Shown here: piece after piece, positions 1 through 64,000 of the stretch | Numbering within the stretch: position 1 is the first letter of the stretch | Layout: each line of letters starts with the position of its first letter | DNA from: Yimella lutea | GTDB taxonomy: Bacteria > Actinomycetota > Actinomycetes > Actinomycetales > Dermatophilaceae | DNA: 64,000 bases | Direction: 5' to 3' | Assembly: GCF_006715095.1 (NCBI RefSeq) | Contig: NZ_VFMO01000001.1 | Location: forward strand, 372,001-436,000 | Notes under the pieces: generated by a model | Told to the model about the DNA's origin: nothing | What the model saw: only the letters and a program-made list of their open reading frames with translations | Database searches by the model: none | Translations under genes and position numbers: made by a program

Positions 1-1281
1 CTGCTGCTGGATGTTGTTCGGGATTCCGGGGCGCTGCTGCGGCGGCTGGAACTGCGCCGAGGTCGTCGCGTCCACACCCTGGTTGCGCAACGAACGCTCC
101 AGGTACGGCTTGGCGCGCTGCACCTGACCCTCGAGGGCCTGGACGGTGGTCGCCATGTTCTGCGTGGCCTGCGAGCGGAAGGTGTCGATCGCATCCATCG
201 TCTGGAAGACGTTGTCGAACGCGCGCTGCAGCTTGTCGATCTCGATCGTGCTGGACGCCGCCTGCTCGTGGATCTCGACGCCCTGCGTCTTCAGCTGCTC
301 GCTGGTCTTCTCGATCAGGCTGGACGTGGTGGAGTTCAGCGCGGTGATCTGGTCGAGGACGATCTTCTGCTGGCTGAGCGCCTGGCTGACGATGACCGCC
401 GTGCGCAGCGCCGCGACCGTGGTGGTCTGGGCGCGGTCGACGCCGCGGATGAGCTCGACGTTGTTCTTGCGGACGAGGTCGAGCGCCAGGTAGCCCTGAA
501 CCGCCACGGCCATCTGGGTCATGATGTCCTGCCGGCGCTGGCGCACCGCGAACAACACGTCCGACTTCATGATCTGCGCGTCCTCGGTGCGGCCCTCGGC
601 CTCGAGTCCGGCGATCTTGCTCTCGACGGCCTTGTCGAGCGCCGTTGCGAGCTGGTTGTACTCGCCCAGCTTCTGCATCGCGTTCCACATGTTCGTGCGC
701 TCGACGTCGATGGACGCGTTGTCCTTGCGCAGTTCGTCCTGGCCGCTGGCGAGGCTGCGGATGATGGAGTCCAGGTGGCTCTGCGCCGACTGGTACTTCA
801 TGAAGTAGTTCTCGATCTTGTTGCCGCCCGGCATCCACTTCAGGATCTTCTTGGCGCCCTTGAGGTCCGCACGGTTCGGGTCGAGATCGGTGATCGTGCG
901 ACGCAGGTCGACCAGCGTTCCCGACACCTTGCCCTGCGCGGAGTCCTTGCCGCCCTGGGCGGCCGGGCGCTGCAGCATCCGGTTGGAGACCTCGGAGCTC
1001 TTGCGGATCTCGCTGTCACCCATGAGAACGATGGAGTTGACCTTCTCGGTGAAGGCCGGCGACTTCATGTCCATGCTGGTGAGGTCTTCGACGTACGCCT
1101 GCGCCTTCTTGTCCAGTTCGGACTGCGCCTCGGCATTCACCGGGACGGCCTGCACCGCCTGGCTCTCCTCGACGACGGCTACCGCAGCGGGCGCTTCGAG
1201 GACGAGTCCCTCACCGCCGGGTGCGCTCGTCGCGGTCTGGGTGGGCTTGGTCGGCTGGCCGCCGAGGTCAAGGTCGGACAT
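1..1281 (-). CDS. TelA-family toxic anion resistance protein (3' end outside window)
   Basis: The reverse strand is open from an ATG at 1281 to the window edge (427 codons). The reading begins MSDLDLGGQPTKPTQ, followed by a charged low-complexity leader and then the alpha-helical TelA/KlaA core, with recognisable stretches such as MLQRPAAQGGKDS, WMPGGNKIENYF and the long heptad-like helices around VERTNMWNAMQKLGEY. TelA proteins are cytoplasmic and linked to tellurite and other envelope stress by genetics; their biochemical role is unknown. Family members are usually about 360-430 residues, so little is missing. The tail is rich in Gln and Pro. A promoter-like TTGACT and a CTAC-N4-GTAG palindrome lie about 105 bp upstream. 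Family call is firm; function is not. Confidence 0.88.
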   Translation of the reverse strand, partial: MSDLDLGGQPTKPTQTATSAPGGEGLVLEAPAAVAVVEESQAVQAVPVNAEAQSELDKKAQAYVEDLTSMDMKSPAFTEKVNSIVLMGDSEIRKSSEVSNRMLQRPAAQGGKDSAQGKVSGTLVDLRRTITDLDPNRADLKGAKKILKWMPGGNKIENYFMKYQSAQSHLDSIIRSLASGQDELRKDNASIDVERTNMWNAMQKLGEYNQLATALDKAVESKIAGLEAEGRTEDAQIMKSDVLFAVRQRRQDIMTQMAVAVQGYLALDLVRKNNVELIRGVDRAQTTTVAALRTAVIVSQALSQQKIVLDQITALNSTTSSLIEKTSEQLKTQGVEIHEQAASSTIEIDKLQRAFDNVFQTMDAIDTFRSQATQNMATTVQALEGQVQRAKPYLERSLRNQGVDATTSAQFQPPQQRPGIPNNIQQQ

Positions 1282-1385
1282 GGATTGCCTCTCTCGTCAC
1301 GCTTGCGTGCGGGGCTTCCCCCATTTGGTTCCCCACTCTAGGCGGAACGCCCTGCCCATTGGCTTGCGTTCCCGACCGAACACCT

Positions 1386-1400
1386 CTACCCCCGTAGTCA
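1386..1400 (-). promoter_or_regulatory. Palindromic motif CTAC-N4-GTAG with TTGACT, upstream of telA
   Basis: CTAC-CCCC-GTAG lies at 1386-1397, and the next bases on the plus strand are TCAAAG, so the minus strand reads CTTTGACTAC with TTGACT as a possible -35. The same 13 bases (CCCGTAGTCAAAG) occur upstream of benE near 3945-3957. A shared operator or promoter element is plausible. No regulator gene for it is visible in the window. Confidence 0.35.
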
Positions 1401-1472
1401 AAGTTTCCGATCGTCACAGCGACCACTTGTCGAGGCTCGAGAACTGGTCGCGGTAGCAACCCGTTTTCTTAA

Positions 1473-2678
1473 TTACGCGCGTAGTTGCTGAGTGCGGCGC
1501 AGGGCCATCTCGGCGAGCCAGGCGGACGCCTGCCACAGGACGTCGTCGTCGAACGCTGCCCGTGGGGAGTGATTGTCGGCGGCCGTCTTCGGGTCGTCCG
1601 TCGGGCAGCAGCCGAGGAAGAAGTAGGCGCCCGGAACGCGTTCGAGCACGAACGAGAAGTCCTCGGCGCCCATCTCGGGGTCCTCGCGCTCGACGTAGGC
1701 GTCCGCGCCGAACAGGTCGGTGACCACCTGCCGCCCCAGGTCGTAGTCGGCATCGGTGTTCACGGTGGGCGGGTAGGACTCGACCACCTGATGTTCGGCA
1801 CTCAGACCGTGGGCCTGCGAGATTCCCTCGGCCAGACGGATCACCCTCTCGCGCAAACGCTTTCGTGACTCCTGGGACAGCGACCGCAAGGTGATGTCGA
1901 GCTCGGCGGTGTCGGGGATGATGTTCGACTTCGTGCCCGCCGCGATGCGTCCGATGGTCGCCACGACCGGGTCGAAGACGTCGAACCGGCGCGTGACGGC
2001 GGTCTGGATCGCAAGCGCGATCTCGCAGACGACCGGCACCGGGTCGAGGGCGACGTGCGGCTGGGAGCCGTGACCACCCGCGCCCCGGACGACGATCTGG
2101 ACGTCTTCCGCCGCCGCCATGCAGGCGCCGCGGGTCGTCCACCAAGTGCCCTTGTGGAAGGTGGCGGAGGCGACATGCATCGCGTACGCCGCCTCGACAG
2201 GTCGTCCGGCGATGTCGAGCAGACCCTCGTCGAGCATCGGCTCGGCACCGCCCGGGCCTTCCTCGGCGGGCTGGAACATGAGGACGACGTCACCGGCCAG
2301 TTCGTCCTTCAGCTGGCACAGGATGCGGGCTGCACCGACGAGACCGGCGACGTGCATGTCGTGCCCGCAAGCGTGCATGACCCCGGGATGCGTTGAGCAG
2401 TAATCGGATTCGTGAAGTTCCTGCACCGGCAACGCGTCCATGTCGCCGCGCAGCAGCACCACGGGTCCGTCGGTGCGGGCACCGCCACGGATCACGCCCA
2501 CGACCGAGTCGAGGTTGTCGCTCTGGTGGATCTCGATCGGCAGACCGTCGAGCGCTTCGAGCAACCGCGCCTTGGTCAGCGGCAACCGCAGGCCGATCTC
2601 CGGGATGCGGTGCAAGTCGCGGCGCAACGAACGAAGGTCGTCGCTCATCTGCTGGGCAAGTTCGACGGTTCGGCTCAC
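1473..2678 (-). CDS. M20-family amidohydrolase (peptidase M20D)
   Basis: This 401-residue protein matches the M20D amidohydrolases (IAA-amino-acid hydrolase, hippurate hydrolase and N-acetyl-diaminopimelate deacetylase relatives), cytoplasmic metal-dependent enzymes that cleave N-acyl or N-aroyl amino acids. Visible signatures are the metal-site segment HACGHDMH (about residue 107), EEGPGG (about 138), and the C-terminal GAEDFSFVLERVPGAYFFLG. Start is GTG at 2678; an ATG ten codons later (MSDDLRSLRRD) is an alternative. It follows the broken benE gene by 14 bp on the same strand, so the two were probably co-transcribed. An aroyl-amino-acid hydrolase releasing benzoate next to a benzoate transporter would make sense, but that is inference. 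Confidence 0.9.
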   Translation of the reverse strand: MSRTVELAQQMSDDLRSLRRDLHRIPEIGLRLPLTKARLLEALDGLPIEIHQSDNLDSVVGVIRGGARTDGPVVLLRGDMDALPVQELHESDYCSTHPGVMHACGHDMHVAGLVGAARILCQLKDELAGDVVLMFQPAEEGPGGAEPMLDEGLLDIAGRPVEAAYAMHVASATFHKGTWWTTRGACMAAAEDVQIVVRGAGGHGSQPHVALDPVPVVCEIALAIQTAVTRRFDVFDPVVATIGRIAAGTKSNIIPDTAELDITLRSLSQESRKRLRERVIRLAEGISQAHGLSAEHQVVESYPPTVNTDADYDLGRQVVTDLFGADAYVEREDPEMGAEDFSFVLERVPGAYFFLGCCPTDDPKTAADNHSPRAAFDDDVLWQASAWLAEMALRRTQQLRA

Positions 2679-2692
2679 TCACCCGAGGGTAG

Positions 2693-3879
2693 TCAGGCCG
2701 GCCGGCGACGCAGCACGACGTACAAAACCAGCCCCGCGACCAACCCCCAGAACGCCGAACCGATCCCGGCGATCGTGATGCCGGACGCCGCCACGACGAG
2801 CGCGATCGCACCCGGTTCACGCGCGCTCTCCTGGGCCAGGGCGGACCAGGCAGCAGCGGCGAAGGTGGCGATCAGCGCGAGTCCGGCGATGGTCTCGACG
2901 ATCACCTTCGGGGCCGCGACGGCGACGGCGGACACCAGTCCGGCAAGCGGGCCGAACGCGAGGTAGGTGAGCCCACAGGAGATTCCGGCGACCCACCGGC
3001 GCTTCGGGTCCGGTCCCGCCTCAGGGCCCGCCGCGAGCGCGGCAGAGATCGCGGCGAGATTGATCGCGTGACCTCCCGCGAGCGCGCACCGACCGCCGAT
3101 GCACCGCCGGTGTACAGCAGCGGACCTCGCAGACCCGGCTTGTAACCGAAGGACGACAGCACCGCGATGCCCGGGATGTTCTGCGAACTCATCGTCACGA
3201 TCCACAGCGGGATCGCGATCGCGAACATGGCTCCCGTGTCCCATTGCGGTGCAACGAAACCCAGGCTGGGTGCGGCATTGGACAGATCGAGATGTCCGAA
3301 CACGCCGCGCACCGCCATCACCACGAACGCGGCGAGCAGCGCACCGATGATCGCCCATCGGCGAGCGAGCGCGGTGAGCACCACCCAGGTGAGGATCACC
3401 GGTCCGATCGCCCAGGGGTCCGCCTGGACGGCGGACACCGGTTCGATGACCAGTTGCAACAGCACCCCGGCGAGCATCGCGGACGCGAGCGGGGCCGGGA
3501 TCGACTCGACCAGGCGACCGAGCGGGCGGATGAGCCCGCAGAGCGCGAGCAGGATGCCGCAGACCATGAATGCGCCCACGGCAGAAGCGAATCCGCCGTG
3601 CGGTGCAGCCGCAGCCGCGAGCAGCGCGGCACCTGGCGTGGACCACGCCATGGTGACCGGCATCTTCAGGCGCCAGCTGAACAGCACGCATCCCAGACCC
3701 ATCGTCAGGCAGAGCGCCATGAGTCCGGAGGCTGCCTGCGCCTGCGATGCACCGACCGCGCGAAGCCCGGTCAGCACGACGGCGAACGAGGAGGTGAAAC
3801 CGACGAGCCCACAGACGATGCCGGCCATGACCGTGGGCATGACCGAGGCCGTCACCGGCTGCGTCGTGCTCGAACTCAT
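2693..3879 (-). pseudogene. benE: BenE-family benzoate/H+ symporter, frameshifted
   Basis: Two overlapping reverse frames together encode a BenE-type transporter. The first, from ATG 3879, gives multiple hydrophobic helices up to LLYTGGASAVG near 3085. The second frame continues with LAGGHAINLAAISAALAAG, the family hallmark GGHAINLAA, and ends IGSAFWGLVAGLVLYVVLRRR at 2693. The shift lies at about 3075-3095, in a GC-alternating stretch. The interval is 1,187 bp, one base short of 396 codons, so a single-base deletion explains it; restored, the protein would have about 395 residues, the normal BenE length. Either a genuine recent inactivation or an assembly error. Downstream is the M20D amidohydrolase. 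A second copy of the 3' end lies at 8549. Confidence 0.85.
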
Positions 3880-3938
3880 GGGACGTCAGCGTAGGAGTCG
3901 CTCCCCGACGCTCGAGGACCCGTCCAGCTCAGCCCCCC

Positions 3939-3957
3939 ACTACACCCGTAGTCAAAG
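3939..3957 (-). promoter_or_regulatory. Palindrome ACTAC-N4-GTAGT with TTGACT, upstream of benE
   Basis: ACTAC-ACCC-GTAGT (3939-3952) is a perfect 5+5 inverted repeat about 60 bp before the benE start. On the minus strand the adjoining bases read CTTTGACTAC, offering TTGACT as a -35 hexamer overlapped by the palindrome. It shares CCCGTAGTCAAAG with the telA upstream region. The shape resembles BlaI/MecI-type operators, but this is only resemblance. Confidence 0.4.
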
Positions 3958-3987
3958 AAAGTGGCCGCAGTGACGACCGCCCGGTGC

Positions 3988-4544
3988 TCAGCATCGTTCG
4001 ACGCGGTACAGGTCGAACCGGCGACCGGTGGTGGTGTCGACTGCCACGCAGAGACTGCCCGCGCTCAAAGCCACGGGCACTCCTTCGACCTCCGGTGAGA
4101 GTCCGCCACTGCGGTCGAGAGCCCGCGCCCGCCGCGAAGTCCCCCAGCTGCGCACGCACCCGATCCGGGACCCGGGGAGCACGAAAGATCAACGGTGATC
4201 ATCGACCGTCCGTCGGCCGACCTGAGCAAGATCCTGCAGCGGCGTGCCACGAAGTAGTTGCGCCCGAGGACAACTCACGTGGTCTCGATCGCGGCACTCC
4301 GCTAACGCTCCGCACCTACTCGACCACCGTTCTGACGCCTGCTCGACCACCGTTCTGGCGCCTGCTCGACCACCGTTCCGACGCCTGCTCGACCACCGTT
4401 CCGACGCCTGCTCGACCACCGTTCCGACGCCTGCTCGACCACCGTTCTGGTGGTCGCACCGGCGGTGATGAGCCCGGCCGCAAGGACGATCGTGACCAGC
4501 GCGACGAGGCGCTGCGCGATGCCGAAACGGGTGTGGTCGGTCAC
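3988..4544 (-). pseudogene. Decayed small secreted or membrane protein gene, interrupted by tandem repeats
   Basis: From a GTG at 4544 the minus strand reads VTDHTRFGIAQRLVALV followed by a hydrophobic segment ending LAAGLITAGATT, like an N-terminal signal or anchor. Translation then runs into the 23-bp repeat array and stops at 4302. Farther on, in other frames, plausible coding pieces appear: LIFRAPRVPDRVRAQLGDF near 4190-4135 and a C-terminal-looking LSAGSLCVAVDTTTG ending at a stop at 3988. The frames do not join, so I read this as the remains of one small exported protein gene split by repeat expansion and frameshifts. No family is recognised. It could also be unrelated noise around a short real ORF. 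Confidence 0.35.
4318..4457. repeat. 23-bp tandem repeat array ending in a perfect hairpin
   Basis: About six head-to-tail copies of a 23-bp unit (CTCGACCACCGTTCYGRCGC plus CTG) run from 4318 to about 4450. Units differ only at two positions (T/C and A/G). The last copy continues into GGTGGTCG, so that CGACCACC-gttct-GGTGGTCG (4437-4457) forms a perfect 8-bp stem. There are no spacers, so this is not a CRISPR array. 23 is not a multiple of 3, so the array is unlikely to have been built as coding sequence. Confidence 0.85.
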
Positions 4545-4580
4545 CCTGTCAGGGTATGTCGAGCCCTTTCCGCACCGACG

Positions 4581-5336
4581 TCAGTGGTGTTGCTGCTGTT
4601 GCTGCGCCGTGATCCGCTGCTGCAACATCGCCAAGCCGGCCGGCGAGACGAGCGGCAGTTGCTGCTCGATGTTGCGCACCACGTGGTGGTCGTCAACGAC
4701 CTTCTCGCTGCTCTGGATCAGGACGGTGCCGGCGCCGGTGAAGTCGTACTGCCGCTCCTCACCGGAGTTGATGCCGAGCATCGCCGCGCCCGCCGACATG
4801 AAGCTGTTGACCCAGTTCTGGTCGTAGTGCAGCGACGGGGACGGGCAGTCGGCCCAGCCCACGAGTGCCTCCGGGTCGACGCGCAGCGGCGGCTCGACGA
4901 ACATCACCGGTCCGTTGGAGGACGCGAGGAACTTGCCGGTGCCGATGAGGGTGAGGAAGCCGGGCACGATCGACTGGTTGAGCTGGATACCCGGCTCCAA
5001 CGCGAGCAGGTTGGACGCGCGGACGGTGAGGTTGCCCTCGTCCAGGTCGTAGCTGTTGATCGTGTAGCCACGGTCGCCGATGATCAGCGTGCCCTGGCCC
5101 TCGACGACGACGAAGTCCTGTTGGTACATCGGGGCGCTGAAAGTGCCGGCGACCATCTGCTGCAGGCCCGCTCCGATGCCCGCGGTCAGCGCGTGGAAGC
5201 TGGCCTGACCGTAGTAGGCGATCATCGCGCCCTTGCTCATGAACCAGGGACGGTCGAGCGTGAAGTAGTACGCGTACTCGTTGCCCGGGATGGTGTCGTT
5301 GCCTTGCAGCACACCGGGATTCAGAACATTGCTCAC
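4581..5336 (-). CDS. AIM24-family protein, third gene of the operon
   Basis: AIM24 (TIGR00266) proteins are beta-rich, single-domain proteins of unknown molecular function. This copy has 251 residues from a GTG at 5336 (SNVLNPGVLQGNDTIPGNEY), with family-type segments PWFMSKGAMIAYYGQ, GLQQMVAGTFSAPMY and a C-terminal Gln-rich tail (ITAQQQQQHH). I chose GTG 5336 because it overlaps the stop of the preceding AIM24 gene as GTGA and is preceded by GGAGGAGAAG; a longer ATG form at 5384 would overlap that gene more deeply. It is the last gene of the run. It diverges from the other two by lacking the Gly-rich loops. No catalytic residues are known for the family. Confidence 0.85.
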   Translation of the reverse strand: MSNVLNPGVLQGNDTIPGNEYAYYFTLDRPWFMSKGAMIAYYGQASFHALTAGIGAGLQQMVAGTFSAPMYQQDFVVVEGQGTLIIGDRGYTINSYDLDEGNLTVRASNLLALEPGIQLNQSIVPGFLTLIGTGKFLASSNGPVMFVEPPLRVDPEALVGWADCPSPSLHYDQNWVNSFMSAGAAMLGINSGEERQYDFTGAGTVLIQSSEKVVDDHHVVRNIEQQLPLVSPAGLAMLQQRITAQQQQQHH

Positions 5337-6016
5337 AGCTTCTCCTCCGATGCCTGCACCAGCACGACTCCCTGACCGTTGCACTGCAACTGCATCGCCT
5401 CACCCGAACCACGACCCACCGCGTCCCGCCAGCTCATCGCCGACTGCAGCTGGGTCTGGACGTTGCCGACCGTGCCGACGAACGCCTGCGGATCGACGAC
5501 CACCGGGCCGTTGCCGACCGGGATCTCGATGAGTTCGCCGTGAGCGACCAGCACGACCGCACCGACGCCGCTGAGTTGGGTGGTGAACATCCCGTTGCCG
5601 GTGAGCGCACCGGTGGCTGCCCCGCGAAGTGCTCCGCGGAGCCCGCCTCCGCCGCCCTGCTGGGACTGGGTCGAAACGATGGACGCCTGCATCCCGGCGG
5701 TGTAACCGAGCATCCGGGACATGTCGGCAGTGACCTGTCCGCCCTGCGGCAGGTCGATGACGTGCAATGCCAGCCCCTGGAATCCGTAGTGCACCTGGCC
5801 GTTGCCCTGAGCGATCATCGTCCGCTCGTGCTCGCTGCGCATCATGGAGCCGACCATCGCGCCCATGCCACCGGGTGCGCCGCCGGCGCCCGGGATCTGG
5901 TGCGGCGCGAAGTGCACCTGGCCGGAGTAGAAGAGCATCGAACCGCGGCGCGACACGATCGGACCGGTACGCCCAAGGTCGGCCTTCACGACCTTGCTGT
6001 TGACCTTCTCGAACAT
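5333..6016 (-). CDS. AIM24-family protein, second gene of the operon
   Basis: 227 residues from ATG 6016 (MFEKVNSKVVKADLGRTGPI). It shows the AIM24 layout: SRRGSMLFYSGQVHF near the N-terminus, a Gly/Met-rich insert (residues about 43-60), AQGNGQVHYGFQGLALHV, and a Gly-rich loop before TGNGMFTTQLSGVGAVVLV. It ends QGVVLVQASEEKL with a TGA that overlaps the next start. The spacing from the upstream AIM24 gene is 5 bp, so the three are surely one transcript. The longer frame upstream of 6016 is antisense-like run-on inside the preceding gene and was rejected. Function unknown; paralogues probably assemble together, which is inference. Confidence 0.87.
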   Translation of the reverse strand: MFEKVNSKVVKADLGRTGPIVSRRGSMLFYSGQVHFAPHQIPGAGGAPGGMGAMVGSMMRSEHERTMIAQGNGQVHYGFQGLALHVIDLPQGGQVTADMSRMLGYTAGMQASIVSTQSQQGGGGGLRGALRGAATGALTGNGMFTTQLSGVGAVVLVAHGELIEIPVGNGPVVVDPQAFVGTVGNVQTQLQSAMSWRDAVGRGSGEAMQLQCNGQGVVLVQASEEKL

Positions 6017-6021
6017 GCCGA

Positions 6022-6645
6022 TCACCGTTCCGCCGGCTGGATGGAGACGACGCCCTGGCCCTGCCAGCGCAGCGAGAACGCCTCGCCGCCGCCCTGCCCG
6101 ACTGCGGATCGCCAGGAGACGTCGGTGACGAACGACTGCTGCAGTTGTCCCTTGGCCGCGACGAACGCGTCCGGGTCGACGACCAGCGGGAGGTTCGGGT
6201 TGACCTCGAGGTGGATCAGCGGGCCGCCCGCGCTCAGCAGCGCGACCTGACCGGTGCCGCTGACGGTCGTGGTGAACAACCCCTGTCCGCCGGACATCCC
6301 GCCGACTCCGGCGAACTGGACGTTGGTGTTGAGGTTGCCGGCAAGCGCCAGGATCTGGCGACTCTCGACCTGCATCGTCTCGTTGTTCAGCGGCAGCACG
6401 GTGACGTACTGCGCGTTGACGGCGAACTGGACGACGCCGTCGCCGGTGCACTCCATCAAGGTCAGCGACTCACCGGTCGCCTTCTGCTTGAGGCCGGCCA
6501 ATACGCCTGCGCCACCGCCGAATCCGGCGGACTTGAACTGCACCTGGCCCTGGTAGGAAACCATCGAACCGCTGATCGCGCGCACCGACGACTTCTGCAA
6601 CCTGGCCTCGATGACGCGCGACGAACGCGCGACGAGTTCTACCAT
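6022..6645 (-). CDS. AIM24-family protein, first gene of the operon
   Basis: 207 residues from ATG 6645 (MVELVARSSRVIEARLQKSS), with GGAGGG 4 nt upstream as a clear ribosome-binding site. Family segments are ISGSMVSYQGQVQFKSAGFG, a Gly-rich patch, DGVVQFAVNAQYVTVLPL and GQGLFTTTVSGTGQVALLS; it ends QGQGVVSIQPAER. This is the promoter-proximal member of a three-gene AIM24 run. The 148 bp between it and trhO presumably holds the promoter. The gene product is predicted soluble with no signal peptide. The proximity of a TelA protein 5 kb away is suggestive of an envelope-stress module, but no sequence evidence ties them. Confidence 0.87.
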   Translation of the reverse strand: MVELVARSSRVIEARLQKSSVRAISGSMVSYQGQVQFKSAGFGGGAGVLAGLKQKATGESLTLMECTGDGVVQFAVNAQYVTVLPLNNETMQVESRQILALAGNLNTNVQFAGVGGMSGGQGLFTTTVSGTGQVALLSAGGPLIHLEVNPNLPLVVDPDAFVAAKGQLQQSFVTDVSWRSAVGQGGGEAFSLRWQGQGVVSIQPAER

Positions 6646-6793
6646 TTCACCCTCCCTGGTCGGCACCATCCTGGCTGATGCCCGGGCCTGAGACGAGACC
6701 TGGCGGCGAAACGTTCCGGGGTCGGCGAGTGGGGCGCCCTCGGAAGCAAAGCAGCCGCGGACGCGGACAACACGCTTCGACGGGTGGGCACGT

Positions 6794-7561
6794 TCAGCCG
6801 TCGATGTCGGAGCGTTGGCGACCGACGTCGCGCAGGTTGGTGTCGAGGGTGACCCGGTTGTCGAAGACGAAGCACTCACCGTCGAAGTCCGCGTCCGCGT
6901 CCGGAATCTCCTTGAAGTAGTTGAGGATTCCGCCCTGGAGCTGGTGCACCTTCAAGCCGAGGTCCTGCATCCAGGGGCTCGACTTCTCACACCGGATGCC
7001 ACCCGTGCAGTACATCGCGACCTGCTTGCCCTCGGCCTTCCACTCCGGAGCGTGTTGTTCGACGAAGTCGCGGAAATCGCGGAAGTTCACCACTCCGGGG
7101 TCGACCGCACCCCGGAAGCGGCCGACCTCGAACTCGAAAGAGTTGCGGTTGTCGATGACGACGACGTCGTCTCGTCGGATCAACTCGCGCCACTCATGAG
7201 GCGGAACGTCGGTGGCAGCCACGTCGTCGACGCGTGACGGCAGGTCGAGACCATCGACACCGAGCGGGACGATCTCCTGTTTGGCCTTGACCATCATGCG
7301 GGAGAACGGGATTCGCTCGTAGGCGGTGCGCTTGTAGGTGATCCCGCCGAACGCGACACCGACCGTCTGATCCGCCGCCGCCTCATCGATGAAGGCGTCG
7401 ATGCGCTCGGGCGGTGCGGCGAGCATCCCGTTCACGCCCTCACCCGCGACCAGGATCGTCCCCAGCAGTCCCTCGGTCAGTTGACGCAGTCGGTCGCAGA
7501 CAGCCGCGACGTCGTCGATGCGGACGAAGCGGTAGAACGCGATGTGGACCCCGGAACTCAC
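6794..7561 (-). CDS. trhO: tRNA uridine 5-hydroxylase, rhodanese-type (TrhO/YceA)
   Basis: 255 residues with the TrhO layout: an N-terminal ferredoxin-like domain (HIAFYRFVRIDD to about residue 95, including the GTILVAGEGVNGMLA segment) followed by a rhodanese domain. The rhodanese active-site loop is YCTGGIRCEKS (about residue 185) with the catalytic Cys present. TrhO makes 5-hydroxyuridine at the wobble position of tRNAs in an oxygen-dependent, prephenate-independent way. Start is GTG at 7561. It is a monocistronic-looking gene, transcribed towards the AIM24 operon. Part of its 5' region is echoed at 8610-8690. Confidence 0.92.
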   Translation of the reverse strand: MSSGVHIAFYRFVRIDDVAAVCDRLRQLTEGLLGTILVAGEGVNGMLAAPPERIDAFIDEAAADQTVGVAFGGITYKRTAYERIPFSRMMVKAKQEIVPLGVDGLDLPSRVDDVAATDVPPHEWRELIRRDDVVVIDNRNSFEFEVGRFRGAVDPGVVNFRDFRDFVEQHAPEWKAEGKQVAMYCTGGIRCEKSSPWMQDLGLKVHQLQGGILNYFKEIPDADADFDGECFVFDNRVTLDTNLRDVGRQRSDIDG

Positions 7562-7797
7562 CCGGTCATGGTGCCAGCGGGCGCAGGCTGCGCGAAATCT
7601 CGATCTCTTTCTGGCCAGCCCTGGTCCAGACGCGAGCGAGCCATTGTGAGCGTGGCCGACGACGGTGGCGGGTGGTCATCGGTTCCCGCCGTGGCATGGG
7701 AAGACCTGCCCATGCGGCGACCGGATCGTCGGACTCACGGTCACCGTCTGGTGAGTGTCGAGGTACTTCGCTCACACCACTCAAAGGAGAAACACCA

Positions 7798-8493
7798 ATG
7801 AACACACCACTGCGGACGGCAGCGCTCGGCATCGCACTCACCTCCAGCCTCGTTCTCGCCGCCTGCGGCGGGTCGAGCGAGACGATCGGGTCCAGCTCCA
7901 CCACGTCGAACTCCATCAAGTCGGGCACGTCGACCGGTTCGAACACCCAGGCGTCACACAACAGTGACGGCAGCACCCCACCGGGGTCGCAGTTACGTTT
8001 CGGCACGGCCGGCACCTTCGAGCGCACGACGATCGACAAAGGCAAGTACCGCTCGACCATTACGGTGCAGCAGCCGGAACAGGGCAGCGAAGACGACCTG
8101 GCGAAGATCCGTGAGATCGAGGACTTCGACTACCCGTCGGGGGCCACCGCATACTTCGTGCGGTACACCGTGCGGTACGACGCGGTCGACGCGGTCGCCG
8201 CCAAGAATCTGGGCGATGAGAACTCGGTGCCCGAGCGCCTCTCGCTGGATTCGATCGACCAGACCGGCTACGACAGCTCCGCGTCGGCGAAGGTCGGTGC
8301 GGGAGGCAAGAGCTACGCCTTCGACAAGTGCGCCATGGCCGAGCTGCCCGAAACTGTCCAGAACGGCACAACCGCGAGCTCGTGCCTGGTCTTCGTGCTC
8401 TTCCCCGGCAAGAAGCTGACCAAGGTGCGCTACGACGGCCAGGACAAGAGTCCGTACTCGTCGGAGGGCGGCAAGCCGGTCTTCTGGTCCTGA
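7798..8493 (+). CDS. Lipoprotein of unknown function
   Basis: 231 residues from ATG 7798, preceded by AAAGGAGAAACACC, a strong ribosome-binding site. The N-terminus MNTPLRTAALGIALTSS followed by LVLAACGG is a lipoprotein signal peptide with lipobox LAAC (Cys about residue 22). A Ser/Thr/Gly-rich linker (about 25-65) tethers a small globular domain with AYFVRYTVRYDAVDA and ASSCLVFVLFP; the latter resembles the immunoglobulin-like DUF4352 class of actinobacterial lipoproteins, but I would not name the domain firmly. Two Cys in the mature domain could pair. It lies alone, followed at once by a perfect terminator hairpin. Confidence 0.85.
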   Translation: MNTPLRTAALGIALTSSLVLAACGGSSETIGSSSTTSNSIKSGTSTGSNTQASHNSDGSTPPGSQLRFGTAGTFERTTIDKGKYRSTITVQQPEQGSEDDLAKIREIEDFDYPSGATAYFVRYTVRYDAVDAVAAKNLGDENSVPERLSLDSIDQTGYDSSASAKVGAGGKSYAFDKCAMAELPETVQNGTTASSCLVFVLFPGKKLTKVRYDGQDKSPYSSEGGKPVFWS

Positions 8494-8494
8494 G

Positions 8495-8535
8495 CAGGTG
8501 GGTCGGCGCGATTGCGCGCCGACCCACCTGTTTCC
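8495..8535 (+). terminator. Intrinsic terminator after the lipoprotein gene
   Basis: CAGGTGGGTCGGCGCG (8495-8510), loop ATTG, then the exact complement (8515-8530), followed by TTTCC. The 16-bp perfect stem starts 1 bp after the stop codon. Confidence 0.92.
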
Positions 8536-8548
8536 ACATGTTCTCTTC

Positions 8549-8665
8549 TCAGCGGTGCCGCAGGACGGCGTACAGCACGAAGCCCGCGACCAGTCCCCAC
8601 AACGCCGATCCGATGAAGGCGATGTGCACGCCGGACTCGGGGATGTTCACGGCGTCGATGGTGCC
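8549..8665 (-). pseudogene. Remnant of a second BenE-type transporter (C-terminus only)
   Basis: The minus strand ends with FIGSALWGLVAGFVLYAVLR-HR and a stop at 8549, nearly the same as the BenE C-terminus at 2693 (IGSAFWGLVAGLVLYVVLRR). By eye the two DNA stretches agree at roughly 78% of about 80 bases. Only about 25-30 codons of BenE remain. Upstream the reading changes to GTIDAVNIPESGVHIAF, which instead resembles the trhO start region (SSGVHIAF) and the bases in front of it. It is therefore a fragment, possibly a recombination junction, not a functional gene. Confidence 0.7.
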
Positions 8666-8739
8666 AGCGGCGCGGGGCTGCCTTGAAAATCGACGCGGAT
8701 GCGACATGATCGGCACATCTCGGGGAGCAGAAGGAAACC

Positions 8740-8964
8740 ATGCGTCGAGTGTTCGTGGCGATCGCCGCTGCGTTGTTGGGGTCGAGTGTGCTGACGGGTT
8801 GTTGGACCGAGAGGCCCTGCTCGGACGGCGAGTATCCGGTGACCGGCACGGGCACCAATACCGGTGGCTCCGTGTGTGTGAAGGACGGTGAGGCGCCCCC
8901 GTCCGGCTTCGGCACCTACCCGCCCGGTAAGACGCCGATGGTTGCTGGTGAAACGCCGACCTGA
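8740..8964 (+). CDS. Small lipoprotein, SCO0607-like
   Basis: 74 residues from ATG 8740 with an AAGGAAACC ribosome-binding site. The signal peptide MRRVFVAIAAALLGSS ends at the lipobox LTGC (Cys about 21). The mature part has four Cys-rich/Gly-rich landmarks: CSDGEYPV, GGSVCVKDGEAPP and the tail TYPPGKTPMVAGETPT. This pattern fits a small family of secreted Streptomyces-type lipoproteins (SCO0607 family, recalled from memory). Function unknown. It stands alone between pseudogene remnants. Confidence 0.75.
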   Translation: MRRVFVAIAAALLGSSVLTGCWTERPCSDGEYPVTGTGTNTGGSVCVKDGEAPPSGFGTYPPGKTPMVAGETPT

Positions 8965-8967
8965 GTC

Positions 8968-9337
8968 TCAACGAAGCCGAGGGATGACGTCTGTCACAAC
9001 CGTCTCCAGAGTTTCACGTGAACCCACGTCGACCGCGTCCTGTCGCGGCCAGTGGGTGATGACGTCGGTGAACCCGAGTTCGGCGGCACGTCCGACCAGG
9101 GATGCTCGGCCAGCTGCATGCCGCGGCACCGAGCACGGGGATGTCGAGCTCAGCGGTTCGCCGGACCAGGGCGATCTCGGTGTCGTCACGTTCCGTGAGG
9201 GGAGCGTCGGACGCCGGGTGGCGGATGTCGGCGTACCGCAGCGGATCGATGTCGGCGCCGCCCGCCGGCTGGTCGCGCCAGGGTCCGTGGCTGACCGGTT
9301 CTGCGTAGGTGGTGATGCCGACGAGCGAGCGACTCAC
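8968..9337 (-). pseudogene. Mosaic pseudogene: peptidase C26 (PuuD-like) fused to a luciferase-like tail
   Basis: GTG 9337 overlaps the stop of the MazG-like gene (GTGA) and starts SRSLVGITTYAEPVSHG, the N-terminus of gamma-glutamyl-GABA hydrolase relatives. After WRDQPA it jumps to GGADIDPLRYADIRHP and TELDIPVLG-like sequence, so about 60 codons are missing. The catalytic elbow CRGMQLA is readable only in another frame near 9108-9128. A third frame then gives SLVGRAAELGFTDVITHWPR, typical of the C-terminus of flavin-dependent luciferase-like monooxygenases, to a stop at 8968. Two unrelated genes have been joined by deletion and frameshifts. Confidence 0.65.
9011..9024. promoter_or_regulatory. 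parS-like site distant from parAB
   Basis: GTTTCACGTGAACC matches the parS core GTTTCACGTGAAAC at 13 of 14 positions. It lies inside the mosaic pseudogene, about 22 kb from parB. Binding is inferred from sequence only. Confidence 0.5.
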
Positions 9338-9666
9338 CGCGCCTGCCCGGCGGCCCCGTGCACCGACTCCCAGTGCAACCATTTGTCGGCGATCGCCCGG
9401 TCGACATCGATGCCGGTGCGGCGCGCGAACACCAGCAGCATGCCGATCGCGTCCGCCCATTCCGCGGCGAGCGCCTGCTCCTTCTGCTGATCGTCGAGGC
9501 CACGATCGCGGCCCTGCCCGGACGCGGTCAGCCACGCCTGGGCGAGCTCGCCGACCTCCTCGGTCAGTTTGAGCAGCACCCACTCGGGAGTGCGGTCGAC
9601 GTCGTAGGCACGCGAGTAGCCCGCGGAGATGTGATCGATGCGGTCGGCGTACTCGGAAAGTTCCAC
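9334..9666 (-). CDS. MazG-like nucleotide pyrophosphohydrolase family protein
   Basis: 110 residues from GTG 9666 (ELSEYADRIDHISAGYSRAY). The all-alpha MazG-like fold is indicated by KLTEEVGELAQAW (metal-binding EExxE-type helix, residues about 31-43) and AAEWADAIGMLLVFARR (the ExxD helix, about 68-84). Such proteins hydrolyse NTPs to NMP and pyrophosphate and are thought to clean nucleotide pools. The stop overlaps the GTG of the C26 pseudogene, so the two were once an operon. The gene is divergent from the S51 peptidase 72 bp away. Substrate cannot be told from sequence. Confidence 0.82.
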   Translation of the reverse strand: MELSEYADRIDHISAGYSRAYDVDRTPEWVLLKLTEEVGELAQAWLTASGQGRDRGLDDQQKEQALAAEWADAIGMLLVFARRTGIDVDRAIADKWLHWESVHGAAGQAR

Positions 9667-9738
9667 CCGCGCACCGTAGCCGCGCGCGCCGACAGCAATC
9701 GAGTTGCGCCGGGACTCCACCACCGAAAGGGTCGAGCC

Positions 9739-10440
9739 ATGAACGGGACGATCGTGACTCTGGGCGGCGGCGGGTTCTCGGATGCACACCGCGACTCCGC
9801 GATCGACGACTTCCTGCTCGACCTGACGGGAGCCTCGAGGCCGAAGGTCTGCTTCGTACCGACCGCGAGCGGTGACGCGGACGGGTACTCGCAGCGCTTC
9901 GAGGAGGCTTTCGCGGGCCGCGCGACGACGTCCGTGCTGTCGCTGTTCTGCCACAACCCGTGGGGTTACCTCGACCCGGAAATGCTGCTCGACCAGCACC
10001 TCATCTATGTCGGCGGCGGGTCGACCGCGAACCTGCTCGCGGTGTGGCGCCTGCACGGACTCCCCGACATCCTGTGGCGCGCAACGGAGCACGGCACCGT
10101 GCTGGCCGGTATCAGCGCGGGGATGAACTGCTGGTTCGAGCAGTCGTCGACCGACTCCTTCGGACCGCTCGCGCCGATGGACGACGGTCTCGGTTTTCTG
10201 CCCGGGAGCGCGTGCCCGCACAATCTCGGGGAGTCCGAGCGACGAGATCAGTACCTCGGCTGGGTCGCCTCCGGCGCGTTGAAGGACGGGTGGGCGGTCG
10301 ACGATCACACCGCCCTGGTCTTCCGCGACGGCGAGTTCCTCGAAGCCATCGGTGAGCAGGACGGTCACCCGGCATTCCGGGTCGAACGGCGCGACGACGA
10401 GGCGCTCGAGACCGCTCTCGACGTCCGTCTGCTGCGTTAA
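9739..10440 (+). CDS. Peptidase S51 family protein (PepE-like)
   Basis: 233 residues from ATG 9739. The S51 (alpha-aspartyl dipeptidase/cyanophycinase) fold is shown by the N-terminal TIVTLGGGGFS, FVPTASGDADGY, IYVGGGSTANLLAVWRLHG, and the nucleophile elbow LAGISAGMNCWF with Ser at about residue 129. A later His/Glu pairing cannot be assigned by eye. PepE-type enzymes are cytoplasmic and remove N-terminal Asp from dipeptides; the exact specificity here is unknown. The stop TAA interlocks with the TAA of the convergent glycosyltransferase gene through the palindrome TTAA. A second, different S51-like protein occurs at 60090. Confidence 0.85.
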   Translation: MNGTIVTLGGGGFSDAHRDSAIDDFLLDLTGASRPKVCFVPTASGDADGYSQRFEEAFAGRATTSVLSLFCHNPWGYLDPEMLLDQHLIYVGGGSTANLLAVWRLHGLPDILWRATEHGTVLAGISAGMNCWFEQSSTDSFGPLAPMDDGLGFLPGSACPHNLGESERRDQYLGWVASGALKDGWAVDDHTALVFRDGEFLEAIGEQDGHPAFRVERRDDEALETALDVRLLR

Positions 10441-11168
10441 GCCGAGACGATCTTGTCCGGCGGTTCGGCGAGGCCGCGCAGGTAGCCCGCGAAACCTTCC
10501 GGCGTTCGTGCAACGAATCGTCCGGACGTCACCACGGGCGCCGTCGCGGTGGCGACGACCGCCGCACCATCGCGCCGGATCGCGTCGACGAGCCGGACGT
10601 CCTCATGCACCGGCAGTTCCGGGAACTCGCCCGCGCGGCGGTAGGTGCTGAGCCGGACGCCGAGATTCGCTCCGTGCACGTACGGGTGATCCTCCGCCAG
10701 GACATGTCGCGCATGCCATGCCTCGATGACGCGCGGATCGACGCCGAGCGCTTCGGGCACGACCGTCCCTAGCACCAGATCGGCCCCGCCACAGGCCAGT
10801 TCGAGTTGCCGGGTGAGCCAGTGGTCCGGGACGACGCTGTCAGCGTCGGTGTTGGCCACCCAGGCGGTGCGGGCGTCCTGCACGCCGGCGAGCACCGCGG
10901 CGTGCTCGACACCGGCGCGGCGGGCTGCCCCGACCTGGCCGAAGGCACTGACCAACGCGTGCGCCCAATGCCGAGAGGCGACGATGTCGGCGGAGGAGTC
11001 GGTACACCGATCGAGCACGACCACGCAGGTCACCCGGGTTTCGGGCCGTTCGACGCTCAACCGCTCGATCGCAGCTTCGAGGCGGTCGAGGCAGCCAGGC
11101 AGCAGCGCCTCCTCGTCGCGCGCCGGCACGACGACAAGGATGTTACGGGGACAGGTTTCGATGTTCAT
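10437..11168 (-). CDS. Family 2 glycosyltransferase
   Basis: 243 residues from ATG 11168 (MNIETCPRNILVVVPARDEE). The GT2 (GT-A) fold is evident from VVVPARDEEALLPGCLDRL at the N-terminus, the VVVLDRCTDSSADI strand, and AWVANTDADSVVPDHWL, in which TDAD supplies the metal-binding DxD-like motif (about residue 116). HGANLGVRLSTYRRAG is the usual acceptor-side segment. No membrane helix, so probably a soluble or peripheral enzyme using a nucleotide sugar. It is divergent from the acyl-CoA dehydrogenase-like and PIG-L/methyltransferase genes over a 146-bp gap, and these three genes probably act in one pathway. Donor and acceptor unknown. Confidence 0.85.
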   Translation of the reverse strand: MNIETCPRNILVVVPARDEEALLPGCLDRLEAAIERLSVERPETRVTCVVVLDRCTDSSADIVASRHWAHALVSAFGQVGAARRAGVEHAAVLAGVQDARTAWVANTDADSVVPDHWLTRQLELACGGADLVLGTVVPEALGVDPRVIEAWHARHVLAEDHPYVHGANLGVRLSTYRRAGEFPELPVHEDVRLVDAIRRDGAAVVATATAPVVTSGRFVARTPEGFAGYLRGLAEPPDKIVSA

Positions 11169-11314
11169 TCTCGATTCGGAGGACAATGCGTTTGGGCCCA
11201 CGGTGCCACCTCGCGGTGGTCAAATGGCCGTTGGCAGCGCGCGAAGTTTGCCGCCGAACCCAATGACGCATGCACTTTCGCCCGCAGGGGTGGACGTAGA
11301 CGAGGGAGACCCCG

Positions 11315-12313
11315 ATGAGCGACCCGCAGGCTCGCGCCGGACTGGCGCCGGACGCCGGACCGGATGATCTCTACGAGCAGGCCCGGCGGTCAGCAGGGGA
11401 CGCGGCTGCGGCTCTGGCGCTGGCGCCCCGCATCGCCGAGGCGCTGCCGTTGCCCGGGTCGGGGTCGACCATCGAACTGTGGGAGGGCCTCGCCCGCCTG
11501 GGCATGATCGATCTGACCGTGGCACGCACCATCGAGCCGCAGCTGGACGCGCGGGCGATCCTCGCCGAGGCCGGCGACGACGCGCCCTGCGGCACCTGGG
11601 GTGTGTTCGCTGCGGAAGGTCCCGGCGTCCGGCTCACCGCGTCGCCGGACGGGGACGCGTGGAGGCTCGACGGGGTCAAGCCGTGGTGCTCGCTGGCTGC
11701 ACACCTCGACCATGCGCTGGTCACCGCATGGGTCGACGACTCGCAACGCGGCTTGTTCGCCGTCGACCTGCAACAGGACGCAGTGACCGCCACCAGCGGC
11801 ACCTGGGTCGCCCGCGGACTGCCGCAGGTGACGAGTGAGTCCGTCGAGTTCGCCGGGGTTGCGGCCACGCCCGTCGGTGATGCGGGCTGGTACCTGCGCC
11901 GGCCGGGGTTCGCGTGGGGCGGCATCGGTGTCGCAGCCGTGTGGTTCGGCGCTGCGGTGGCGCTTGCGTCCGCACTGACGTCGGCCGCCGGCAAACGGAA
12001 GCCCGACCAGATCGCACTGATGCACATCGGACGCTGTGACGCGGCCCTGCACGCGACCCGGTGCACCCTGCGGCAGGCAGCGGCCGACATCGATGCGGGC
12101 TCCGTGGACGACCCCGGTCTGCTCGCGGCGCGGGTGCGCACGATCGTGGCTCAGACCTGCGAGACGGTGATGACCGCCGTCGACCACGGCCTCGGCCCCG
12201 GGCCCCTCGTCGGGAACGAGGAGCACGCCGCCCGGGTCGCCGACCTACACCTGTACGTGCGTCAGTGGCATGCCGAGCGGGACCTCGCCGCGATCGGTTC
12301 GTCCGTGGTGTAG
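11315..12313 (+). CDS. Acyl-CoA dehydrogenase-like protein
   Basis: 332 residues from ATG 11315, preceded by GAGGGAGAC. The middle domain motif region GTWGVFAAEGPGVRLTA and LDGVKPWCSLAAHLDHALV corresponds to the flavin-binding beta domain of acyl-CoA dehydrogenases, and the C-terminal helical domain includes IGVAAVWFGAAVALASAL. It is shorter than normal family members (about 380 residues) and the N-terminal alpha domain and catalytic Glu region are reduced, so it may have lost classical beta-oxidation activity. The stop is 2 bp before the PIG-L/methyltransferase start, hence one operon. An oxidoreductase acting on a glycosylated or acylated intermediate is a reasonable guess only. Confidence 0.78.
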   Translation: MSDPQARAGLAPDAGPDDLYEQARRSAGDAAAALALAPRIAEALPLPGSGSTIELWEGLARLGMIDLTVARTIEPQLDARAILAEAGDDAPCGTWGVFAAEGPGVRLTASPDGDAWRLDGVKPWCSLAAHLDHALVTAWVDDSQRGLFAVDLQQDAVTATSGTWVARGLPQVTSESVEFAGVAATPVGDAGWYLRRPGFAWGGIGVAAVWFGAAVALASALTSAAGKRKPDQIALMHIGRCDAALHATRCTLRQAAADIDAGSVDDPGLLAARVRTIVAQTCETVMTAVDHGLGPGPLVGNEEHAARVADLHLYVRQWHAERDLAAIGSSVV

Positions 12314-12315
12314 GA

Positions 12316-13647
12316 ATGACGCAGACGTTCGACCTCGCCGACCCGGGCATTCCCGAGCGGGACTGGCTCGCCGCCCTCGCGTCGCGCGAATTTCCTACGC
12401 TTGATCTGCGAGCCTTCGAGCACCTTGTCGTCGTGGCCGCGCATCCGGACGACGAGACCCTCGGCGCCGGCGGACTGATGGCTACTGCAGCCGCTCTCGG
12501 GCTGAGGATCACGGTCGTCGTTCTGACCGATGGCGCTGCGTCACATCCGAACTCACCGACACACTCTCCGCGAGAACTGCGCCGCATCCGGGAGGCCGAG
12601 GTGCGTCACGCCGTGTCGTCGCTGGCTCCGGACGCGTCGGTCGTCACGCTCGGCCTGCCCGACGGCGCGCTGGCCGAGCAGGGCGACAAGCCGGTGAACG
12701 CGATCGTCGAGGCGATCGGTCTGGACGGCGCGTCCACGCTGTTGCTGTCACCCTGGCACGCCGACCGGCACCCCGACCACGCTGCGGCGGCGCAGGCGGC
12801 CGCGCTGTCCGCCCGCCGCACGGACGCAACCCACCTCGGCTACCCGATCTGGGCCTGGCATTGGAGTTCGGTCGACGAGTTCCCTTGGGAGTCAGCCGTT
12901 TCCATCGATCTGACGCCGTCGACCGTCGAATGGAAGCGGACGGCGATCGCGGCGCACACCAGTCAGGTCGAGCCGCTGTCGGACGCCCCAGGCGACGAGG
13001 CGCTCCTGCCAGATCACGTGCTGCAGCACTTCGCACGTGCTCAGGAAATCCTGCTGTCGCAGAACGTGATTCAGGATCAAGCTCTTGACGACCTGCACGA
13101 CGAGCAGGCGGACCCGTGGAACGTCGACGAGTCCTGGTACGAACGGCGCAAGCGAGCGGTGACGCTCGGTCTGCTGACGCGTGCGCGGTACGAGTCGGCG
13201 CTCGAGGTCGGCTGCTCGATCGGTGCACTGACCACTGATCTGGCCGAACGCTGCGACCGCGTACTCGGTATCGATGCGAGCGCCCACGCGGCTCGCGCCG
13301 CAACCGCACGCGTACCGGAGAACGCCGAAATCCAGCAGCGCGATGCACCCGAGGACTGGCCGGACGGCAGGTTCGACCTGGTCGTGCTGTCCGAGGTCGG
13401 CTACTTCCTGAGCCCGCGCCGCTGGGACGCCTTGCTGGACCGCGTCCGCGAAAGTCTGACCGAGGGCGGCGAGGTGCTGTTGTGTCACTGGCTCCCGCAG
13501 CCGGACGGTTGGCCGATGGACGGCGAGGTCGTGCATGAAGCCGCGATCGAGCGTCTGAGCGGAGAAGGGCGGCGCGTAGTCGTGCAGTACCGGGACGACC
13601 ACGTCCGCATGGAGGTCATCGGAGCCAGTCCGGTCAGGCCTGACTGA
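12316..13647 (+). CDS. Bifunctional PIG-L deacetylase / SAM-dependent methyltransferase
   Basis: 443 residues from ATG 12316. Domain 1 (about 35-235) is a PIG-L/LmbE zinc deacetylase: VVVAAHPDDETLGAGG carries the metal-binding HPDDE, and SPWHADRHPDHAAAA the distal HxDH. Domain 2 (about 275-440) is a Rossmann class I methyltransferase with ALEVGCSIGALTTDLAER (motif I, residue about 295) and DLVVLSEVGYFL (motif IV). PIG-L enzymes remove N-acetyl groups from GlcNAc-type sugars. The fusion therefore suggests de-N-acetylation followed by N- or O-methylation of a sugar attached by the neighbouring glycosyltransferase. Both halves look intact. Confidence 0.88.
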   Translation: MTQTFDLADPGIPERDWLAALASREFPTLDLRAFEHLVVVAAHPDDETLGAGGLMATAAALGLRITVVVLTDGAASHPNSPTHSPRELRRIREAEVRHAVSSLAPDASVVTLGLPDGALAEQGDKPVNAIVEAIGLDGASTLLLSPWHADRHPDHAAAAQAAALSARRTDATHLGYPIWAWHWSSVDEFPWESAVSIDLTPSTVEWKRTAIAAHTSQVEPLSDAPGDEALLPDHVLQHFARAQEILLSQNVIQDQALDDLHDEQADPWNVDESWYERRKRAVTLGLLTRARYESALEVGCSIGALTTDLAERCDRVLGIDASAHAARAATARVPENAEIQQRDAPEDWPDGRFDLVVLSEVGYFLSPRRWDALLDRVRESLTEGGEVLLCHWLPQPDGWPMDGEVVHEAAIERLSGEGRRVVVQYRDDHVRMEVIGASPVRPD

Positions 13648-13708
13648 TCAAGTTGGTGGAGCCCGGCTCGCAACAGTTGCGAACTGCGGGGGCGGGACGG
13701 ACGGGCGG

Positions 13709-14538
<830 letters not shown>

Positions 14539-14542
<4 letters not shown>

Positions 14543-15576
14543 CGCTTCTCCGCCTGTCGCCGGATGTAGGTGTTCACCAGAGTGGCGAGCACCAACATGA
14601 TGCCGAGGAAGGTCTTCAACCAGTCGGGGTTCCAGCCGGCGTAGGTGATGCCGAGGTTGGTCATGCCGTAGATCAGCGCGCCGAGCGAGGCACCGATCAC
14701 CGAGCCATAACCGCCGGTCAGCAGACACCCGCCGACGACCGCGGCGATGATGAAGATGAACTCGTCGCCGACACCGATGTTCGACTGCACGCTGCCGTAG
14801 TTGAACAGCGTGTGCATGCCCAGCAGCCAGGCGCAGAACCCGACGAACATGAACAGCCCGATCTTCACCTTGGTGACCGGGACGCCGACCGCGCGGGCCG
14901 CGTCCGCGTCGCCACCCGAGGCGAGGATCCAGTTGCCGAGCCGTGTCTTGGCGAGCACCAGCGCACCGAGCGCGGTGAGCAGGATCCAGAACAGGACGGT
15001 GATCTTCAGGTTCACCCGGCCGATGGTCAGCGAGGCCGCGAAGATGTTCTGCGCCGCGTCAAACCCGTCCATGTCCGAGATCCGCGGCGAGGTGACCCCA
15101 CCGGTGATCTTCTTGGTCATCGCCAGGTTGAAACCCTGCAGGATGAAGAAGGTGCCGAGCGTCACCAGGAAGCTCGGCAGCTTCGTCCGCACCAACAACA
15201 GCCCGTTGAGGAAGCCGACGAGCAGCGCGACCGCGAGCGCCACGATCACCCCGACCCACAGGTTGGTACTGAACTGCCAGGCGAACATCGACGCGACCAG
15301 CGCCGACGTCGTCATGGCCACACCGGCCGACAGGTCGAACTCGCCGCCGATCATCAGCAACGCCACCGGCACCGCCATCATCCCGATGGTGGACGCGAGG
15401 TACCCGATCGTGCCGATCGCCGCCACCGAACGGAACGGGGGCGCGACGGTCAGGAAGAGGACGAGGACGGCGACCGCTCCGATGAGCGCTCCGACCTCGG
15501 GTGTGCTGAGCAGACCGGCGAGCGGCGACCGGGCCTTGACCCGGTCGTCACCCTTCGTCGTCGGTGTGGAACTCAT
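14539..15576 (-). CDS. Sugar ABC transporter permease (CUT2 type)
   Basis: 345 residues from ATG 15576, with about ten hydrophobic helices. The family landmark MIGGEFDLSAGVAMTTSALV (about 77-96) and the coupling region NGLLLVRTKLPSFLVTLGTF are typical of RbsC/FrcB-type permeases. Three bp separate it from the substrate-binding protein gene and it overlaps the ATPase gene by 4 bp. It forms the membrane channel for the sugar or polyol bound by the upstream lipoprotein. Confidence 0.93.
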
Positions 15577-15579
15577 GAA

Positions 15580-16584
15580 TCAGCGGATGCCCTGCGAGGC
15601 GTACTTCTCGACCGCGTCGACGTTGCTCTTGTCGATGAACGCCGGCCCGGTGAGCGTCGGCTGACCGCCGCCGACCGTGCTGCCGTTGTACTTGTAGAGC
15701 CAGATCGACTGGATCGCGAGGTAACCCTGCAGCCACGGCTGCTGGTCGATCGCGAACTCGATCTTGCCGTCCTTGATCGCCTTCACCAGGTCGGCGTTGG
15801 TGTCGAACGTGCCGACCTTCGCCTTCGACGACGCCCCGTCACGGCCCTTCAGCGCGTTCAGCGACACGTCGGCGTTGAGGCCGATGATCCAGTCGATGTT
15901 CTTGGCCTGCGAGAGCTTGGCCTGGACGCTGGTGACGATGTTCGGCAGGTTCTTGCCGTCGACGTACAGCGTCTGGGTCGAGGGCACCTTCGCCTTCACA
16001 CCGGCGCAGCGGTCCTCGAGGCCGACGTTGCCCTGCTCGTGAATGATGCACAGCGGGGTGGTGGCGCCGGCGGCCTTGAGCTTGTCGCCCACCGCTTCAC
16101 CGGCGGTCTTCTCCGGCTGACCGAAGAACCCGATGAGACCGAACTCCTTGGCCTTGTCGCTGCCGGAGTTCACGCCGACGACCGGGATCTTCGCCTTGGT
16201 GGCGTTGCCGACGGCACCCTTCATGGCGTCCGGCTTGCCCAGGGTCGTGGCCACCCCGGCGACCTTCTTGTCGACGGCGGCCTGCACCAGCGATGCCTGC
16301 TTGGTGCCGTCGGGGTCGGCGGAATACTCGAGCTTGATGTTGTACGTCTTCGCGGCCGTCTCGGCACCCTTGCGGACGATGTCCCAGAAGGTGTCGCCGG
16401 GACCGGAGTGGGTGACCAAGGCGACGGTCATCGACGGGGTGTCGACGCCGCCGCTGCCACCGGCCGCCTTGGAGGACGCCGACTCGGTGGCCTTCTTGCC
16501 ACCGGAGTCGCTGCTGCACCCGGTGATCGCGAGCGCTGCGGCGGCACCGACGGCCGCCAGTTTGATTACAGCCTTGCCAGTCAT
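15580..16584 (-). CDS. Sugar ABC transporter substrate-binding lipoprotein
   Basis: 334 residues from ATG 16584 with GGAAAGGAACAGCC as ribosome-binding site. Signal peptide with lipobox AITGC (Cys about 22), then a Ser/Lys-rich linker and a periplasmic-binding-protein type 1 fold (MTVALVTHSGPGDTFWD, NIDWIIGLNADVSLNALKG, FAIDQQPWLQGYLAIQ). The DQQPWLQGY segment is characteristic of CUT2 sugar binders. Ligand unknown; with IolE-like and dehydrogenase genes in the same run, an inositol-type polyol or rare sugar is a fair inference. A 155-bp gap upstream contains the hairpin GGCGACT-N5-AGTCGCC near 16659-16677, which could give this abundant protein its own mRNA stability. Confidence 0.92.
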   Translation of the reverse strand: MTGKAVIKLAAVGAAAALAITGCSSDSGGKKATESASSKAAGGSGGVDTPSMTVALVTHSGPGDTFWDIVRKGAETAAKTYNIKLEYSADPDGTKQASLVQAAVDKKVAGVATTLGKPDAMKGAVGNATKAKIPVVGVNSGSDKAKEFGLIGFFGQPEKTAGEAVGDKLKAAGATTPLCIIHEQGNVGLEDRCAGVKAKVPSTQTLYVDGKNLPNIVTSVQAKLSQAKNIDWIIGLNADVSLNALKGRDGASSKAKVGTFDTNADLVKAIKDGKIEFAIDQQPWLQGYLAIQSIWLYKYNGSTVGGGQPTLTGPAFIDKSNVDAVEKYASQGIR

Positions 16585-16738
16585 GGCTGTTCCTTTCCGT
16601 CACGTCCTTGGGACGGCGATGAAGAAGTGGGACTTTGTCTGCTGGCGACTATCTCAGTCGCCGCGTTCCGGCGGTCGAATCGACACGGGAAGATAACCGA
16701 CCGTTGCGTGAACGTTGTGGCCCCCTTCCCTTTCCGGA

Positions 16739-17623
16739 TCAGTCCAGCGCGATCGACATCAGGTAGCCGACCGACCGGCTGACGTCGCCGATTGGTTCCA
16801 GATCCGACCCGGCCGGATCGACGTCCAGGATCGTGTCCTGTTCGAGCACGTACCAACCGGTGTAGCCGGACGCCTCCAGACTGCGCACGATGCGATCGAT
16901 CGGCACATCACCGTCGCCGAGCGGCACATACATCCCCTGCGCCACCGCCTGCATGTAGGTCAGCGAGCCCTCCTGCGCCTGCCGGGCGAGGTCGAGGCGC
17001 ACGTCCTTGAGGTGGACGTGCCCGATGCGGTCGGGGTGTTGTTCGGCGATCGCCACCGGGTCGCCTCCACCGATCAGCAGGTGCCCGGTGTCGAGGCAGA
17101 GCGCGATCGACGAACCCTCGACCACCTGCAGCGCTTCCTGCCCGCTCTCGATCATCGTGCCGACGTGCGGGTGCAGCGTCGCGCGCAGACCGTTCTCGGT
17201 CGCGGCGGCGTCGATGCGATCGAGATTGTGCAGCAACGATTCCCACTGCTCCTCCTCCAGCACCGGACGGGCGTCGTAACCGTCCTGGCCGGTGGAGGCG
17301 GCGATGACGACGGTCGACGCCTGCGCCAACACCAGCGAGTCGATCGCGCTGAGCACTTCCGGCAACGGGTCGTGGTCCGGGTCATGCAGCACGACCGGCA
17401 CGAACTGGCCGACCGCCCGTAGGTCGTAGGAGACCAGCGTCTCGACCTTCGCGTCCGGGTTCTGCGGCAGGAAACCGTCCGGGCCGAACTCCGTTGCCTG
17501 CAGCCCGATTCCACGCATCTGTTCGAGCACCACCTCGGGCGGCAACTGGTAGCCCCAGCCGGGCACCTCGCACACGCCCCAGCTGATCGGGGCGCCGGCG
17601 ATGCGGGAGGCGAGGGCGCTCAT
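16739..17623 (-). CDS. Sugar phosphate isomerase/epimerase, TIM barrel (IolE/IolI-like)
   Basis: 294 residues from ATG 17623, overlapping the previous stop as ATGA. Xylose-isomerase-like TIM barrel: IAGAPISWGVCEVPGWG at the start is the typical IolE/MocC opening, LHPHVGTMIES supplies a metal-ligand His, SIALCLDTGHLLIGGGDP carries the Asp-x-Gly-His metal site, HVHLKDVRLD the later ligands and YTGWYVLEQD the final strand. IolE dehydrates 2-keto-myo-inositol; IolI isomerises it. Which of these, or a different ketose epimerase, cannot be decided. It follows the dehydrogenase gene directly, as expected of consecutive steps. Confidence 0.88.
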   Translation of the reverse strand: MSALASRIAGAPISWGVCEVPGWGYQLPPEVVLEQMRGIGLQATEFGPDGFLPQNPDAKVETLVSYDLRAVGQFVPVVLHDPDHDPLPEVLSAIDSLVLAQASTVVIAASTGQDGYDARPVLEEEQWESLLHNLDRIDAAATENGLRATLHPHVGTMIESGQEALQVVEGSSIALCLDTGHLLIGGGDPVAIAEQHPDRIGHVHLKDVRLDLARQAQEGSLTYMQAVAQGMYVPLGDGDVPIDRIVRSLEASGYTGWYVLEQDTILDVDPAGSDLEPIGDVSRSVGYLMSIALD

Positions 17624-18624
17624 GCCGTGGCGACCTCGTCCATCGACACCGGGCGTCCACGCATCCGCGACAGTTCGCAGGCCTCGGCGATCCGGAACGC
17701 CTCCAACGCGTCCCGCACCGTGCACGGGCTCTCCCGCAGCCCGGACGCGACGTCGAAGAACGCGGTGAGTTCGGCCTGGTAGGCGGGCAGGAAGCGGTCC
17801 ATGAAGTTGGTGTGCACCGGCCCCTTGGGGAAGTCGACGCCGTCCTCGGCCGAGACCATCGCGAGGGTGTCGTCGAGCCCGACGCACATCGAACCCTTGC
17901 TGCCGAAGACCTCCGTGCGCACGTCGTGACCCTGGCCGTTGTAGCGGGTGGAGGAGATCTGGACGACGGTCCCGGAGTCGAGCGTGAGCATCGCGCCGCC
18001 GGTGTCGTAGTCGCCGGACTCCTTGAAGAACTCGGCCCCCTGGTTACCGCCGGTCGCGTAGACGGTGGCGACCTCGCGTCCGGACACGAAGCGCACCACG
18101 TCGAAGTCGTGGATGTTGCAGTCGCGGAAGATGCCACCGGACGTCGGGATGTAAGACGCATGCGGCGGGTTCTGGTCGAGGGTGTGGCTGCGGATCGTGT
18201 GGATGAACCCGAGTTCGCCGGCGGCGACGGCCTGCTGCACCCGCTGGTAGCCGTGGTCGAAGCGGCGCTGGAAACCGACGTGCACCGGGGTGTCGGACGC
18301 CTCCGCCAAGCGGGTCAGGTCGATCGTCTCGTCCAGCGTGGCGGCGACCGGTTTCTCACAGAAGGTCCGGACGCCGGCCGCGATCGCCTTGCGCAGCATC
18401 GGCGCGTGCCCCGGCGTCGCGGTCGCGATCACCAACCCGTCCAGACCGGCAGCGAGCAACGCGTCCTCGCTGTCGACCACCTCGGCGCCTATCCCATCGG
18501 CTGCCTTGCGCGCCTGGTCGCCGACGAAGTCGTAGAGCACGAGTTCGTCGACGGATGCGAGGGAGTGGAGCGTGGCGGCATGGAACGCACCGATGCGTCC
18601 CACTCCCGTCAGGCCGATGCGCAT
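17620..18624 (-). CDS. Gfo/Idh/MocA family oxidoreductase (inositol 2-dehydrogenase-like)
   Basis: 334 residues from ATG 18624. N-terminal Rossmann domain with GLTGVGRIGAFHAATL (NAD-binding GxGxxG), ATPGHAPMLRKAIAAG, and the FCEKPVAATLDE loop whose EKP Lys is catalytic in the family. The C-terminal alpha/beta domain has IHDFDVVRFVSG with the conserved catalytic Asp and His. This matches IolG-type inositol or related sugar dehydrogenases. First gene of the operon, running into the TIM-barrel isomerase and then the ABC transporter. A TTGACA promoter and a TTGT-N4-ACAA palindrome lie upstream. Confidence 0.9.
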   Translation of the reverse strand: MRIGLTGVGRIGAFHAATLHSLASVDELVLYDFVGDQARKAADGIGAEVVDSEDALLAAGLDGLVIATATPGHAPMLRKAIAAGVRTFCEKPVAATLDETIDLTRLAEASDTPVHVGFQRRFDHGYQRVQQAVAAGELGFIHTIRSHTLDQNPPHASYIPTSGGIFRDCNIHDFDVVRFVSGREVATVYATGGNQGAEFFKESGDYDTGGAMLTLDSGTVVQISSTRYNGQGHDVRTEVFGSKGSMCVGLDDTLAMVSAEDGVDFPKGPVHTNFMDRFLPAYQAELTAFFDVASGLRESPCTVRDALEAFRIAEACELSRMRGRPVSMDEVATA

Positions 18625-18682
18625 GGGGTGTCCTTCCGAGCCGTTCGAAGCAATGGAGCGCCCGGCGGCGCCGCACTCCCAA

Positions 18683-18726
18683 GCTTTTCGGCCGTCCGGG
18701 AGGGTGTCAAGGATTTGTCAGAACAA
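18683..18726 (-). promoter_or_regulatory. Putative promoter and operator of the sugar/polyol operon
   Basis: On the minus strand TTGACA (18710-18705) is followed about 17 nt later by AAAGCT near 18688-18683, a weak -10. Immediately upstream TTGT-CAGA-ACAA (18715-18726) is a dyad suited to a GntR- or LacI-type repressor. No regulator gene is adjacent, so the assignment is tentative. Confidence 0.4.
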
Positions 18727-18792
18727 TTGATCATCGACCGCCATCTCGGATCAATGACTGATACCGGCGGGTACAGCTCCCGTCGTGCCACG

Positions 18793-19038
18793 ATGGCCGG
18801 CATGGCCCCGTTCAAACGCCCCGCCCGCCAGGACATCGTCAGCGATCTGGTCGCCAACGTCGCCCAGGTGCAGGTCGCCATCGGCGACAAGGTGGAGGCC
18901 GGTCAGGAACTGGTGCTGCTGGAGTCGATGAAGATGGAGATTCCGGTGGTGCCCGAATGGGAGGGCACGGTCACCGATGTCCGCGTGGTGCCGGGCGACG
19001 TCGTCCAGGAGGGCGACATCCTCGTCGTCCTGGAGTGA
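18793..19038 (+). CDS. Biotin/lipoyl carrier domain protein (acyl-CoA carboxylase BCCP-like)
   Basis: A small stand-alone biotinyl domain: DIVSDLVANVAQVQVAIG, EAGQELVLLESMKMEIPV with the biotin-accepting Lys in the MKM motif, and VTDVRVVPGDVVQEGD. About 81 residues if it begins at ATG 18793; ATG 18802 or ATG 18754 are alternatives and none has a clear ribosome-binding site. Free-standing carriers of about 70 residues are common in actinobacteria and serve acyl-CoA carboxylases encoded elsewhere. It is divergent from the sugar operon and convergent with cca, whose stop lies 16 bp away. Confidence 0.87.
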   Translation: MAGMAPFKRPARQDIVSDLVANVAQVQVAIGDKVEAGQELVLLESMKMEIPVVPEWEGTVTDVRVVPGDVVQEGDILVVLE

Positions 19039-19041
19039 CGA

Positions 19042-19064
19042 CCCCGCGCGGAACTAGGAGGTTC
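19042..19064. repeat. Dispersed element CGCGAACCTCCTA-type, at the end of cca
   Basis: The minus strand reads CGCGAACCTCCTAGTTCCGC, nearly the same as sequence at 57508-57532 (CGCGAACCTCCTACTTCTGC). Here it supplies the last codons and stop of cca. Confidence 0.5.
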
Positions 19065-20598
19065 GCGAGGACTCGGGCTGCTCGGCCCACCAGCGCAACA
19101 ACTCCTCGCGCGCGGCATCCTCGCCGACCGGGCCGGCATCCAGGCGGTAGGCCAGCAGGTGCTTGTACGCGCGGCCCAGCACTGGGCCGGGCGGGATCCC
19201 CAACACGGACGCGATCTGGTTGCCGTCCAGCTCCGGACGCACCTTGCCCAGTTCCTCCTGCTCGAGCAGGCGGGCGATGCGGCGCTCAAGATCGTCGTAC
19301 GTCGCCGCGAGGGTGGCGGCCTTGCGCCGGTTGCGGGTGGTGCAGTCGGAGCGGGTGAGCAGGTGCAGGCGCGCGAGCTGCGACCCGGCGTCGGTGACGT
19401 AACGACGCACCGCGGAGTCGGTCCATTCGCCGCCGCCGTAGCCGTGGAAACGCAGGTGCAACTCGATCAACTTGGTGACATCACGGATGGTGTCCTTGTC
19501 GAAACGCAGTTCCCGCATCCGCTTGCGGGCGAGCTTGGCGCCGACGATCTCGTGATGATGGAAGGACACCCCGCCGCCGGACTCGAACCTGCGCGTCGCC
19601 GGCTTGCCGATGTCGTGCAGCAACGCGGCCAACCGCAGTACCAGGTCGGGTCCATCGACGACCGCGGGTGACTCCAGAGCCTCGACCGACCGCGGACCTT
19701 CCAGCGCGATCGCCCGGTCGAGCACGGTGAGCGAGTGTTCGTACACGTCCTTGTGACGGTGGTGTTCGTCGATCTCGAGCTTCAACGCGGGCAGTTCGGG
19801 GAGCACCTGCTCGGCCAGACCGGTGTCGACCAGCAGTTCGAGGCCGGCGCGCGGGTCGGGCGCCACCATCAGCTTCACCAGCTCGTCGTGAACCCGCTCC
19901 GGCGACACGATGTTGATCGTGGCCGCACGCTCGGTCATGGCCTCGACCACCGACGGCGCGGCGGTGAAGCCGAGCTGTGCGACGAACCGAGCCGCGCGCA
20001 TCATCCGCAGGGGGTCGTCGCCGAAGGACACCTCGGCCGGCGCCGGCGTGACCAACTCCTTGCGGGCCAGCGCACCGAGTCCGTCGTAGGGGTCGATGAA
20101 CTCCAGCGACGGCAGCCGCATCGCCATCGCGTTCACCGTGAAGTCCCGGCGGATCAGATCGTCGTTCAGGTTGTCGCCGAACGCCACGATCGGCTTGCGG
20201 GTCACGCCGTCGTACGCGTCCGCGCGGTAGGTCGTGATCTCGACCTTCCACTGCCCCTTCTGCGCGCCGATCGTGCCGAAGTCACGGCCGACGTCCCAGG
20301 TGGTGGACGCCCACGGTTTCAGCAAGGCCTCGGTCTGCTGCGGCGAGGCAGACGTGGTGAGGTCGATGTCGACGCTTGCGCGCCCCAGGAACGCATCGCG
20401 CACCGGGCCACCGACGAGCGCCAGTTCGTGGCCGGCACCGGTGAAGATCTCACCGAGTTCGGTGAGCAACTTCAGATGGGGCGCGAGGTGGGTGACCGCA
20501 CGCTCGCGAAGAGCGCGCAACGACGCCGCTGACTGTGCTGTGGACGGCGCGGCGGACTCTGGGGTCGGGGAGGGGGACTGCTGATCGGGCACCTCCAA
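19054..20598 (-). CDS. cca: CCA tRNA nucleotidyltransferase
   Basis: 514 residues. Nucleotidyltransferase core: LALVGGPVRDAFLGRASVDIDLTT-type motif with GG and DxD (about residues 60-80), RRDFTVNAMAM (about 148), and GDDPLRMMRAARFVAQLGF. The central HD-type domain shows LAALLHDIGKPATRRF and FHHHEIVGAKLARKRM. It adds or repairs the 3' CCA of tRNAs, needed here since tRNA-Ala lacks an encoded CCA. The frame opens at TTG 20598; GTG 20592 is equally possible and GGAG lies between them, so the start is unsure. Divergent from the Nudix gene by 52 bp, a standard actinobacterial arrangement. Confidence 0.93.
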   Translation of the reverse strand: MEVPDQQSPSPTPESAAPSTAQSAASLRALRERAVTHLAPHLKLLTELGEIFTGAGHELALVGGPVRDAFLGRASVDIDLTTSASPQQTEALLKPWASTTWDVGRDFGTIGAQKGQWKVEITTYRADAYDGVTRKPIVAFGDNLNDDLIRRDFTVNAMAMRLPSLEFIDPYDGLGALARKELVTPAPAEVSFGDDPLRMMRAARFVAQLGFTAAPSVVEAMTERAATINIVSPERVHDELVKLMVAPDPRAGLELLVDTGLAEQVLPELPALKLEIDEHHRHKDVYEHSLTVLDRAIALEGPRSVEALESPAVVDGPDLVLRLAALLHDIGKPATRRFESGGGVSFHHHEIVGAKLARKRMRELRFDKDTIRDVTKLIELHLRFHGYGGGEWTDSAVRRYVTDAGSQLARLHLLTRSDCTTRNRRKAATLAATYDDLERRIARLLEQEELGKVRPELDGNQIASVLGIPPGPVLGRAYKHLLAYRLDAGPVGEDAAREELLRWWAEQPESSRTS

Positions 20599-20650
20599 AG
20601 GTTAGGTCGAAGTCTTCTACCGGGCCGCATCGCCTGGTTACAGTGAACAA

Positions 20651-21130
20651 ATGACCCTCCAAGTGCCTCGAGCCAGTCGCCCGCAGCGGCGACTGCCGTC
20701 GTTGGAGGAGATTTCCGCGGGTGGAGTGGTGATCGACGTCCGCTCCGGAGCCGCCTGGCTGGCGCTGATCGCCCGCTACAACCGAGCCGGACGCCTGGAA
20801 TGGTGCCTGCCCAAGGGTCACGTCGAGCCCGGCGAGACGCTGGTCGAGACAGCAGTGCGCGAGGTCGCCGAGGAAACCGGCATTTACGGTCGCGCCCTGG
20901 TCACGCTCGGCACCATCGACTACTGGTTCAGCACCCCTCGATTTCGGATCCACAAGCGAGTGCACCACTATCTTCTCGAGGCACTCGACGGCGAGATCAC
21001 GGTCGAGAACGATCCCGACCAGGAAGCCGTCGACGCGGCCTGGTTCCGGCTGGACGAGGTCGATTCCCGGCTGACCTTCGCCAACGAGCGCCGTATCGCC
21101 CACATGGCCTGGCGCCGGCTTGCCGGTTGA
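20651..21130 (+). CDS. Nudix hydrolase
   Basis: 159 residues from ATG 20651. The complete Nudix box GHVEPGETLVETAVREVAEETGI (GX5EX7REUXEEXGU) occupies about residues 56-78, preceded by EWCLPK. Upstream EEISAGGVVIDVRSGAAWLALI is the usual first strand pair. It is the MutT-like member conserved between cca and the murJ gene block in actinobacteria. Substrate unknown. The next gene most likely starts 28 bp after its stop. Confidence 0.92.
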   Translation: MTLQVPRASRPQRRLPSLEEISAGGVVIDVRSGAAWLALIARYNRAGRLEWCLPKGHVEPGETLVETAVREVAEETGIYGRALVTLGTIDYWFSTPRFRIHKRVHHYLLEALDGEITVENDPDQEAVDAAWFRLDEVDSRLTFANERRIAHMAWRRLAG

Positions 21131-21158
21131 CCGGCTGATCGACCCGCGATCGGAGACC

Positions 21159-23675
21159 GTGCACCCCTCCTCGTTCCCGCGACGGGCACGGACGTTGTCC
21201 CTGCTCGTCATGTGTCTTGTGGTGCTCGGCGTGCTGTCCGTCCCGCCGACGCTCGCGGCCACGAAACCTGCGACGGCGGCGGCCCAGACCGACATCCGCA
21301 TCGGACTCGATCCGACCGCCGTGCCGATCGTCACCGGGGACGACGGTGTCGACGTCGTCGGGTCGATCAGCAACGACTCCGACACCGCGATCGACGACGG
21401 CACCGTGCACGTGGCTCTGTCCGGAGCGCTGCTCGACACACCAGGGGCCGTCTCGACATGGGAGGCCGGACGCTCCGAGGCAAAACCCGAGACGGTGGCC
21501 AGCGTGTCGGTGGGCGCGATCGCACCGGGCGCCGTCCGTCAGTTCCGGGTGAAGATTGCGGCGGCACGCATCCCGTGGAAGTACCAGTTGGCAGCACTGC
21601 CGATGACCCTACGGCTGACCGAGGGCCGCACGGTCACCTCCGCGTCCACCCGTTCCTTCGCCCGCACCACCCTGCAGATGCAGCGCGGCGCAGTCGATTC
21701 CCCGCTGAACATCGGCTGGGTGATCCCGCTGACCCTGCCCGCCGATCCCGCGCTGTTCGGCCCGAGCGGACCGGATCGTGACCAGGCCTGGGCCCGCGCG
21801 ATCGGGCCGGGCTCCAGGATCGATCAGCTGATCACCGGGCTGGCCGACCAACCGGTCACCTGGCTCATCGACCCGATCCTGCTCGACCCACCGGCCGCAG
21901 CCGACGACAACGTCCCGGCCGGCACCATCGACGACCCGGCCACGTCCACCGACACCTCGGTGGGATCCGACCAGGCCCGGCGTGATGACGCATCCCCCAC
22001 GCCCTCCGCCACTGCTTCCAGTACGCCGTCCGCCGGCCCGTCGACCACACCGTCCGCCACCTCGTCGCCCACCTCGCCGCCCACCTCGTCGCCCACCTCG
22101 CCGCCCACCTCGCCGCCCGCTGCGTCGGCGGACCCGAGCCCGTCCACGAGTGCCTCTGCGACGACGTCGAGCGGCGAACCGGATCCGAGCGAGTCCACAC
22201 CGACCTCGGACCCGACCGACCCGCCGCCGGCGGACCCCATCCCGTCCAACACCGTCGAGACCCTCACCGCCGAGCTGCTGACCAAACTGCGTGGCCTGCC
22301 GTCGGACCAGACGATCTGGTGGAGCGGCTACGACGACCCGGACGTGCTGACCTTGCTCCAGCGCGATCCCGCTCTGCTGCAACGGGATCTGCGTCGTCCG
22401 CTGCCCCCCGCCCTGCGGGCACTGAGCACGCAGCGCGCTGTGTGGCCCCAGGGTGAGGTCGGCGCCGGCGACGTGCGCCGGATCGCCGGCGCATGGACGT
22501 CGGCCGGACAGGCGACCCCGATCGTGGTGCTGCCGCGTCGGGCCGCGGAGGACCCGAGCGCACCGGTCACGGGCAGCGTCCGGAAGGTGGCGGGAACCGG
22601 AGGCGTCGTGCTGTACCACGAGGACCTCAGCGCCACAGTGAGCTCGGCCGGCGGCGACCCTGGACTGCGGGCGGCGAAGTTCCTTGCGTCGTCGATCGCG
22701 ATCTACCAGCAGGCGCCCGGTAGCGACCGGAGCCTGACCGTCGCCGTCCCGAGGCAGGCCACGACGTCCCCGGCGGCGATCAAGGCGACGATCGGGGCGA
22801 TCCGCAGTTCGGCATGGATCTTCGACCTGGCCGGTAGTGCCATGAACGGCACGGATCCCAAGGCCCGCCCGACCGCACTGCTTCCTGCACCGGCGAGAGG
22901 CCCCGCTTACCCACCCGTGGCTGCGAGTGCCCTCAGCCCGGAGTTGATCGACCGCCTGGGGCGTCAGCGCCGGCGAGTCAACACCCTCGGCACCATCCTG
23001 GTCGACTCCGGTGATGTGGTCGACGCCCGTCACCGTGCCCTCGATGTCATCGGCTCGACACGGTGGCGCGGCCACCCGGGCGCCCTGCAGATCGTCAGCC
23101 GCACCCAGTCCGATTCGCTGCGAGCGATCTTGGGCAAGGTCAGCGTCAACCCCTCGACGGTGAACTTCTTCGCCGATTCAGGACGCCTGGCGATCACGAT
23201 CGTGAACGATCTCAATCGCGACGTGCACGACGTCGTCCTGCGACTCCAACCCCGCAAATACCTGCTGCGCATCGGCAGTCAGCCCGCGCCGCTGGACCTG
23301 CCGGCAAACTCCCGGATCGCCGTCCGCAGCGAGGTCGAGGCGATCTCGCCCGGACGCGTCCAGGTCGACGCCCAACTGACGAACGCCGACGGTGCACCGA
23401 TAGGCGACCCGAACGAGGTGACCCAACTCGAGATCAACGTGCGCCCGACGTCCACCTGGATCTACTGGGTGCTGGGTATCGTGGGCGGGCTGGTGCTGAT
23501 CTTCGGACTGTGGCGCAGCCTGCGCCAGGGCCCGCGACGCACCACGCTCGATCCGACCAGCACCAAGGCGACCCCGCCGGACGCGATCGTCGCGACCGCG
23601 CCGAGTCGCATCGGGCAGCTGGACCCCGACGACGAGTCCCCGACCACGAAGGCACCACCACCCGATGAGCGCTGA
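21159..23675 (+). CDS. DUF6049 family membrane-anchored secreted protein
   Basis: 838 residues from GTG 21159 (HPSSFPRRARTLSLLV); the upstream CGGAGACC favours it over ATG 21120, which would overlap the Nudix gene. Signal peptide to about residue 33 (LGVLSVPPTLAATKP), a beta-rich N-terminal region, then a Pro/Ser/Thr-rich linker (about 280-360), a large extracytoplasmic domain and a single C-terminal membrane helix TWIYWVLGIVGGLVLIFGLW (about 765-785) with a short charged cytoplasmic tail. This is the family always found between the Nudix gene and murJ in actinobacteria; a role in envelope assembly is inferred from that context. It overlaps murJ by 11 bp. Confidence 0.87.
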   Translation: MHPSSFPRRARTLSLLVMCLVVLGVLSVPPTLAATKPATAAAQTDIRIGLDPTAVPIVTGDDGVDVVGSISNDSDTAIDDGTVHVALSGALLDTPGAVSTWEAGRSEAKPETVASVSVGAIAPGAVRQFRVKIAAARIPWKYQLAALPMTLRLTEGRTVTSASTRSFARTTLQMQRGAVDSPLNIGWVIPLTLPADPALFGPSGPDRDQAWARAIGPGSRIDQLITGLADQPVTWLIDPILLDPPAAADDNVPAGTIDDPATSTDTSVGSDQARRDDASPTPSATASSTPSAGPSTTPSATSSPTSPPTSSPTSPPTSPPAASADPSPSTSASATTSSGEPDPSESTPTSDPTDPPPADPIPSNTVETLTAELLTKLRGLPSDQTIWWSGYDDPDVLTLLQRDPALLQRDLRRPLPPALRALSTQRAVWPQGEVGAGDVRRIAGAWTSAGQATPIVVLPRRAAEDPSAPVTGSVRKVAGTGGVVLYHEDLSATVSSAGGDPGLRAAKFLASSIAIYQQAPGSDRSLTVAVPRQATTSPAAIKATIGAIRSSAWIFDLAGSAMNGTDPKARPTALLPAPARGPAYPPVAASALSPELIDRLGRQRRRVNTLGTILVDSGDVVDARHRALDVIGSTRWRGHPGALQIVSRTQSDSLRAILGKVSVNPSTVNFFADSGRLAITIVNDLNRDVHDVVLRLQPRKYLLRIGSQPAPLDLPANSRIAVRSEVEAISPGRVQVDAQLTNADGAPIGDPNEVTQLEINVRPTSTWIYWVLGIVGGLVLIFGLWRSLRQGPRRTTLDPTSTKATPPDAIVATAPSRIGQLDPDDESPTTKAPPPDER
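22035..22130 (+). repeat. Low-complexity Pro/Ser/Thr-coding repeats
   Basis: CACCTCGCCGCC / CACCTCGTCGCC units are repeated head to tail inside the DUF6049 gene, coding for TSPPTSSPTSPPTSPP. A flexible cell-wall-spanning linker prone to length change. Confidence 0.8.
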
Positions 23676-26600
23676 GGCATCCAGACCGTCCGTTCTGCGT
23701 TCGAGCGCGGTGATGGCCGCGGGGACGATGGTCTCCAGAGTTCTGGGTCTGGTCCGCACGATCCTCCTGGCCGGCGTCCTCGGCGCGACCACGCCGGTCG
23801 GTAACGCCTTCGCGACCGCGAACACGCTGCCGAACATGATCTACATCCTGCTCGCGGGCGGGGTGCTCAACGCCGTGCTCGTGCCGCAGATGGCGCGGGC
23901 GCTCAAGCACGACGACGGCGGCCAGGGTTACACCGACAAGCTGCTCACGCTGGCGATGTCGATCCTGCTCGTGGTGACGATCGTCTTCACGGTCTCAGCC
24001 CCGCTGGCGTACTTCGTCATGGACTTCTCGGGCGCCACACCGACGACGCTCGGTATCGCGTTCGCCTACATCTGCATTCCGCAGATCATGTTCTACGGGA
24101 TCTACACGCTGCTGGGCGAGAACCTCAACGCGCGCGGCCGGTTCGGTGCGTTCATGTGGTCGCCGGTGCTGGCGAACGTCGTCGCGATCGCGGGCCTGGT
24201 CTGGTTCTGGTTGGGCACGCACCCGGACGAGGTCGCCGACCCCGAGCGGTGGACCTGGAAGATGATCGCGGTCCTGGCCGGTAGCGCCACGCTCGGCATC
24301 GTGGCCCAGGCGCTCGTGCTGATCATCCCGCTGCGCCGTGCCGGGTACACCTTCCGACCCAACTTCCACTTCCGCGGTGTCGGGCTGCGCACGGCCTCGA
24401 CCATCGCGATCTGGGCGTTCGCCGCGGTCATCGTCCAACAGTTCGGTCTGATCGTCAGCACGAACGTGCTCAACGCCGTGCCGGAGGGGTTCGGCGGAAC
24501 CCTGGCCCAGCAGACGGCCTTCCTGCTGTTCATGCTGCCGCACTCGATCGTGACGATCAGCCTGGTCACCGCGCTGTACACGCGGTTGTCCCACGCGGCC
24601 GCCGAAGGACGCACGACGGCGGTCAAGGACGACCTCGACACCGGGCTGCGGCTGTCGTCGCTGGCCAGCATCGCGGTCACCGTCGGCTCGCTGGTGTTGG
24701 TGCGTCCGCTCACCGAGGCTGTCTGGGGTCCGGTCGACGGCGCCGCGATCGGCACCATGACCATCGCGATGATGCTGGGTCTGGTGCCGTTCACCGTGTG
24801 CGTGCTGGTGCAGCGCGTGTTCTACGCCTACGAGGACGCGAAGACGCCGTTCTGGATGCAGCTCGGCTGCACCGCGGTGGCCGTGGTGCTGACCATGTTC
24901 GCGCTCCTGCTGCCGAACGCCTGGATGGGCCCGGGCGTCGCGTTCGCGCAATCGGTCAGCTACCTGGTGCAGGCGGTGATGGGCTGGTTCCTGCTGCAGC
25001 GCCGCATCGGACACATCCCGATCACCGGGGCCGTACGCACCTACCTGCGTCTGACGGTCGCCGCGCTCGTGGCGGCGTCGGTGGCCGCGATCGCCCGTTT
25101 CGGTATCGAGTCGGTGCTGGGCGACGGACGCACCGGCAACATGGTCACCGTCCTGGTCGGCGGCGGGCTGTTCCTGCTGGTCTACATGACCCTCGGCCGC
25201 CGGTTCGGGGTGAGCGAGATCAACCAGCTGCTCGACCCGGTGCTGTCACGAATCCCCGGCCGCGCACGACCCGCCGCCACACCGGCCGAACCGCAGTCCG
25301 GTACGCCCGAGCAGAACGAACAGACAGAACAGATGCTGGACGAGGCTGCGACCGGTGAAACGGTCGCTGCGGCGGCCATTCCACCGGAACGGCGCTACTT
25401 CGCCCCCGACGCCGACTCGACGCAGACCGTCCCCGTGGGCGGCCAGGACTACTCGGGTTCGGCCCGTCCGCTCGACCTGCGGATGCCGTTGCCGCGGGTG
25501 ACTGCCCGCGTCGACCGGCCGAACTCCGACGATCACACTCCGAGCCACACCCGGAACGGCTCTCCGGAGAACCCACGGTCCGCGGCGGACGCGCCGACGA
25601 ACCTTAGGATGGGCCAGGCTGCGGCAGGGCAGACGCCGACAGGTGCTCACGAGACGGCTGCGACCAACCGGTCCACGAATGAGGGAGAACACGTGCAGGG
25701 CATCGAGTCCGGCCAGGAACTGGCCGGCCGTTACCTCGTGCGTCAGGCCATCGCGTCCACCGATCTGAAGCAGGTCTGGACCGCGACGGACCAGACGCTG
25801 AGTCGCGACGTCACGGTCACCGTGTTCGACGCGAACGGCGAACACGCTGCCGCAGCACTCGACTCCGCGCGCCGCGCAGCCGCCGTGGAGGACCGCCACC
25901 TGCCGCGAGTTCTCGACGTCGGCACCCAGGACGACATCTCCTACGTCGTGTCCGAAGCGCTCGGTGGTTCGGAATCGATCGCGTCGATGCTCCAGTTCGA
26001 GCCGCTGCCGGCGGAGGAGGCACGCCGCATGGTCGGCGAGGCAGCGACCGGTCTGCACGTTGCCGCCGGTCGCGGTCTGCACCACCTCGCGCTCACACCG
26101 CACGAGATCGTCCGCGGACGCGACGGTTCGGTCTACGTGCTCGGTACCGCCACCGAGTCCGCGCTCGCCGGTGCGGATGACGTGCCGTCGGCCGACGCGT
26201 CCCGCCAGGACACCGTCGGGCTCGTCCAGGTGTTGTACGCGGCCCTGACGGGTAAGTGGCCGGGCGAGGACGAGGTTCGCGGAGTGCCGTCGGCGGCCCG
26301 AAACTCCGACGGCGACGTCGCGCCGGCGACCTCGCTACGCCGCAACGTCCCCAAGGACATGAATTCCCTGTGCCTCGCGGTGCTCGGCGACGACGCGGGT
26401 CCGCGGACGCCGGGCGAACTCGCCGCACAACTGGCGCCGTGGTCGTCGGAGATCGTGCGCGACGAACCCCAGGAAAAAAGCGTCGCGGCAAGGCCCGACA
26501 ACACCGACGAACTGTCCAAGGCCGGTGCCGGCACGACGGGCGCCGCCGGTGCCGCCGGTGCGGTTGCGCTGGGTGCGAGCGCCGCCACGGGTCGCACGTC

Positions 26601-27465
26601 CTCGGTGGCAGGTGGCTCCGACCACAACGGCATCGACGACAGCAGCGACGACACCGCGCACTTCACCCCCGCGCCGACCGACCCGGACGCGACCCACACG
26701 TTCGACGCAACGGCGATGGCCGACCGGCGCCGTGAGGACGACGACTACGACCCGTCGTTCAGTGAACTCGACCCGCCGCTGCCGATGCTCAACACCGGCC
26801 ACGACGACCCCGACCACGACACCAGCAAGCTGGCTCTGGCGATCGTCGCGGCGTTCCTGGTGGCTGCGCTGGTGCTCGGCATCATCGGTATCAGGGGCCT
26901 GTTCACCGGTGGTGGGGACGACGCCGACAGTGCCTCACAGCGTCCCGGCGTCACCACGTCCGCGCCGTCCGGATCCGGCACGTCCGGCGCTGGGTCACCC
27001 TCGACTCCGTCGACTCCCCGTGGTCAGAAGCTTCCCGTTCAGTCGGTCACCAGCTTCGACCCGCAGGGCGATGGTGACGAGCGCAACGAACTGGCAAGGA
27101 ACGTCCTCGACGGCAACGTCGACACGGTGTGGATGTCCCAGGTCTACGGCCGCGCCGACTACCAGGGCGGGCGCAAGAAGGGCGCCGGACTGCTGCTCGA
27201 CCTGGGCAAGCCGACACGGGTCGGATCGGTGAAGATCCACACCGTCAACAACCCGTCGACCATCCAGGTCTTCGTGACCGACCGGAAGGATTCCGTCGAA
27301 GGGCTGCAGCCGTTCGGTGAGATGACGGACAAGGTCGGCGAATACACGGTCACGGGAAAGACCCCGGTGACCGGCCGGTACGTCATCCTTTGGGTGACCA
27401 AACTGGCCGCCGGCAACCTTGGTGGTTTCCGGGAGCGCATCGCAGAGGTGGAGGTTCTTTCGTGA
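23665..27465 (+). CDS. murJ: MurJ lipid II flippase fused to a pseudokinase and galactose-binding-like domain
   Basis: 1,266 residues. Residues 1-about 530 are MurJ with 14 membrane helices (MAAGTMVSRVLGLVRTILLA, FATANTLPNMIYILLAGG), the flippase that exports lipid II for peptidoglycan synthesis. A disordered linker follows (about 540-675). Residues about 680-930 are a protein-kinase fold lacking the HRD and DFG catalytic motifs (LAGRYLVRQAIASTDLKQVW at its start), so a pseudokinase as in mycobacterial MviN, where phosphorylation recruits FhaA. A membrane helix near 1055-1080 leads to an extracytoplasmic discoidin-like domain (NVLDGNVDTVWMSQVYG). Stop overlaps sigM as GTGA. A strong internal start occurs at 25693. 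Confidence 0.92.
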   Translation: MSAEASRPSVLRSSAVMAAGTMVSRVLGLVRTILLAGVLGATTPVGNAFATANTLPNMIYILLAGGVLNAVLVPQMARALKHDDGGQGYTDKLLTLAMSILLVVTIVFTVSAPLAYFVMDFSGATPTTLGIAFAYICIPQIMFYGIYTLLGENLNARGRFGAFMWSPVLANVVAIAGLVWFWLGTHPDEVADPERWTWKMIAVLAGSATLGIVAQALVLIIPLRRAGYTFRPNFHFRGVGLRTASTIAIWAFAAVIVQQFGLIVSTNVLNAVPEGFGGTLAQQTAFLLFMLPHSIVTISLVTALYTRLSHAAAEGRTTAVKDDLDTGLRLSSLASIAVTVGSLVLVRPLTEAVWGPVDGAAIGTMTIAMMLGLVPFTVCVLVQRVFYAYEDAKTPFWMQLGCTAVAVVLTMFALLLPNAWMGPGVAFAQSVSYLVQAVMGWFLLQRRIGHIPITGAVRTYLRLTVAALVAASVAAIARFGIESVLGDGRTGNMVTVLVGGGLFLLVYMTLGRRFGVSEINQLLDPVLSRIPGRARPAATPAEPQSGTPEQNEQTEQMLDEAATGETVAAAAIPPERRYFAPDADSTQTVPVGGQDYSGSARPLDLRMPLPRVTARVDRPNSDDHTPSHTRNGSPENPRSAADAPTNLRMGQAAAGQTPTGAHETAATNRSTNEGEHVQGIESGQELAGRYLVRQAIASTDLKQVWTATDQTLSRDVTVTVFDANGEHAAAALDSARRAAAVEDRHLPRVLDVGTQDDISYVVSEALGGSESIASMLQFEPLPAEEARRMVGEAATGLHVAAGRGLHHLALTPHEIVRGRDGSVYVLGTATESALAGADDVPSADASRQDTVGLVQVLYAALTGKWPGEDEVRGVPSAARNSDGDVAPATSLRRNVPKDMNSLCLAVLGDDAGPRTPGELAAQLAPWSSEIVRDEPQEKSVAARPDNTDELSKAGAGTTGAAGAAGAVALGASAATGRTSSVAGGSDHNGIDDSSDDTAHFTPAPTDPDATHTFDATAMADRRREDDDYDPSFSELDPPLPMLNTGHDDPDHDTSKLALAIVAAFLVAALVLGIIGIRGLFTGGGDDADSASQRPGVTTSAPSGSGTSGAGSPSTPSTPRGQKLPVQSVTSFDPQGDGDERNELARNVLDGNVDTVWMSQVYGRADYQGGRKKGAGLLLDLGKPTRVGSVKIHTVNNPSTIQVFVTDRKDSVEGLQPFGEMTDKVGEYTVTGKTPVTGRYVILWVTKLAAGNLGGFRERIAEVEVLS
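25681..25695 (+). promoter_or_regulatory. Internal ribosome-binding site and GTG start within murJ
   Basis: GAGGGAGAACAC precedes an in-frame GTG at 25693 (codon 677), exactly where the pseudokinase begins (QGIESGQELAGRYL). TTAGGATGG at 25603-25611 upstream contains a TAGGAT -10-like hexamer. The pseudokinase half may also be made as a separate protein. Confidence 0.5.
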
Positions 27466-28022
27466 CGCACCTGGAGGATCTGGCGCAGCGGACGGACCGT
27501 GACCTGCTCGCGGCCCACTGTGCCGGTGACGCAGACGCCTTCGGCGAGCTGTTCAAGCGGCACAAGGACCGCATGTGGGCTGTCGCCGTACGCACCTGCC
27601 GCGACCCGGAACTGGCGGCGGACGCCGTCCAGGACGGCTTCATCTCCGCCTTCCGGCGGGCCGACTCCTTCCGTGGCGACGCGCAGGTGACCACCTGGCT
27701 GCACCGGATCATCGTCAATGCCTGCCTCGACCGGTTGCGCCGGGTGAAGCCGACCTCCGAACTGCCGGAGTACGAGCTCGCCGACCGCCGCGACGAGCAC
27801 TCCAGCACGGTCGTCCGACTGGACGTCCAGGAAGCTCTGGGCAAGATCCCGGAGGCGCAACGGCTGGCGCTCACGCTCGTCGACATGCAGGGCATGTCGG
27901 TCGCCGAGGCGGCCGAGGTGCTCGAGGTCGCCGAGGGCACGATCAAGTCACGCTGTGCGCGCGGACGTGCCGCACTGGCCGAACTGCTGGTCGACAAGCA
28001 CGGCGAGGGTTACGTCCGCTGA
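27462..28022 (+). CDS. sigM: ECF RNA polymerase sigma factor SigM
   Basis: 186 residues from GTG 27462, which overlaps the murJ stop (GTGA). Region 2 is DADAFGELFKRHKDRMWAVA with DAVQDGFISAFRRADSFRG (region 2.2-2.4, about 45-75), and region 4 is IPEAQRLALTLVDMQGMSVA with GTIKSRCARGRAAL, the recognition helix. The genome position after murJ and ahead of trxBA is that of mycobacterial sigM. It probably directs transcription from GGAAC-N16/17-CGTC promoters, one of which lies before the next gene. An anti-sigma factor gene follows after a 388-bp gap. Confidence 0.92.
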   Translation: MTHLEDLAQRTDRDLLAAHCAGDADAFGELFKRHKDRMWAVAVRTCRDPELAADAVQDGFISAFRRADSFRGDAQVTTWLHRIIVNACLDRLRRVKPTSELPEYELADRRDEHSSTVVRLDVQEALGKIPEAQRLALTLVDMQGMSVAEAAEVLEVAEGTIKSRCARGRAALAELLVDKHGEGYVR

Positions 28023-28045
28023 CCGGTCTGACCTGCGCAGTAGCC

Positions 28046-28195
28046 CTACGGCTCGCCTTCGTGGGCCACCAGCACGCGGTCGCCGGACGGGTGAAGGTGA
28101 CCAGGTCCGGCATTGCCCCGACCGTCACATCGCGCACCTCGGGCAGGTAGGAAACGTCGAAGAAGGCGATCGTGAAGACTTGGTGATCGGCATTA
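28046..28195 (-). pseudogene. Remnant of a choice-of-anchor I / phytase-like beta-propeller protein
   Basis: Within the 388-bp gap between sigM and its anti-sigma gene the minus strand reads FFDVSYLPEVRDVTVGAMPDLV-TFTRP and, in a neighbouring frame, GDRVLVAHEGEP and a TAG at 28046. The pattern TVGALPD-TFTP-G-VLVANEGEP is the hallmark of choice-of-anchor I secreted proteins. About 45 codons with one frameshift are left and there is no start, so this is a gene fossil. Confidence 0.55.
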
Positions 28196-28291
28196 CGGGA
28201 ACCATTGCCGGCTTGACGCATCGGAGTTGACGGCCCCGGGCGGATCGTCGCGGGCCAACGACATCGGACGACAAAAAAGTTGAACCCGCAC

Positions 28292-28320
28292 GGAACCGAA
28301 CCGGAACCTGGGAACGTCGG
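28292..28320 (+). promoter_or_regulatory. ECF-type (SigM-like) promoter before the anti-sigma gene
   Basis: GGAACC (28292-28297), 17-nt spacer, CGTCGG (28315-28320), about 90 bp upstream of the GTG at 28411. This matches the -35 GGAAC and -10 CGTC of ECF sigma factors in the SigM/SigW class, so SigM probably drives its own anti-sigma factor. Confidence 0.65.
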
Positions 28321-28410
28321 ACCACCTGACAGGCCTGGAGCACACCCTTGTGCTGCAGTCACTCGGACCGGTGAACGCGCCGGGACGACGGACATCACGG
28401 AAGGAACGAC

Positions 28411-29556
28411 GTGAGCATGAAGCCACCTCAGGGGCTTGACGCTGCGTTCGAGGACGACCCGCACGGCGTCCGCGAACTGCTGCGCGGCCTGCCTGCTCCC
28501 GGCCCGATGCCCGCCGACGTGTCCGACCGTATTCGTGACGCGCTCGCCCAGGAGCGCACTCCTGCCGATGGCGAGTTGCATGGCGTCGACATCGACCACT
28601 ACGGCGCACCGTCCGATGACGAGCGCGTCCGTGAACTGCTGCGCGAGTTGCCCGACCCCGGCCCCATGCCCGCAGGCGTCACCGACAGCATCCTCGCCGC
28701 GTTCGCCGCGCAGCGATCGGGCCACCGGTCGACCGACAGCACGGACGAGAACGCCGATCCCAGTGGAATCCGCGACCTGCTGCGTGAACTGCCCGACCCG
28801 GGTCCGATGCCGAATGCGGTGTCCAAGCGCATCGAGTTCGCACTGGCCGACGAGCGCGCGACTGCGCACGACGCCGACCCGACCGGAATGCGCGATCTGC
28901 TGCGCGAGTTGCCCGACCCCGGGCCCATGCCCAGTTCGGTCGCCGACCGCGTCGAGGCTGCGCTGGCCCATGAAGCCGGCCGACGCGACGAGCGCCCGGA
29001 CAACGTGACCCCGCTGCGCAGCCGTACCGGTGGTTCCCGGGCGGCGTCCACACCGCCGGCGACTCGACGCACCGGCATGCTGCGGCTGGTCGGTGGCGCG
29101 GCTGCGGCCGCTATCGCGGGTGTGATCGCCTTCGGTGCCTTCCAGTCGATGGACAACGACGCTCCGCCCACCCAGGCTGTGCCCACCAAGTCGGTCGACG
29201 GCACCAACGTCGCCGACAAGGTGCACGTCACCAGTTCGGACAAGAACTACACCGCGGCGTCGTTCCGGACCGACGCGGCCGCGCTCGCCAAGGCGGACGT
29301 CGGGCCCGGCCTGGCGCCCGCGGACGCGAACAAGCTGGGGTCGGTGGCGACCAAGGACGGCGCGCTCAGCTGCGCGTCCGCCATCGGCAAGGGAGTGCTG
29401 GACGAGTCCTCTCGCATCACCATCGACATCGCCCGGTACGAGAGCAAGCCGGCCCTGGTCGTCGTCGTCACCAAGGACGGAAAGTCGACCGGTTGGGTGC
29501 TCAACCGCAACTGCGATTCCAACCAGGCGCCGGTCGCCGGTCCCACCCAGGTCTGA
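28411..29556 (+). CDS. Membrane anti-sigma factor with four tandem LPDPGPMP modules (RsmA-like)
   Basis: 381 residues from GTG 28411, preceded by GGAAGGAACGAC; an ATG two codons on is possible. The cytoplasmic part has four copies of one module, each RELLRELPDPGPMP followed by VxDRIxxALA and an acidic tail, at residues about 20-50, 73-103, 120-150 and 160-189. Actinobacterial anti-SigM proteins normally carry one such module. A membrane helix follows (about 224-245, LVGGAAAAAIAGVIAFGAF), then an extracytoplasmic domain with two Cys (LSCAS and NRNCDS). It should hold SigM at the membrane until an envelope signal releases it. Preceded by its own ECF-type promoter. Confidence 0.8.
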   Translation: MSMKPPQGLDAAFEDDPHGVRELLRGLPAPGPMPADVSDRIRDALAQERTPADGELHGVDIDHYGAPSDDERVRELLRELPDPGPMPAGVTDSILAAFAAQRSGHRSTDSTDENADPSGIRDLLRELPDPGPMPNAVSKRIEFALADERATAHDADPTGMRDLLRELPDPGPMPSSVADRVEAALAHEAGRRDERPDNVTPLRSRTGGSRAASTPPATRRTGMLRLVGGAAAAAIAGVIAFGAFQSMDNDAPPTQAVPTKSVDGTNVADKVHVTSSDKNYTAASFRTDAAALAKADVGPGLAPADANKLGSVATKDGALSCASAIGKGVLDESSRITIDIARYESKPALVVVVTKDGKSTGWVLNRNCDSNQAPVAGPTQV

Positions 29557-29589
29557 CCTGCTCGCGGGTGCTCACCCGGTGATAGGTGG

Positions 29590-29616
29590 GGGAATGATTC
29601 CCGCCTACCATCGGTT
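29590..29616 (+). promoter_or_regulatory. SigR/SigH-type (thiol-stress) promoter of trxBA
   Basis: GGGAAT (29590-29595), an 18-nt spacer, and GTT (29614-29616) reproduce the SigR -35/-10 consensus GGGAAT-N18-GTT, about 45 bp before trxB. TrxBA is a classic SigR target in actinobacteria. Confidence 0.8.
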
Positions 29617-29661
29617 GAGCACATCGCCGTCTTCAGCCGATCCGACAGGGGCATTTCTTCC

Positions 29662-30606
29662 GTGAGCAACGACCTGGTGCGCAACCTCATCATCGTCGGA
29701 TCAGGGCCCGCCGGTTACACCGCCGCGGTCTACGCCGCCCGCGCCAACCTCGAACCCCTCGTCTTCGAAGGTTCGGTGACTGCCGGCGGCGCCCTGATGA
29801 ACACCACAGAGGTCGAGAACTTCCCGGGATTCCGCGACGGGATCATGGGCCCCGACCTGATGGAACAGATGCGCGCGCAGGCCGAGCGCTTCGGCGCCGA
29901 GCTTGTGCGTGACGATGTCACCGCCATGGAACTCACCGGTGACATCAAGACCGTCACCGACGGTGAGGGCAACGTCCACAAGGCACACGCGGTGATCCTC
30001 GCAATGGGGTCGGCCTACCGAGAGCTCGGGCTCGAGGACGAGAAGCGCCTGTCCGGTCACGGTGTCTCCTGGTGCGCCACCTGCGACGGTGCGTTCTTCC
30101 GTGACAAGGACATCGCAGTGGTCGGCGGTGGCGACTCCGCAGTCGAGGAAGCGACCTTCCTGACCCGCTTCGGCAAGTCGGTGACGATGATCCACCGTCG
30201 CGACGAACTGCGCGCGTCCAAGATCATGGCCGAGCGAGCCCTGTCCAACGACAAGATCCGGTTCGCGTGGAACAGCGAGGTTGTCGGCATCACCGGCGAC
30301 TCCAAGGTCGAGAAGCTCACCCTGCGCGACACCGTCACCGGCGACACCAGTGAACTCGAGGTGAGCGGCCTGTTCGTCGCCATCGGGCACATCCCGCGCA
30401 GCGAGCTCGTCGTCGGACAGGTCGAAACCGACGGCGAGGGCTACGTGTTGGTGCAGGGCCGTTCCACCCATACGAACATCCCCGGCGTCTTCGCGTGCGG
30501 CGACCTGGTCGACCACACCTATCGTCAGGCGATCACCGCCGCCGGTTCCGGCTGTGCCGCCTCGCTGGACGCAGAGCGTTACCTCGCCGACACAGTCGGC
30601 CACTGA
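29662..30606 (+). CDS. trxB: Thioredoxin-disulfide reductase
   Basis: 314 residues from GTG 29662. FAD site [18 protein letters not shown] at the N-terminus, active-site [10 protein letters not shown] (CxxC, about residue 137), NADPH site [15 protein letters not shown] and the C-terminal FAD motif [16 protein letters not shown]. It reduces thioredoxin with NADPH in the cytoplasm. The trxA gene follows by 60 bp and they are surely co-transcribed from the SigR-type promoter upstream. Length and motifs are all standard. Confidence 0.96.
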
Positions 30607-30666
30607 TCTTCCCAATTCCATTCATCCACAACTGTTTTCACTGACCAACTGATTGGAGATTCACCC

Positions 30667-30990
30667 ATGGGTGCTATCAAGCAGACCTCGGACGCGACCT
30701 TCGACGCGGACGTGCTGAAGAACGACAAGCCGGTTCTCGTCGACTTCTGGGCGCCGTGGTGCGGCCCGTGCCGCCAGGTCGCCCCGATTCTGGAGGAGAT
30801 CGCCAAGGACCACGACGGTATCCAGATCGTGAAGCTGAACACCGACGAGAACCCGAAGGTGTCGGCGAAGTACGGCATCACCGGCATCCCGACGATGAAC
30901 GTGTACGTCAACGGCGAGGTCGTGAAGACCCTCGTCGGCGCGCTGCCGAAGCCGAAGCTCGTCAAGGAACTCGGCGACTACCTCGGCTGA
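30667..30990 (+). CDS. trxA: Thioredoxin
   Basis: 107 residues from ATG 30667 with GATTGGAGATTC as ribosome-binding site. Redox site FWAPWCGPCRQVAPI, the cis-Pro segment GITGIPTMNVYVNGEV, and C-terminal LPKPKLVKELGDYLG are textbook thioredoxin. Cytoplasmic disulfide reductant, substrate of TrxB just upstream. Confidence 0.96.
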   Translation: MGAIKQTSDATFDADVLKNDKPVLVDFWAPWCGPCRQVAPILEEIAKDHDGIQIVKLNTDENPKVSAKYGITGIPTMNVYVNGEVVKTLVGALPKPKLVKELGDYLG

Positions 30991-31009
30991 ACTCGACCAA
31001 CCGAACACT

Positions 31010-31056
31010 GAAGGCCGCTGAATCCCACTGGGGGACAGCGGCCTTCGGCGTTTCTT
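31010..31056. terminator. Bidirectional terminator between trxA and parB
   Basis: GAAGGCCGCTG (31010-31020) and CAGCGGCCTTC (31036-31046) form a perfect 11-bp stem, followed on the plus strand by GGCGTTTCTT. It sits between the convergent trxA and parB genes. Confidence 0.82.
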
Positions 31057-31076
31057 GGGAAGAACTGGTCGGACGC

Positions 31077-32090
31077 TCAGTCGGTCTTGACGCCCAGTGT
31101 GTCCAGGATGCGGTGCAGGTCGTCCGCTCCGGCGAACTCGACGGTGAGCTTGCCCCGGGAGCGGCCCGAAGTGATGGTCACCCGCGTGTCCAGCTTGTCC
31201 GCAAGTCCCGAAGCGATGTCGTCATACTCCGGCACATCCTGACGCGTCGACGATGCACGCTTGGCCTTCTCCTGCTGACCACCGAGCGACACGATCTCCT
31301 CGGTGCTACGCACAGACAGGCCTTCGGCGACGATGCGCTGGGCCAGACGCTCCATGGCCGCGGCATCCGGCAGCGCGAGCAGTGCCCGGGCGTGCCCGGC
31401 GGAGAGCACACCGGCCGCGACCCGTCGGGCGACGAGCGGGGGCAGCTTCAACAACCGGATGGTGTTCGAGATCTGCGGACGGGAACGGCCGATTCGACTG
31501 GCGAGCTCGTCGTGGGTGCAGGAGAAGTCGTCCAACAACTGCTGGTACGCGGCCGCCTCTTCCAACGGATTGAGTTGGCTGCGGTGCAAGTTCTCCAACA
31601 GCGCGTCGCGCAGCAGATCGTCGTCGCCGGTGCTGCGAATGATCGCCGGCACCGTCTCCTTACCGGCTGCCTTCGAAGCACGCAGTCGGCGCTCACCCAT
31701 GATCAGTTCATGGGTGATCGAACCCTCGGGTTCGGCGAGCGGACGCACCACGATCGGCTGGAGCACACCGATCTCACGGATGCTGTGGGTCAGTTCGGCC
31801 AGGTCGTCCTCGTCGAACACCTCACGCGGCTGGCGCGGGTTGGGACGAACCGCCGCGACGGGTACCTCGGCAAAACTGGCGCCGGGCACCTGCTGGAGGC
31901 CATCCGATCGTTCTTCAGGAGCCGGTTTCTCGGCGGTTCGTTCTTCGGACGAGTGGTTCGACGCATGGTTTCCCGTGAAACCAGAGCCGTAGAACACGTC
32001 ACTCGGCCGAGACGGCGCCGGACTTCCGTCGCTGGTGGGGATGAGGGCTCCGAGCCCTCGACCTAGTCCGCGCTGCCGCTTGTCACTCAT
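31077..32090 (-). CDS. parB: Chromosome-partitioning protein ParB
   Basis: 337 residues from ATG 32090 ([18 protein letters not shown], the standard ParB opening). CTP-binding motif [13 protein letters not shown] (about residues 135-150), arginine-patch [20 protein letters not shown], helix-turn-helix [18 protein letters not shown], and the C-terminal dimerisation segment ending [14 protein letters not shown]. ParB loads on parS sites and slides as a CTP-gated clamp. A parS-like palindrome lies inside its own coding sequence (31967-31982) and another just upstream. parA precedes it by 261 bp. Confidence 0.96.
31968..31981. promoter_or_regulatory. parS-like site inside parB
   Basis: GTTTCCCGTGAAAC differs from the parS core GTTTCACGTGAAAC at one position. 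Flanking G and C extend the palindrome to 16 bp. Confidence 0.6.
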
Positions 32091-32135
32091 GAGGAACAAG
32101 TTTACGCGGCCTCGTCGACGGCGCTCCTCCGGCCC

Positions 32136-32149
32136 GTTCCACGTGAAAC
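32136..32149. promoter_or_regulatory. parS site in the parA-parB gap
   Basis: GTTCCACGTGAAAC fits the parS consensus allowing T/C at one position, and the outer C and G make CGTTCCACGTGAAACG. It lies 45 bp upstream of the parB start. Confidence 0.75.
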
Positions 32150-32323
32150 GGGACCACGAGCAATGGCGCTGCGACAGGAACGCAGGACTTTCGCCGCACG
32201 ATTGCGCCGGACACCGGCGCGTCCTTGCTGGGTACACGCCTATCTGTGAAAGCTCTTGCCATGTTTGTTGGAAGGATCAGCTGAGTGTCAGATTCTCAGT
32301 TGTCGGCGCTACAGAACAGTCCT

Positions 32324-32337
32324 GTTTCACGTGCGAC
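32324..32337. promoter_or_regulatory. Degenerate parS half-site downstream of parA
   Basis: GTTTCACGTGCGAC keeps the left half and the central CACGTG but two of the last four bases are changed. It sits 15 bp after the parA stop. Confidence 0.45.
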
Positions 32338-32351
32338 CAACCAGCGGTTGG

Positions 32352-33506
32352 TCAGGCGGGTGCGACTCCGGCCTGAGCGAGTTCGGTCGCCGCCTCGAGG
32401 TAGGACAGGGCGCCGGTCGAAGCGGGGTCGTAGGTGATGACCGTCTGTCCGAAGCTGGGGGCCTCGGAGATACGGACCGAGCGGGGGATGCGCGTCTTGA
32501 GCACCTGCTCCGGGAAGTGCTCGCGCACCTCGGCCGCCACCTGGGCGGACAGTCGGGTCCGTGCGTCGTACATCGTCATCAGGATCGTGCTGACCGTCAG
32601 CGCCGGATTGAGGTGTTTACGAATCAGCTCGATGTTGTTGAGCAGCTGCGACAGACCCTCCAGCGCGTAGTACTCGCACTGGATCGGAATGAACACCTCG
32701 GTCGCCGCCACGAACGCGTTCACCGTCAGCAGACCCAAACTGGGAGGACAGTCGATGAGCACGTAGTCGAATCGCTGCTCGTCGGACATCGACTCCAGGT
32801 GACGAGCGATGGCCGTCTTGAGTCTGCTCTCCCGCGCGACCAAGGAGACGAGTTCGATCTCCGCGCCGGCGAGATCGATCGTCGCCGGTGCACACCACAG
32901 GTTCGCGACATCGGGGCACGGCTGGATCACGGATGCCAAATCGTCGCCCTCGACGACCACGTCGTAGATGCTCGGCACCTCAGCGTGGTGATCGATACCG
33001 AGTGCGGTGGAGGCGTTGCCCTGCGGGTCGATGTCGATGACCAGTACCAGCAGACCCTTCTGCGCGAGGCCGGCGGCGATGTTGACCGTGGTAGTCGTCT
33101 TGCCGACGCCACCCTTCTGGTTCGCGACCGTCATGATCCGGGTCGATGCGGGACGGGGGACGTCTGTTGCCAGGACCTTCTGCCGCCTGACCGACTGGTC
33201 GGCCATCGCGGCGAGGATGGGGGAGTCGGCGGCCTCGTCCGTCACCGGAGTCTCAGGCACCTGGGGGGCGGACGTGGAGTCGTCCGATGAGAGGGGCCCG
33301 CGGGTCGGCTCGACCGATTCGGACGGATCCTCGGAGGCCCGCTCGTCCGCCACCGGCGTTTCACGTGGAACGTCGTGCGTCGGCGCAGCGGAAGGAACGT
33401 GGTGGACGTCGTCGGTGACGACGGGCGCCTGCCACCCGATCGGCGTCGGTGAAGCGGGAGCAGTCGATCCCTGCCATCCGGTCGGGGTCTGCCTCTGCAC
33501 CGTCAT
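32352..33506 (-). CDS. parA: Chromosome-partitioning ATPase ParA
   Basis: 384 residues from ATG 33506, one base after the rsmG stop. The ATPase core has the deviant Walker A ANQKGGVGKTTTTVN (about residue 125), Walker A' VIDIDPQGNASTALG, and FDYVLIDCPPSLGLLT. An unusual N-terminal extension of about 110 residues is rich in Pro, Ser, Thr and acidic residues; this is typical of some Micrococcales ParA proteins but not of most. With ParB it segregates origins. It contains a parS site (33357-33372) in the extension-coding part. Confidence 0.95.
   Translation of the reverse strand: MTVQRQTPTGWQGSTAPASPTPIGWQAPVVTDDVHHVPSAAPTHDVPRETPVADERASEDPSESVEPTRGPLSSDDSTSAPQVPETPVTDEAADSPILAAMADQSVRRQKVLATDVPRPASTRIMTVANQKGGVGKTTTTVNIAAGLAQKGLLVLVIDIDPQGNASTALGIDHHAEVPSIYDVVVEGDDLASVIQPCPDVANLWCAPATIDLAGAEIELVSLVARESRLKTAIARHLESMSDEQRFDYVLIDCPPSLGLLTVNAFVAATEVFIPIQCEYYALEGLSQLLNNIELIRKHLNPALTVSTILMTMYDARTRLSAQVAAEVREHFPEQVLKTRIPRSVRISEAPSFGQTVITYDPASTGALSYLEAATELAQAGVAPA
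33358..33371. promoter_or_regulatory. parS site inside parA
   Basis: GTTTCACGTGGAAC is the exact reverse complement of the 32136 site. Strong parS candidate. Confidence 0.72.
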
Positions 33507-33507
33507 C

Positions 33508-34245
33508 TCACTTCCGCTTGTTCTGTCGGTTGGGACCTCGCTTGGCCGACTGCTTGCCCGCTCGGGACTGCCTGAATGGGGCCGTCCGTCGCTCCAAGCG
33601 GTGTTGTACTCGAACACTGACGATCGAGGTCGGTGGGTCGACCACCGCAGACCCGCAGGTCAGCACCTCGACATCCGAGCCTCCCATGGACTCGATCTGT
33701 GAGCGTGCCTCGTCGACCTCCTCCTGGGCTGAGCTGCCTTTGAGTGCGAGCATCCGACCACCTGAGCGCAGCAGCGGGAGGGACCACTGGGACAAGGTCT
33801 CCAGTCGGGCGACAGCACGGGAGGTCACGACGTCGACTTCCAGGTCGGTGCACTGCTCGGCTCGCGACCGGACGATGGTGACATTGTCCAGGCGCAGATC
33901 AGAGCGCACAGCGTCCAGCCAGTTCACGCGGCGCAGCATCGGTTCGACGAGCGTCACCTGCAGATCCGGTCGCGCGATCGCGATGACCAACCCCGGCAAC
34001 CCGGCACCCGAGCCGACGTCGGCCACGTGAGCGTCGGGCTCGATGAGTTCCTGCACGCCCACACAATTGAGTACGTGCCGCTCCCACAGACGCGGTACCT
34101 CGCGTGGACCGATCAGTCCGTGCGATACGCCGGTGTCAGCCAGATGCTCGGCGAACCGCTGCATGAGCGCGAAACGATCGCCGAGGTACGCAGCCGCAGT
34201 GGCCGGCGCCTCGGGGAGGGGTTCAACCTCGCGATCGGGTTTCAC
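33508..34245 (-). CDS. rsmG: 16S rRNA (guanine-N7) methyltransferase RsmG (GidB)
   Basis: 245 residues from GTG 34245 (KPDREVEPLPEAP). SAM-binding motif HVADVGSGAGLPGLVIAIAR (about residue 70), PMLRRVNWLDAV, and VDVVTSRAVARLETLSQW are RsmG hallmarks. It makes m7G in the 530 loop of 16S rRNA; loss gives low-level streptomycin resistance. The C-terminus has a basic, lysine/arginine-rich tail (SAKRGPNRQNKRK). The start codon lies within a parS-like site, and jag ends 6 bp upstream. Confidence 0.95.
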   Translation of the reverse strand: MKPDREVEPLPEAPATAAAYLGDRFALMQRFAEHLADTGVSHGLIGPREVPRLWERHVLNCVGVQELIEPDAHVADVGSGAGLPGLVIAIARPDLQVTLVEPMLRRVNWLDAVRSDLRLDNVTIVRSRAEQCTDLEVDVVTSRAVARLETLSQWSLPLLRSGGRMLALKGSSAQEEVDEARSQIESMGGSDVEVLTCGSAVVDPPTSIVSVRVQHRLERRTAPFRQSRAGKQSAKRGPNRQNKRK

Positions 34246-34252
34246 GTGAATC
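34239..34252. promoter_or_regulatory. parS-like site across the jag/rsmG junction
   Basis: GTTTCACGTGAATC differs from the core at one base. It covers the rsmG GTG start (34245-34243) and reaches the jag stop codon. Confidence 0.6.
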
Positions 34253-34751
34253 AGGCGGGGAGCACCACGACGTAGCGACGCGGCTCGGCACCCTCGGACT
34301 CCGAGGACAGGCCCTCGGCCAGCACGGCATCGTGCACCACCTTGCGCTCGAAGGCGCTCATCGGATCGAGTGACTGCTTCTCTCCGGAGTCCTTCGCCTT
34401 CGCCACCGCATCCTTGGCGAGTGAGACCAGTTCCTCACGCTTCTGTGCGCGGTAGCCCGCGATGTCCAACATCAGCCGGCTGCGGTTGCCGGTCTCGGCC
34501 TGGACCGCGAGGCGAGCCAGTTCCTGCAGCGCGTCGAGCACCTTGCCGTCACTGCCGACCAGGCGACGCGGCACGCGTCCCTCCTCGGAGTCGACGATCG
34601 AGACCATCGCGCGGTCGCCGTCGACGTCGACGTCGATGTCGCCGTCCAGGTCGGCGATGTCGAGAAGGTTCTCCAGGAAGTCGGCGGCGATCTCGCCCTC
34701 ACGCTCCAGGATCTCGGCGGGGTTGTCCGTCTGGGTCTTCTGGTCACTCAT
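34251..34751 (-). CDS. jag: Jag/KhpB RNA-binding protein (KH-R3H)
   Basis: 166 residues from ATG 34751. KH domain with RVPRRLVGSDGKVLDALQEL (the GxxG loop, here GSDG, about residue 70) and R3H domain ending PMSAFERKVVHDAVLAEG with the R-x3-H-type ERKVVHD. It is a cytoplasmic RNA-binding protein linked to cell-wall synthesis and division. Position between yidC and rsmG is the rule in Gram-positives. The Asp-rich stretch DLDGDIDVDVDGD is notable. Confidence 0.93.
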   Translation of the reverse strand: MSDQKTQTDNPAEILEREGEIAADFLENLLDIADLDGDIDVDVDGDRAMVSIVDSEEGRVPRRLVGSDGKVLDALQELARLAVQAETGNRSRLMLDIAGYRAQKREELVSLAKDAVAKAKDSGEKQSLDPMSAFERKVVHDAVLAEGLSSESEGAEPRRYVVVLPA

Positions 34752-34847
34752 GGTCAGCTCGCATTCTGCCGGTGATCATCGTTGATCACTCGCTCCAACA
34801 TCAGGAATGAGGGCGGACGCCGACGCGCCCACCGGGGGTCGATCGGG

Positions 34848-35876
34848 TCAGCGCTTTCGGCGCTTCTGGTTCTTGCCACGTTTGTTGCTGGCCGGCTGCA
34901 CACGCTGGCCGCTCTTCTTCGCAGCCGACGATCCGGCGCCGGTCTTGGTCAGCGACACCTTCTCGCCGTCCGGTTCCACCGCATCGTCATCGTCGTCCGA
35001 GGAGGAGTTGAGGCCCGGGATCGACAGCTTCTTGATCTCCTTGCCCTTGGCGCGGCGACGCGCCTCGAGGGCCTTCTCGGCGTCCGAACCAGGGGTGGGC
35101 ATGCGGCGGATCACGTAGAACTGCTGGCCCATCGTCCACAGGTTGGTGACCACCCAGTAGATGAGGACACCGATGGGGAAGTTCACACCGGTGATCGCGA
35201 AGAACACCGGCATGATGTACATGATGTATTTCTGCTGCTTGGCCATCGGGTTGTCGAGGGCCGCAGCAGGCATGTTGCGCCGCATCAGCTGGTGCTGGGT
35301 GATGAAAACCGACACCGACATCAGGATGATCATCACGACAGTGAGGATCTTCACCGACAGCTGGTCCGAACCGAGGAAGGTCGAGCTCAGGGACGCGCCG
35401 AACAATGTCGACGTCTCGGCCTGGCTGGCGAGTTCCTGGGTCAGCAGACCGATCGGCTCACGCTTGCCGGCTGCCATCTCGTCCAAGTTGTTCAGCACGC
35501 GGAACAACGCGAAGAAGAACGGCGACTGCAGCAGGATCGGCATACAGGAACTGAACGGGTTGGTGCCCGTGCGCTTGTAGAGCTCCATCGTCTCTTCCGT
35601 CATCTTCTGACGGGACTCCGGATCCTTCTTGCCCTTGTACTTCTTCTGGATCTTCTGCAGCTCGGGCTGGATCAGCTGCATCCGGCGCGAGCTCTTGATC
35701 TGCTTGACGAACAGCGGAATCAGCAGGATTCGCAGCACGACCACGAGACCGGCGATGGACAGTGCCCAGGTCCAGCCGGACTCCGCCCGCATTCCGATGG
35801 CGGTGAACAGGTTGTGGAAGCTCACCATGACGAAGGCGACGAACCATTCGAGCGGGAAGAGCAGAGTGTCGAGCAT
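34848..35876 (-). CDS. yidC: Membrane protein insertase YidC
   Basis: 342 residues from ATG 35876. Five main helices of the Oxa1/YidC fold: LFPLEWFVAFVMVSFHNLFT first, then IAGLVVVLRILLIPLFVKQI with the conserved Arg in the hydrophilic groove, the C1 coiled segment PELQKIQKKYKGKKDPESRQ, CMPILLQSPFFFALFRVLNN, and later helices to NLWTMGQQFYVIRRMP. The C-terminus is long and strongly basic (NKRGKNQKRRKR), probably for ribosome contact. It inserts membrane proteins with or without Sec. Gene order with yidD, rnpA and rpmH is standard. Confidence 0.95.
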   Translation of the reverse strand: MLDTLLFPLEWFVAFVMVSFHNLFTAIGMRAESGWTWALSIAGLVVVLRILLIPLFVKQIKSSRRMQLIQPELQKIQKKYKGKKDPESRQKMTEETMELYKRTGTNPFSSCMPILLQSPFFFALFRVLNNLDEMAAGKREPIGLLTQELASQAETSTLFGASLSSTFLGSDQLSVKILTVVMIILMSVSVFITQHQLMRRNMPAAALDNPMAKQQKYIMYIMPVFFAITGVNFPIGVLIYWVVTNLWTMGQQFYVIRRMPTPGSDAEKALEARRRAKGKEIKKLSIPGLNSSSDDDDDAVEPDGEKVSLTKTGAGSSAAKKSGQRVQPASNKRGKNQKRRKR

Positions 35877-35898
35877 GATGTCCTTCAGTCAGCGGATG

Positions 35899-36159
35899 TC
35901 ATGAAGTATGCGGTACGCCCTTGGCGGGCTTATCGGGCACGTGATCGACCCCACCGGGGTTCCACGGGTTACAACGACCGAGCCGTCGAATCGTCAACCA
36001 GCTGCCCTTGATCGGTCCGAATCGCTGCAGTGCCACCAAGCCGTACTCCGAACAGGACGGGGTGAACCGGCAGGTCGGCGGCAGCATCGGCGAGATCAGC
36101 TTGCGGTAGATCTGTACCAATGCAATGAGTGGAGCGGTGAGGATCTCGTTGAGGTTCAT
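35899..36159 (-). CDS. yidD: Membrane protein insertion efficiency factor YidD
   Basis: 86 residues from ATG 36159, overlapping the rnpA stop (ATGA). Signature [20 protein letters not shown] followed by [11 protein letters not shown] and [10 protein letters not shown] with three conserved Cys. A small amphipathic membrane-associated protein that helps YidC-dependent insertion. Confidence 0.95.
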
Positions 36160-36530
36160 CGCACACCGGCCAGGACTCGCGGCAACAGGCGGTCGAGTTC
36201 AGCGCCCAGTTCGGCACTCGTCGCCGTCGCGGCACCCGATTGAGCACGGACCACGACCAGTGACCCGGCAGGCAGCCGGTCCAGTCGAGCGTTCATCAGA
36301 TGGCGCAGCCGACGCTGCGTGCGGTGCCGCACCACTGAGTTACCGACCGCTTTGGACACGACGAAGCCGACACGGCACGGGACCGTGTCGGCAACATCGG
36401 TGTTGAGTGAGGTCTCAGGCATCCGCAGGTGCACGACCAGCAGCTTGCTACCGGCGCGTCCGCTGGTGCGTGACCGCAGGACAGCTGCGAAGTCGGCGCT
36501 GGAGCGCATCCGGTGCGCGGCCGGCAGCAC
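36156..36530 (-). CDS. rnpA: Ribonuclease P protein component
   Basis: 124 residues from ATG 36530 ([20 protein letters not shown]). The RNR motif region reads [18 protein letters not shown], with the first Asn-Ser-Val-Val-Arg in place of the more common N-x-V-x-R-N-R-x-K-R, so the basic helix is kept but the core RNR is altered. It assists the RNA subunit in 5' maturation of tRNA. Sits between rpmH and yidD as expected. Confidence 0.93.
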
Positions 36531-36582
36531 GATCAGGCGGCCGATACGAGCCGGGCCGGCGAACAGCCGAGGCTGATGTGGC

Positions 36583-36720
36583 TCAGGCCGACAGCTTCTC
36601 GCGGCCCTTGCGACGGCGCGAGGCGAGGATCGAGCGGCCGGCGCGGGTGCGCATGCGCAGGCGGAAGCCGTGGGTCTTGGACCGGCGGCGGGTGTTCGGC
36701 TGGAAGGTGCGCTTGCTCAC
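36583..36720 (-). CDS. rpmH: 50S ribosomal protein L34
   Basis: 45 residues from GTG 36720 with GGAG 7-10 nt upstream. The sequence [20 protein letters not shown], then [19 protein letters not shown] and EKLSA is unmistakable L34. It is the first gene of the rpmH-rnpA-yidD-yidC run and diverges from dnaA. Confidence 0.97.
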
Positions 36721-37197
36721 GTCATTACTCCGTCACATGGGTCGGGCCGGGGCCCGTCTTACTGGCTTGTGGTGTGCCGTTCCGTCGCACACTGACCGCG
36801 GTCAGCCACCGCCGAAACTGCGATGTGGGGACGACACAAAAGGTCAGTCGACAACTTTACGGCCCGCCCGGCACGCCGGTCAAACCGAGTTGCGCCGGTC
36901 CGGAATCAGAGCCGAACGAACCATCGGAGCACCTCGCGACATGTCGACAAAACCGACACGCCGTGAACTTCCCGCGAATCTTCCGGAACGGGTTGCAGGG
37001 TGCCGGTCCGAGTTGTTAGCGTCGGCGCTTCCGGCCCAGGTCACGGTTTACTCACACTCTGTGCATAACTCTGTGGATAATCGTCGTACCATGGCTGCCG
37101 GCCGAGATCCGGTCACCGATGTTCCGCCTGTGCAAGCAGCGAAGAAGCCCAGGTTTCGGCACGTCACGAGACACCTGAATCGAAGGGGAGTCCGGCC
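36721..37197. promoter_or_regulatory. Divergent rpmH/dnaA intergenic region with DnaA boxes
   Basis: This 477-bp gap has no credible gene. Near its right end TGTGGATAA (37072-37080) is a perfect DnaA box (complement TTATCCACA) and TGTGCATAA (37060-37068) is one base off, about 120 bp before the dnaA start. They suggest autoregulation of dnaA. Promoters for both genes must lie here but I cannot place hexamers with confidence. Confidence 0.7.
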
Positions 37198-38649
37198 TTG
37201 ACCGAACCTGATGTCGACCTGGCCCACGTATGGCACGCCACACTGCTGGGACTGGAAGATTCAGGAATTCCGGCTCGCGATCGCGCCTTTCTTCGCATCG
37301 CCCGTCTGGTCGGCATCGTCGGTGAGACCGCGCTGCTGGCGGTTCCGTACGACCACACGAAGGTCTTCGTCGAACAGACGCTGAACGACCCCGTCTGCGA
37401 GGCGATGGGGGCCGAACTCGGCCACCCGGTGCGCCTTGCCGTGACCGTCGACACCTCGCTCGCGACCCTCGAGCCCGAGGACGAACCGGACGGCCCGAGC
37501 CTGGTCGAACCGGAGCAGGACGACGAGCACATCGGTCAGACCGAACTCCAGGTCTCCACCTCCGCGCCCCGCCAGAACGTCACCGTCAACCAGTTGGACG
37601 ACGCCCGCCTGAACCCCCGCTACACCTTCGAGACGTTCGTGGTCGGGCACGGCAACCGGTTCGCGTGCGCCGCCGCGCAGGCGGTTGCCGAAACGCCGGC
37701 ACGGTCGTACAACCCGTTGTTCGTCTATGGGTCCTCCGGTCTGGGCAAGACGCACCTGCTGCACGCGATCGGCAACTACGTCCGCAGCTACTACCCGCAG
37801 CTTCGGGTGCTGTACGTGAACTCCGAGGAGTTCACCAACGACTTCATCAACTCGATCCGTGACGAGGCGGGCCGCTCCTTCCAGAAGCGGTATCGCGACA
37901 ACGTCGACGTCCTGCTGATCGACGACGTGCAGTTCCTGCAGGGCAAGGAGTCCACGCAGGAGGAGTTCTTCCACACCTTCAACGCGTTGCACAACAGCCA
38001 GAAGCAGATCGTGCTGTCCAGCGACCAGCCGCCCAAGAAGCTCAATGGGTTGGAGGACCGGCTGCGGTCACGTTTCGAGTGGGGCCTGACCACCGACGTC
38101 ACCCCGCCCGATCTGGAGACCCGTATCGCGATCCTGCGCCGCAAGGCCGACGCGGAGAAGATGCAGTTGCCGGCTGATGTGCTGACGTTGATCGCCGATA
38201 AGGTGGCGACCAACATCCGTGAGCTCGAGGGCGCGCTGATCCGGGTGACCGCGTACGCGTCGGTCTCCAAACAGCCGGTCACGGTCGAGAGCGCCTCGCA
38301 GGTGTTGAAGGACCTCATGGTCGGCAACGCCGCCGGTCAGATCACGATGTCGCTGATCATGGACAAGACCGCGGAGTTCTTCGACGTCACGATCGACGAC
38401 CTGTGCGGCTCCTCCCGCTCGCGCACGCTCGCGAACGCTCGCCAGATCGCGATGTACCTGTGTCGCGAGCTCACCGACGAGACGCTGCCGGCGATCGGCC
38501 GGTATTTCGGCGGACGCGACCACACCACCGTGCTCTACGCCGACCGGAAGATCCGTCAGCTGATCGGCACCAAGCCGCACCTGTTCGACCAGATCACCGA
38601 GCTGACGTCCAACATCCGTCGCGCCGCGAACGAGCTCGGACGCCGCTGA
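37198..38649 (+). CDS. dnaA: Chromosomal replication initiator DnaA
   Basis: 483 residues from a TTG at 37198 preceded by GAAGGGGAG. Domain I about 1-90, an acidic linker domain II (EPEDEPDGPSLVEPEQDDEH), AAA+ domain III with LNPRYTFETFVVGHGNRFA, Walker A YGSSGLGKTHLLHAIGNY (about residue 180) and Walker B VLLIDDVQFLQGKE, and domain IV with the box-binding signature GGRDHTTVLYADRKI. It binds DnaA boxes and unwinds oriC. Standard length and motifs. Confidence 0.97.
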   Translation: MTEPDVDLAHVWHATLLGLEDSGIPARDRAFLRIARLVGIVGETALLAVPYDHTKVFVEQTLNDPVCEAMGAELGHPVRLAVTVDTSLATLEPEDEPDGPSLVEPEQDDEHIGQTELQVSTSAPRQNVTVNQLDDARLNPRYTFETFVVGHGNRFACAAAQAVAETPARSYNPLFVYGSSGLGKTHLLHAIGNYVRSYYPQLRVLYVNSEEFTNDFINSIRDEAGRSFQKRYRDNVDVLLIDDVQFLQGKESTQEEFFHTFNALHNSQKQIVLSSDQPPKKLNGLEDRLRSRFEWGLTTDVTPPDLETRIAILRRKADAEKMQLPADVLTLIADKVATNIRELEGALIRVTAYASVSKQPVTVESASQVLKDLMVGNAAGQITMSLIMDKTAEFFDVTIDDLCGSSRSRTLANARQIAMYLCRELTDETLPAIGRYFGGRDHTTVLYADRKIRQLIGTKPHLFDQITELTSNIRRAANELGRR

Positions 38650-39450
38650 ACCCGCAGCCCAGGGCCACACCCGAACCGCGCTCGCATCCGGCCGCCGGGG
38701 TTCTTTCCCGAGTTGTGCACACAGTTATCCCCAGGTGGGGGTACCCGTCAGTCACCATGGCCACCAGTCGCGAAGTTCCCGGTTCCCACCCACGTCGGGG
38801 CGGCGAAACTCCCGAAACGGTGCGGATCATCGTCCGCAGCGCAGAACACTGAACGGCCGGGCAACAGGACGCGTCCGACGTGCCATATCCGAGCAACCAC
38901 TCACCGCGTCATCAACACCCTGTGGAGAACCGGATCCGCTCCGCCGGCACTCAGCCGCATGGATAGAACTGCGTTGTTCTACACCCGACCTGTGGATAAC
39001 CACGTGAAACTGTGGAAATCGGTCCAGGTTATCCACAGAATCGGCAGACTCGGTGTGGAGCCGAAATCGTCGTCCACAGCCGATGGTGGTTCACCGACGA
39101 AGTTTCCACACGACTACCAACACCCCGACAAAGCCGCTGACCTGCGCAAACGGGCTTCATCCCCAGGTTTCACAGGTGCTACTACTACGACCAACCTTCT
39201 ACCAACCATCGATCCGTGCTCCGCGAACTGCGATCGGCTGTGCACAAACGACAGGTCCTGGATGCGACCAGCGCAGATCCGAAGTCATCCCGTAGTGGTG
39301 TCCGCACGAGCCGGAAGGGCTAGTCTCGGCCTGCGACGATGTGACTACCATCGGCGCACAGTTTGTGCGGTGCCTGCGCTCGGTTCGAGCCATCGACGAG
39401 ATCGCTCGAACCCGGATACCCGGGCACCCAACACCGATCGAAGGAATGAC
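38650..39450. other. Origin of replication (oriC) between dnaA and dnaN
   Basis: An 800-bp non-coding stretch with clustered DnaA boxes on both strands. Perfect TTATCCACA boxes are at 38991-38999 (complement) and 39029-39037. Near-boxes are TTGTGCACA 38713-38721, TTATCCCCA 38725-38733, TGTGGAGAA 38921-38929, TGTGGAAAT 39011-39019, TCGTCCACA 39069-39077 and TGTGCACAA 39240-39248. The dense cluster is 38921-39077. No long AT-rich unwinding element stands out, common in GC-rich actinobacteria. Long open frames through here (such as one entering dnaN in frame) lack codon bias and starts. Confidence 0.88.
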
Positions 39451-40581
39451 GTGAAGCTGCAGGTCGAACGCGACGTCCTGGCCGAAGCCGTTACCTGGGC
39501 CGTCCGTGGCCTGTCCCCGCGTCCGCCGGTGCCGGTGCTGTCCGGTGTGCTGCTGGAAGCGACGCAGGACGGCCTGACCCTGTCGGCGTTCGACTACGAG
39601 GTATCCGCGAAGGTCACCGTGGCGGCGTCCGTCGACGAGCCCGGCACCGTGCTGGTGCCCGGCAAGCTGCTCGGCGACATCTCGCGCTCGTTCAAGAACA
39701 AGCCGGTCACGCTCACCGCCGACGGCAACAAGGTCGAAGTGGTGTGTGGCACGAGCCGGTTCGCGCTTCCGCAGATGCCGGTCGCCGACTACCCGACGTT
39801 GCCGACCTCGCCCGAGCCCTCCGGCACGATCGCCGGTGACGTGTTCACCAGCGCCGTGTCGCAGGTCGCGATCGCGGCCGACCGTTCCGACACGCTGCCG
39901 ATCCTCACCGGCGTCCGGATGGAGATCGAGGGCGAGAAGGTCACGCTGCTGGCCACCGACCGCTACCGCCTCGCGATGCGCGAGTTCACCTGGCAGCCGG
40001 CCGCCACCGACGCCTCGTACGTCGCACTCATCCCGGCCCGCACGCTGCACGACACCGCCCGCGCACTCGGAGCCTCCGGCTCGGTCAACCTCGCGCTCGG
40101 CACCGCCGCCGGTGGCGAGGGGCTGGTCGGGTTCGAGGCCGGTCAGCGCCAGACCACCACCCGGCTGCTGGACGGTGAGTACCCGAAGGTCACCTCGATC
40201 TTCCCCACCAGCGTCGATACCAGCGCCGTCATCAAGACCAGTGAACTGGCCGAGGCGGTCAAGCGCGTCTCGCTGGTCGCCGAGCGCAACACTCCGGTGC
40301 GCCTGCGCTTCAGCGAGGAACAACTGGTCATCGAGGCAGGTCAGGGCGACGACGCCCAGGCCAGCGAGGCCGTCGAGGCCACGCTCACCGGCCCGGACAT
40401 CGAAATCGCGTTCAACCCGCAGTTCCTGCTCGACGGCCTCGGCGCCGTCGGCACCGACTTCGTCCGCCTGTCGTTCACCCAGCCCAGCCGTCCGGCCGTG
40501 ATGTCGGGCCAGGCCGAGCAGGACGGCGAGGCCGATGAGAGCTTCCGCTACGTGCTGATGCCGGTCCGCTTCGCCAACTGA
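39451..40581 (+). CDS. dnaN: DNA polymerase III beta sliding clamp
   Basis: 376 residues from GTG 39451 with GAAGGAATGAC as ribosome-binding site; this choice gives the universal opening KLQVERDVLAEAVTWAVRGL. Three clamp domains follow, with RPPVPVLSGVLLEA, DRSDTLPILTGVRMEIEG and LATDRYRLAMREF in domains 1 and 2 and the C-terminal YVLMPVRFAN. Ring clamp for the replisome. An in-frame upstream extension across oriC is rejected. Confidence 0.97.
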   Translation: MKLQVERDVLAEAVTWAVRGLSPRPPVPVLSGVLLEATQDGLTLSAFDYEVSAKVTVAASVDEPGTVLVPGKLLGDISRSFKNKPVTLTADGNKVEVVCGTSRFALPQMPVADYPTLPTSPEPSGTIAGDVFTSAVSQVAIAADRSDTLPILTGVRMEIEGEKVTLLATDRYRLAMREFTWQPAATDASYVALIPARTLHDTARALGASGSVNLALGTAAGGEGLVGFEAGQRQTTTRLLDGEYPKVTSIFPTSVDTSAVIKTSELAEAVKRVSLVAERNTPVRLRFSEEQLVIEAGQGDDAQASEAVEATLTGPDIEIAFNPQFLLDGLGAVGTDFVRLSFTQPSRPAVMSGQAEQDGEADESFRYVLMPVRFAN

Positions 40582-40646
40582 CCCAGCCGCACGACGCACC
40601 GCACCAAACCGACCACGACGTCGACCACAAGCAAGGAGCCAAGAAC

Positions 40647-41642
40647 ATGCAGATGGGTCTCATCGGTCTGGGCAAGATGGGCGGCAACATGCGTGACCGC
40701 CTCAAGGCCGCCGGTCATGACATCGTCGGGTACGACCGCAACCCCGACATCAGCGACGCCACGGATCTTCGTGACCTCGTCTCCAAGCTGGACGCCCCGC
40801 GCGCCGTCTGGGTGATGGTGCCGGCCGGCGACCCGACCCGCGACACGATCAAGTCGCTGGCCGAGCTGTTGGACGAGGGCGACATCATCGTCGACGGCGG
40901 CAACTCCAAGTTCACCGATGACCAGGCGAACGCCGACATGCTCAAGGAGCACGGCGTCGAGTTCGTCGACTGCGGCGTCTCCGGTGGTATCTGGGGCAAG
41001 GACAACGGCTACGGCCTGATGTGCGGCGGCGAGGAGAAGAACGTCGAGCGCCTCATGCCGATCTTCGACGCGCTGCGCCCCGAGGGTCCCCGCGAGGAAG
41101 GTTTCGTGCACGCCGGCGAGGTCGGCGCGGGCCACTACGCGAAGATGGTCCACAACGGCATCGAGTACGGCATGATGCACGCCTACGCCGAAGGCTTCGA
41201 ACTGCTCGAGGCCAAGGACATCGTCAAGGACGTCGAGGGCTGCTTCCGCGCTTGGAGCCGCGGCACCGTCGTGCGCTCCTGGTTGCTCGACCTCATGGTC
41301 AAGGCGCTGGAGGAGACCCCGCACCTCGAGGGCATCAGCGAGTACTCCACCGACTCCGGTGAAGGACGCTGGACGCTGGAGGAGGCCATCAACCTTGCGG
41401 TCCCGATGCCCGTCCTGGCGTCTGCACTGTTCGCGCGCTTCACCTCGCGTCAGGAGAACTCCCCGCAGATGCAGGCGATCGCCGCGTTGCGCGGACAGTT
41501 CGGCGGTCACGAGGTCATGCAGTTCGGCGACGAGCCGTACCGCAAGGCCGCCAAGGAGGGCCAGGCCGAGGTCAGCCCCGCAGCGGAGAAGAAGGACACG
41601 TCCGGCGAGGCGACCCCCGGCGCGAAGAAGTCGGACAACTGA
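40647..41642 (+). CDS. gnd: 6-phosphogluconate dehydrogenase, short (NAD-type) form
   Basis: 331 residues from ATG 40647 with AAGGAGCC upstream. Nucleotide-binding GLIGLGKMGGNMRDRL, substrate loop DCGVSGGIWGKDNGYGLM, catalytic Lys/Asn segment HYAKMVHNGIEYGMMHAYAE. The length is that of the GndA-like class (about 300-330), not the 470-residue NADP form. Oxidatively decarboxylates 6-phosphogluconate to ribulose 5-phosphate. Its place between dnaN and recF is usual in actinobacteria. Lys/Glu-rich C-terminal tail of about 25 residues. Confidence 0.94.
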   Translation: MQMGLIGLGKMGGNMRDRLKAAGHDIVGYDRNPDISDATDLRDLVSKLDAPRAVWVMVPAGDPTRDTIKSLAELLDEGDIIVDGGNSKFTDDQANADMLKEHGVEFVDCGVSGGIWGKDNGYGLMCGGEEKNVERLMPIFDALRPEGPREEGFVHAGEVGAGHYAKMVHNGIEYGMMHAYAEGFELLEAKDIVKDVEGCFRAWSRGTVVRSWLLDLMVKALEETPHLEGISEYSTDSGEGRWTLEEAINLAVPMPVLASALFARFTSRQENSPQMQAIAALRGQFGGHEVMQFGDEPYRKAAKEGQAEVSPAAEKKDTSGEATPGAKKSDN

Positions 41643-41679
41643 ACGACGCAGCTGCGAAGCAGCGCTGTTGATCCTGTGG

Positions 41680-41727
41680 CTGGTTGAGCCCTACGGATGA
41701 GGAACGAATCCGTAGGTGCCGAAACCG
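41680..41727. repeat. REP-like hairpin element, copy 1
   Basis: CTGGTTGAGCC... GGTGCCGAAACCGG frames a perfect 9-bp stem, CCTACGGAT (41690-41698) and ATCCGTAGG (41708-41716). The outer borders GGTTGAGC and GCCGAAACC recur at 58879-58928 with a different stem. It lies between gnd and recF. Confidence 0.75.
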
Positions 41728-41856
41728 GGTTCGCTCGACGGAGCACTCGCCCGCGCCGGTCGAACAACGCAGACGCATAGGCGACCGATCGAGCCCTCGG
41801 CGCCCGCTGCTTCGTCGTGGTCTTCCGGGCGACCCGCCCGCGATTACGCTGACGCA

Positions 41857-43101
41857 GTGCATGTACGCCATCTGTCCCTGATCGACTTCCGGTCCTATCC
41901 GGAAGCCGAGGTGGCGTTGGCACCCGGCATCACGACGTTCGTCGGACTCAACGGCCAGGGCAAGACGAACCTGGTCGAGGCGGTCGGCTACCTGGCGACG
42001 CTCGGCTCGCACCGTGTCTCCAACGACGCGCCCCTGGTCCGGGCCGGCGCGGAGAAGGCGTACATCCGGGCGGCGGTCGTTCGTGAGACCCACGAGCAGC
42101 AACTCGAACTCGAGATCAACCCGGGACGGGCCAACCGGGCCCGTCTGGGTCGGGCGGCGTCCACGCGTCCGCGCGACATCCTGGGAACGATCCGGACGGT
42201 GCTGTTCGCGCCGGAGGATCTGGCGTTGGTGAAGGGTGACCCGTCGACCCGCCGTCAGTTCCTGGACGATCTGCTGGTTGCCCGTCAGCCGAAGTGGGCA
42301 GGCGCGCGCAGCGACTACGAGAAGATCCTCAAGCAACGCAATGCGCTGCTGAAGGCGGCGCGCACCGGCCAGGACCGCGGCGCACTCGACGCGACCCTCC
42401 CGGTCTGGGACGAACACCTCGCCACGGTCGGCGCCAACCTCACGTACGCGCGCCTGCGCCTGCTGCGCGACCTGTGTCCGTTCATCGCGGACGCGTACGA
42501 CGAGGTCAGCGCCGGGCAGGGCGATGCGCGGTTGACCTACCGCAGTTCGTTGCACGTGAAACTGTCCGATGAACTGGGGTCGGGTGAGGTGCCGCCGGTC
42601 GAGGAGATTGCGGCCGGCATGCACGAGACGTTCGATCAGATGCGTCGTGCCGAGGTCGAGCGTGGAGTCACGCTCGTGGGCCCGCACCGCGACGAGGTGG
42701 TGCTCGGTCTGGGAGACCTGCCCGCGAAGGGGTACGCCTCGCACGGCGAGTCCTGGTCGTTCGCGCTCGGTATGCGTCTGGCCGCGTTCCAGTTGTTGCG
42801 CACCGATCTCGGCACCGACCCGGTGCTGGTGCTCGACGACGTCTTCGCCGAGTTGGACGCCGGCCGCCGGGCCCGGCTGGCGGCGATGGTCGGCGACGCC
42901 GAACAGGTGCTGATCACCGCGGCTGTCGCGGACGATGTCCCGAAAGCCTTGAGCGGCAAGCGGTTCGACGTCGTGAGGGGCAAGGTCTCGGCTGCGGACG
43001 GGAGCTCAGAAGGGCAGACCGGGCCGGTCGTCGGGAACGATGAGGATGCCGGCGATGCGATCCCACCCGTCCCAGGCGACGCGTCCGTGCCAGGCGCCTG
43101 A
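41857..43101 (+). CDS. recF: DNA replication and repair protein RecF
   Basis: 414 residues from GTG 41857 ([20 protein letters not shown]). Walker [21 protein letters not shown] (about residue 36), [20 protein letters not shown] and the ABC-type signature [18 protein letters not shown], Walker [18 protein letters not shown]. An SMC-like ATPase loading RecA at gaps. The last about 30 residues ([20 protein letters not shown]...) are outside the usual family end and overlap, antisense, the 3' end of the next gene by 96 bp. A parS-like site lies at 42549. Confidence 0.95.
42549..42562. promoter_or_regulatory. parS-like site inside recF
   Basis: GTTGCACGTGAAAC matches the parS core at 13 of 14 bases. 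Confidence 0.5.
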
Positions 43102-43569
43102 TTCACACTCCAGGGTCGTCGCGACGACGACGTCCCCTGCGAGTTCGGTACCAGTGTCGGCGGGCGTCCGGACCGCAAGTCCGCGGCAGCGCACCAGCGG
43201 GCCGTCGGCTCGTTCGACCGCGGCCCAGGTCGCTTCCACGTCGCGCACCGCGAGGACGGCGGCCGCGACCGGCGTCATCCTTTCGACCAGCGAGGCGGCC
43301 CGACCGTTCGCCAGGTCGGTGAACACCGCTTCGGTGGCGGCGATGAGTGGTTGCACAGCCCGCACCGGAGCTGCGCCGGTGTGTGGGTCGGGCTGCCCGA
43401 AGCGTTTGAAGACAGCCTGGCGCGACATCCCGAGTACCTGCCCGATCGCCTGCCAGGAGGCACCGTCCACCCGGGCCGCGGCAACCGCCTCGTCCAGTGC
43501 GATCCGCGCATGGTCGAGACGTTGGTCGGCCACCAGGACCCGGTCGAGCGACCGGTCGGCATCGGGCAC
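43006..43569 (-). CDS. Helix-turn-helix protein with DUF3887-like domain
   Basis: 187 residues from GTG 43569 ([17 protein letters not shown]). Helix-turn-helix [20 protein letters not shown] at about 35-54, then a NTF2/DUF3887-like C-terminal domain ([20 protein letters not shown] and [20 protein letters not shown]). This pairing is found in actinobacterial proteins annotated as putative sigma-factor-like or regulatory; the DNA target is unknown. The stop falls inside the recF tail on the opposite strand. The membrane-protein gene ends 2 bp before its start, so they form an operon. Confidence 0.75.
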
Positions 43570-43571
43570 GG

Positions 43572-43955
43572 TCAGGAACGGTCCTTCCCGGTGGAAGCCG
43601 AGGCGGCCGGCAGGAGGACGCCGGCGATGATGAATCCGACAGCCCAGAAGGAGTTCTCGCCGGTGAGTGTTCCGACGATCGATCCGGCGACCACGCCGAG
43701 CAGACCGGCGATCGCGTAGGACCTCGGTTCCACGATGCCGCGCCGCTCCTTGTGGCCATAGCTGCCGGCGAGGAGCATCCCCCACAGCGCGAGCGCCAGG
43801 ATCGCCCCGATCAGTGGGTAGGCCCACCACATGTCACCGTCGCCACCGTTGATCACGAACATCGCGATGCCGGTGACCGCTGCGATCGCAGTGCCGACCA
43901 GCAGGTTGGGGACGGTGGGATTCGTCGTAACAGTCTTCTCGCCTCGTGCCGTCAT
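43572..43955 (-). CDS. Small membrane protein of unknown function
   Basis: 127 residues from ATG 43955. Four hydrophobic segments are visible: NLLVGTAIAAVTGIAMFVI, WAYPLIGAILALALWGMLLA, SYAIAGLLGVVAGSIVG and FWAVGFIIAGVLLPAAS. The loop GSYGHKERRGIVEPRS contains a basic cytoplasmic-looking patch. I do not recognise a family. It is upstream of and transcribed with the HTH-DUF3887 gene, and divergent from dciA over 83 bp. It could be the sensor partner of the HTH protein. Confidence 0.75.
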   Translation of the reverse strand: MTARGEKTVTTNPTVPNLLVGTAIAAVTGIAMFVINGGDGDMWWAYPLIGAILALALWGMLLAGSYGHKERRGIVEPRSYAIAGLLGVVAGSIVGTLTGENSFWAVGFIIAGVLLPAASASTGKDRS

Positions 43956-44038
43956 GACTTCCACTGTGCGCGTCCACCGTCCAAGTGTCAACCTTTGGTT
44001 GACATGGTCTGATCGGGGGACGGTCGTACGCTGGGCAG

Positions 44039-44587
44039 GTGACCGAGGCGAGCGATGCGCAGCAGGACGACGTCATCGGCGATGAGCCGGACGACGTCGA
44101 CTGGCGTAACGCGGCCCGCGAGGCGCTGGCCCGCGCCCGTCGATCGGCACGGGAGAAGGGGTTGCGACCGGGGCAGCAGCCGGTGCGTCGGCGTCCGTTC
44201 GGCGAAGCCGCGCGCACCAAGGACGACGGCCGTGACCCGTCCGCACTGGGTGACCAGATGGAGCGGATGCTGTCCGAGCGCGGGTGGAAGGTCGACGTCG
44301 CGGCAGGTTCGGTACTCGCGAAGTGGCCCGAAATCGTCGGCGCCGAAGTGGCCGCGCACGCGCAGGCGACCGGGTTCGAGGACGGCGTGCTGACCGTCCG
44401 CGCCGACTCCACCGCCTGGCGCACCCAACTCGGTTACATGACCTCGACCATCCTGGGCCGTATCGAGGAGACGATCGGTCCGAACATCGTCACCGAGCTG
44501 CGTTTCCTGGGCCCGTCCGCGCCGTCCTGGAGCAAGGGGCCGCGCAAGGTGCACGGCGGACGTGGCCCTCGCGACACATATGGCTGA
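44039..44587 (+). CDS. dciA: DciA (DUF721), helicase-associated replication protein
   Basis: 182 residues from GTG 44039. DUF721 core VLAKWPEIVGAEVAAHAQAT, DGVLTVRADSTAWRTQLGYM and ELRFLGPSAPSWSKGPRK; N-terminal acidic and Arg-rich extension (DVDWRNAAREALARARRSAR). DciA is the ancestral loader or partner of the DnaB helicase. It normally sits between recF and gyrB; here two reverse-strand genes separate it from recF and a 4-kb insert from gyrB. Confidence 0.92.
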   Translation: MTEASDAQQDDVIGDEPDDVDWRNAAREALARARRSAREKGLRPGQQPVRRRPFGEAARTKDDGRDPSALGDQMERMLSERGWKVDVAAGSVLAKWPEIVGAEVAAHAQATGFEDGVLTVRADSTAWRTQLGYMTSTILGRIEETIGPNIVTELRFLGPSAPSWSKGPRKVHGGRGPRDTYG

Positions 44588-44679
44588 TCGGGCCTTGGTG
44601 GGTAGACTCGAAAGGATGCAGCCCCGGGGAACGCCGGCTCCAGCAGTCGGCGAATCGAGGAGAAAGCAGGACCGCGATC

Positions 44680-45462
44680 GTGACCGACCCGAACGACGCC
44701 AACAGCCGACCGGACGACACCTTCGACAAGTTCTTCCGCCCGCGCCGCGACGACAGCTTCGATGACGGCTCGAATGACGGACGCGGCTACGACGACGCCA
44801 CCGACCCCGGCGTCCCGTCCGCGCCGTACGCCGATCAACGCACTCAGCAGGCTCCGGCGGCGGGCGCACAGTACTACCAGCAGCCTGACCAGGGTTCGGG
44901 TTACCTCGAGCAACCGCCCGCTGCGCAGCAGGGACCCGGTCGCAAGGCAGCCTTGTTGCTGCCACTCATGATCCTGCTGGCCTCGCTCGGCGTTCTGTCC
45001 TTCGTCGGCTACCTGTTGCTGGTCAACAACGACAAGAGCGACGCGTCCGGAAACCAGAATTCTGCACCTGCCGCCACCAGCGGCACCCTGGAGGGTACGG
45101 GCGCCCCGACGACCGACCGGCCGAGTTCACCGAGCACGGACCCGCGTACGAGTTCGCAACCCAGCAGCCCGACGTCCAGCCCCAGCACGCCGATCGCCCT
45201 TCCGGCCGGCAGCGACACCGGTTGTGGCGATGCCGCCTTCTCCACCAGCCCCGGGGTCACCTGTGCCTTCGCTTCCGGAGTGGCATCGCAGGCCCGCGCC
45301 ATCCAGGCCGGCAGTTCGCAACAGATCGGCGCCAGTTCGTCCGCCACCGGCAAGCAGTACGTCTTCGACTGCAACCATCCGGACGGCTCCTTCATCACCT
45401 GTGTGGGCACCTCTAAGCCCGACGACGGACGCCGTCCGACGGTCTACGTTGTGCCTGGCTGA
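44680..45462 (+). CDS. Single-pass membrane protein, extracytoplasmic Cys-containing domain
   Basis: 260 residues from GTG 44680 after GAGGAGAAAGCAGG. The N-terminal 87 residues are cytoplasmic and rich in Asp, Gln and Pro; a membrane helix (KAALLLPLMILLASLGVLSF, about 88-112) follows, then a Ser/Thr/Pro linker and a small outer domain with four Cys (GCGDAAFS, VTCAFASG, FDCNHPDG, TCVGTS). No family recognised. The gene is preceded by a TAGACT -10-like hexamer at 44603. Typical of actinobacterial envelope proteins near gyrB. Confidence 0.78.
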   Translation: MTDPNDANSRPDDTFDKFFRPRRDDSFDDGSNDGRGYDDATDPGVPSAPYADQRTQQAPAAGAQYYQQPDQGSGYLEQPPAAQQGPGRKAALLLPLMILLASLGVLSFVGYLLLVNNDKSDASGNQNSAPAATSGTLEGTGAPTTDRPSSPSTDPRTSSQPSSPTSSPSTPIALPAGSDTGCGDAAFSTSPGVTCAFASGVASQARAIQAGSSQQIGASSSATGKQYVFDCNHPDGSFITCVGTSKPDDGRRPTVYVVPG

Positions 45463-45479
45463 GAGCGCCTCCCGGCACC

Positions 45480-45617
45480 CCAGGTCGAGGTACCGGCGAA
45501 AAAGATGCTGGCGACGGCCAAGGAGGAGCGGTGGAAGACCGCGACGAGATAGGCCGACAGCCCGACCGCCCAGATCACCCAGGCGCGCCGGGCCTCGGTC
45601 GCGGCGCCCAAGCCCAA
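45480..45617 (-). pseudogene. Truncated MFS transporter (N-terminal about 40 codons)
   Basis: The minus strand gives EARRAWVIWAVGLSAYLVAV followed by FHRSSLAVAS, the first helix and HRSSLxVA motif of actinobacterial MFS permeases, from a TTG near 45617. It then runs out at about 45485 into sequence belonging to the next gene. It follows the GlcG/HbpS gene on the same strand, so the glcB operon once ended with a transporter that has been cut off. This marks the left border of the inserted segment. Confidence 0.65.
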
Positions 45618-45621
45618 TCAC

Positions 45622-45638
45622 CCCGGGGTCACCCCGGG
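45622..45638 (-). terminator. GC-rich hairpin across the end of the glcG-like gene
   Basis: CCCGGGGT-C-ACCCCGGG is an 8-bp palindrome containing the stop codon (TCA at 45629-45631). No T-run follows; weak as a terminator. Confidence 0.4.
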
Positions 45639-46057
45639 TCGGGAGTGAGGTCGACCGCCTCGATGCCGGCGACGGCGACGGCCTCGTCACGGTCCGAGGT
45701 GTCACCCGAGACGCCGACGGCGCCGAGGACGCGCCCGTCGGCATCGCGGACCAGCACCCCGCCGGGGACGGGCACCAGCGAGCCGCCGATCGCCGACGTG
45801 ACGGCGGCGATGAAGTAGGGCTGCTGCTCGGCCCGCTCCATCAGCGCCCGCGAGCCCATGCCCAGGGACAGCGCCCCGTGCGCCTTGCCAAAGGCGACCT
45901 CGAAGCGCTTGTTCGACGACCCGTCCTCACGCTCGACGGCGACGACGTGGCCGCCCGCATCGATGACGACGACCGTCATGGGCTTGCAGTCCAGGTCGCG
46001 GGCGTACTTGCGACCCTGCGTGACGATCGCCCGGGCGGTCTCGAGGTCGATGTTCAT
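45629..46057 (-). CDS. GlcG/HbpS heme-binding-type protein
   Basis: 142 residues from ATG 46057, overlapping the malate synthase stop (ATGA). The GlcG/HbpS family (PF03928) is clear from [56 protein letters not shown] and [14 protein letters not shown]. HbpS of Streptomyces binds haem; GlcG accompanies glycolate and glyoxylate genes. Here it sits directly after malate synthase G, so a role in glyoxylate use is likely. Followed by the MFS remnant. Confidence 0.9.
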
Positions 46058-48231
46058 CGGGTGCTCCTGGTGGTGGCTTTGTGGGCGAGACGGCGGCTGT
46101 GGAGGATCGGCTCGGTGTAGCCGCTGGGCTGGCTGCCGCCCGCGAGCAACAGTTCGCGCGCCGCGAGGAAGGCGGCCCCGTCGAACGCTGGTGCCATCGG
46201 CTGGTAGGTCGGGTCGCCCTCGTTCTGAGTGTCGACGACGCGGGCCATTCGCCGCAGCGACTCGTCGACCTCCTCGGTGGTGACGACGCCGTGGAGGAGC
46301 CAGTTGGCGACGTGCTGCGAGGAGATGCGGCAGGTGGCGCGGTCCTCCATGAGCGGAGTGCCGCTGAGATCGGGGACCTTGGAGCACCCGACGCCGGCGT
46401 CGATCCAGCGCACGACGTAGCCCAGCGTGCTCTGGACGTTGTTGTCCAGCTCGGCCCGACGCTCTTGATCAGACCACGACGCCGGGTCGCCCAGCGGGAT
46501 CGTGAGCAGATCAGTCCTGCTTGCCGGCTCACGGCGGGCGACCCGCTGCTGAACCTCGAAGACGTCGGTCTCGTGGTAGTGGATCGCGTGCAACGTGGCG
46601 GCCGTCGGTGACGGTACCCAGGCGCAGGTGGCGCCGGCGCGCGGGTGCTCGCCCTTCTTGGCGAGCATGTCTGCCATGTTGTCCGGCGCCGCCCACATGC
46701 CCTTGCCGATCTGGGCCCGCCCCCGCAGACCGCAGGCGATGCCGACGTCGACGTTGTTCGCCTCGTAGGCGCGGATCCACGCCTCGTTACGCATGTCGTT
46801 CTTGCGCACCATCGGCCCGGCGTGCATGGAGGTGTGGATCTCGTCGCCGGTCCGGTCGAGGAATCCGGTATTGATGAAGACCACGCGATCCCGGGCGGCT
46901 GCGATGCACGCCTTGAGGTTCAGCGTCGTGCGCCGTTCCTCGTCCATGATCCCGACCTTGATCGTCTGCGGGGGGAGCCCGAGAGTCTGCTCCACCCGAG
47001 TGAAGAGCTCGCAGGTGAAGGCGACCTCGTCCGGGCCGTGCATCTTCGGCTTGACGGCGTACATGGAGCCGGTGCGGGAGTTGCGCAGCCGGGAGTTGCC
47101 GCGCAGGTCGTGGGCGCTGCCGAGAGCCGTGACGAGCGCGTCGAGGATCCCCTCGGGGACCGCGTTGCCGTCCCGGTCCAGCACCGCATCCGTGGTCATT
47201 AGGTGACCGACCTGCCGGATGAACAGCAGGGCGCGGCCGTGCAGAGTGACGGACTCGCCCGATGTGGACACGCAGGAGCGGTCCGGGCTCATCTCGCGGA
47301 CGAACGTCGCCCCGTCCTTCGCGACCTCGGCCTGCAGCGTGCCCTGCATCAGCCCGAGCCAGTTGCGGTAGCCGACCACCTTGTCGCCGGCGTCGACGGC
47401 GGCAACGGAGTCCTCGAGGTCCATGATCGTGGAGACGGCCGCCTCCAGCACCACGTCCTTGACGCCCGCGGCGTCCTGCGAACCGATCGGGTGGTCTCGG
47501 TCGATGAGGATCTCGACGTGCAGCCCGTGGTGGACCAGGACCACCGCGTCCACCGTCTCCGGCGCACCGCGGTAGCCGACGAGCTGGCCCGGGGACGCCA
47601 GCCGCAGCGTCTGGTCCCCGACCTGGACGACCAGGCCGTCCGGGTCGACGGCGTACCGGGTGGCGTCCGCGTGCGAGCCACCCTCGAGGGGAAAGTGCTC
47701 ATCGAGCAGCGCGCGGCCGCGGGCGATGACCTCGGCGCCGCGAGCAGGGTTGTACGACGACGACCCGCGCGCCAGCTCGCCCTCGTCGGGGATCACGTCG
47801 GTCCCGTACAGGGCGTCGTAGAGCGAGCCCCACCGGGCATTGGCGGCGTTCGCCGCGAACCTGGCGTTCAGGAGTGGGACCACCAGCTGCGGGCCGGCCT
47901 GGCCGGTGATCTCGGTGTCGACGCCCGAGGTGGTGACCTGGACGTCGGCGGGCTCGTCGGCCAGGTACCCGATCTCGCGCAGGAAGGAGGTGTACACCTG
48001 CGGGTCGGGCACGCCCGGACGCGACCGGTGGAACTCGTCGATCTGCGCCTGCAGCTCGTCGCGTCGCGCGAGGAGAGCGCGGTTGCGAGGGGTGAGGTCG
48101 TGGATGAGCGCGTCCGCGCCCGACCAGAATGCCGACGGCTCGACGCCGGAGCCCGGCAGTGCCTCCTCGGTGATGAAGCGGTGCAGCGGCTCCGCGACGC
48201 TCAGCCCACCGACTTGTACCCAACCCTGCAT
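46054..48231 (-). CDS. glcB: Malate synthase G
   Basis: 725 residues from ATG 48231. Large monomeric isoform: [16 protein letters not shown] with acetyl-CoA/glyoxylate contacts (about residue 270), [37 protein letters not shown], and [18 protein letters not shown]. Condenses glyoxylate and acetyl-CoA to malate in the cytoplasm. First gene of a short operon with the GlcG-like gene. Its promoter region has two imperfect dyads typical of IclR-type operators. The whole segment interrupts the dciA-gyrB order, which suggests acquisition by transfer. Confidence 0.96.
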
Positions 48232-48243
48232 CCCAAAGCCTCA

Positions 48244-48281
48244 TTCCGTATCCTGGAATCAATCTCCGCACTACGGAAGAT
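48244..48281 (-). promoter_or_regulatory. Candidate IclR-type operators upstream of glcB
   Basis: On the minus strand CTTCCGTAGTGCGGAG is followed by ATTCCAGGATACGGAAT; both are TTCC...GGAA dyads and the two outer arms TTCCGTA/TACGGAA also pair across about 21 bp. IclR/AllR repressors of glyoxylate and allantoin genes use TTCCG-type palindromes. No iclR gene is in the window. Confidence 0.45.
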
Positions 48282-48412
48282 ATGGTCCTTCGGTCGGCGC
48301 TGTCAACGGCCGGGCCGCAGGTCGCCCTACAGCCTCGGCGATCGTGGGCCGTGACTCGGCACCGAGCTCGGTGTCGCCGTCGTCGCGGTCAGCGGCTGCT
48401 CCGGACCGGCGG

Positions 48413-48796
48413 TCAGGACTCCACGGGCTGAAGGGCAGGGCTGCCCGAGGTGTCGGGCGCCAACGGGAGGTCGAGCCGCTGAGCCTGTTGGAGCGCCTTG
48501 GCAGTGGCCACGAACTCGCTCACCAGCGGGTTCTCCTCGCCGAGCCGCCAGACCAGGGTGATCGGGACCGGAGGCGTGTCGTCGAGATAGCGGTAGACGA
48601 TCTGGGGATGGGTGTACATCAGCCCCGTGGACGCGGCGCTGAGACCTACGCCCCGGCCCGCCGCGACGGCCTCGAGCCATTCGTCGACGTTGCGTACGCG
48701 CACCACCTTCTGCGGTCGCTGGTCGAGCGGCCAGAGGTCGAGCGACGTGGTGCCGGACACCACGTTGACGACGATGGGCTCGGCGGCGACACCCCA
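48413..48796 (-). pseudogene. Truncated LysR-family regulator (C-terminal ligand domain only)
   Basis: The minus strand encodes SGTTSLDLWPLDQRPQKVVR, VDEWLEAVAAGRGVGLSAAS and PPVPITLVWRLGEENPLVSE, the last third of a LysR effector-binding domain, ending at 48413. Upstream the frame is closed by a TAG near 48800 and the N-terminal HTH is absent. It is thus a 5'-truncated gene. It forms the right border of the glyoxylate insert, opposite the MFS fragment on the left. Confidence 0.75.
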
Positions 48797-48985
48797 CCGC
48801 TACACGTTGGATCGTGAAGAGCCGGTTTGCTTCGACGACCACCGATCGAGCACCGATCGCACAGAACTCGCCTAGAGCGTTCTGAACCCCCGGTCGACGT
48901 ATCGGGAGTTGGAGACGGTCCTGAAAACGGCTTCTGGGTGCCCTGCAGCGCGTCAGAGGGTGTCCTGGGGATGGCGACAAGGTAG

Positions 48986-51160
<2,175 letters not shown>

Positions 51161-51193
51161 GTTCATGCACTCCGGTTTCGCCCCGGACCAGCG

Positions 51194-51226
51194 AGAACTG
51201 ACCAACTCCGCAGGTGCCGAAACCAA
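51194..51226. repeat. REP-like element, partial copy
   Basis: GCAGGTGCCGAAACCAAGGTGAC (about 51209-51231) repeats the right end of the 58879 element but the left border and stem are lost. It lies in the gyrB-gyrA gap. Confidence 0.55.
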
Positions 51227-51280
51227 GGTGACGCGCCACGCAAACCTCAACGCATTTCGCTTCTCTGACATGGGAATTCA

Positions 51281-53943
<2,663 letters not shown>

Positions 53944-53947
<4 letters not shown>

Positions 53948-54495
53948 GCACCCCCACCGGCGGTCGCCGGACCACCCCGGCCGACGCGGCGAAGAGGTTG
54001 CCGGCCGGCTCGCGCAGCGAAGAGCGCGGCACCGGTCAGCGACGCCCGGCTGCGGCCGGTCAGCGACCCGCGCAACGGCCGGGTCAGCGTCCTGCTGCAG
54101 CCGGTCGTCCGGCGCAGCGGCCGGGTCGTGCGACTCCCCGGCGCGTCCGCCTTACGGTCTCGCGGATCGACCCGTTCTCGGTGTTCAAGATCAGCTTCCT
54201 GCTGTCGGTCGCGATCGGTATCGCCACCGTCGTGATGGTCGGCGTGTTGTGGACGGTGTTGGCCGGCATGGGTGTCTTCGACAACCTCAACGAGTTGCTG
54301 CGCACCCTCGACAGCGAGGGGTCGAACTTCGATTTGATGGACTACATCGGCTTCGGCAAGGTGCTGTCTCTGTCAGTATTGATCGGGGTGATCGACGTCA
54401 TCTTGATGACGGCGATCGCGACACTGATGGCGTTCTTGTACAACATCTGTGCCTCCCTTGTCGGTGGTTTGCAGCTCACGCTGACGGACGACTAG
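53944..54495 (+). CDS. DUF3566 family membrane protein
   Basis: 183 residues from GTG 53944, overlapping the gyrA stop. The N-terminal 70 residues are disordered and rich in Arg, Pro, Gln and Ala ([20 protein letters not shown]). DUF3566 core: [20 protein letters not shown], two membrane helices, [20 protein letters not shown] and [20 protein letters not shown]. Always found after gyrA in actinobacteria; function unknown, a cell-envelope or DNA-membrane role is guessed from that link. Confidence 0.93.
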
Positions 54496-54575
54496 GCACC
54501 GTTTTGGAGCCCTGTGCGCGCATGGGGTAACCTCATTCGGCGTTGCCCTAACGGGCAACTCGTCGAATGGCGGAC

Positions 54576-54652
54576 GGGCCTATAGCTCAGTCGGTTAGAG
54601 CGCTTCCCTGATAAGGAAGAGGTCACAGGTTCAAGTCCTGTTAGGCCCACCA
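54576..54652 (+). tRNA. tRNA-Ile (GAT), CCA encoded
   Basis: Acceptor GGGCCTA pairs with TAGGCCC; D-arm AGCTCAGTCGGTTAGAGC; anticodon stem TTCCC-TGATAAG-GGAA region with GAT; T-arm ACAGG-TTCAAGT-CCTGT. Followed by A and CCA. Standard gyrA-proximal position. Confidence 0.97.
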
Positions 54653-54679
54653 CCGTTCGAACAACTCAAGGAGAAACCC

Positions 54680-54832
54680 ATGAGGAAAGCACTGATGGTC
54701 ATCGCAGCTGCCGGCGCAGCCGCGTTCGCGAGCCAGAAGTACAAGCAGGGTCAGGTCGGTAAGGACATGTGGTCCAAGGCTTCCGACAAGCCCGGCGAGA
54801 AGAGCTTCGACGCCACTGGCACCGCCAGCTGA
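54680..54832 (+). CDS. DLW-39-type microprotein
   Basis: 50 residues from ATG 54680 with AAGGAGAAACCC as ribosome-binding site. A hydrophobic N-terminus (RKALMVIAAAGAAAFASQKY) is followed by GKDMWSKASDKPGEK; the D-[LM]-W-x2-A-[ST]-D motif is that of the DLW-39 family, here with Met for Leu. The gene lies between tRNA-Ile and tRNA-Ala as in other actinobacteria. Function unknown; probably a single-pass membrane peptide. Confidence 0.8.
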   Translation: MRKALMVIAAAGAAAFASQKYKQGQVGKDMWSKASDKPGEKSFDATGTAS

Positions 54833-54875
54833 CGTCCCGGGTCACGCGGGTTTTCGGACGCGGGTGGCCCACCCT

Positions 54876-54948
54876 GGGGGTATGGCGCAATTGGTAGCGC
54901 ACCTGCTTTGCAAGCAGGGGGTTAGGGGTTCGAGTCCCCTTACCTCCA
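54876..54948 (+). tRNA. tRNA-Ala (TGC)
   Basis: Acceptor GGGGGTA pairs with TACCTCC (one G-T); D-arm GGCGCAATTGGTAGCGC; anticodon loop CTTTGCAAG with TGC; T-arm AGGGG-TTCGAGT-CCCCT. CCA is not encoded (ACAT follows), so Cca is required. Confidence 0.97.
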
Positions 54949-54962
54949 CATATTGATTGTTC

Positions 54963-55004
54963 GAGTCGCTCCGTCAGTTCGCTGGCGGGGCGACTCACTC
55001 TTTT
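54963..55004 (+). terminator. Strong intrinsic terminator after tRNA-Ala
   Basis: GAGTCGCTCCGTCAG-TTCG-CTGGCGGGGCGACTC forms a 15-bp stem (two G-U pairs) capped by a TTCG tetraloop, followed by ACTCTTTT. Confidence 0.93.
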
Positions 55005-55195
55005 CGCTCGCCTGCGACCTTGACTGCGCGACGTCTCACACAGTCCGCTTCTCGTGGTGTGCGTGGTCGTGTGGGTCGCCTGAAGCTCTCTGTCCGCGGG
55101 ACCTTCTTGACTGAGTCAGTCGTTCAACTGCGATCGCAGTGACGGGTTTTCCGCAACCGCTTGACCGGGTGCTGAGACGGCCTCATGCTCCAGGT

Positions 55196-56515
55196 ATGCC
55201 TCGCACACTCCTCACGGTCGCAGCAGCCTGCGCGCTCGCGTTCTCCGTCTCCGCTCCGATGACGCACGCGTCAGCCGACACCCAGACCAACGAGGGTCGG
55301 TTCCACAAGACCGCCGCCACCCGGCTGATCGACACCCGCCTGTCCTCCGGTCCGGTCGCCAAGGGCGGATCGCTGCGTGTCCCGGTCGCTGGGACATCGG
55401 GTGTTCCGGCGGTCGGTGTGAAGGCTGCCGTCGTCAACATCACCGCCATCGACACCTCGTCCACCGGCTGGATCACCGCGTACGCCACCGGACAGGCAAA
55501 GCCGTGGACGTCCGCGGTCAACTTCGAGCGGGGCTGGACCGGAGCGACGACGGCAACCGTCCCGGTCGGTTCGGACGGATCGATCACGCTGTCACTCGGG
55601 AACGCGTCCGCGAATGTCGCCGTCGACCTGATCGGTTACTACTCCACTGCGGCCGACACCACCGAGCTCGGTTCACTGGCGCTGATCGCCGACGGGTTCC
55701 GCTTGAGCGATACCCGGCAGACCACCGGTCCGGTACCTGGCGGGGCGACGATGGTTCAGACCTTCCGGTGGGACAACCCGATCGCCAAGCCGACCTCCGT
55801 GGCGGTGAACCTCACCGCCGTGAAGCCGGAGGCGTACGGCTGGCTCACCGCCTATTCGGGCGCCACCGTTCCCAAGACGTCGTCGGTCAACTTCACCAAC
55901 GGACGGACGGTGGCCAACTACACGATCGTCCCGGTCACCGACCTGGGCGGGGGCACCTACGGGTTCTCGGTGCACAACGGTTCGGCCGGCGCGACCGACG
56001 TGGTGGTCGATCTGCTTGCGGCCTACTACGACAACCCGAACGGCCTGGGCTTCGTGTACAACAACGTGGCTCCGCGCCGCATCATCGACACTCGCGTGGG
56101 TATCGGTGCACCGAAGGCTCCGATCGGTCCTGACTCGGTCCTGGTCACTGCGCCGCCGGCCGACCTGTACGGACAGTTCACCCTCGGGTTCACCGGCACG
56201 ATCACCGGGGTCAAGCCCACCGCCAACACCTACATCACGCAGTACAGCGGGATGAACGCCGACCCCGGCACCAGCAACCTCAACCTCGTTGCCGGGCAGA
56301 ACCAGTCGAACGGTTTCGGCACGACGTCCCGGATCGACGACCAGAACAAGCGGTACCTCAGCCTCTACAACCAGAGCGGTTCGGTTGACGTGGTCGAAGA
56401 CGTCACCGGTCGCTTCGACGCCAGCCCCGAGTTGATCGCCAACTGGCCGAACCTGCCCGGTCTGACCCAGCCGGCCAAGGGATTCTCGGCCCCAGCACCG
56501 CGCATCGTTCGTTGA
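55196..56515 (+). CDS. Secreted protein with three actinobacterial LIDTR-type beta repeats
   Basis: 439 residues from ATG 55196. Signal peptide MPRTLLTVAAACALAFSVSA ending near MTHASA. The mature part has three imperfect repeats of about 125 residues, opening RLIDTRLSSGPVAKGG, FRLSDTRQTTGPVPGG and RIIDTRVGIGAPKAPI, each with the AVNxTA...GWxTAY...TSxVNF pattern. Such [FL]DTR repeats decorate many secreted actinobacterial enzymes and surface proteins. Here no catalytic domain is present. An upstream ATG at 55139 would give a longer, less signal-like N-terminus. A perfect terminator follows. Confidence 0.82.
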   Translation: MPRTLLTVAAACALAFSVSAPMTHASADTQTNEGRFHKTAATRLIDTRLSSGPVAKGGSLRVPVAGTSGVPAVGVKAAVVNITAIDTSSTGWITAYATGQAKPWTSAVNFERGWTGATTATVPVGSDGSITLSLGNASANVAVDLIGYYSTAADTTELGSLALIADGFRLSDTRQTTGPVPGGATMVQTFRWDNPIAKPTSVAVNLTAVKPEAYGWLTAYSGATVPKTSSVNFTNGRTVANYTIVPVTDLGGGTYGFSVHNGSAGATDVVVDLLAAYYDNPNGLGFVYNNVAPRRIIDTRVGIGAPKAPIGPDSVLVTAPPADLYGQFTLGFTGTITGVKPTANTYITQYSGMNADPGTSNLNLVAGQNQSNGFGTTSRIDDQNKRYLSLYNQSGSVDVVEDVTGRFDASPELIANWPNLPGLTQPAKGFSAPAPRIVR

Positions 56516-56537
56516 CGCTTCTGCCGAGGGCACGCTG

Positions 56538-56590
56538 AATGCATCAGGGAACTCCGTATACGCAGTTCCCTGATGCATTTCCCGTTCCTT
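56538..56590 (+). terminator. Terminator after the secreted repeat protein
   Basis: AATGCATCAGGGAACT (56538-56553) and its exact complement (56564-56579) form a 16-bp stem with a 10-nt loop, followed by TTCCCGTTCCTT. Confidence 0.88.
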
Positions 56591-56610
56591 CGTGCTCATA
56601 GGTTGGTGCG

Positions 56611-57453
56611 GTGCCTGAAGGACATGTGACCCACCGGATCTCCGGGATCCTGAACGACCGGTTCGCCGGTCACCCGGTGCGCTCGACCTCGCCCCAGGGA
56701 CGCTTCGACGGTGCCGCCGATCTCGACGGACGCGTCTTCGAGCGGGCCGAGGCCTTCGGCAAACACATGTTCGTCGGGTTCGAACACGTCGAGGAGAAGG
56801 TCAACATCCACCTCGGCCTGCTCGGCAAGTTCTTCTTCGCTTCGCAAGTTGATCCGCCCGAGACCGGGGCCATCAGGTGGCGGTTGTCCACGGACCACGA
56901 ACCGTTCACGATGGACCTGCGCGGTCCCAACGTCTGTCAGTTGCGTTCTCCGGCAGAGGTTTCGAAGATCACGGATGCTCTCGGCCCTGATCCGCTTCGG
57001 CTCGACGCCGACCCGGAGAAAGCCTGGGCTCGCATTCACCGATCGTGGTCGCCGATCGCAGTGCTCTGCATGGACCAGAAGATCTTCGCCGGCGTCGGCA
57101 ACATCTACCGGGCCGAGGCGCTCTACCGGCACGGCATCGACCCCTTCATGGCCGGCAAGTTCCTGCGCCGCGCGGAGTTCGACGCGATCTGGGACGACTT
57201 CGTGGCGCTGATGCCGCTCGGTGTCCGCGACGGACGCATCGACACCGTCTACCCCGAGCACACGCCGGAGGCGATGGGTCGCCCCCCTCGGGTCGACAAG
57301 CACGGTGGCGAGGTCTACGTCTACCGCCGCGAAGGTCTGCCCTGCCTGGTCTGTGGGACGCCGGTGTCGCGCAAGGAGGTCGGCGCCCGCAACCTGTTCT
57401 GGTGTCGCATCTGCCAGCCACGTTCGCGTCGCCGCACCGTCCGCCCCGCCTGA
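56611..57453 (+). CDS. Fpg/Nei-family DNA glycosylase (endonuclease VIII-like)
   Basis: 280 residues from GTG 56611; after Met removal the catalytic Pro-Glu is exposed (PEGHVTHRISGIL). FGKHMFVGFEHVEEKVNIHL, the H2TH segment DQKIFAGVGNIYRAEALYRH and a C-terminal zinc finger CLVCGTP-x-LFWCRIC are all present. It excises oxidised pyrimidines (Nei type) or purines and nicks the backbone. This subclass starts PEGH, as in mycobacterial Nei. Stand-alone gene between a terminator and an inverted repeat. Confidence 0.92.
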   Translation: MPEGHVTHRISGILNDRFAGHPVRSTSPQGRFDGAADLDGRVFERAEAFGKHMFVGFEHVEEKVNIHLGLLGKFFFASQVDPPETGAIRWRLSTDHEPFTMDLRGPNVCQLRSPAEVSKITDALGPDPLRLDADPEKAWARIHRSWSPIAVLCMDQKIFAGVGNIYRAEALYRHGIDPFMAGKFLRRAEFDAIWDDFVALMPLGVRDGRIDTVYPEHTPEAMGRPPRVDKHGGEVYVYRREGLPCLVCGTPVSRKEVGARNLFWCRICQPRSRRRTVRPA

Positions 57454-57455
57454 GC

Positions 57456-57524
57456 CCGCGAACCTACTACTTTTCACCGATCCCACGAGGTCTGCCTAGT
57501 CGCGCAGAAGTAGGAGGTTCGCGG
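57456..57524. repeat. Inverted repeat between nei-type gene and ilvA
   Basis: CCGCGAACCTACTACTT (57456-57472) and AAGTAGGAGGTTCGCGG (57508-57524) pair over 17 bp with one mismatch, 35-nt loop. The right arm plus GCGCGA resembles the element at the end of cca (19042-19064). Could end transcription of the glycosylase gene or be a mobile repeat. Confidence 0.7.
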
Positions 57525-57581
57525 CGTTCGGTCTGCGGGATGGTCGTCCGCCATACGGGATGATCGGCGTACGCTTTTCGC

Positions 57582-58826
57582 ATGTCCGTGCCGTCCGTGA
57601 CCCGGTCCGACGTCGAGGTTGCGCGCGAGCGTCTCGACGAGGTCGTCGTCCGCACACCGTTGCAGTACTGCGAACGCTGGTCGACTGCGCTCGGCGCCAC
57701 CGTGCTGCTCAAGCGTGAAGACCAGCAGCCCGTCCGCTCGTACAAGATCCGTGGCGCGCTCAACGTGATCAGCCAACTCAGCGAGACCGAGCGTGCCGCC
57801 GGTGTCGTCGCTGCCAGCGCCGGCAATCACGCGCAAGGTGTGGCCCTCGCCTGCGCCGATCTCGGCGTCCACGCCCGCATCTACCTGCCGACCAACACCC
57901 CTCGCCAGAAGCGCGACCGCGTCGCCGCGTTCGGCAAGGGTTTCGTCGAACTCGTCGTCGGCGGGGAGTCGTACGACGACGCTGCGGCCGCTGCCAAGCT
58001 GGACGCCGAGCGCACCGGTGCCACCCTCGTCCCCGCGTTCGACAACCCGCAGGTCGTCGCCGGTCAGGGCACCGTGATGGCCGAGGTCGTCGACGAGCTC
58101 AAGGGCGCGCCGGACGTCGTCCTCGTCCCCGTCGGTGGCGGCGGTCTGCTGGCCGGAACTATTGCCGCACTGGGTGATTCACCGACCAGGATCATCGGGG
58201 TCGAACCCGCAGGAGCCGCCAGTCTGGTCGCCGCGCTGGCAGCCGGGGCGCCCGTCACGTTGGATGAGTTGGATGCGTTCGCCGACGGCACCGCCGTCCG
58301 TCGTATCGGCGATGTTACGTTCCCGATCATCGCGGCTGCGTCGCCCGAGGTCGTCACGGTCGACGAGGGTGCCCTGTGCGTGGAGATGCTCGCGCTCTAC
58401 CAGACCGAGGGGATCATCGCCGAGCCGTCGGGTGCGCTTGCTTCGGCCGCGCTGGCGCAGCTGGAGGTCGAACCCGGCCAGACCGTCGTGGTCGTCGTCT
58501 CCGGTGGTAACAACGACGTCTCCCGCTATGCCGACGTGGTCGAACGCGCGCTGGTGTACGAAGGCCGCAAGCACTACTTCATGGTCGAGTTCTCCCAGGA
58601 ACCCGGAGCGCTGCGCCGGTTCCTGGACGACGTCCTCGGCCCGGACGACGACATCTCGCTCTTCGAGTACGTCAAGCGCAACAACCGCGAGTTCGGACCG
58701 GCGCTCGTCGGCATCGAGCTCGGTTCGGCCGAGGACTACGAACCGTTGCTGAAGCGCATGGATGCTTCCCCGCTGCGCATCGAGCACCTCCCACCCGACA
58801 GCCCCCTGTTCGGCTTCGTTCTCTGA
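57582..58826 (+). CDS. ilvA: Threonine ammonia-lyase (threonine dehydratase)
   Basis: 414 residues from ATG 57582. PLP-binding Lys in VRSYKIRGALNVIS (about residue 53), ASAGNHAQGVALACADL, phosphate loop VPVGGGGLLAGTIAAL, and VVVVSGGNNDVSRYADV. The C-terminal ACT-like half (KHYFMVEFSQEPGALRRFLD, about 325-414) binds isoleucine for feedback control. Converts threonine to 2-oxobutanoate for isoleucine synthesis. Length is that of the one-ACT form common in actinobacteria. Confidence 0.94.
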   Translation: MSVPSVTRSDVEVARERLDEVVVRTPLQYCERWSTALGATVLLKREDQQPVRSYKIRGALNVISQLSETERAAGVVAASAGNHAQGVALACADLGVHARIYLPTNTPRQKRDRVAAFGKGFVELVVGGESYDDAAAAAKLDAERTGATLVPAFDNPQVVAGQGTVMAEVVDELKGAPDVVLVPVGGGGLLAGTIAALGDSPTRIIGVEPAGAASLVAALAAGAPVTLDELDAFADGTAVRRIGDVTFPIIAAASPEVVTVDEGALCVEMLALYQTEGIIAEPSGALASAALAQLEVEPGQTVVVVVSGGNNDVSRYADVVERALVYEGRKHYFMVEFSQEPGALRRFLDDVLGPDDDISLFEYVKRNNREFGPALVGIELGSAEDYEPLLKRMDASPLRIEHLPPDSPLFGFVL

Positions 58827-58878
58827 GCCCAGCGCATCTTGCGATGGTTCCGGCGCCGGCGCGGGTGGACCGTCGCCG

Positions 58879-58928
58879 CTGGTTGAGCCGCGAGGATGAG
58901 CTTGCGATTCCTCGCGTGCCGAAACCAA
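58879..58928. repeat. REP-like hairpin element, copy 2
   Basis: CTGGTTGAGC... GTGCCGAAACC encloses the stem CGCGAGGA / TCCTCGCG. The borders match copy 1 at 41680-41727 while the stem sequence differs but stays paired, indicating selection on structure. It sits between the convergent ilvA and esterase genes. Confidence 0.75.
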
Positions 58929-58966
58929 GGTGACCGTTCACGAGCACCCAGCCCACCCGTGCAGTT

Positions 58967-60121
58967 CTACTCGTAGAAGTACTGCGCCGATCCGGGGTAG
59001 ATCCAGCTCAGACCCTCGCGCAATCGGTCGCGCCAGTCCTCCCACGAGTGACCGTCGCGTGCTTCGGAGTAGCGAACGTCCATCCCGGTGCCGCGGAACA
59101 CGTCGACCATCGACCGGTTCGGCACGATCAGCGGCTCGTAGATGCCGCAGGACTGGTACATCCGGTCGACGACGCGGCGCGGTTTGGCACGGTACCGGTT
59201 CATGAACCGCACCACCGGGTCGAACGCAGGCCCGCCGCCGTGCTCGTTGCCGATGTCGGTGAACACGAACGAACCCGACTGCACCAGAAGGGAACCGAAG
59301 AAGTCGGGGTAGCGGTACGCGGTCGACAGACTGGCAACGCCACCGAACGAGGCACCCATCAGGCAGCGTCCGGCCGGCGTGCCGAGCAACGGCAGTTCAC
59401 TCTCCAGTCGGGGGATGAGCTCGGAGTGCAGGAAGCGCGCGTGTTGCGCACTGTTGGCGTACTCGCGCGTCCGATCGCCGGGGTTGGTGAACGCCACGAT
59501 CGTCTCGGCCATGTCGCGGCGGTGGATCAAGTTGTCGAGCACGTTCTTCATCGCGGCAAACTCCAGGAAGTCGTCGCCGTCATGCACCACCAGCAGGGGG
59601 TAACGGTGCGTGGTGCTGAATCGCGCGGGCAGGTAGACGCGGCAATGGGATTCGCGACGCAGCGCACCGCTGGCCTGGCTCAGTTCGAGCAGCTCTCCCG
59701 GACGTGAGTCGGGATCGAACCGAGCCCACTCCGGCTCGGTGTAACCGGTCGCCTGGCACACCGACGACGAGCCCACCGGACTGTGCGCGAGTTTGGGATT
59801 CAGCGGGTCGTTGAACCGTTCGTAGTGCTCTGCGCGACGTACCTCTATCTGATACTCCACCCGAGACCCGGCCGGCAACTCCATGATCGTGAACCACAGG
59901 CTGGTGTTGCCCAGGCGCTTCATCGGCACGCGGTCGGGCTGCCCGACGATGCGGTGGCACACCCACACCTCGTCCACGCCGTCGTCTTCGCCGCCACGGA
60001 AGAGGAAGGTGCACTTCGGTCCCTCGACGATCGGCACCTGGTGACGCTGCAGGAACCGGTCGATCCGGCTCTCGTCCAACGGCTTTCGCTCACGCAGTCG
60101 GTTGATTGCCAGCTTGCGCAT
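58967..60121 (-). CDS. Esterase, alpha/beta-hydrolase (enterochelin-esterase-like)
   Basis: 384 residues from ATG 60121, preceded by AGGAGGTGACG. An N-terminal immunoglobulin-like domain (about 25-140, VWVCHRIVGQPDRVPMKRLG) is followed by a Fes/esterase-D type hydrolase: LPARFSTTHRYPLLVVHDGD, nucleophile elbow CLMGASFGGVASLSTAY (Ser about residue 262) and the His segment DGHSWEDWRDRLREGL. The enterochelin esterase family hydrolyses ester or depsipeptide bonds. No signal peptide. Its 5' end overlaps the 3' end of the S51-like gene by 32 bp. Third gene of the ATP-grasp operon. Confidence 0.85.
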   Translation of the reverse strand: MRKLAINRLRERKPLDESRIDRFLQRHQVPIVEGPKCTFLFRGGEDDGVDEVWVCHRIVGQPDRVPMKRLGNTSLWFTIMELPAGSRVEYQIEVRRAEHYERFNDPLNPKLAHSPVGSSSVCQATGYTEPEWARFDPDSRPGELLELSQASGALRRESHCRVYLPARFSTTHRYPLLVVHDGDDFLEFAAMKNVLDNLIHRRDMAETIVAFTNPGDRTREYANSAQHARFLHSELIPRLESELPLLGTPAGRCLMGASFGGVASLSTAYRYPDFFGSLLVQSGSFVFTDIGNEHGGGPAFDPVVRFMNRYRAKPRRVVDRMYQSCGIYEPLIVPNRSMVDVFRGTGMDVRYSEARDGHSWEDWRDRLREGLSWIYPGSAQYFYE

Positions 60122-61055
60122 CGTCACCTCCTACAACCTGCATCGGACGCATGATGCCGGCATCGTCGATCACCGGGGTGTCGGCCGGGAGGGTGCCGTC
60201 CGAACCGATCACGACGCGCGCGCCGGGGTCGAGCGGGATGCACGTGTTGGGCGCGAACCGGCGGGCCAGCAGCCCCAGGTTCTGCTTGTCGTTCGTCCGC
60301 AACCGCTGCTTCGCCGACGGGAACACCGTCACCTCGGGCAGCAGACCCAGGCCGTGGTCGAACACCTCCGAGCAGCCAGGTCCGCGCACCGCGTGCTCGT
60401 CGAAGAGCACGACCCGTGAGGTGAGTGCCATCGCGCCCGCCGACCACGCGATGATCGGAAGCCTGTGCAGGCCAACGGCATTCACGTTGAACAGGTGCAG
60501 CGCGTCCAGTAGTTCGACGATGTGTCCACCCGTGATCACGACGGCCGCGGCGTCCGACATCAACTCGGCGACCTCGGCGCGGTGTTCGGCGACTGACGGC
60601 CGCTCGTGCGGCGGGAAGTCGCTGTAGAAGCGTCCCTGGATCTCCGCGACGCGGCGGATGTGCTGCTTGTCCATGCCGCGCAACACGTTGACCGCGTCCT
60701 CGACGGCGAGTTCACGCAGCGCTGCCGAACCGGAGGTGCGGTGTCGTAGTTCGTCCAGGAACTGCACGATGTGCGAGAGCCCGAGCTGGTAGTTCTCCTG
60801 CAGTTCGAGCAGTTGCGAGCGCCGGGCACGGTGCGCGGCGGCGTACTCCGGGTCGGACCCGAACACCTGCTGCATCCGGTGCCACAGGTGCAGGTTCCGC
60901 GACCGTCCGCCCAGGTGCCGGTCGAGCTCGGAGTCGTCCTTCTCCCGCTCCTGCCACCCGGCGGTCACGGTCGCGAACGGACCGCCCAGGCCGAGCGAGC
61001 ACACGAGCTTGTCCAGGGATGGCCGCCGCTGCGGCCCCAACAGAACGACGGTCAT
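60090..61055 (-). CDS. Type 1 GATase-like / S51-like hydrolase (cyanophycinase-related)
   Basis: 321 residues from ATG 61055 (MTVVLLGPQRRPSL). The S51/GATase-like fold shows AAAVVITGGHIVELLDALHL and the nucleophile elbow PIIAWSAGAMALTSRVVLFD with Ser. A helical insert (LWHRMQQVFGSDPEYAAAHR) separates the first strand from the rest, longer than in PepE. Possible functions are hydrolysis of isopeptide or Asp-type bonds, as in cyanophycinase. No glutaminase triad Cys is present. Second gene of the operon. ATP-grasp ligase lies upstream, the esterase downstream. Confidence 0.75.
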   Translation of the reverse strand: MTVVLLGPQRRPSLDKLVCSLGLGGPFATVTAGWQEREKDDSELDRHLGGRSRNLHLWHRMQQVFGSDPEYAAAHRARRSQLLELQENYQLGLSHIVQFLDELRHRTSGSAALRELAVEDAVNVLRGMDKQHIRRVAEIQGRFYSDFPPHERPSVAEHRAEVAELMSDAAAVVITGGHIVELLDALHLFNVNAVGLHRLPIIAWSAGAMALTSRVVLFDEHAVRGPGCSEVFDHGLGLLPEVTVFPSAKQRLRTNDKQNLGLLARRFAPNTCIPLDPGARVVIGSDGTLPADTPVIDDAGIMRPMQVVGGDDAQAGNQPTA

Positions 61056-61072
61056 CGCGCAGCACACCCCGA

Positions 61073-61134
61073 GAATCCGCGTGAGTTGGTGCCCTTCGCC
61101 ATGCCCGGCGAAGGGCACGAACTCACGCCGATTT
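61073..61134 (-). repeat. Very long hairpin filling the ATP-grasp/S51-like gap
   Basis: CGTGAGTTGGTGCCCTTCGC-C (61080-61100) pairs with 61107-61127 over 21 bp with one mismatch and a 6-nt loop ATGCCC; pairing extends outward to 61073/61134, giving about 28 bp with two mismatches. It lies wholly between the ATP-grasp stop (61141) and the next start (61055). No T-run. Attenuator, RNA-processing site or mobile palindrome. Confidence 0.85.
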
Positions 61135-61140
61135 CAGCGG

Positions 61141-62355
61141 TCACTGAGCGCGCACCTGGACGATGCGTCCGATGTCGTCGAGCACACCGCGTAACGTGTC
61201 GAAGTCCCTGTGCCGCAGGCGCATCCACGCGTTGGCCATGTAGCCGGCTTCGATCGGCTGGGTGCCCTGGCCGATCGGCAGGTGCTCGTCGATGAGCAGC
61301 GATCCGTACTTGCTGCGCACCTCGTCCAGACCGTCGATGTGGGTGATCACGCCGTCCCGGTCGGGGCGCAGGGCGATGATGCCGGACGCGTACTGCCGAC
61401 TCGGCACGTGCCACACGCGTCCGTGCACGATGGCATCGGCCCAGGCGCGGAAGATGTCGATGTCGTTGCCCGCCGCGTACAGATCCCAGCAACCGACGCC
61501 CGGTGGACGCGCGCCGATCTCGCTGAACCGCAAGCCTTTCGGGCTGACGAAGTACTCCATGTGGGTTGCGGACGTCTCGATGCCGAGGGCCGCGTTGACC
61601 CGCTCGCCGAGGTCGCGCAGGTCGGCGTACAGACCACCCTCGTCGACCCTGTTCGTCGAGATGTACTGCGGGCTGATCCAGCGGGTGCGCATCGCCTCGA
61701 GCACGCCGGGGTAGTAGTGGCAGGCGAAGTCGAGCTTGATCTCGCCGCCGACACTGACGGTGTCGTAGAACCCCTCGTGCCCCTCGATGAACTCCTCGAC
61801 CGCGACCGACGGCATGTCACCGAGCGAGTCGAGCACCGCCGCGAGCTCGGTGTCGTTGCTGACCTTGTGCGTGCCCGCCGCGCCTGCCCCATCCCGCGGT
61901 TTGATGATGATCGGGTAGCCGTTCTCGGCGGCGAACGTCCGGACCTCGTCGGCGCTGGATGCACCGGTCGACGCAGCCGTCGGCACCCCCGCCTTGCGCA
62001 ACGCGTCCTTCATCGCCGGCTTGTCGCGGCACAGGTAGGTGGTGTGGACGCTGGTGCCCGGGATGCCGTGACGTTCCCGGACGACCGCGGCCGGCAGCGT
62101 GTGGGACTCGATCGTCGCCTCGAGCGCGTCGACCCAGGCCAGGCTCTGGAAATGTGAGACCCCGGCGGACAACTGGTCGACGTCGGTGACCGAACCGACC
62201 TGGTAGTAGTGGTCGATCCAGCCCTGCAGCTCTTCGTCGAGCCACTCCCAGGGCGTCTCGCCGACGGCGAAGACGGTCGCTCCGACAGCCTTGAGGGCGC
62301 GCGGGAACTCGCGCTGGTTGCGCGGGAAATTGGGTTCGACGAAGACGACGTTCAC
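61141..62355 (-). CDS. ATP-grasp ligase family protein
   Basis: 404 residues from ATG 62355 (MNVVFVEPNFPRNQREFPRA). N-terminal Rossmann-like domain, then ATP-grasp: TYLCRDKPAMKDALRKAGVP, IIIKPRDGAGAAGTHKVSN (nucleotide-binding lysine and Gly loop, about residue 150) and the metal-binding LRFSEIGARPPGVGCWDLY (about 280). ATP-grasp enzymes activate a carboxylate as acyl phosphate and join it to an amine or thiol. Substrate unknown. First gene of an operon with S51-like and esterase genes, which together suggest synthesis and turnover of an amide- or ester-linked small molecule or polymer. Confidence 0.88.
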   Translation of the reverse strand: MNVVFVEPNFPRNQREFPRALKAVGATVFAVGETPWEWLDEELQGWIDHYYQVGSVTDVDQLSAGVSHFQSLAWVDALEATIESHTLPAAVVRERHGIPGTSVHTTYLCRDKPAMKDALRKAGVPTAASTGASSADEVRTFAAENGYPIIIKPRDGAGAAGTHKVSNDTELAAVLDSLGDMPSVAVEEFIEGHEGFYDTVSVGGEIKLDFACHYYPGVLEAMRTRWISPQYISTNRVDEGGLYADLRDLGERVNAALGIETSATHMEYFVSPKGLRFSEIGARPPGVGCWDLYAAGNDIDIFRAWADAIVHGRVWHVPSRQYASGIIALRPDRDGVITHIDGLDEVRSKYGSLLIDEHLPIGQGTQPIEAGYMANAWMRLRHRDFDTLRGVLDDIGRIVQVRAQ

Positions 62356-62405
62356 GCGTCCGAGCCTAGCCAGCTACCGTGCGGTCGGGCCGGTGCGGGC
62401 ACGAC

Positions 62406-62432
62406 GAAGCCCCCGGGCGAACCGGGGGCTTC
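62406..62432 (-). terminator. Terminator hairpin after the Ala-rich protein gene
   Basis: GAAGCCCCCGG-GCGAA-CCGGGGGCTTC is a perfect 11-bp stem, 44 bp past the stop of the minus-strand gene at 62476 and before the ATP-grasp gene promoter. T-tract absent, as often in GC-rich actinobacteria. Confidence 0.75.
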
Positions 62433-62475
62433 GATCGGTGGGCCCGGTGCCGGCTCAATACCGACAGTGCCTACG

Positions 62476-63288
62476 TCAGTGACGGGAGATGCCGTCGGTC
62501 TCGGACGAGACCGGGTTCACCTTGTCGGTGTCGGCAGCAGCGGCCTGGGTGGCGCGCACCGTGGCCTGCGCCTGGCGACGCTCCTGCTTCTTCTTGTTGT
62601 TGTCGTAGATCAGGAATCCGCCGGCGGCCACGCCCGCGAGACCCAGCACGATCAGGACGGTGCCCTTCTTCTTGCGCTTCTTCGCAGCGGCCGGGACGAC
62701 CTTGTCGACGACGTCCTGCGCCTGCGGCGGGAGGGCGAGGTAGGCCTGGGTGGCCTGGTCGCCTGCGCGGTGGCCGGCCTGCTGCGCGGTGGCGGCAGCG
62801 GTCGCGATCGCGGTCTGGATGCGCGGCATCCACTCGTCCGAGAACAGCGAGTGCGCCTGATCACGGGTCAGCCCCGCGAACTCCTGGAGCTTCTCGCCCT
62901 TGTTGTCGGCGTGAGCTGCGTCCAGCGCAGCAGCCTTGGCGGCCTCGAACTTGGGCGCAGCAGCCTTCTTGGCGTCCTTGATCTTCGGCGCCGCAGCCTT
63001 GCGCGCGTCCTTGTAGGTGGACGCGGCCGTGGCGGCAGCGGTCGCAGCGAGCGGCGCTGCGGCTTCCTTGGCGCTGTGCAGTTTGGGCGCAGCGGCGTCG
63101 CGGGCGGCCTCGACGCGCGGGGCGACAGCCTCCCTCGCGGCTTCGACCTTCGGTGAGTTCGCGGCGGCCTCGTTGGCCTTGTCGAGCGCAGCGGTCAGGG
63201 CAAGGGACGCGGCGGACTTGAAGTCACGGACGCCGTCCTTGGCCTTGTCGGCCGCCTTGTCGGCGGGCGAGGGGTTGATCCTCAACAC
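62476..63288 (-). CDS. Alanine/lysine-rich, apolipoprotein-like membrane-anchored protein
   Basis: 270 residues from GTG 63288 (LRINPSPADKAADKAKD), which has AAAAGGAGACACAC upstream; ATG 63306 is an alternative. Long Ala/Lys/Glu repeats of 11-residue amphipathic type (APRVEAARDAAAPKLHSAKE and KDARKAAAPKIKDAKKAAAP) make an extended helix like apolipoproteins or LEA proteins. A membrane helix GTVLIVLGLAGVAAGGFLIY (about 205-225) and a polar tail close it. No family function is known; a nucleoid- or membrane-associated rod is a guess. Two 26-bp direct repeats lie just upstream. Confidence 0.82.
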   Translation of the reverse strand: MLRINPSPADKAADKAKDGVRDFKSAASLALTAALDKANEAAANSPKVEAAREAVAPRVEAARDAAAPKLHSAKEAAAPLAATAAATAASTYKDARKAAAPKIKDAKKAAAPKFEAAKAAALDAAHADNKGEKLQEFAGLTRDQAHSLFSDEWMPRIQTAIATAAATAQQAGHRAGDQATQAYLALPPQAQDVVDKVVPAAAKKRKKKGTVLIVLGLAGVAAGGFLIYDNNKKKQERRQAQATVRATQAAAADTDKVNPVSSETDGISRH

Positions 63289-63302
63289 GTGTGTCTCCTT
63301 TT

Positions 63303-63349
63303 CCATGAGGGTCGGGCCCTCGGTCTTCCCATGAGGGTCGGGCCCTCGG
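63303..63349 (-). repeat. 26-bp direct duplication upstream of the Ala-rich gene
   Basis: CCATGAGGGTCGGGCCCTCG-G occurs at 63303-63323 and 63329-63349, spacing 26 bp. Each copy contains GAGGG-TCGGG-CCCTC. They lie 15-61 bp before the GTG start, a plausible pair of operators. Confidence 0.6.
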
Positions 63350-63516
63350 ACTGTTTTCCACCCTAACGAGCCGAGCGGGCCGATAGGTCGGCGCCGGTTG
63401 ACGAAGTACGTCACATCGGCGGCTGTCTCGTCGGCGGAACCGCCGCGGTGCGCCCGGCGTTCGACAGAGAACGGGTGTTCGGCCCACCCACCCCCGGCAG
63501 GCCGAAGGTGAGTGAC

Positions 63517-64000
63517 ATGACCGCAGGAACCCTGGACGTCTTCCTGGTGATCATGCTGTCCTGCTACGCCTTCGTCGGCTGGCAACGCGGCGGCATCACC
63601 GGCATTCTCGGGCTCGTCGGCCTCATCCTCGGCGGGATGATCGGCTTCCTGCTGGCTCCGCATATCGTCTCTCTGGCGACGCTCACCCCCACGCACCAGG
63701 CGCTCACCAGCGCCTTCATCATCATCGTCGCGGCGCTCGTCGGCCAGGTCTCGGTGGCGACGGTCGGCGAACGACTGCGCTCGCGGCAGCGCGTCCGTGC
63801 AGTGCGCGTCGCTGATTCGATCGCGGGTGCGGTGGTCGCCGTCGTCTCGGTGGCGGTCGGCGTCTGGTTGGTCACCGGCGCTGCCCGCACTCTGGTCCCC
63901 GAGCGTGCCTCGAACGCCATCGCCGATTCACAGGTGTTCTCCGGTCTGGACGCAGCGATGCCCTCCGGCGCCGATCGGTGGTCGGCTTCCCTGCGCAACG
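63517..64000 (+). CDS. MarP-like serine protease, N-terminal CvpA domain (3' part outside window)
   Basis: The frame is open from ATG 63517 (GTG 63508 also possible) to the window end, 161 codons. It gives TAGTLDVFLVIMLSCYAFVG, WQRGGITGILGLVGLILGGM, GFLLAPHIVSLATL, then two more helices (FIIIVAALVGQVSVATVGER and AVVAVVSVAVGVWLVTGAAR). This is the four-helix CvpA-type domain with GxxxG motifs found at the start of mycobacterial MarP (Rv3671c), a periplasmic protease for acid resistance. The protease domain would lie beyond 64000. A plain CvpA/colicin V production protein cannot be excluded. Confidence 0.75.
   Translation, partial: MTAGTLDVFLVIMLSCYAFVGWQRGGITGILGLVGLILGGMIGFLLAPHIVSLATLTPTHQALTSAFIIIVAALVGQVSVATVGERLRSRQRVRAVRVADSIAGAVVAVVSVAVGVWLVTGAARTLVPERASNAIADSQVFSGLDAAMPSGADRWSASLRN

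Follow-up and report, generated by a model that had tools for sequence, protein, structure and literature searches.

The window, a 64,000-nucleotide stretch of the Yimella lutea genome, carries three same-strand genes that form an operon, as the first-pass annotation had described, and that encode a predicted ATP-grasp ligase (ATPG), an S51/cyanophycinase-fold protein (S51) and a Fes-like esterase (FES) (Table 1). The FES and S51 genes overlap by 32-38 bp, and between the ATPG and S51 genes lies a gap that holds a palindromic repeat and in which a stretch of 88 bases gives a folding z of -6.89. This repeat is dispersed through the genome in eight two-armed copies and one single-arm match (17 half-site hits, compared with 0 for a control pattern), and the equivalent gap in the sister Yimella loci L009 and L010 spans 24-33 bases only; it is probably an insertion that lies outside the conserved system. 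A structured RNA in the operon was considered and rejected, as a search of the operon against Rfam gave no match at the gathering score and the hairpin between the ATPG and S51 genes is the dispersed repeat.

Table 1. Features of the operon, with positions in the window
Feature	Position	Strand	Remarks
ATPG, predicted ATP-grasp ligase, 404 aa	61141..62355	-	First operon gene; L-amino-acid-ligase-like
Palindromic dispersed repeat	61080..61127		ATPG-S51 gap; strong hairpin on coding strand
S51/cyanophycinase-fold protein, 321 aa	60090..61055	-	Ser205 kept; Ser247 at catalytic-His position; R251 kept
FES, Fes-like esterase, 386 aa	58967..60127	-	ATG at 60121 is an alternative start

The first-pass annotation had proposed an operon that includes an ATP-grasp ligase and a Fes-like esterase, and had named beforehand a triad that fails to recur in other genomes as the observation that would speak against it. 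The triad does recur: the three genes adjoin in all 62 S51-carrying loci that were read, which were picked from search hits rather than drawn at random and come nearly all from one family, and they keep the same order in 61. Presence was scored by tblastn because the simple ORF scripts used to call genes at the comparative loci missed or misplaced some of them, such as an ATP-grasp gene at locus L074. The earlier statement that no named pathway matches also stands, since searches of the open literature returned, among the matches listed, no paper on the triad or on the set of ATP-grasp ligase, esterase and AGW, a second ATP-grasp-like protein described below; a survey published in 2009 on the genes that surround amidoligases may, reportedly, touch on parts of the set. 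Upstream of the triad, close relatives have genes for CrgA, a DUF881 protein, a glutamine amidotransferase, a rhomboid protein and a cyclophilin in common, which look like ordinary shared gene order. The M20 peptidase that adjoins the triad in relatives matches the PRK07907 subfamily (566 bits), which we take to be a common dipeptidase-like family, and its place beside the triad may therefore be incidental.

Checked against characterised ligases, ATPG is closest to RizA both by sequence and by fold (4wd3; Foldseek E 4.7e-29, TM 0.75/0.78), at an identity of only 19% in the fold search, and its fold is nearest to those of the L-amino-acid ligases RizA and BL00235. ATPG shares with RizA, BL00235 (3vot) and BacD (3wnz) the fold, the lysines and two glutamates, which presumably serve in ATP binding and at the metal site, respectively. 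K112, E267, E279 and R283 are found in all 47 aligned rows and K152, E187 and E188 in 46 of the 47 (window included in both counts), while Gly281 is replaced by Asn in four distant plasmid homologues. With both the fold and the ATP-grasp residues of an L-amino-acid ligase in place, ATPG is predicted to be of the amide-ligase type, although its gene context (S51, the Fes-like esterase and AGW) differs from that of the bacilysin set. FES matches PF00756 (87.2 bits) and, more weakly, the N-terminal Enterochelin_N domain (26.3 bits, under the cut-off of 27.1). The catalytic Ser, His and acid of PF00756 enzymes are represented by S260, H360 and E331, the last of them the predicted catalytic acid; these residues align with the Ser, His and Glu of the enterochelin esterase Fes (2b20) and are intact in all 86 aligned rows, in which some genomes appear twice.

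The S51-like protein has the cyanophycinase fold and shares with cyanophycinase, pseudo-CphB and peptidase E the nucleophile Ser205 (presumably S132 in CphB numbering) and the substrate arginine R251, which aligns with CphB Arg178. It differs from these proteins by a long helical insertion (residues 69-146) and by a Ser in place of the catalytic His: in profile comparison and alignment, S247 lies opposite CphB H174. Arg178 and His174 are both reported to be needed for substrate binding by CphB (PMC12661447). The window protein reaches 21.8 bits against PF03575, below the gathering score of 23.9, and this domain is carried by some orthologues in the protein database; a PDB sequence search with the protein gave no match at E 0.1. 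Related S51-fold proteins also occur in metagenome-assembled genomes labelled Planctomycetota and others.

Across the 62 loci, Ser and His are both kept in 28 and Ser alone in 12, whereas the remaining 22, one of which (L176/G534) has a frame-shifted gene and an unreliable residue reading, have Gly at the nucleophile position; counted by rows of alignment A4, the Ser is present in 51 of 62 and the His in 24 of 62. In a tree rooted by choice on L077, the His-less proteins form one clade (34 tips, UFBoot 100) in which the Ser-less clade is nested (22 tips, UFBoot 100), and the window protein falls in the sub-clade that has the Ser without the His. The His-less state arose once, and the loss is derived, since a distant member's 120 best-scoring relatives, out of thousands, carry both residues in 109 cases. 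The decayed protein is under purifying selection, with dN/dS of 0.19-0.28 in ten His-less pairs, not clearly different from the 0.10-0.57 of seven Ser+His pairs. We conclude that the window protein is probably a pseudo-peptidase rather than a working peptidase, and the 'two hydrolases' of the first-pass annotation are not supported, as all 34 loci of its clade (out of 62), the window among them, lack the catalytic His.

AGW, a divergent ATP-grasp-like protein encoded away from the triad, was present in all 50 triad-carrying family genomes searched and in all 48 triad genomes of a set chosen from hits, not at random. In a phylum sample of 396 genomes it was found in 6 of 6 with the triad versus 22 of 390 others (p 7e-8 without phylogenetic correction), and it is absent from G193 and G011, the only two triad-negative family members seen without it. 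A small PF00756 esterase accompanies the set either at the triad (EST3, directly after it in many relatives) or beside AGW (EST2). By tblastn, EST2 lies beside AGW in all 30 genomes whose triad lacks an adjoining EST3 and in 2 of the 19 whose triad has one (Fisher 2.6e-11 without phylogenetic correction; 49 of 50 family genomes, G029 being left out as its S51 state is missing from the table). Whole-genome searches likewise returned an EST2-type match in 14 of 14 His-less genomes and EST3 alone in 5 of 6 Ser+His genomes; the His-less G536 retains a true EST3 elsewhere, G035 and G009 have both esterases, and the absence of EST3 from L184/G463 is uncertain because the sequence ends near the triad. 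As we read the tree, at least three separate EST3 losses are required. EST3 and/or the M20 peptidase adjoins the triad in 27 of the 28 Ser+His loci, and the single origin of the His-less state makes its link with the absence of EST3 and M20 one evolutionary event. The triad as a system is thus conserved but incomplete, for AGW and the small esterase appear to belong to it. At four distant AGW loci out of the 19 read (L227, L231, L234 and L236, all in genomes assigned to family f25), ABC-2 transporter genes, their family read from sequence and the permease called in three of the four, adjoin an FES2-EST2-AGW module, which we regard as a lead only.

Two readings assign S51 a catalytic role. The first, that the protein of the window clade retains peptidase or amidase activity by means of another base, would fit the presence of Ser205 in its sub-clade and of the R251 equivalent in 231 of 240 proteins, and serine hydrolases that lack the usual His could remain active in this way; we nevertheless consider it unlikely, because the sister sub-clade has lost the Ser as well (the unreliable L176 included) and yet retains the gene, and because no fixed substitute occupies the His position, where Ser, Ala, Gly or Asn is found. 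The make-and-break storage peptide of the first-pass annotation, in which ATPG would join or polymerise amino acids and S51 and FES would degrade the product, can draw on the cyanophycinase fold, on the amide-ligase type of ATPG and on the Ser+His loci with their adjoining EST3 or M20 peptidase. Against it stand the loss of the catalytic His from the window and 33 other loci and the presence, 1.96 Mb from the triad, of a separate cphB (255 bits) and cphA (1147 bits), both above cut-off, with the true CphA at C1:2394908-2397562. A search of the genome with the cyanophycinase model TIGR02069 at E 0.001 did not return the window S51 gene, and the operon has no CphA-type synthetase, ATPG scoring 33.9 bits against a cut-off of 850. 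As the genome has its own cphB-cphA pair, the triad is not cyanophycin metabolism, and a storage-peptide role, rejected as the main reading on this ground and on that of the lost His, is rather improbable.

Two further readings start from the esterase and from the neighbours of AGW. Enterochelin esterase is the best NCBIfam match of FES (94.1 bits) and its catalytic residues align, but the score is far under the 222-bit cut-off of the equivalog NF007758, and siderophore genes lie outside the conserved neighbourhood. The AGW-EST2 pair of G536 lies about 1.5 kb from siderophore uptake and siderophore-interacting genes (L191), and a TonB siderophore receptor lies about 6.5 kb from the Pararhizobium plasmid pair, yet matches to the siderophore genes of G536 are confined, among 69 AGW loci, to the one in G536 and are absent from all 62 triad stretches. 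An enterochelin-type siderophore role is weakly supported, and a route of siderophore or other depsipeptide hydrolysis with FES as the enterochelin esterase equivalent is very improbable. Alpha-glucan modification, in which the ligases and esterases would attach aminoacyl or acyl groups to glycogen, maltosyl or trehalose intermediates and take them off again, is suggested by matches to phosphoglucomutase, maltokinase-GlgB or TreS near AGW in 22 of 49 family genomes (the TreS and Mak-GlgB labels could denote other GH13 proteins in some), by a distant cluster in G231 with glgC and glgA between FES and EST3-AGW, and by the solved relatives of FES, among which are carbohydrate esterases whose N-terminal domain is of the carbohydrate-binding or isoamylase type. 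These neighbours suggest a chemistry other than that of the ligase/esterase model proposed below. However, glucan-gene matches are missing from the stretch read near AGW in 27 of the 49 family genomes and from 18 of the 19 distant AGW loci, where L242 carries a GlgC match at the edge, so the proximity may stem from shared gene order; no glucan gene lies beside the window triad, and we hold this reading to be unlikely.

The reading we prefer, to which we give about an even chance, is that ligases and esterases encoded at two loci assemble and trim a small compound with amide or ester links, S51 serving as a binder. The triad would be the core of an intracellular system completed elsewhere on the chromosome by AGW and EST2 (EST3 in relatives). 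In what we infer of substrates, product, reaction order, AGW activity and the S51 binding role, ATPG would activate a carboxylate with ATP to an acyl phosphate and couple this to an acceptor with an amine or hydroxyl group, a step modelled on the L-amino-acid ligases; AGW would add a second linkage; FES and the small esterase would cleave by hydrolysis, or transfer, an ester of either the product or an intermediate; and the S51-fold protein, its catalytic His lost in this lineage, would bind and position the compound or an enzyme partner without cutting. The available part of one paper predicts an animal PC-esterase/ATP-grasp fusion that would likewise pair an amino-acid ligase with an esterase on one polymer, but with another esterase fold, in eukaryotic, secreted proteins, and, as described there, with no S51 protein or bacterial operon (PMC2824669).

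The S51 proteins of these loci call for caution in annotation as cyanophycinases; UniRef gives this name to one His-less member (P0012). Their stepwise loss of the active site, together with the replacement between EST2 and EST3, offers a natural experiment on the conversion of an enzyme to a pseudo-enzyme within an operon that still functions. We tentatively propose, with slightly less than even confidence, that this is an undescribed actinobacterial two-locus system in which two ATP-grasp ligases, a Fes-like esterase and an interchangeable small esterase would yield a new small conjugate or modified glycan, and in which a cyanophycinase fold was turned stepwise, by loss of the His and then of the Ser, into a subunit that binds or regulates without catalysis and remains under purifying selection. 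The genes concerned (ATPG, S51, FES, AGW and EST2/EST3) form a concrete set, whose phylogenetic signature is sharp enough to direct metabolomic work on actinobacteria.

The window carries an ATP-grasp ligase gene (ATPG), a gene for an S51-like protein (S51) and a Fes-like esterase gene (FES) in a genome of 3.53 Mb assembled as a single contig. The first-pass annotation described three genes on one strand with one pair overlapping by 32 bp, and this arrangement is borne out, the S51/FES overlap being 32 bp if FES starts at ATG 60121 and 38 bp if it starts at GTG 60127. Among the matches listed in a protein database search, the closest named protein relatives for the window are from Yimella. Sister Yimella genomes have just 24-33 bases in the ATP-grasp/S51 gap, where the window has a palindromic repeat represented across the genome by eight two-armed copies and one single-arm match. 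Relatives of the protein with the apolipoprotein-like match adjoin the triad in close relatives only (family 5), and this neighbourhood is therefore probably shared gene order.

Features of the triad, the second locus and the comparison loci (G000, own genome; C1, contig; other G, genomes; L, loci read)
Feature	Location	Strand	Remarks
ATPG	window 61141-62355	-	404 aa; Pfam supports ATP-grasp
S51	window 60090-61055	-	321 aa; PF03575 just under cut-off
FES	window 58967-60127	-	386 aa; Pfam supports PF00756
Palindromic dispersed repeat, ~48 bp	window 61080-61127		between ATP-grasp and S51 genes; strong hairpin fold
Protein with weak apolipoprotein-like match, below cut-off	window about 62476-63288	-	directly upstream of operon
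FES2-EST2-AGW operon	G000 C1:1398917-1401927 (L188 6918-9928)		FES2 330 aa, EST2 256 aa, AGW 412 aa
Adjacent cyanophycinase and cyanophycin synthetase genes	G000 C1:2393927-2397562 (L195)		GlgC match about 1.3 kb upstream
ATP-grasp, then directly EST3-like esterase	L095 8001-9966		Peptoclostridium plasmid
ATP-grasp, then directly EST3-like esterase	L096 8001-9929		Pararhizobium plasmid
ATP-grasp, then directly EST3-like esterase	L094 about 8001-9923		Sinorhizobium plasmid
Siderophore-type substrate-binding protein, FecCD permease fusion, siderophore-interacting protein	L191 34-4386		G536

The triad is kept in other genomes, a point on which the first-pass annotation had hinged. The S51 gene occurs in 23 of the 58 searched genomes (own included), with all three genes in the same order in 23/23. 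A phylum sample of 396 genomes gave nine S51 profile matches at E 1e-5, three of them weak (E about 1e-6), and in each of the six strong genomes (own included) the S51 match is accompanied by the ATP-grasp and Fes-like genes. S51 matches are found in 95 of 186 family genomes. At 62 S51-carrying loci, which we chose and read as larger stretches (a 63rd, L078, being without S51), all three genes are present in every case and colinear in 61. In four distant members the triad has one or two additional ATP-grasp paralogues next to it and is followed by a small PF00756 esterase, EST3. MAGs carrying the label Planctomycetota, among others, also contain relatives of S51 (best 120 of 2560 matches).

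The ATPG model (pLDDT 91.3) has the L-amino-acid ligases RizA (4wd3) and BL00235 (3vot) as its top fold matches, and the sequence profile likewise matches L-amino-acid ligases first; K112, E267, E279 and R283 are kept in 47/47 aligned rows and K152, E187 and E188 in 46/47. These matches and residues make it very probable that ATPG is active as a carboxylate-amine (or carboxylate-hydroxyl) ligase. FES scores far under the enterochelin esterase equivalog cut-off, yet its S260, E331 and H360 align with the catalytic residues of that enzyme (2b20) and are invariant in 86/86 rows (24 from alignment A2 and 62 from the loci, some genomes being counted in both), so that by sequence it looks like an active PF00756 esterase. 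Of the two hydrolases initially proposed, FES thus keeps its catalytic residues, whereas the window S51 lacks the catalytic His.

The S51 model shows a cyanophycinase fold into which a long helical segment is inserted. Profile comparison places S247 of the window protein at the position of the cyanophycinase catalytic His; His174 and Arg178 of CphB are named in PMC12661447. Both Ser and His are present in 109 of the best 120 relatives when the search starts from a distant member and in 46 of the best 120 when it starts from the window, and across the 62 loci the states are Ser+His in 28, Ser without His in 12 and neither in 22 (one of these, L176, has a frame-shifted S51 in which the residue reading is unreliable). 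In a tree rooted on L077, all loci lacking the His fall into a single clade (34 tips, UFBoot 100), and those that lack the Ser as well group together inside it (22 tips, UFBoot 100). Directly after the triad, EST3 or M20 genes are present at 27/28 Ser+His loci, the lone exception being L184, whose stretch ends near the triad, versus 0/34 His-less loci; the link with His loss is suggestive only, because it reflects a single evolutionary event. The S51-like protein appears to be decaying, and in two genomes its match is split across two frames (G534 C1:23353-24326 and G551 C1:2073677-2074587), as if the gene were in the course of loss or affected by sequencing error. The decayed proteins are nonetheless still constrained: for S51, dN/dS is 0.19-0.28 across ten pairs lacking the His, whose ATP-grasp genes stand at 0.08-0.16, and 0.10-0.57 across seven pairs with Ser+His. 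D129 and W204 are each kept in 240/240 and R251 in 231/240, and we infer that the decayed S51 has a binding role. Another peptidase-E/cyanophycinase-like open frame lies at about 9769-10356 (+) of the window (TIGR02069, 26.2 bits, E 7e-6).

The gene set appears to extend beyond the triad. An EST3 search of 20 chosen genomes led to a second operon, in which a divergent ATP-grasp-like protein, AGW, 61% identical to a gene that three of the four distant members have in their triad clusters, is accompanied by FES2 and by EST2, a small PF00756 esterase related to EST3. In the own genome this operon is near an AAA/P-loop gene, phosphoglucomutase, a maltokinase-GlgB fusion and a TreS-like gene, the last named by our own reading. 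AGW is present in 48/48 chosen triad genomes, in the own genome and in G033, and in the phylum sample in 6/6 triad genomes versus 22/390 others; p-values for this association and for that of EST2 with EST3 ignore relatedness. Among the 49 of 50 family genomes that could be scored, EST2 is beside AGW in 30/30 without EST3 at the triad (the score of G463 being weakened by a contig that stops nearby) and in 2/19 with it (G009 and G035, the EST3 of G035 being taken from the whole-genome search and locus reading). Whole-genome searches found an EST2-type match in 14/14 His-less genomes and EST3 alone in 5/6 Ser+His genomes, and by our reading EST3-less loci occupy at least three places on the S51 tree. 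It therefore looks as if EST2 and EST3 can each provide the same step, one needed by both the triad and AGW, although in G536 EST2 coexists with an EST3 located far from the triad. An ABC-2-type transporter ATPase adjoins the FES2-EST2-AGW module at L227, L231, L234 and L236, all from one distant family, with a permease called in three.

Distant ATP-grasp/EST3-like pairs on plasmids of Peptoclostridium, Pararhizobium and Sinorhizobium, the last read by us from an unannotated record, are a minimal version of the ligase/esterase pairing in other phyla. No S51 gene is annotated within 8 kb of the Peptoclostridium and Pararhizobium pairs, no EST3-like esterase is annotated adjoining the ATP-grasp gene of a fourth plasmid homologue, from Massilia, and the window FES had no plasmid match at E 1e-30.

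A cyanophycin role for the triad is unlikely, since the own genome has a separate cyanophycinase and cyanophycin synthetase. The main rival reading ties an acyl or aminoacyl modification to alpha-glucan metabolism, in keeping with Pgm, Mak-GlgB or TreS matches near AGW in 22/49 family genomes and with glgC-glgA near AGW in G231; such matches are, however, missing from 18/19 distant AGW loci, and the neighbours in the family can be explained by shared gene order. A siderophore link would draw on the Fes-like sequence of FES and on one locus, G536, where uptake genes lie about 1.5 kb from AGW-EST2, but genes of this type occur at 0 of the other 68 AGW loci and in 0/62 triad stretches.

Each fold of the system is already known, and we found no description of the triad/AGW/esterase combination in the open-access literature, subscription papers being outside the scope. 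The best-supported reading is that the ligase/esterase system may build and trim a small compound held together by amide or ester bonds, S51 acting as a partner without catalytic function.
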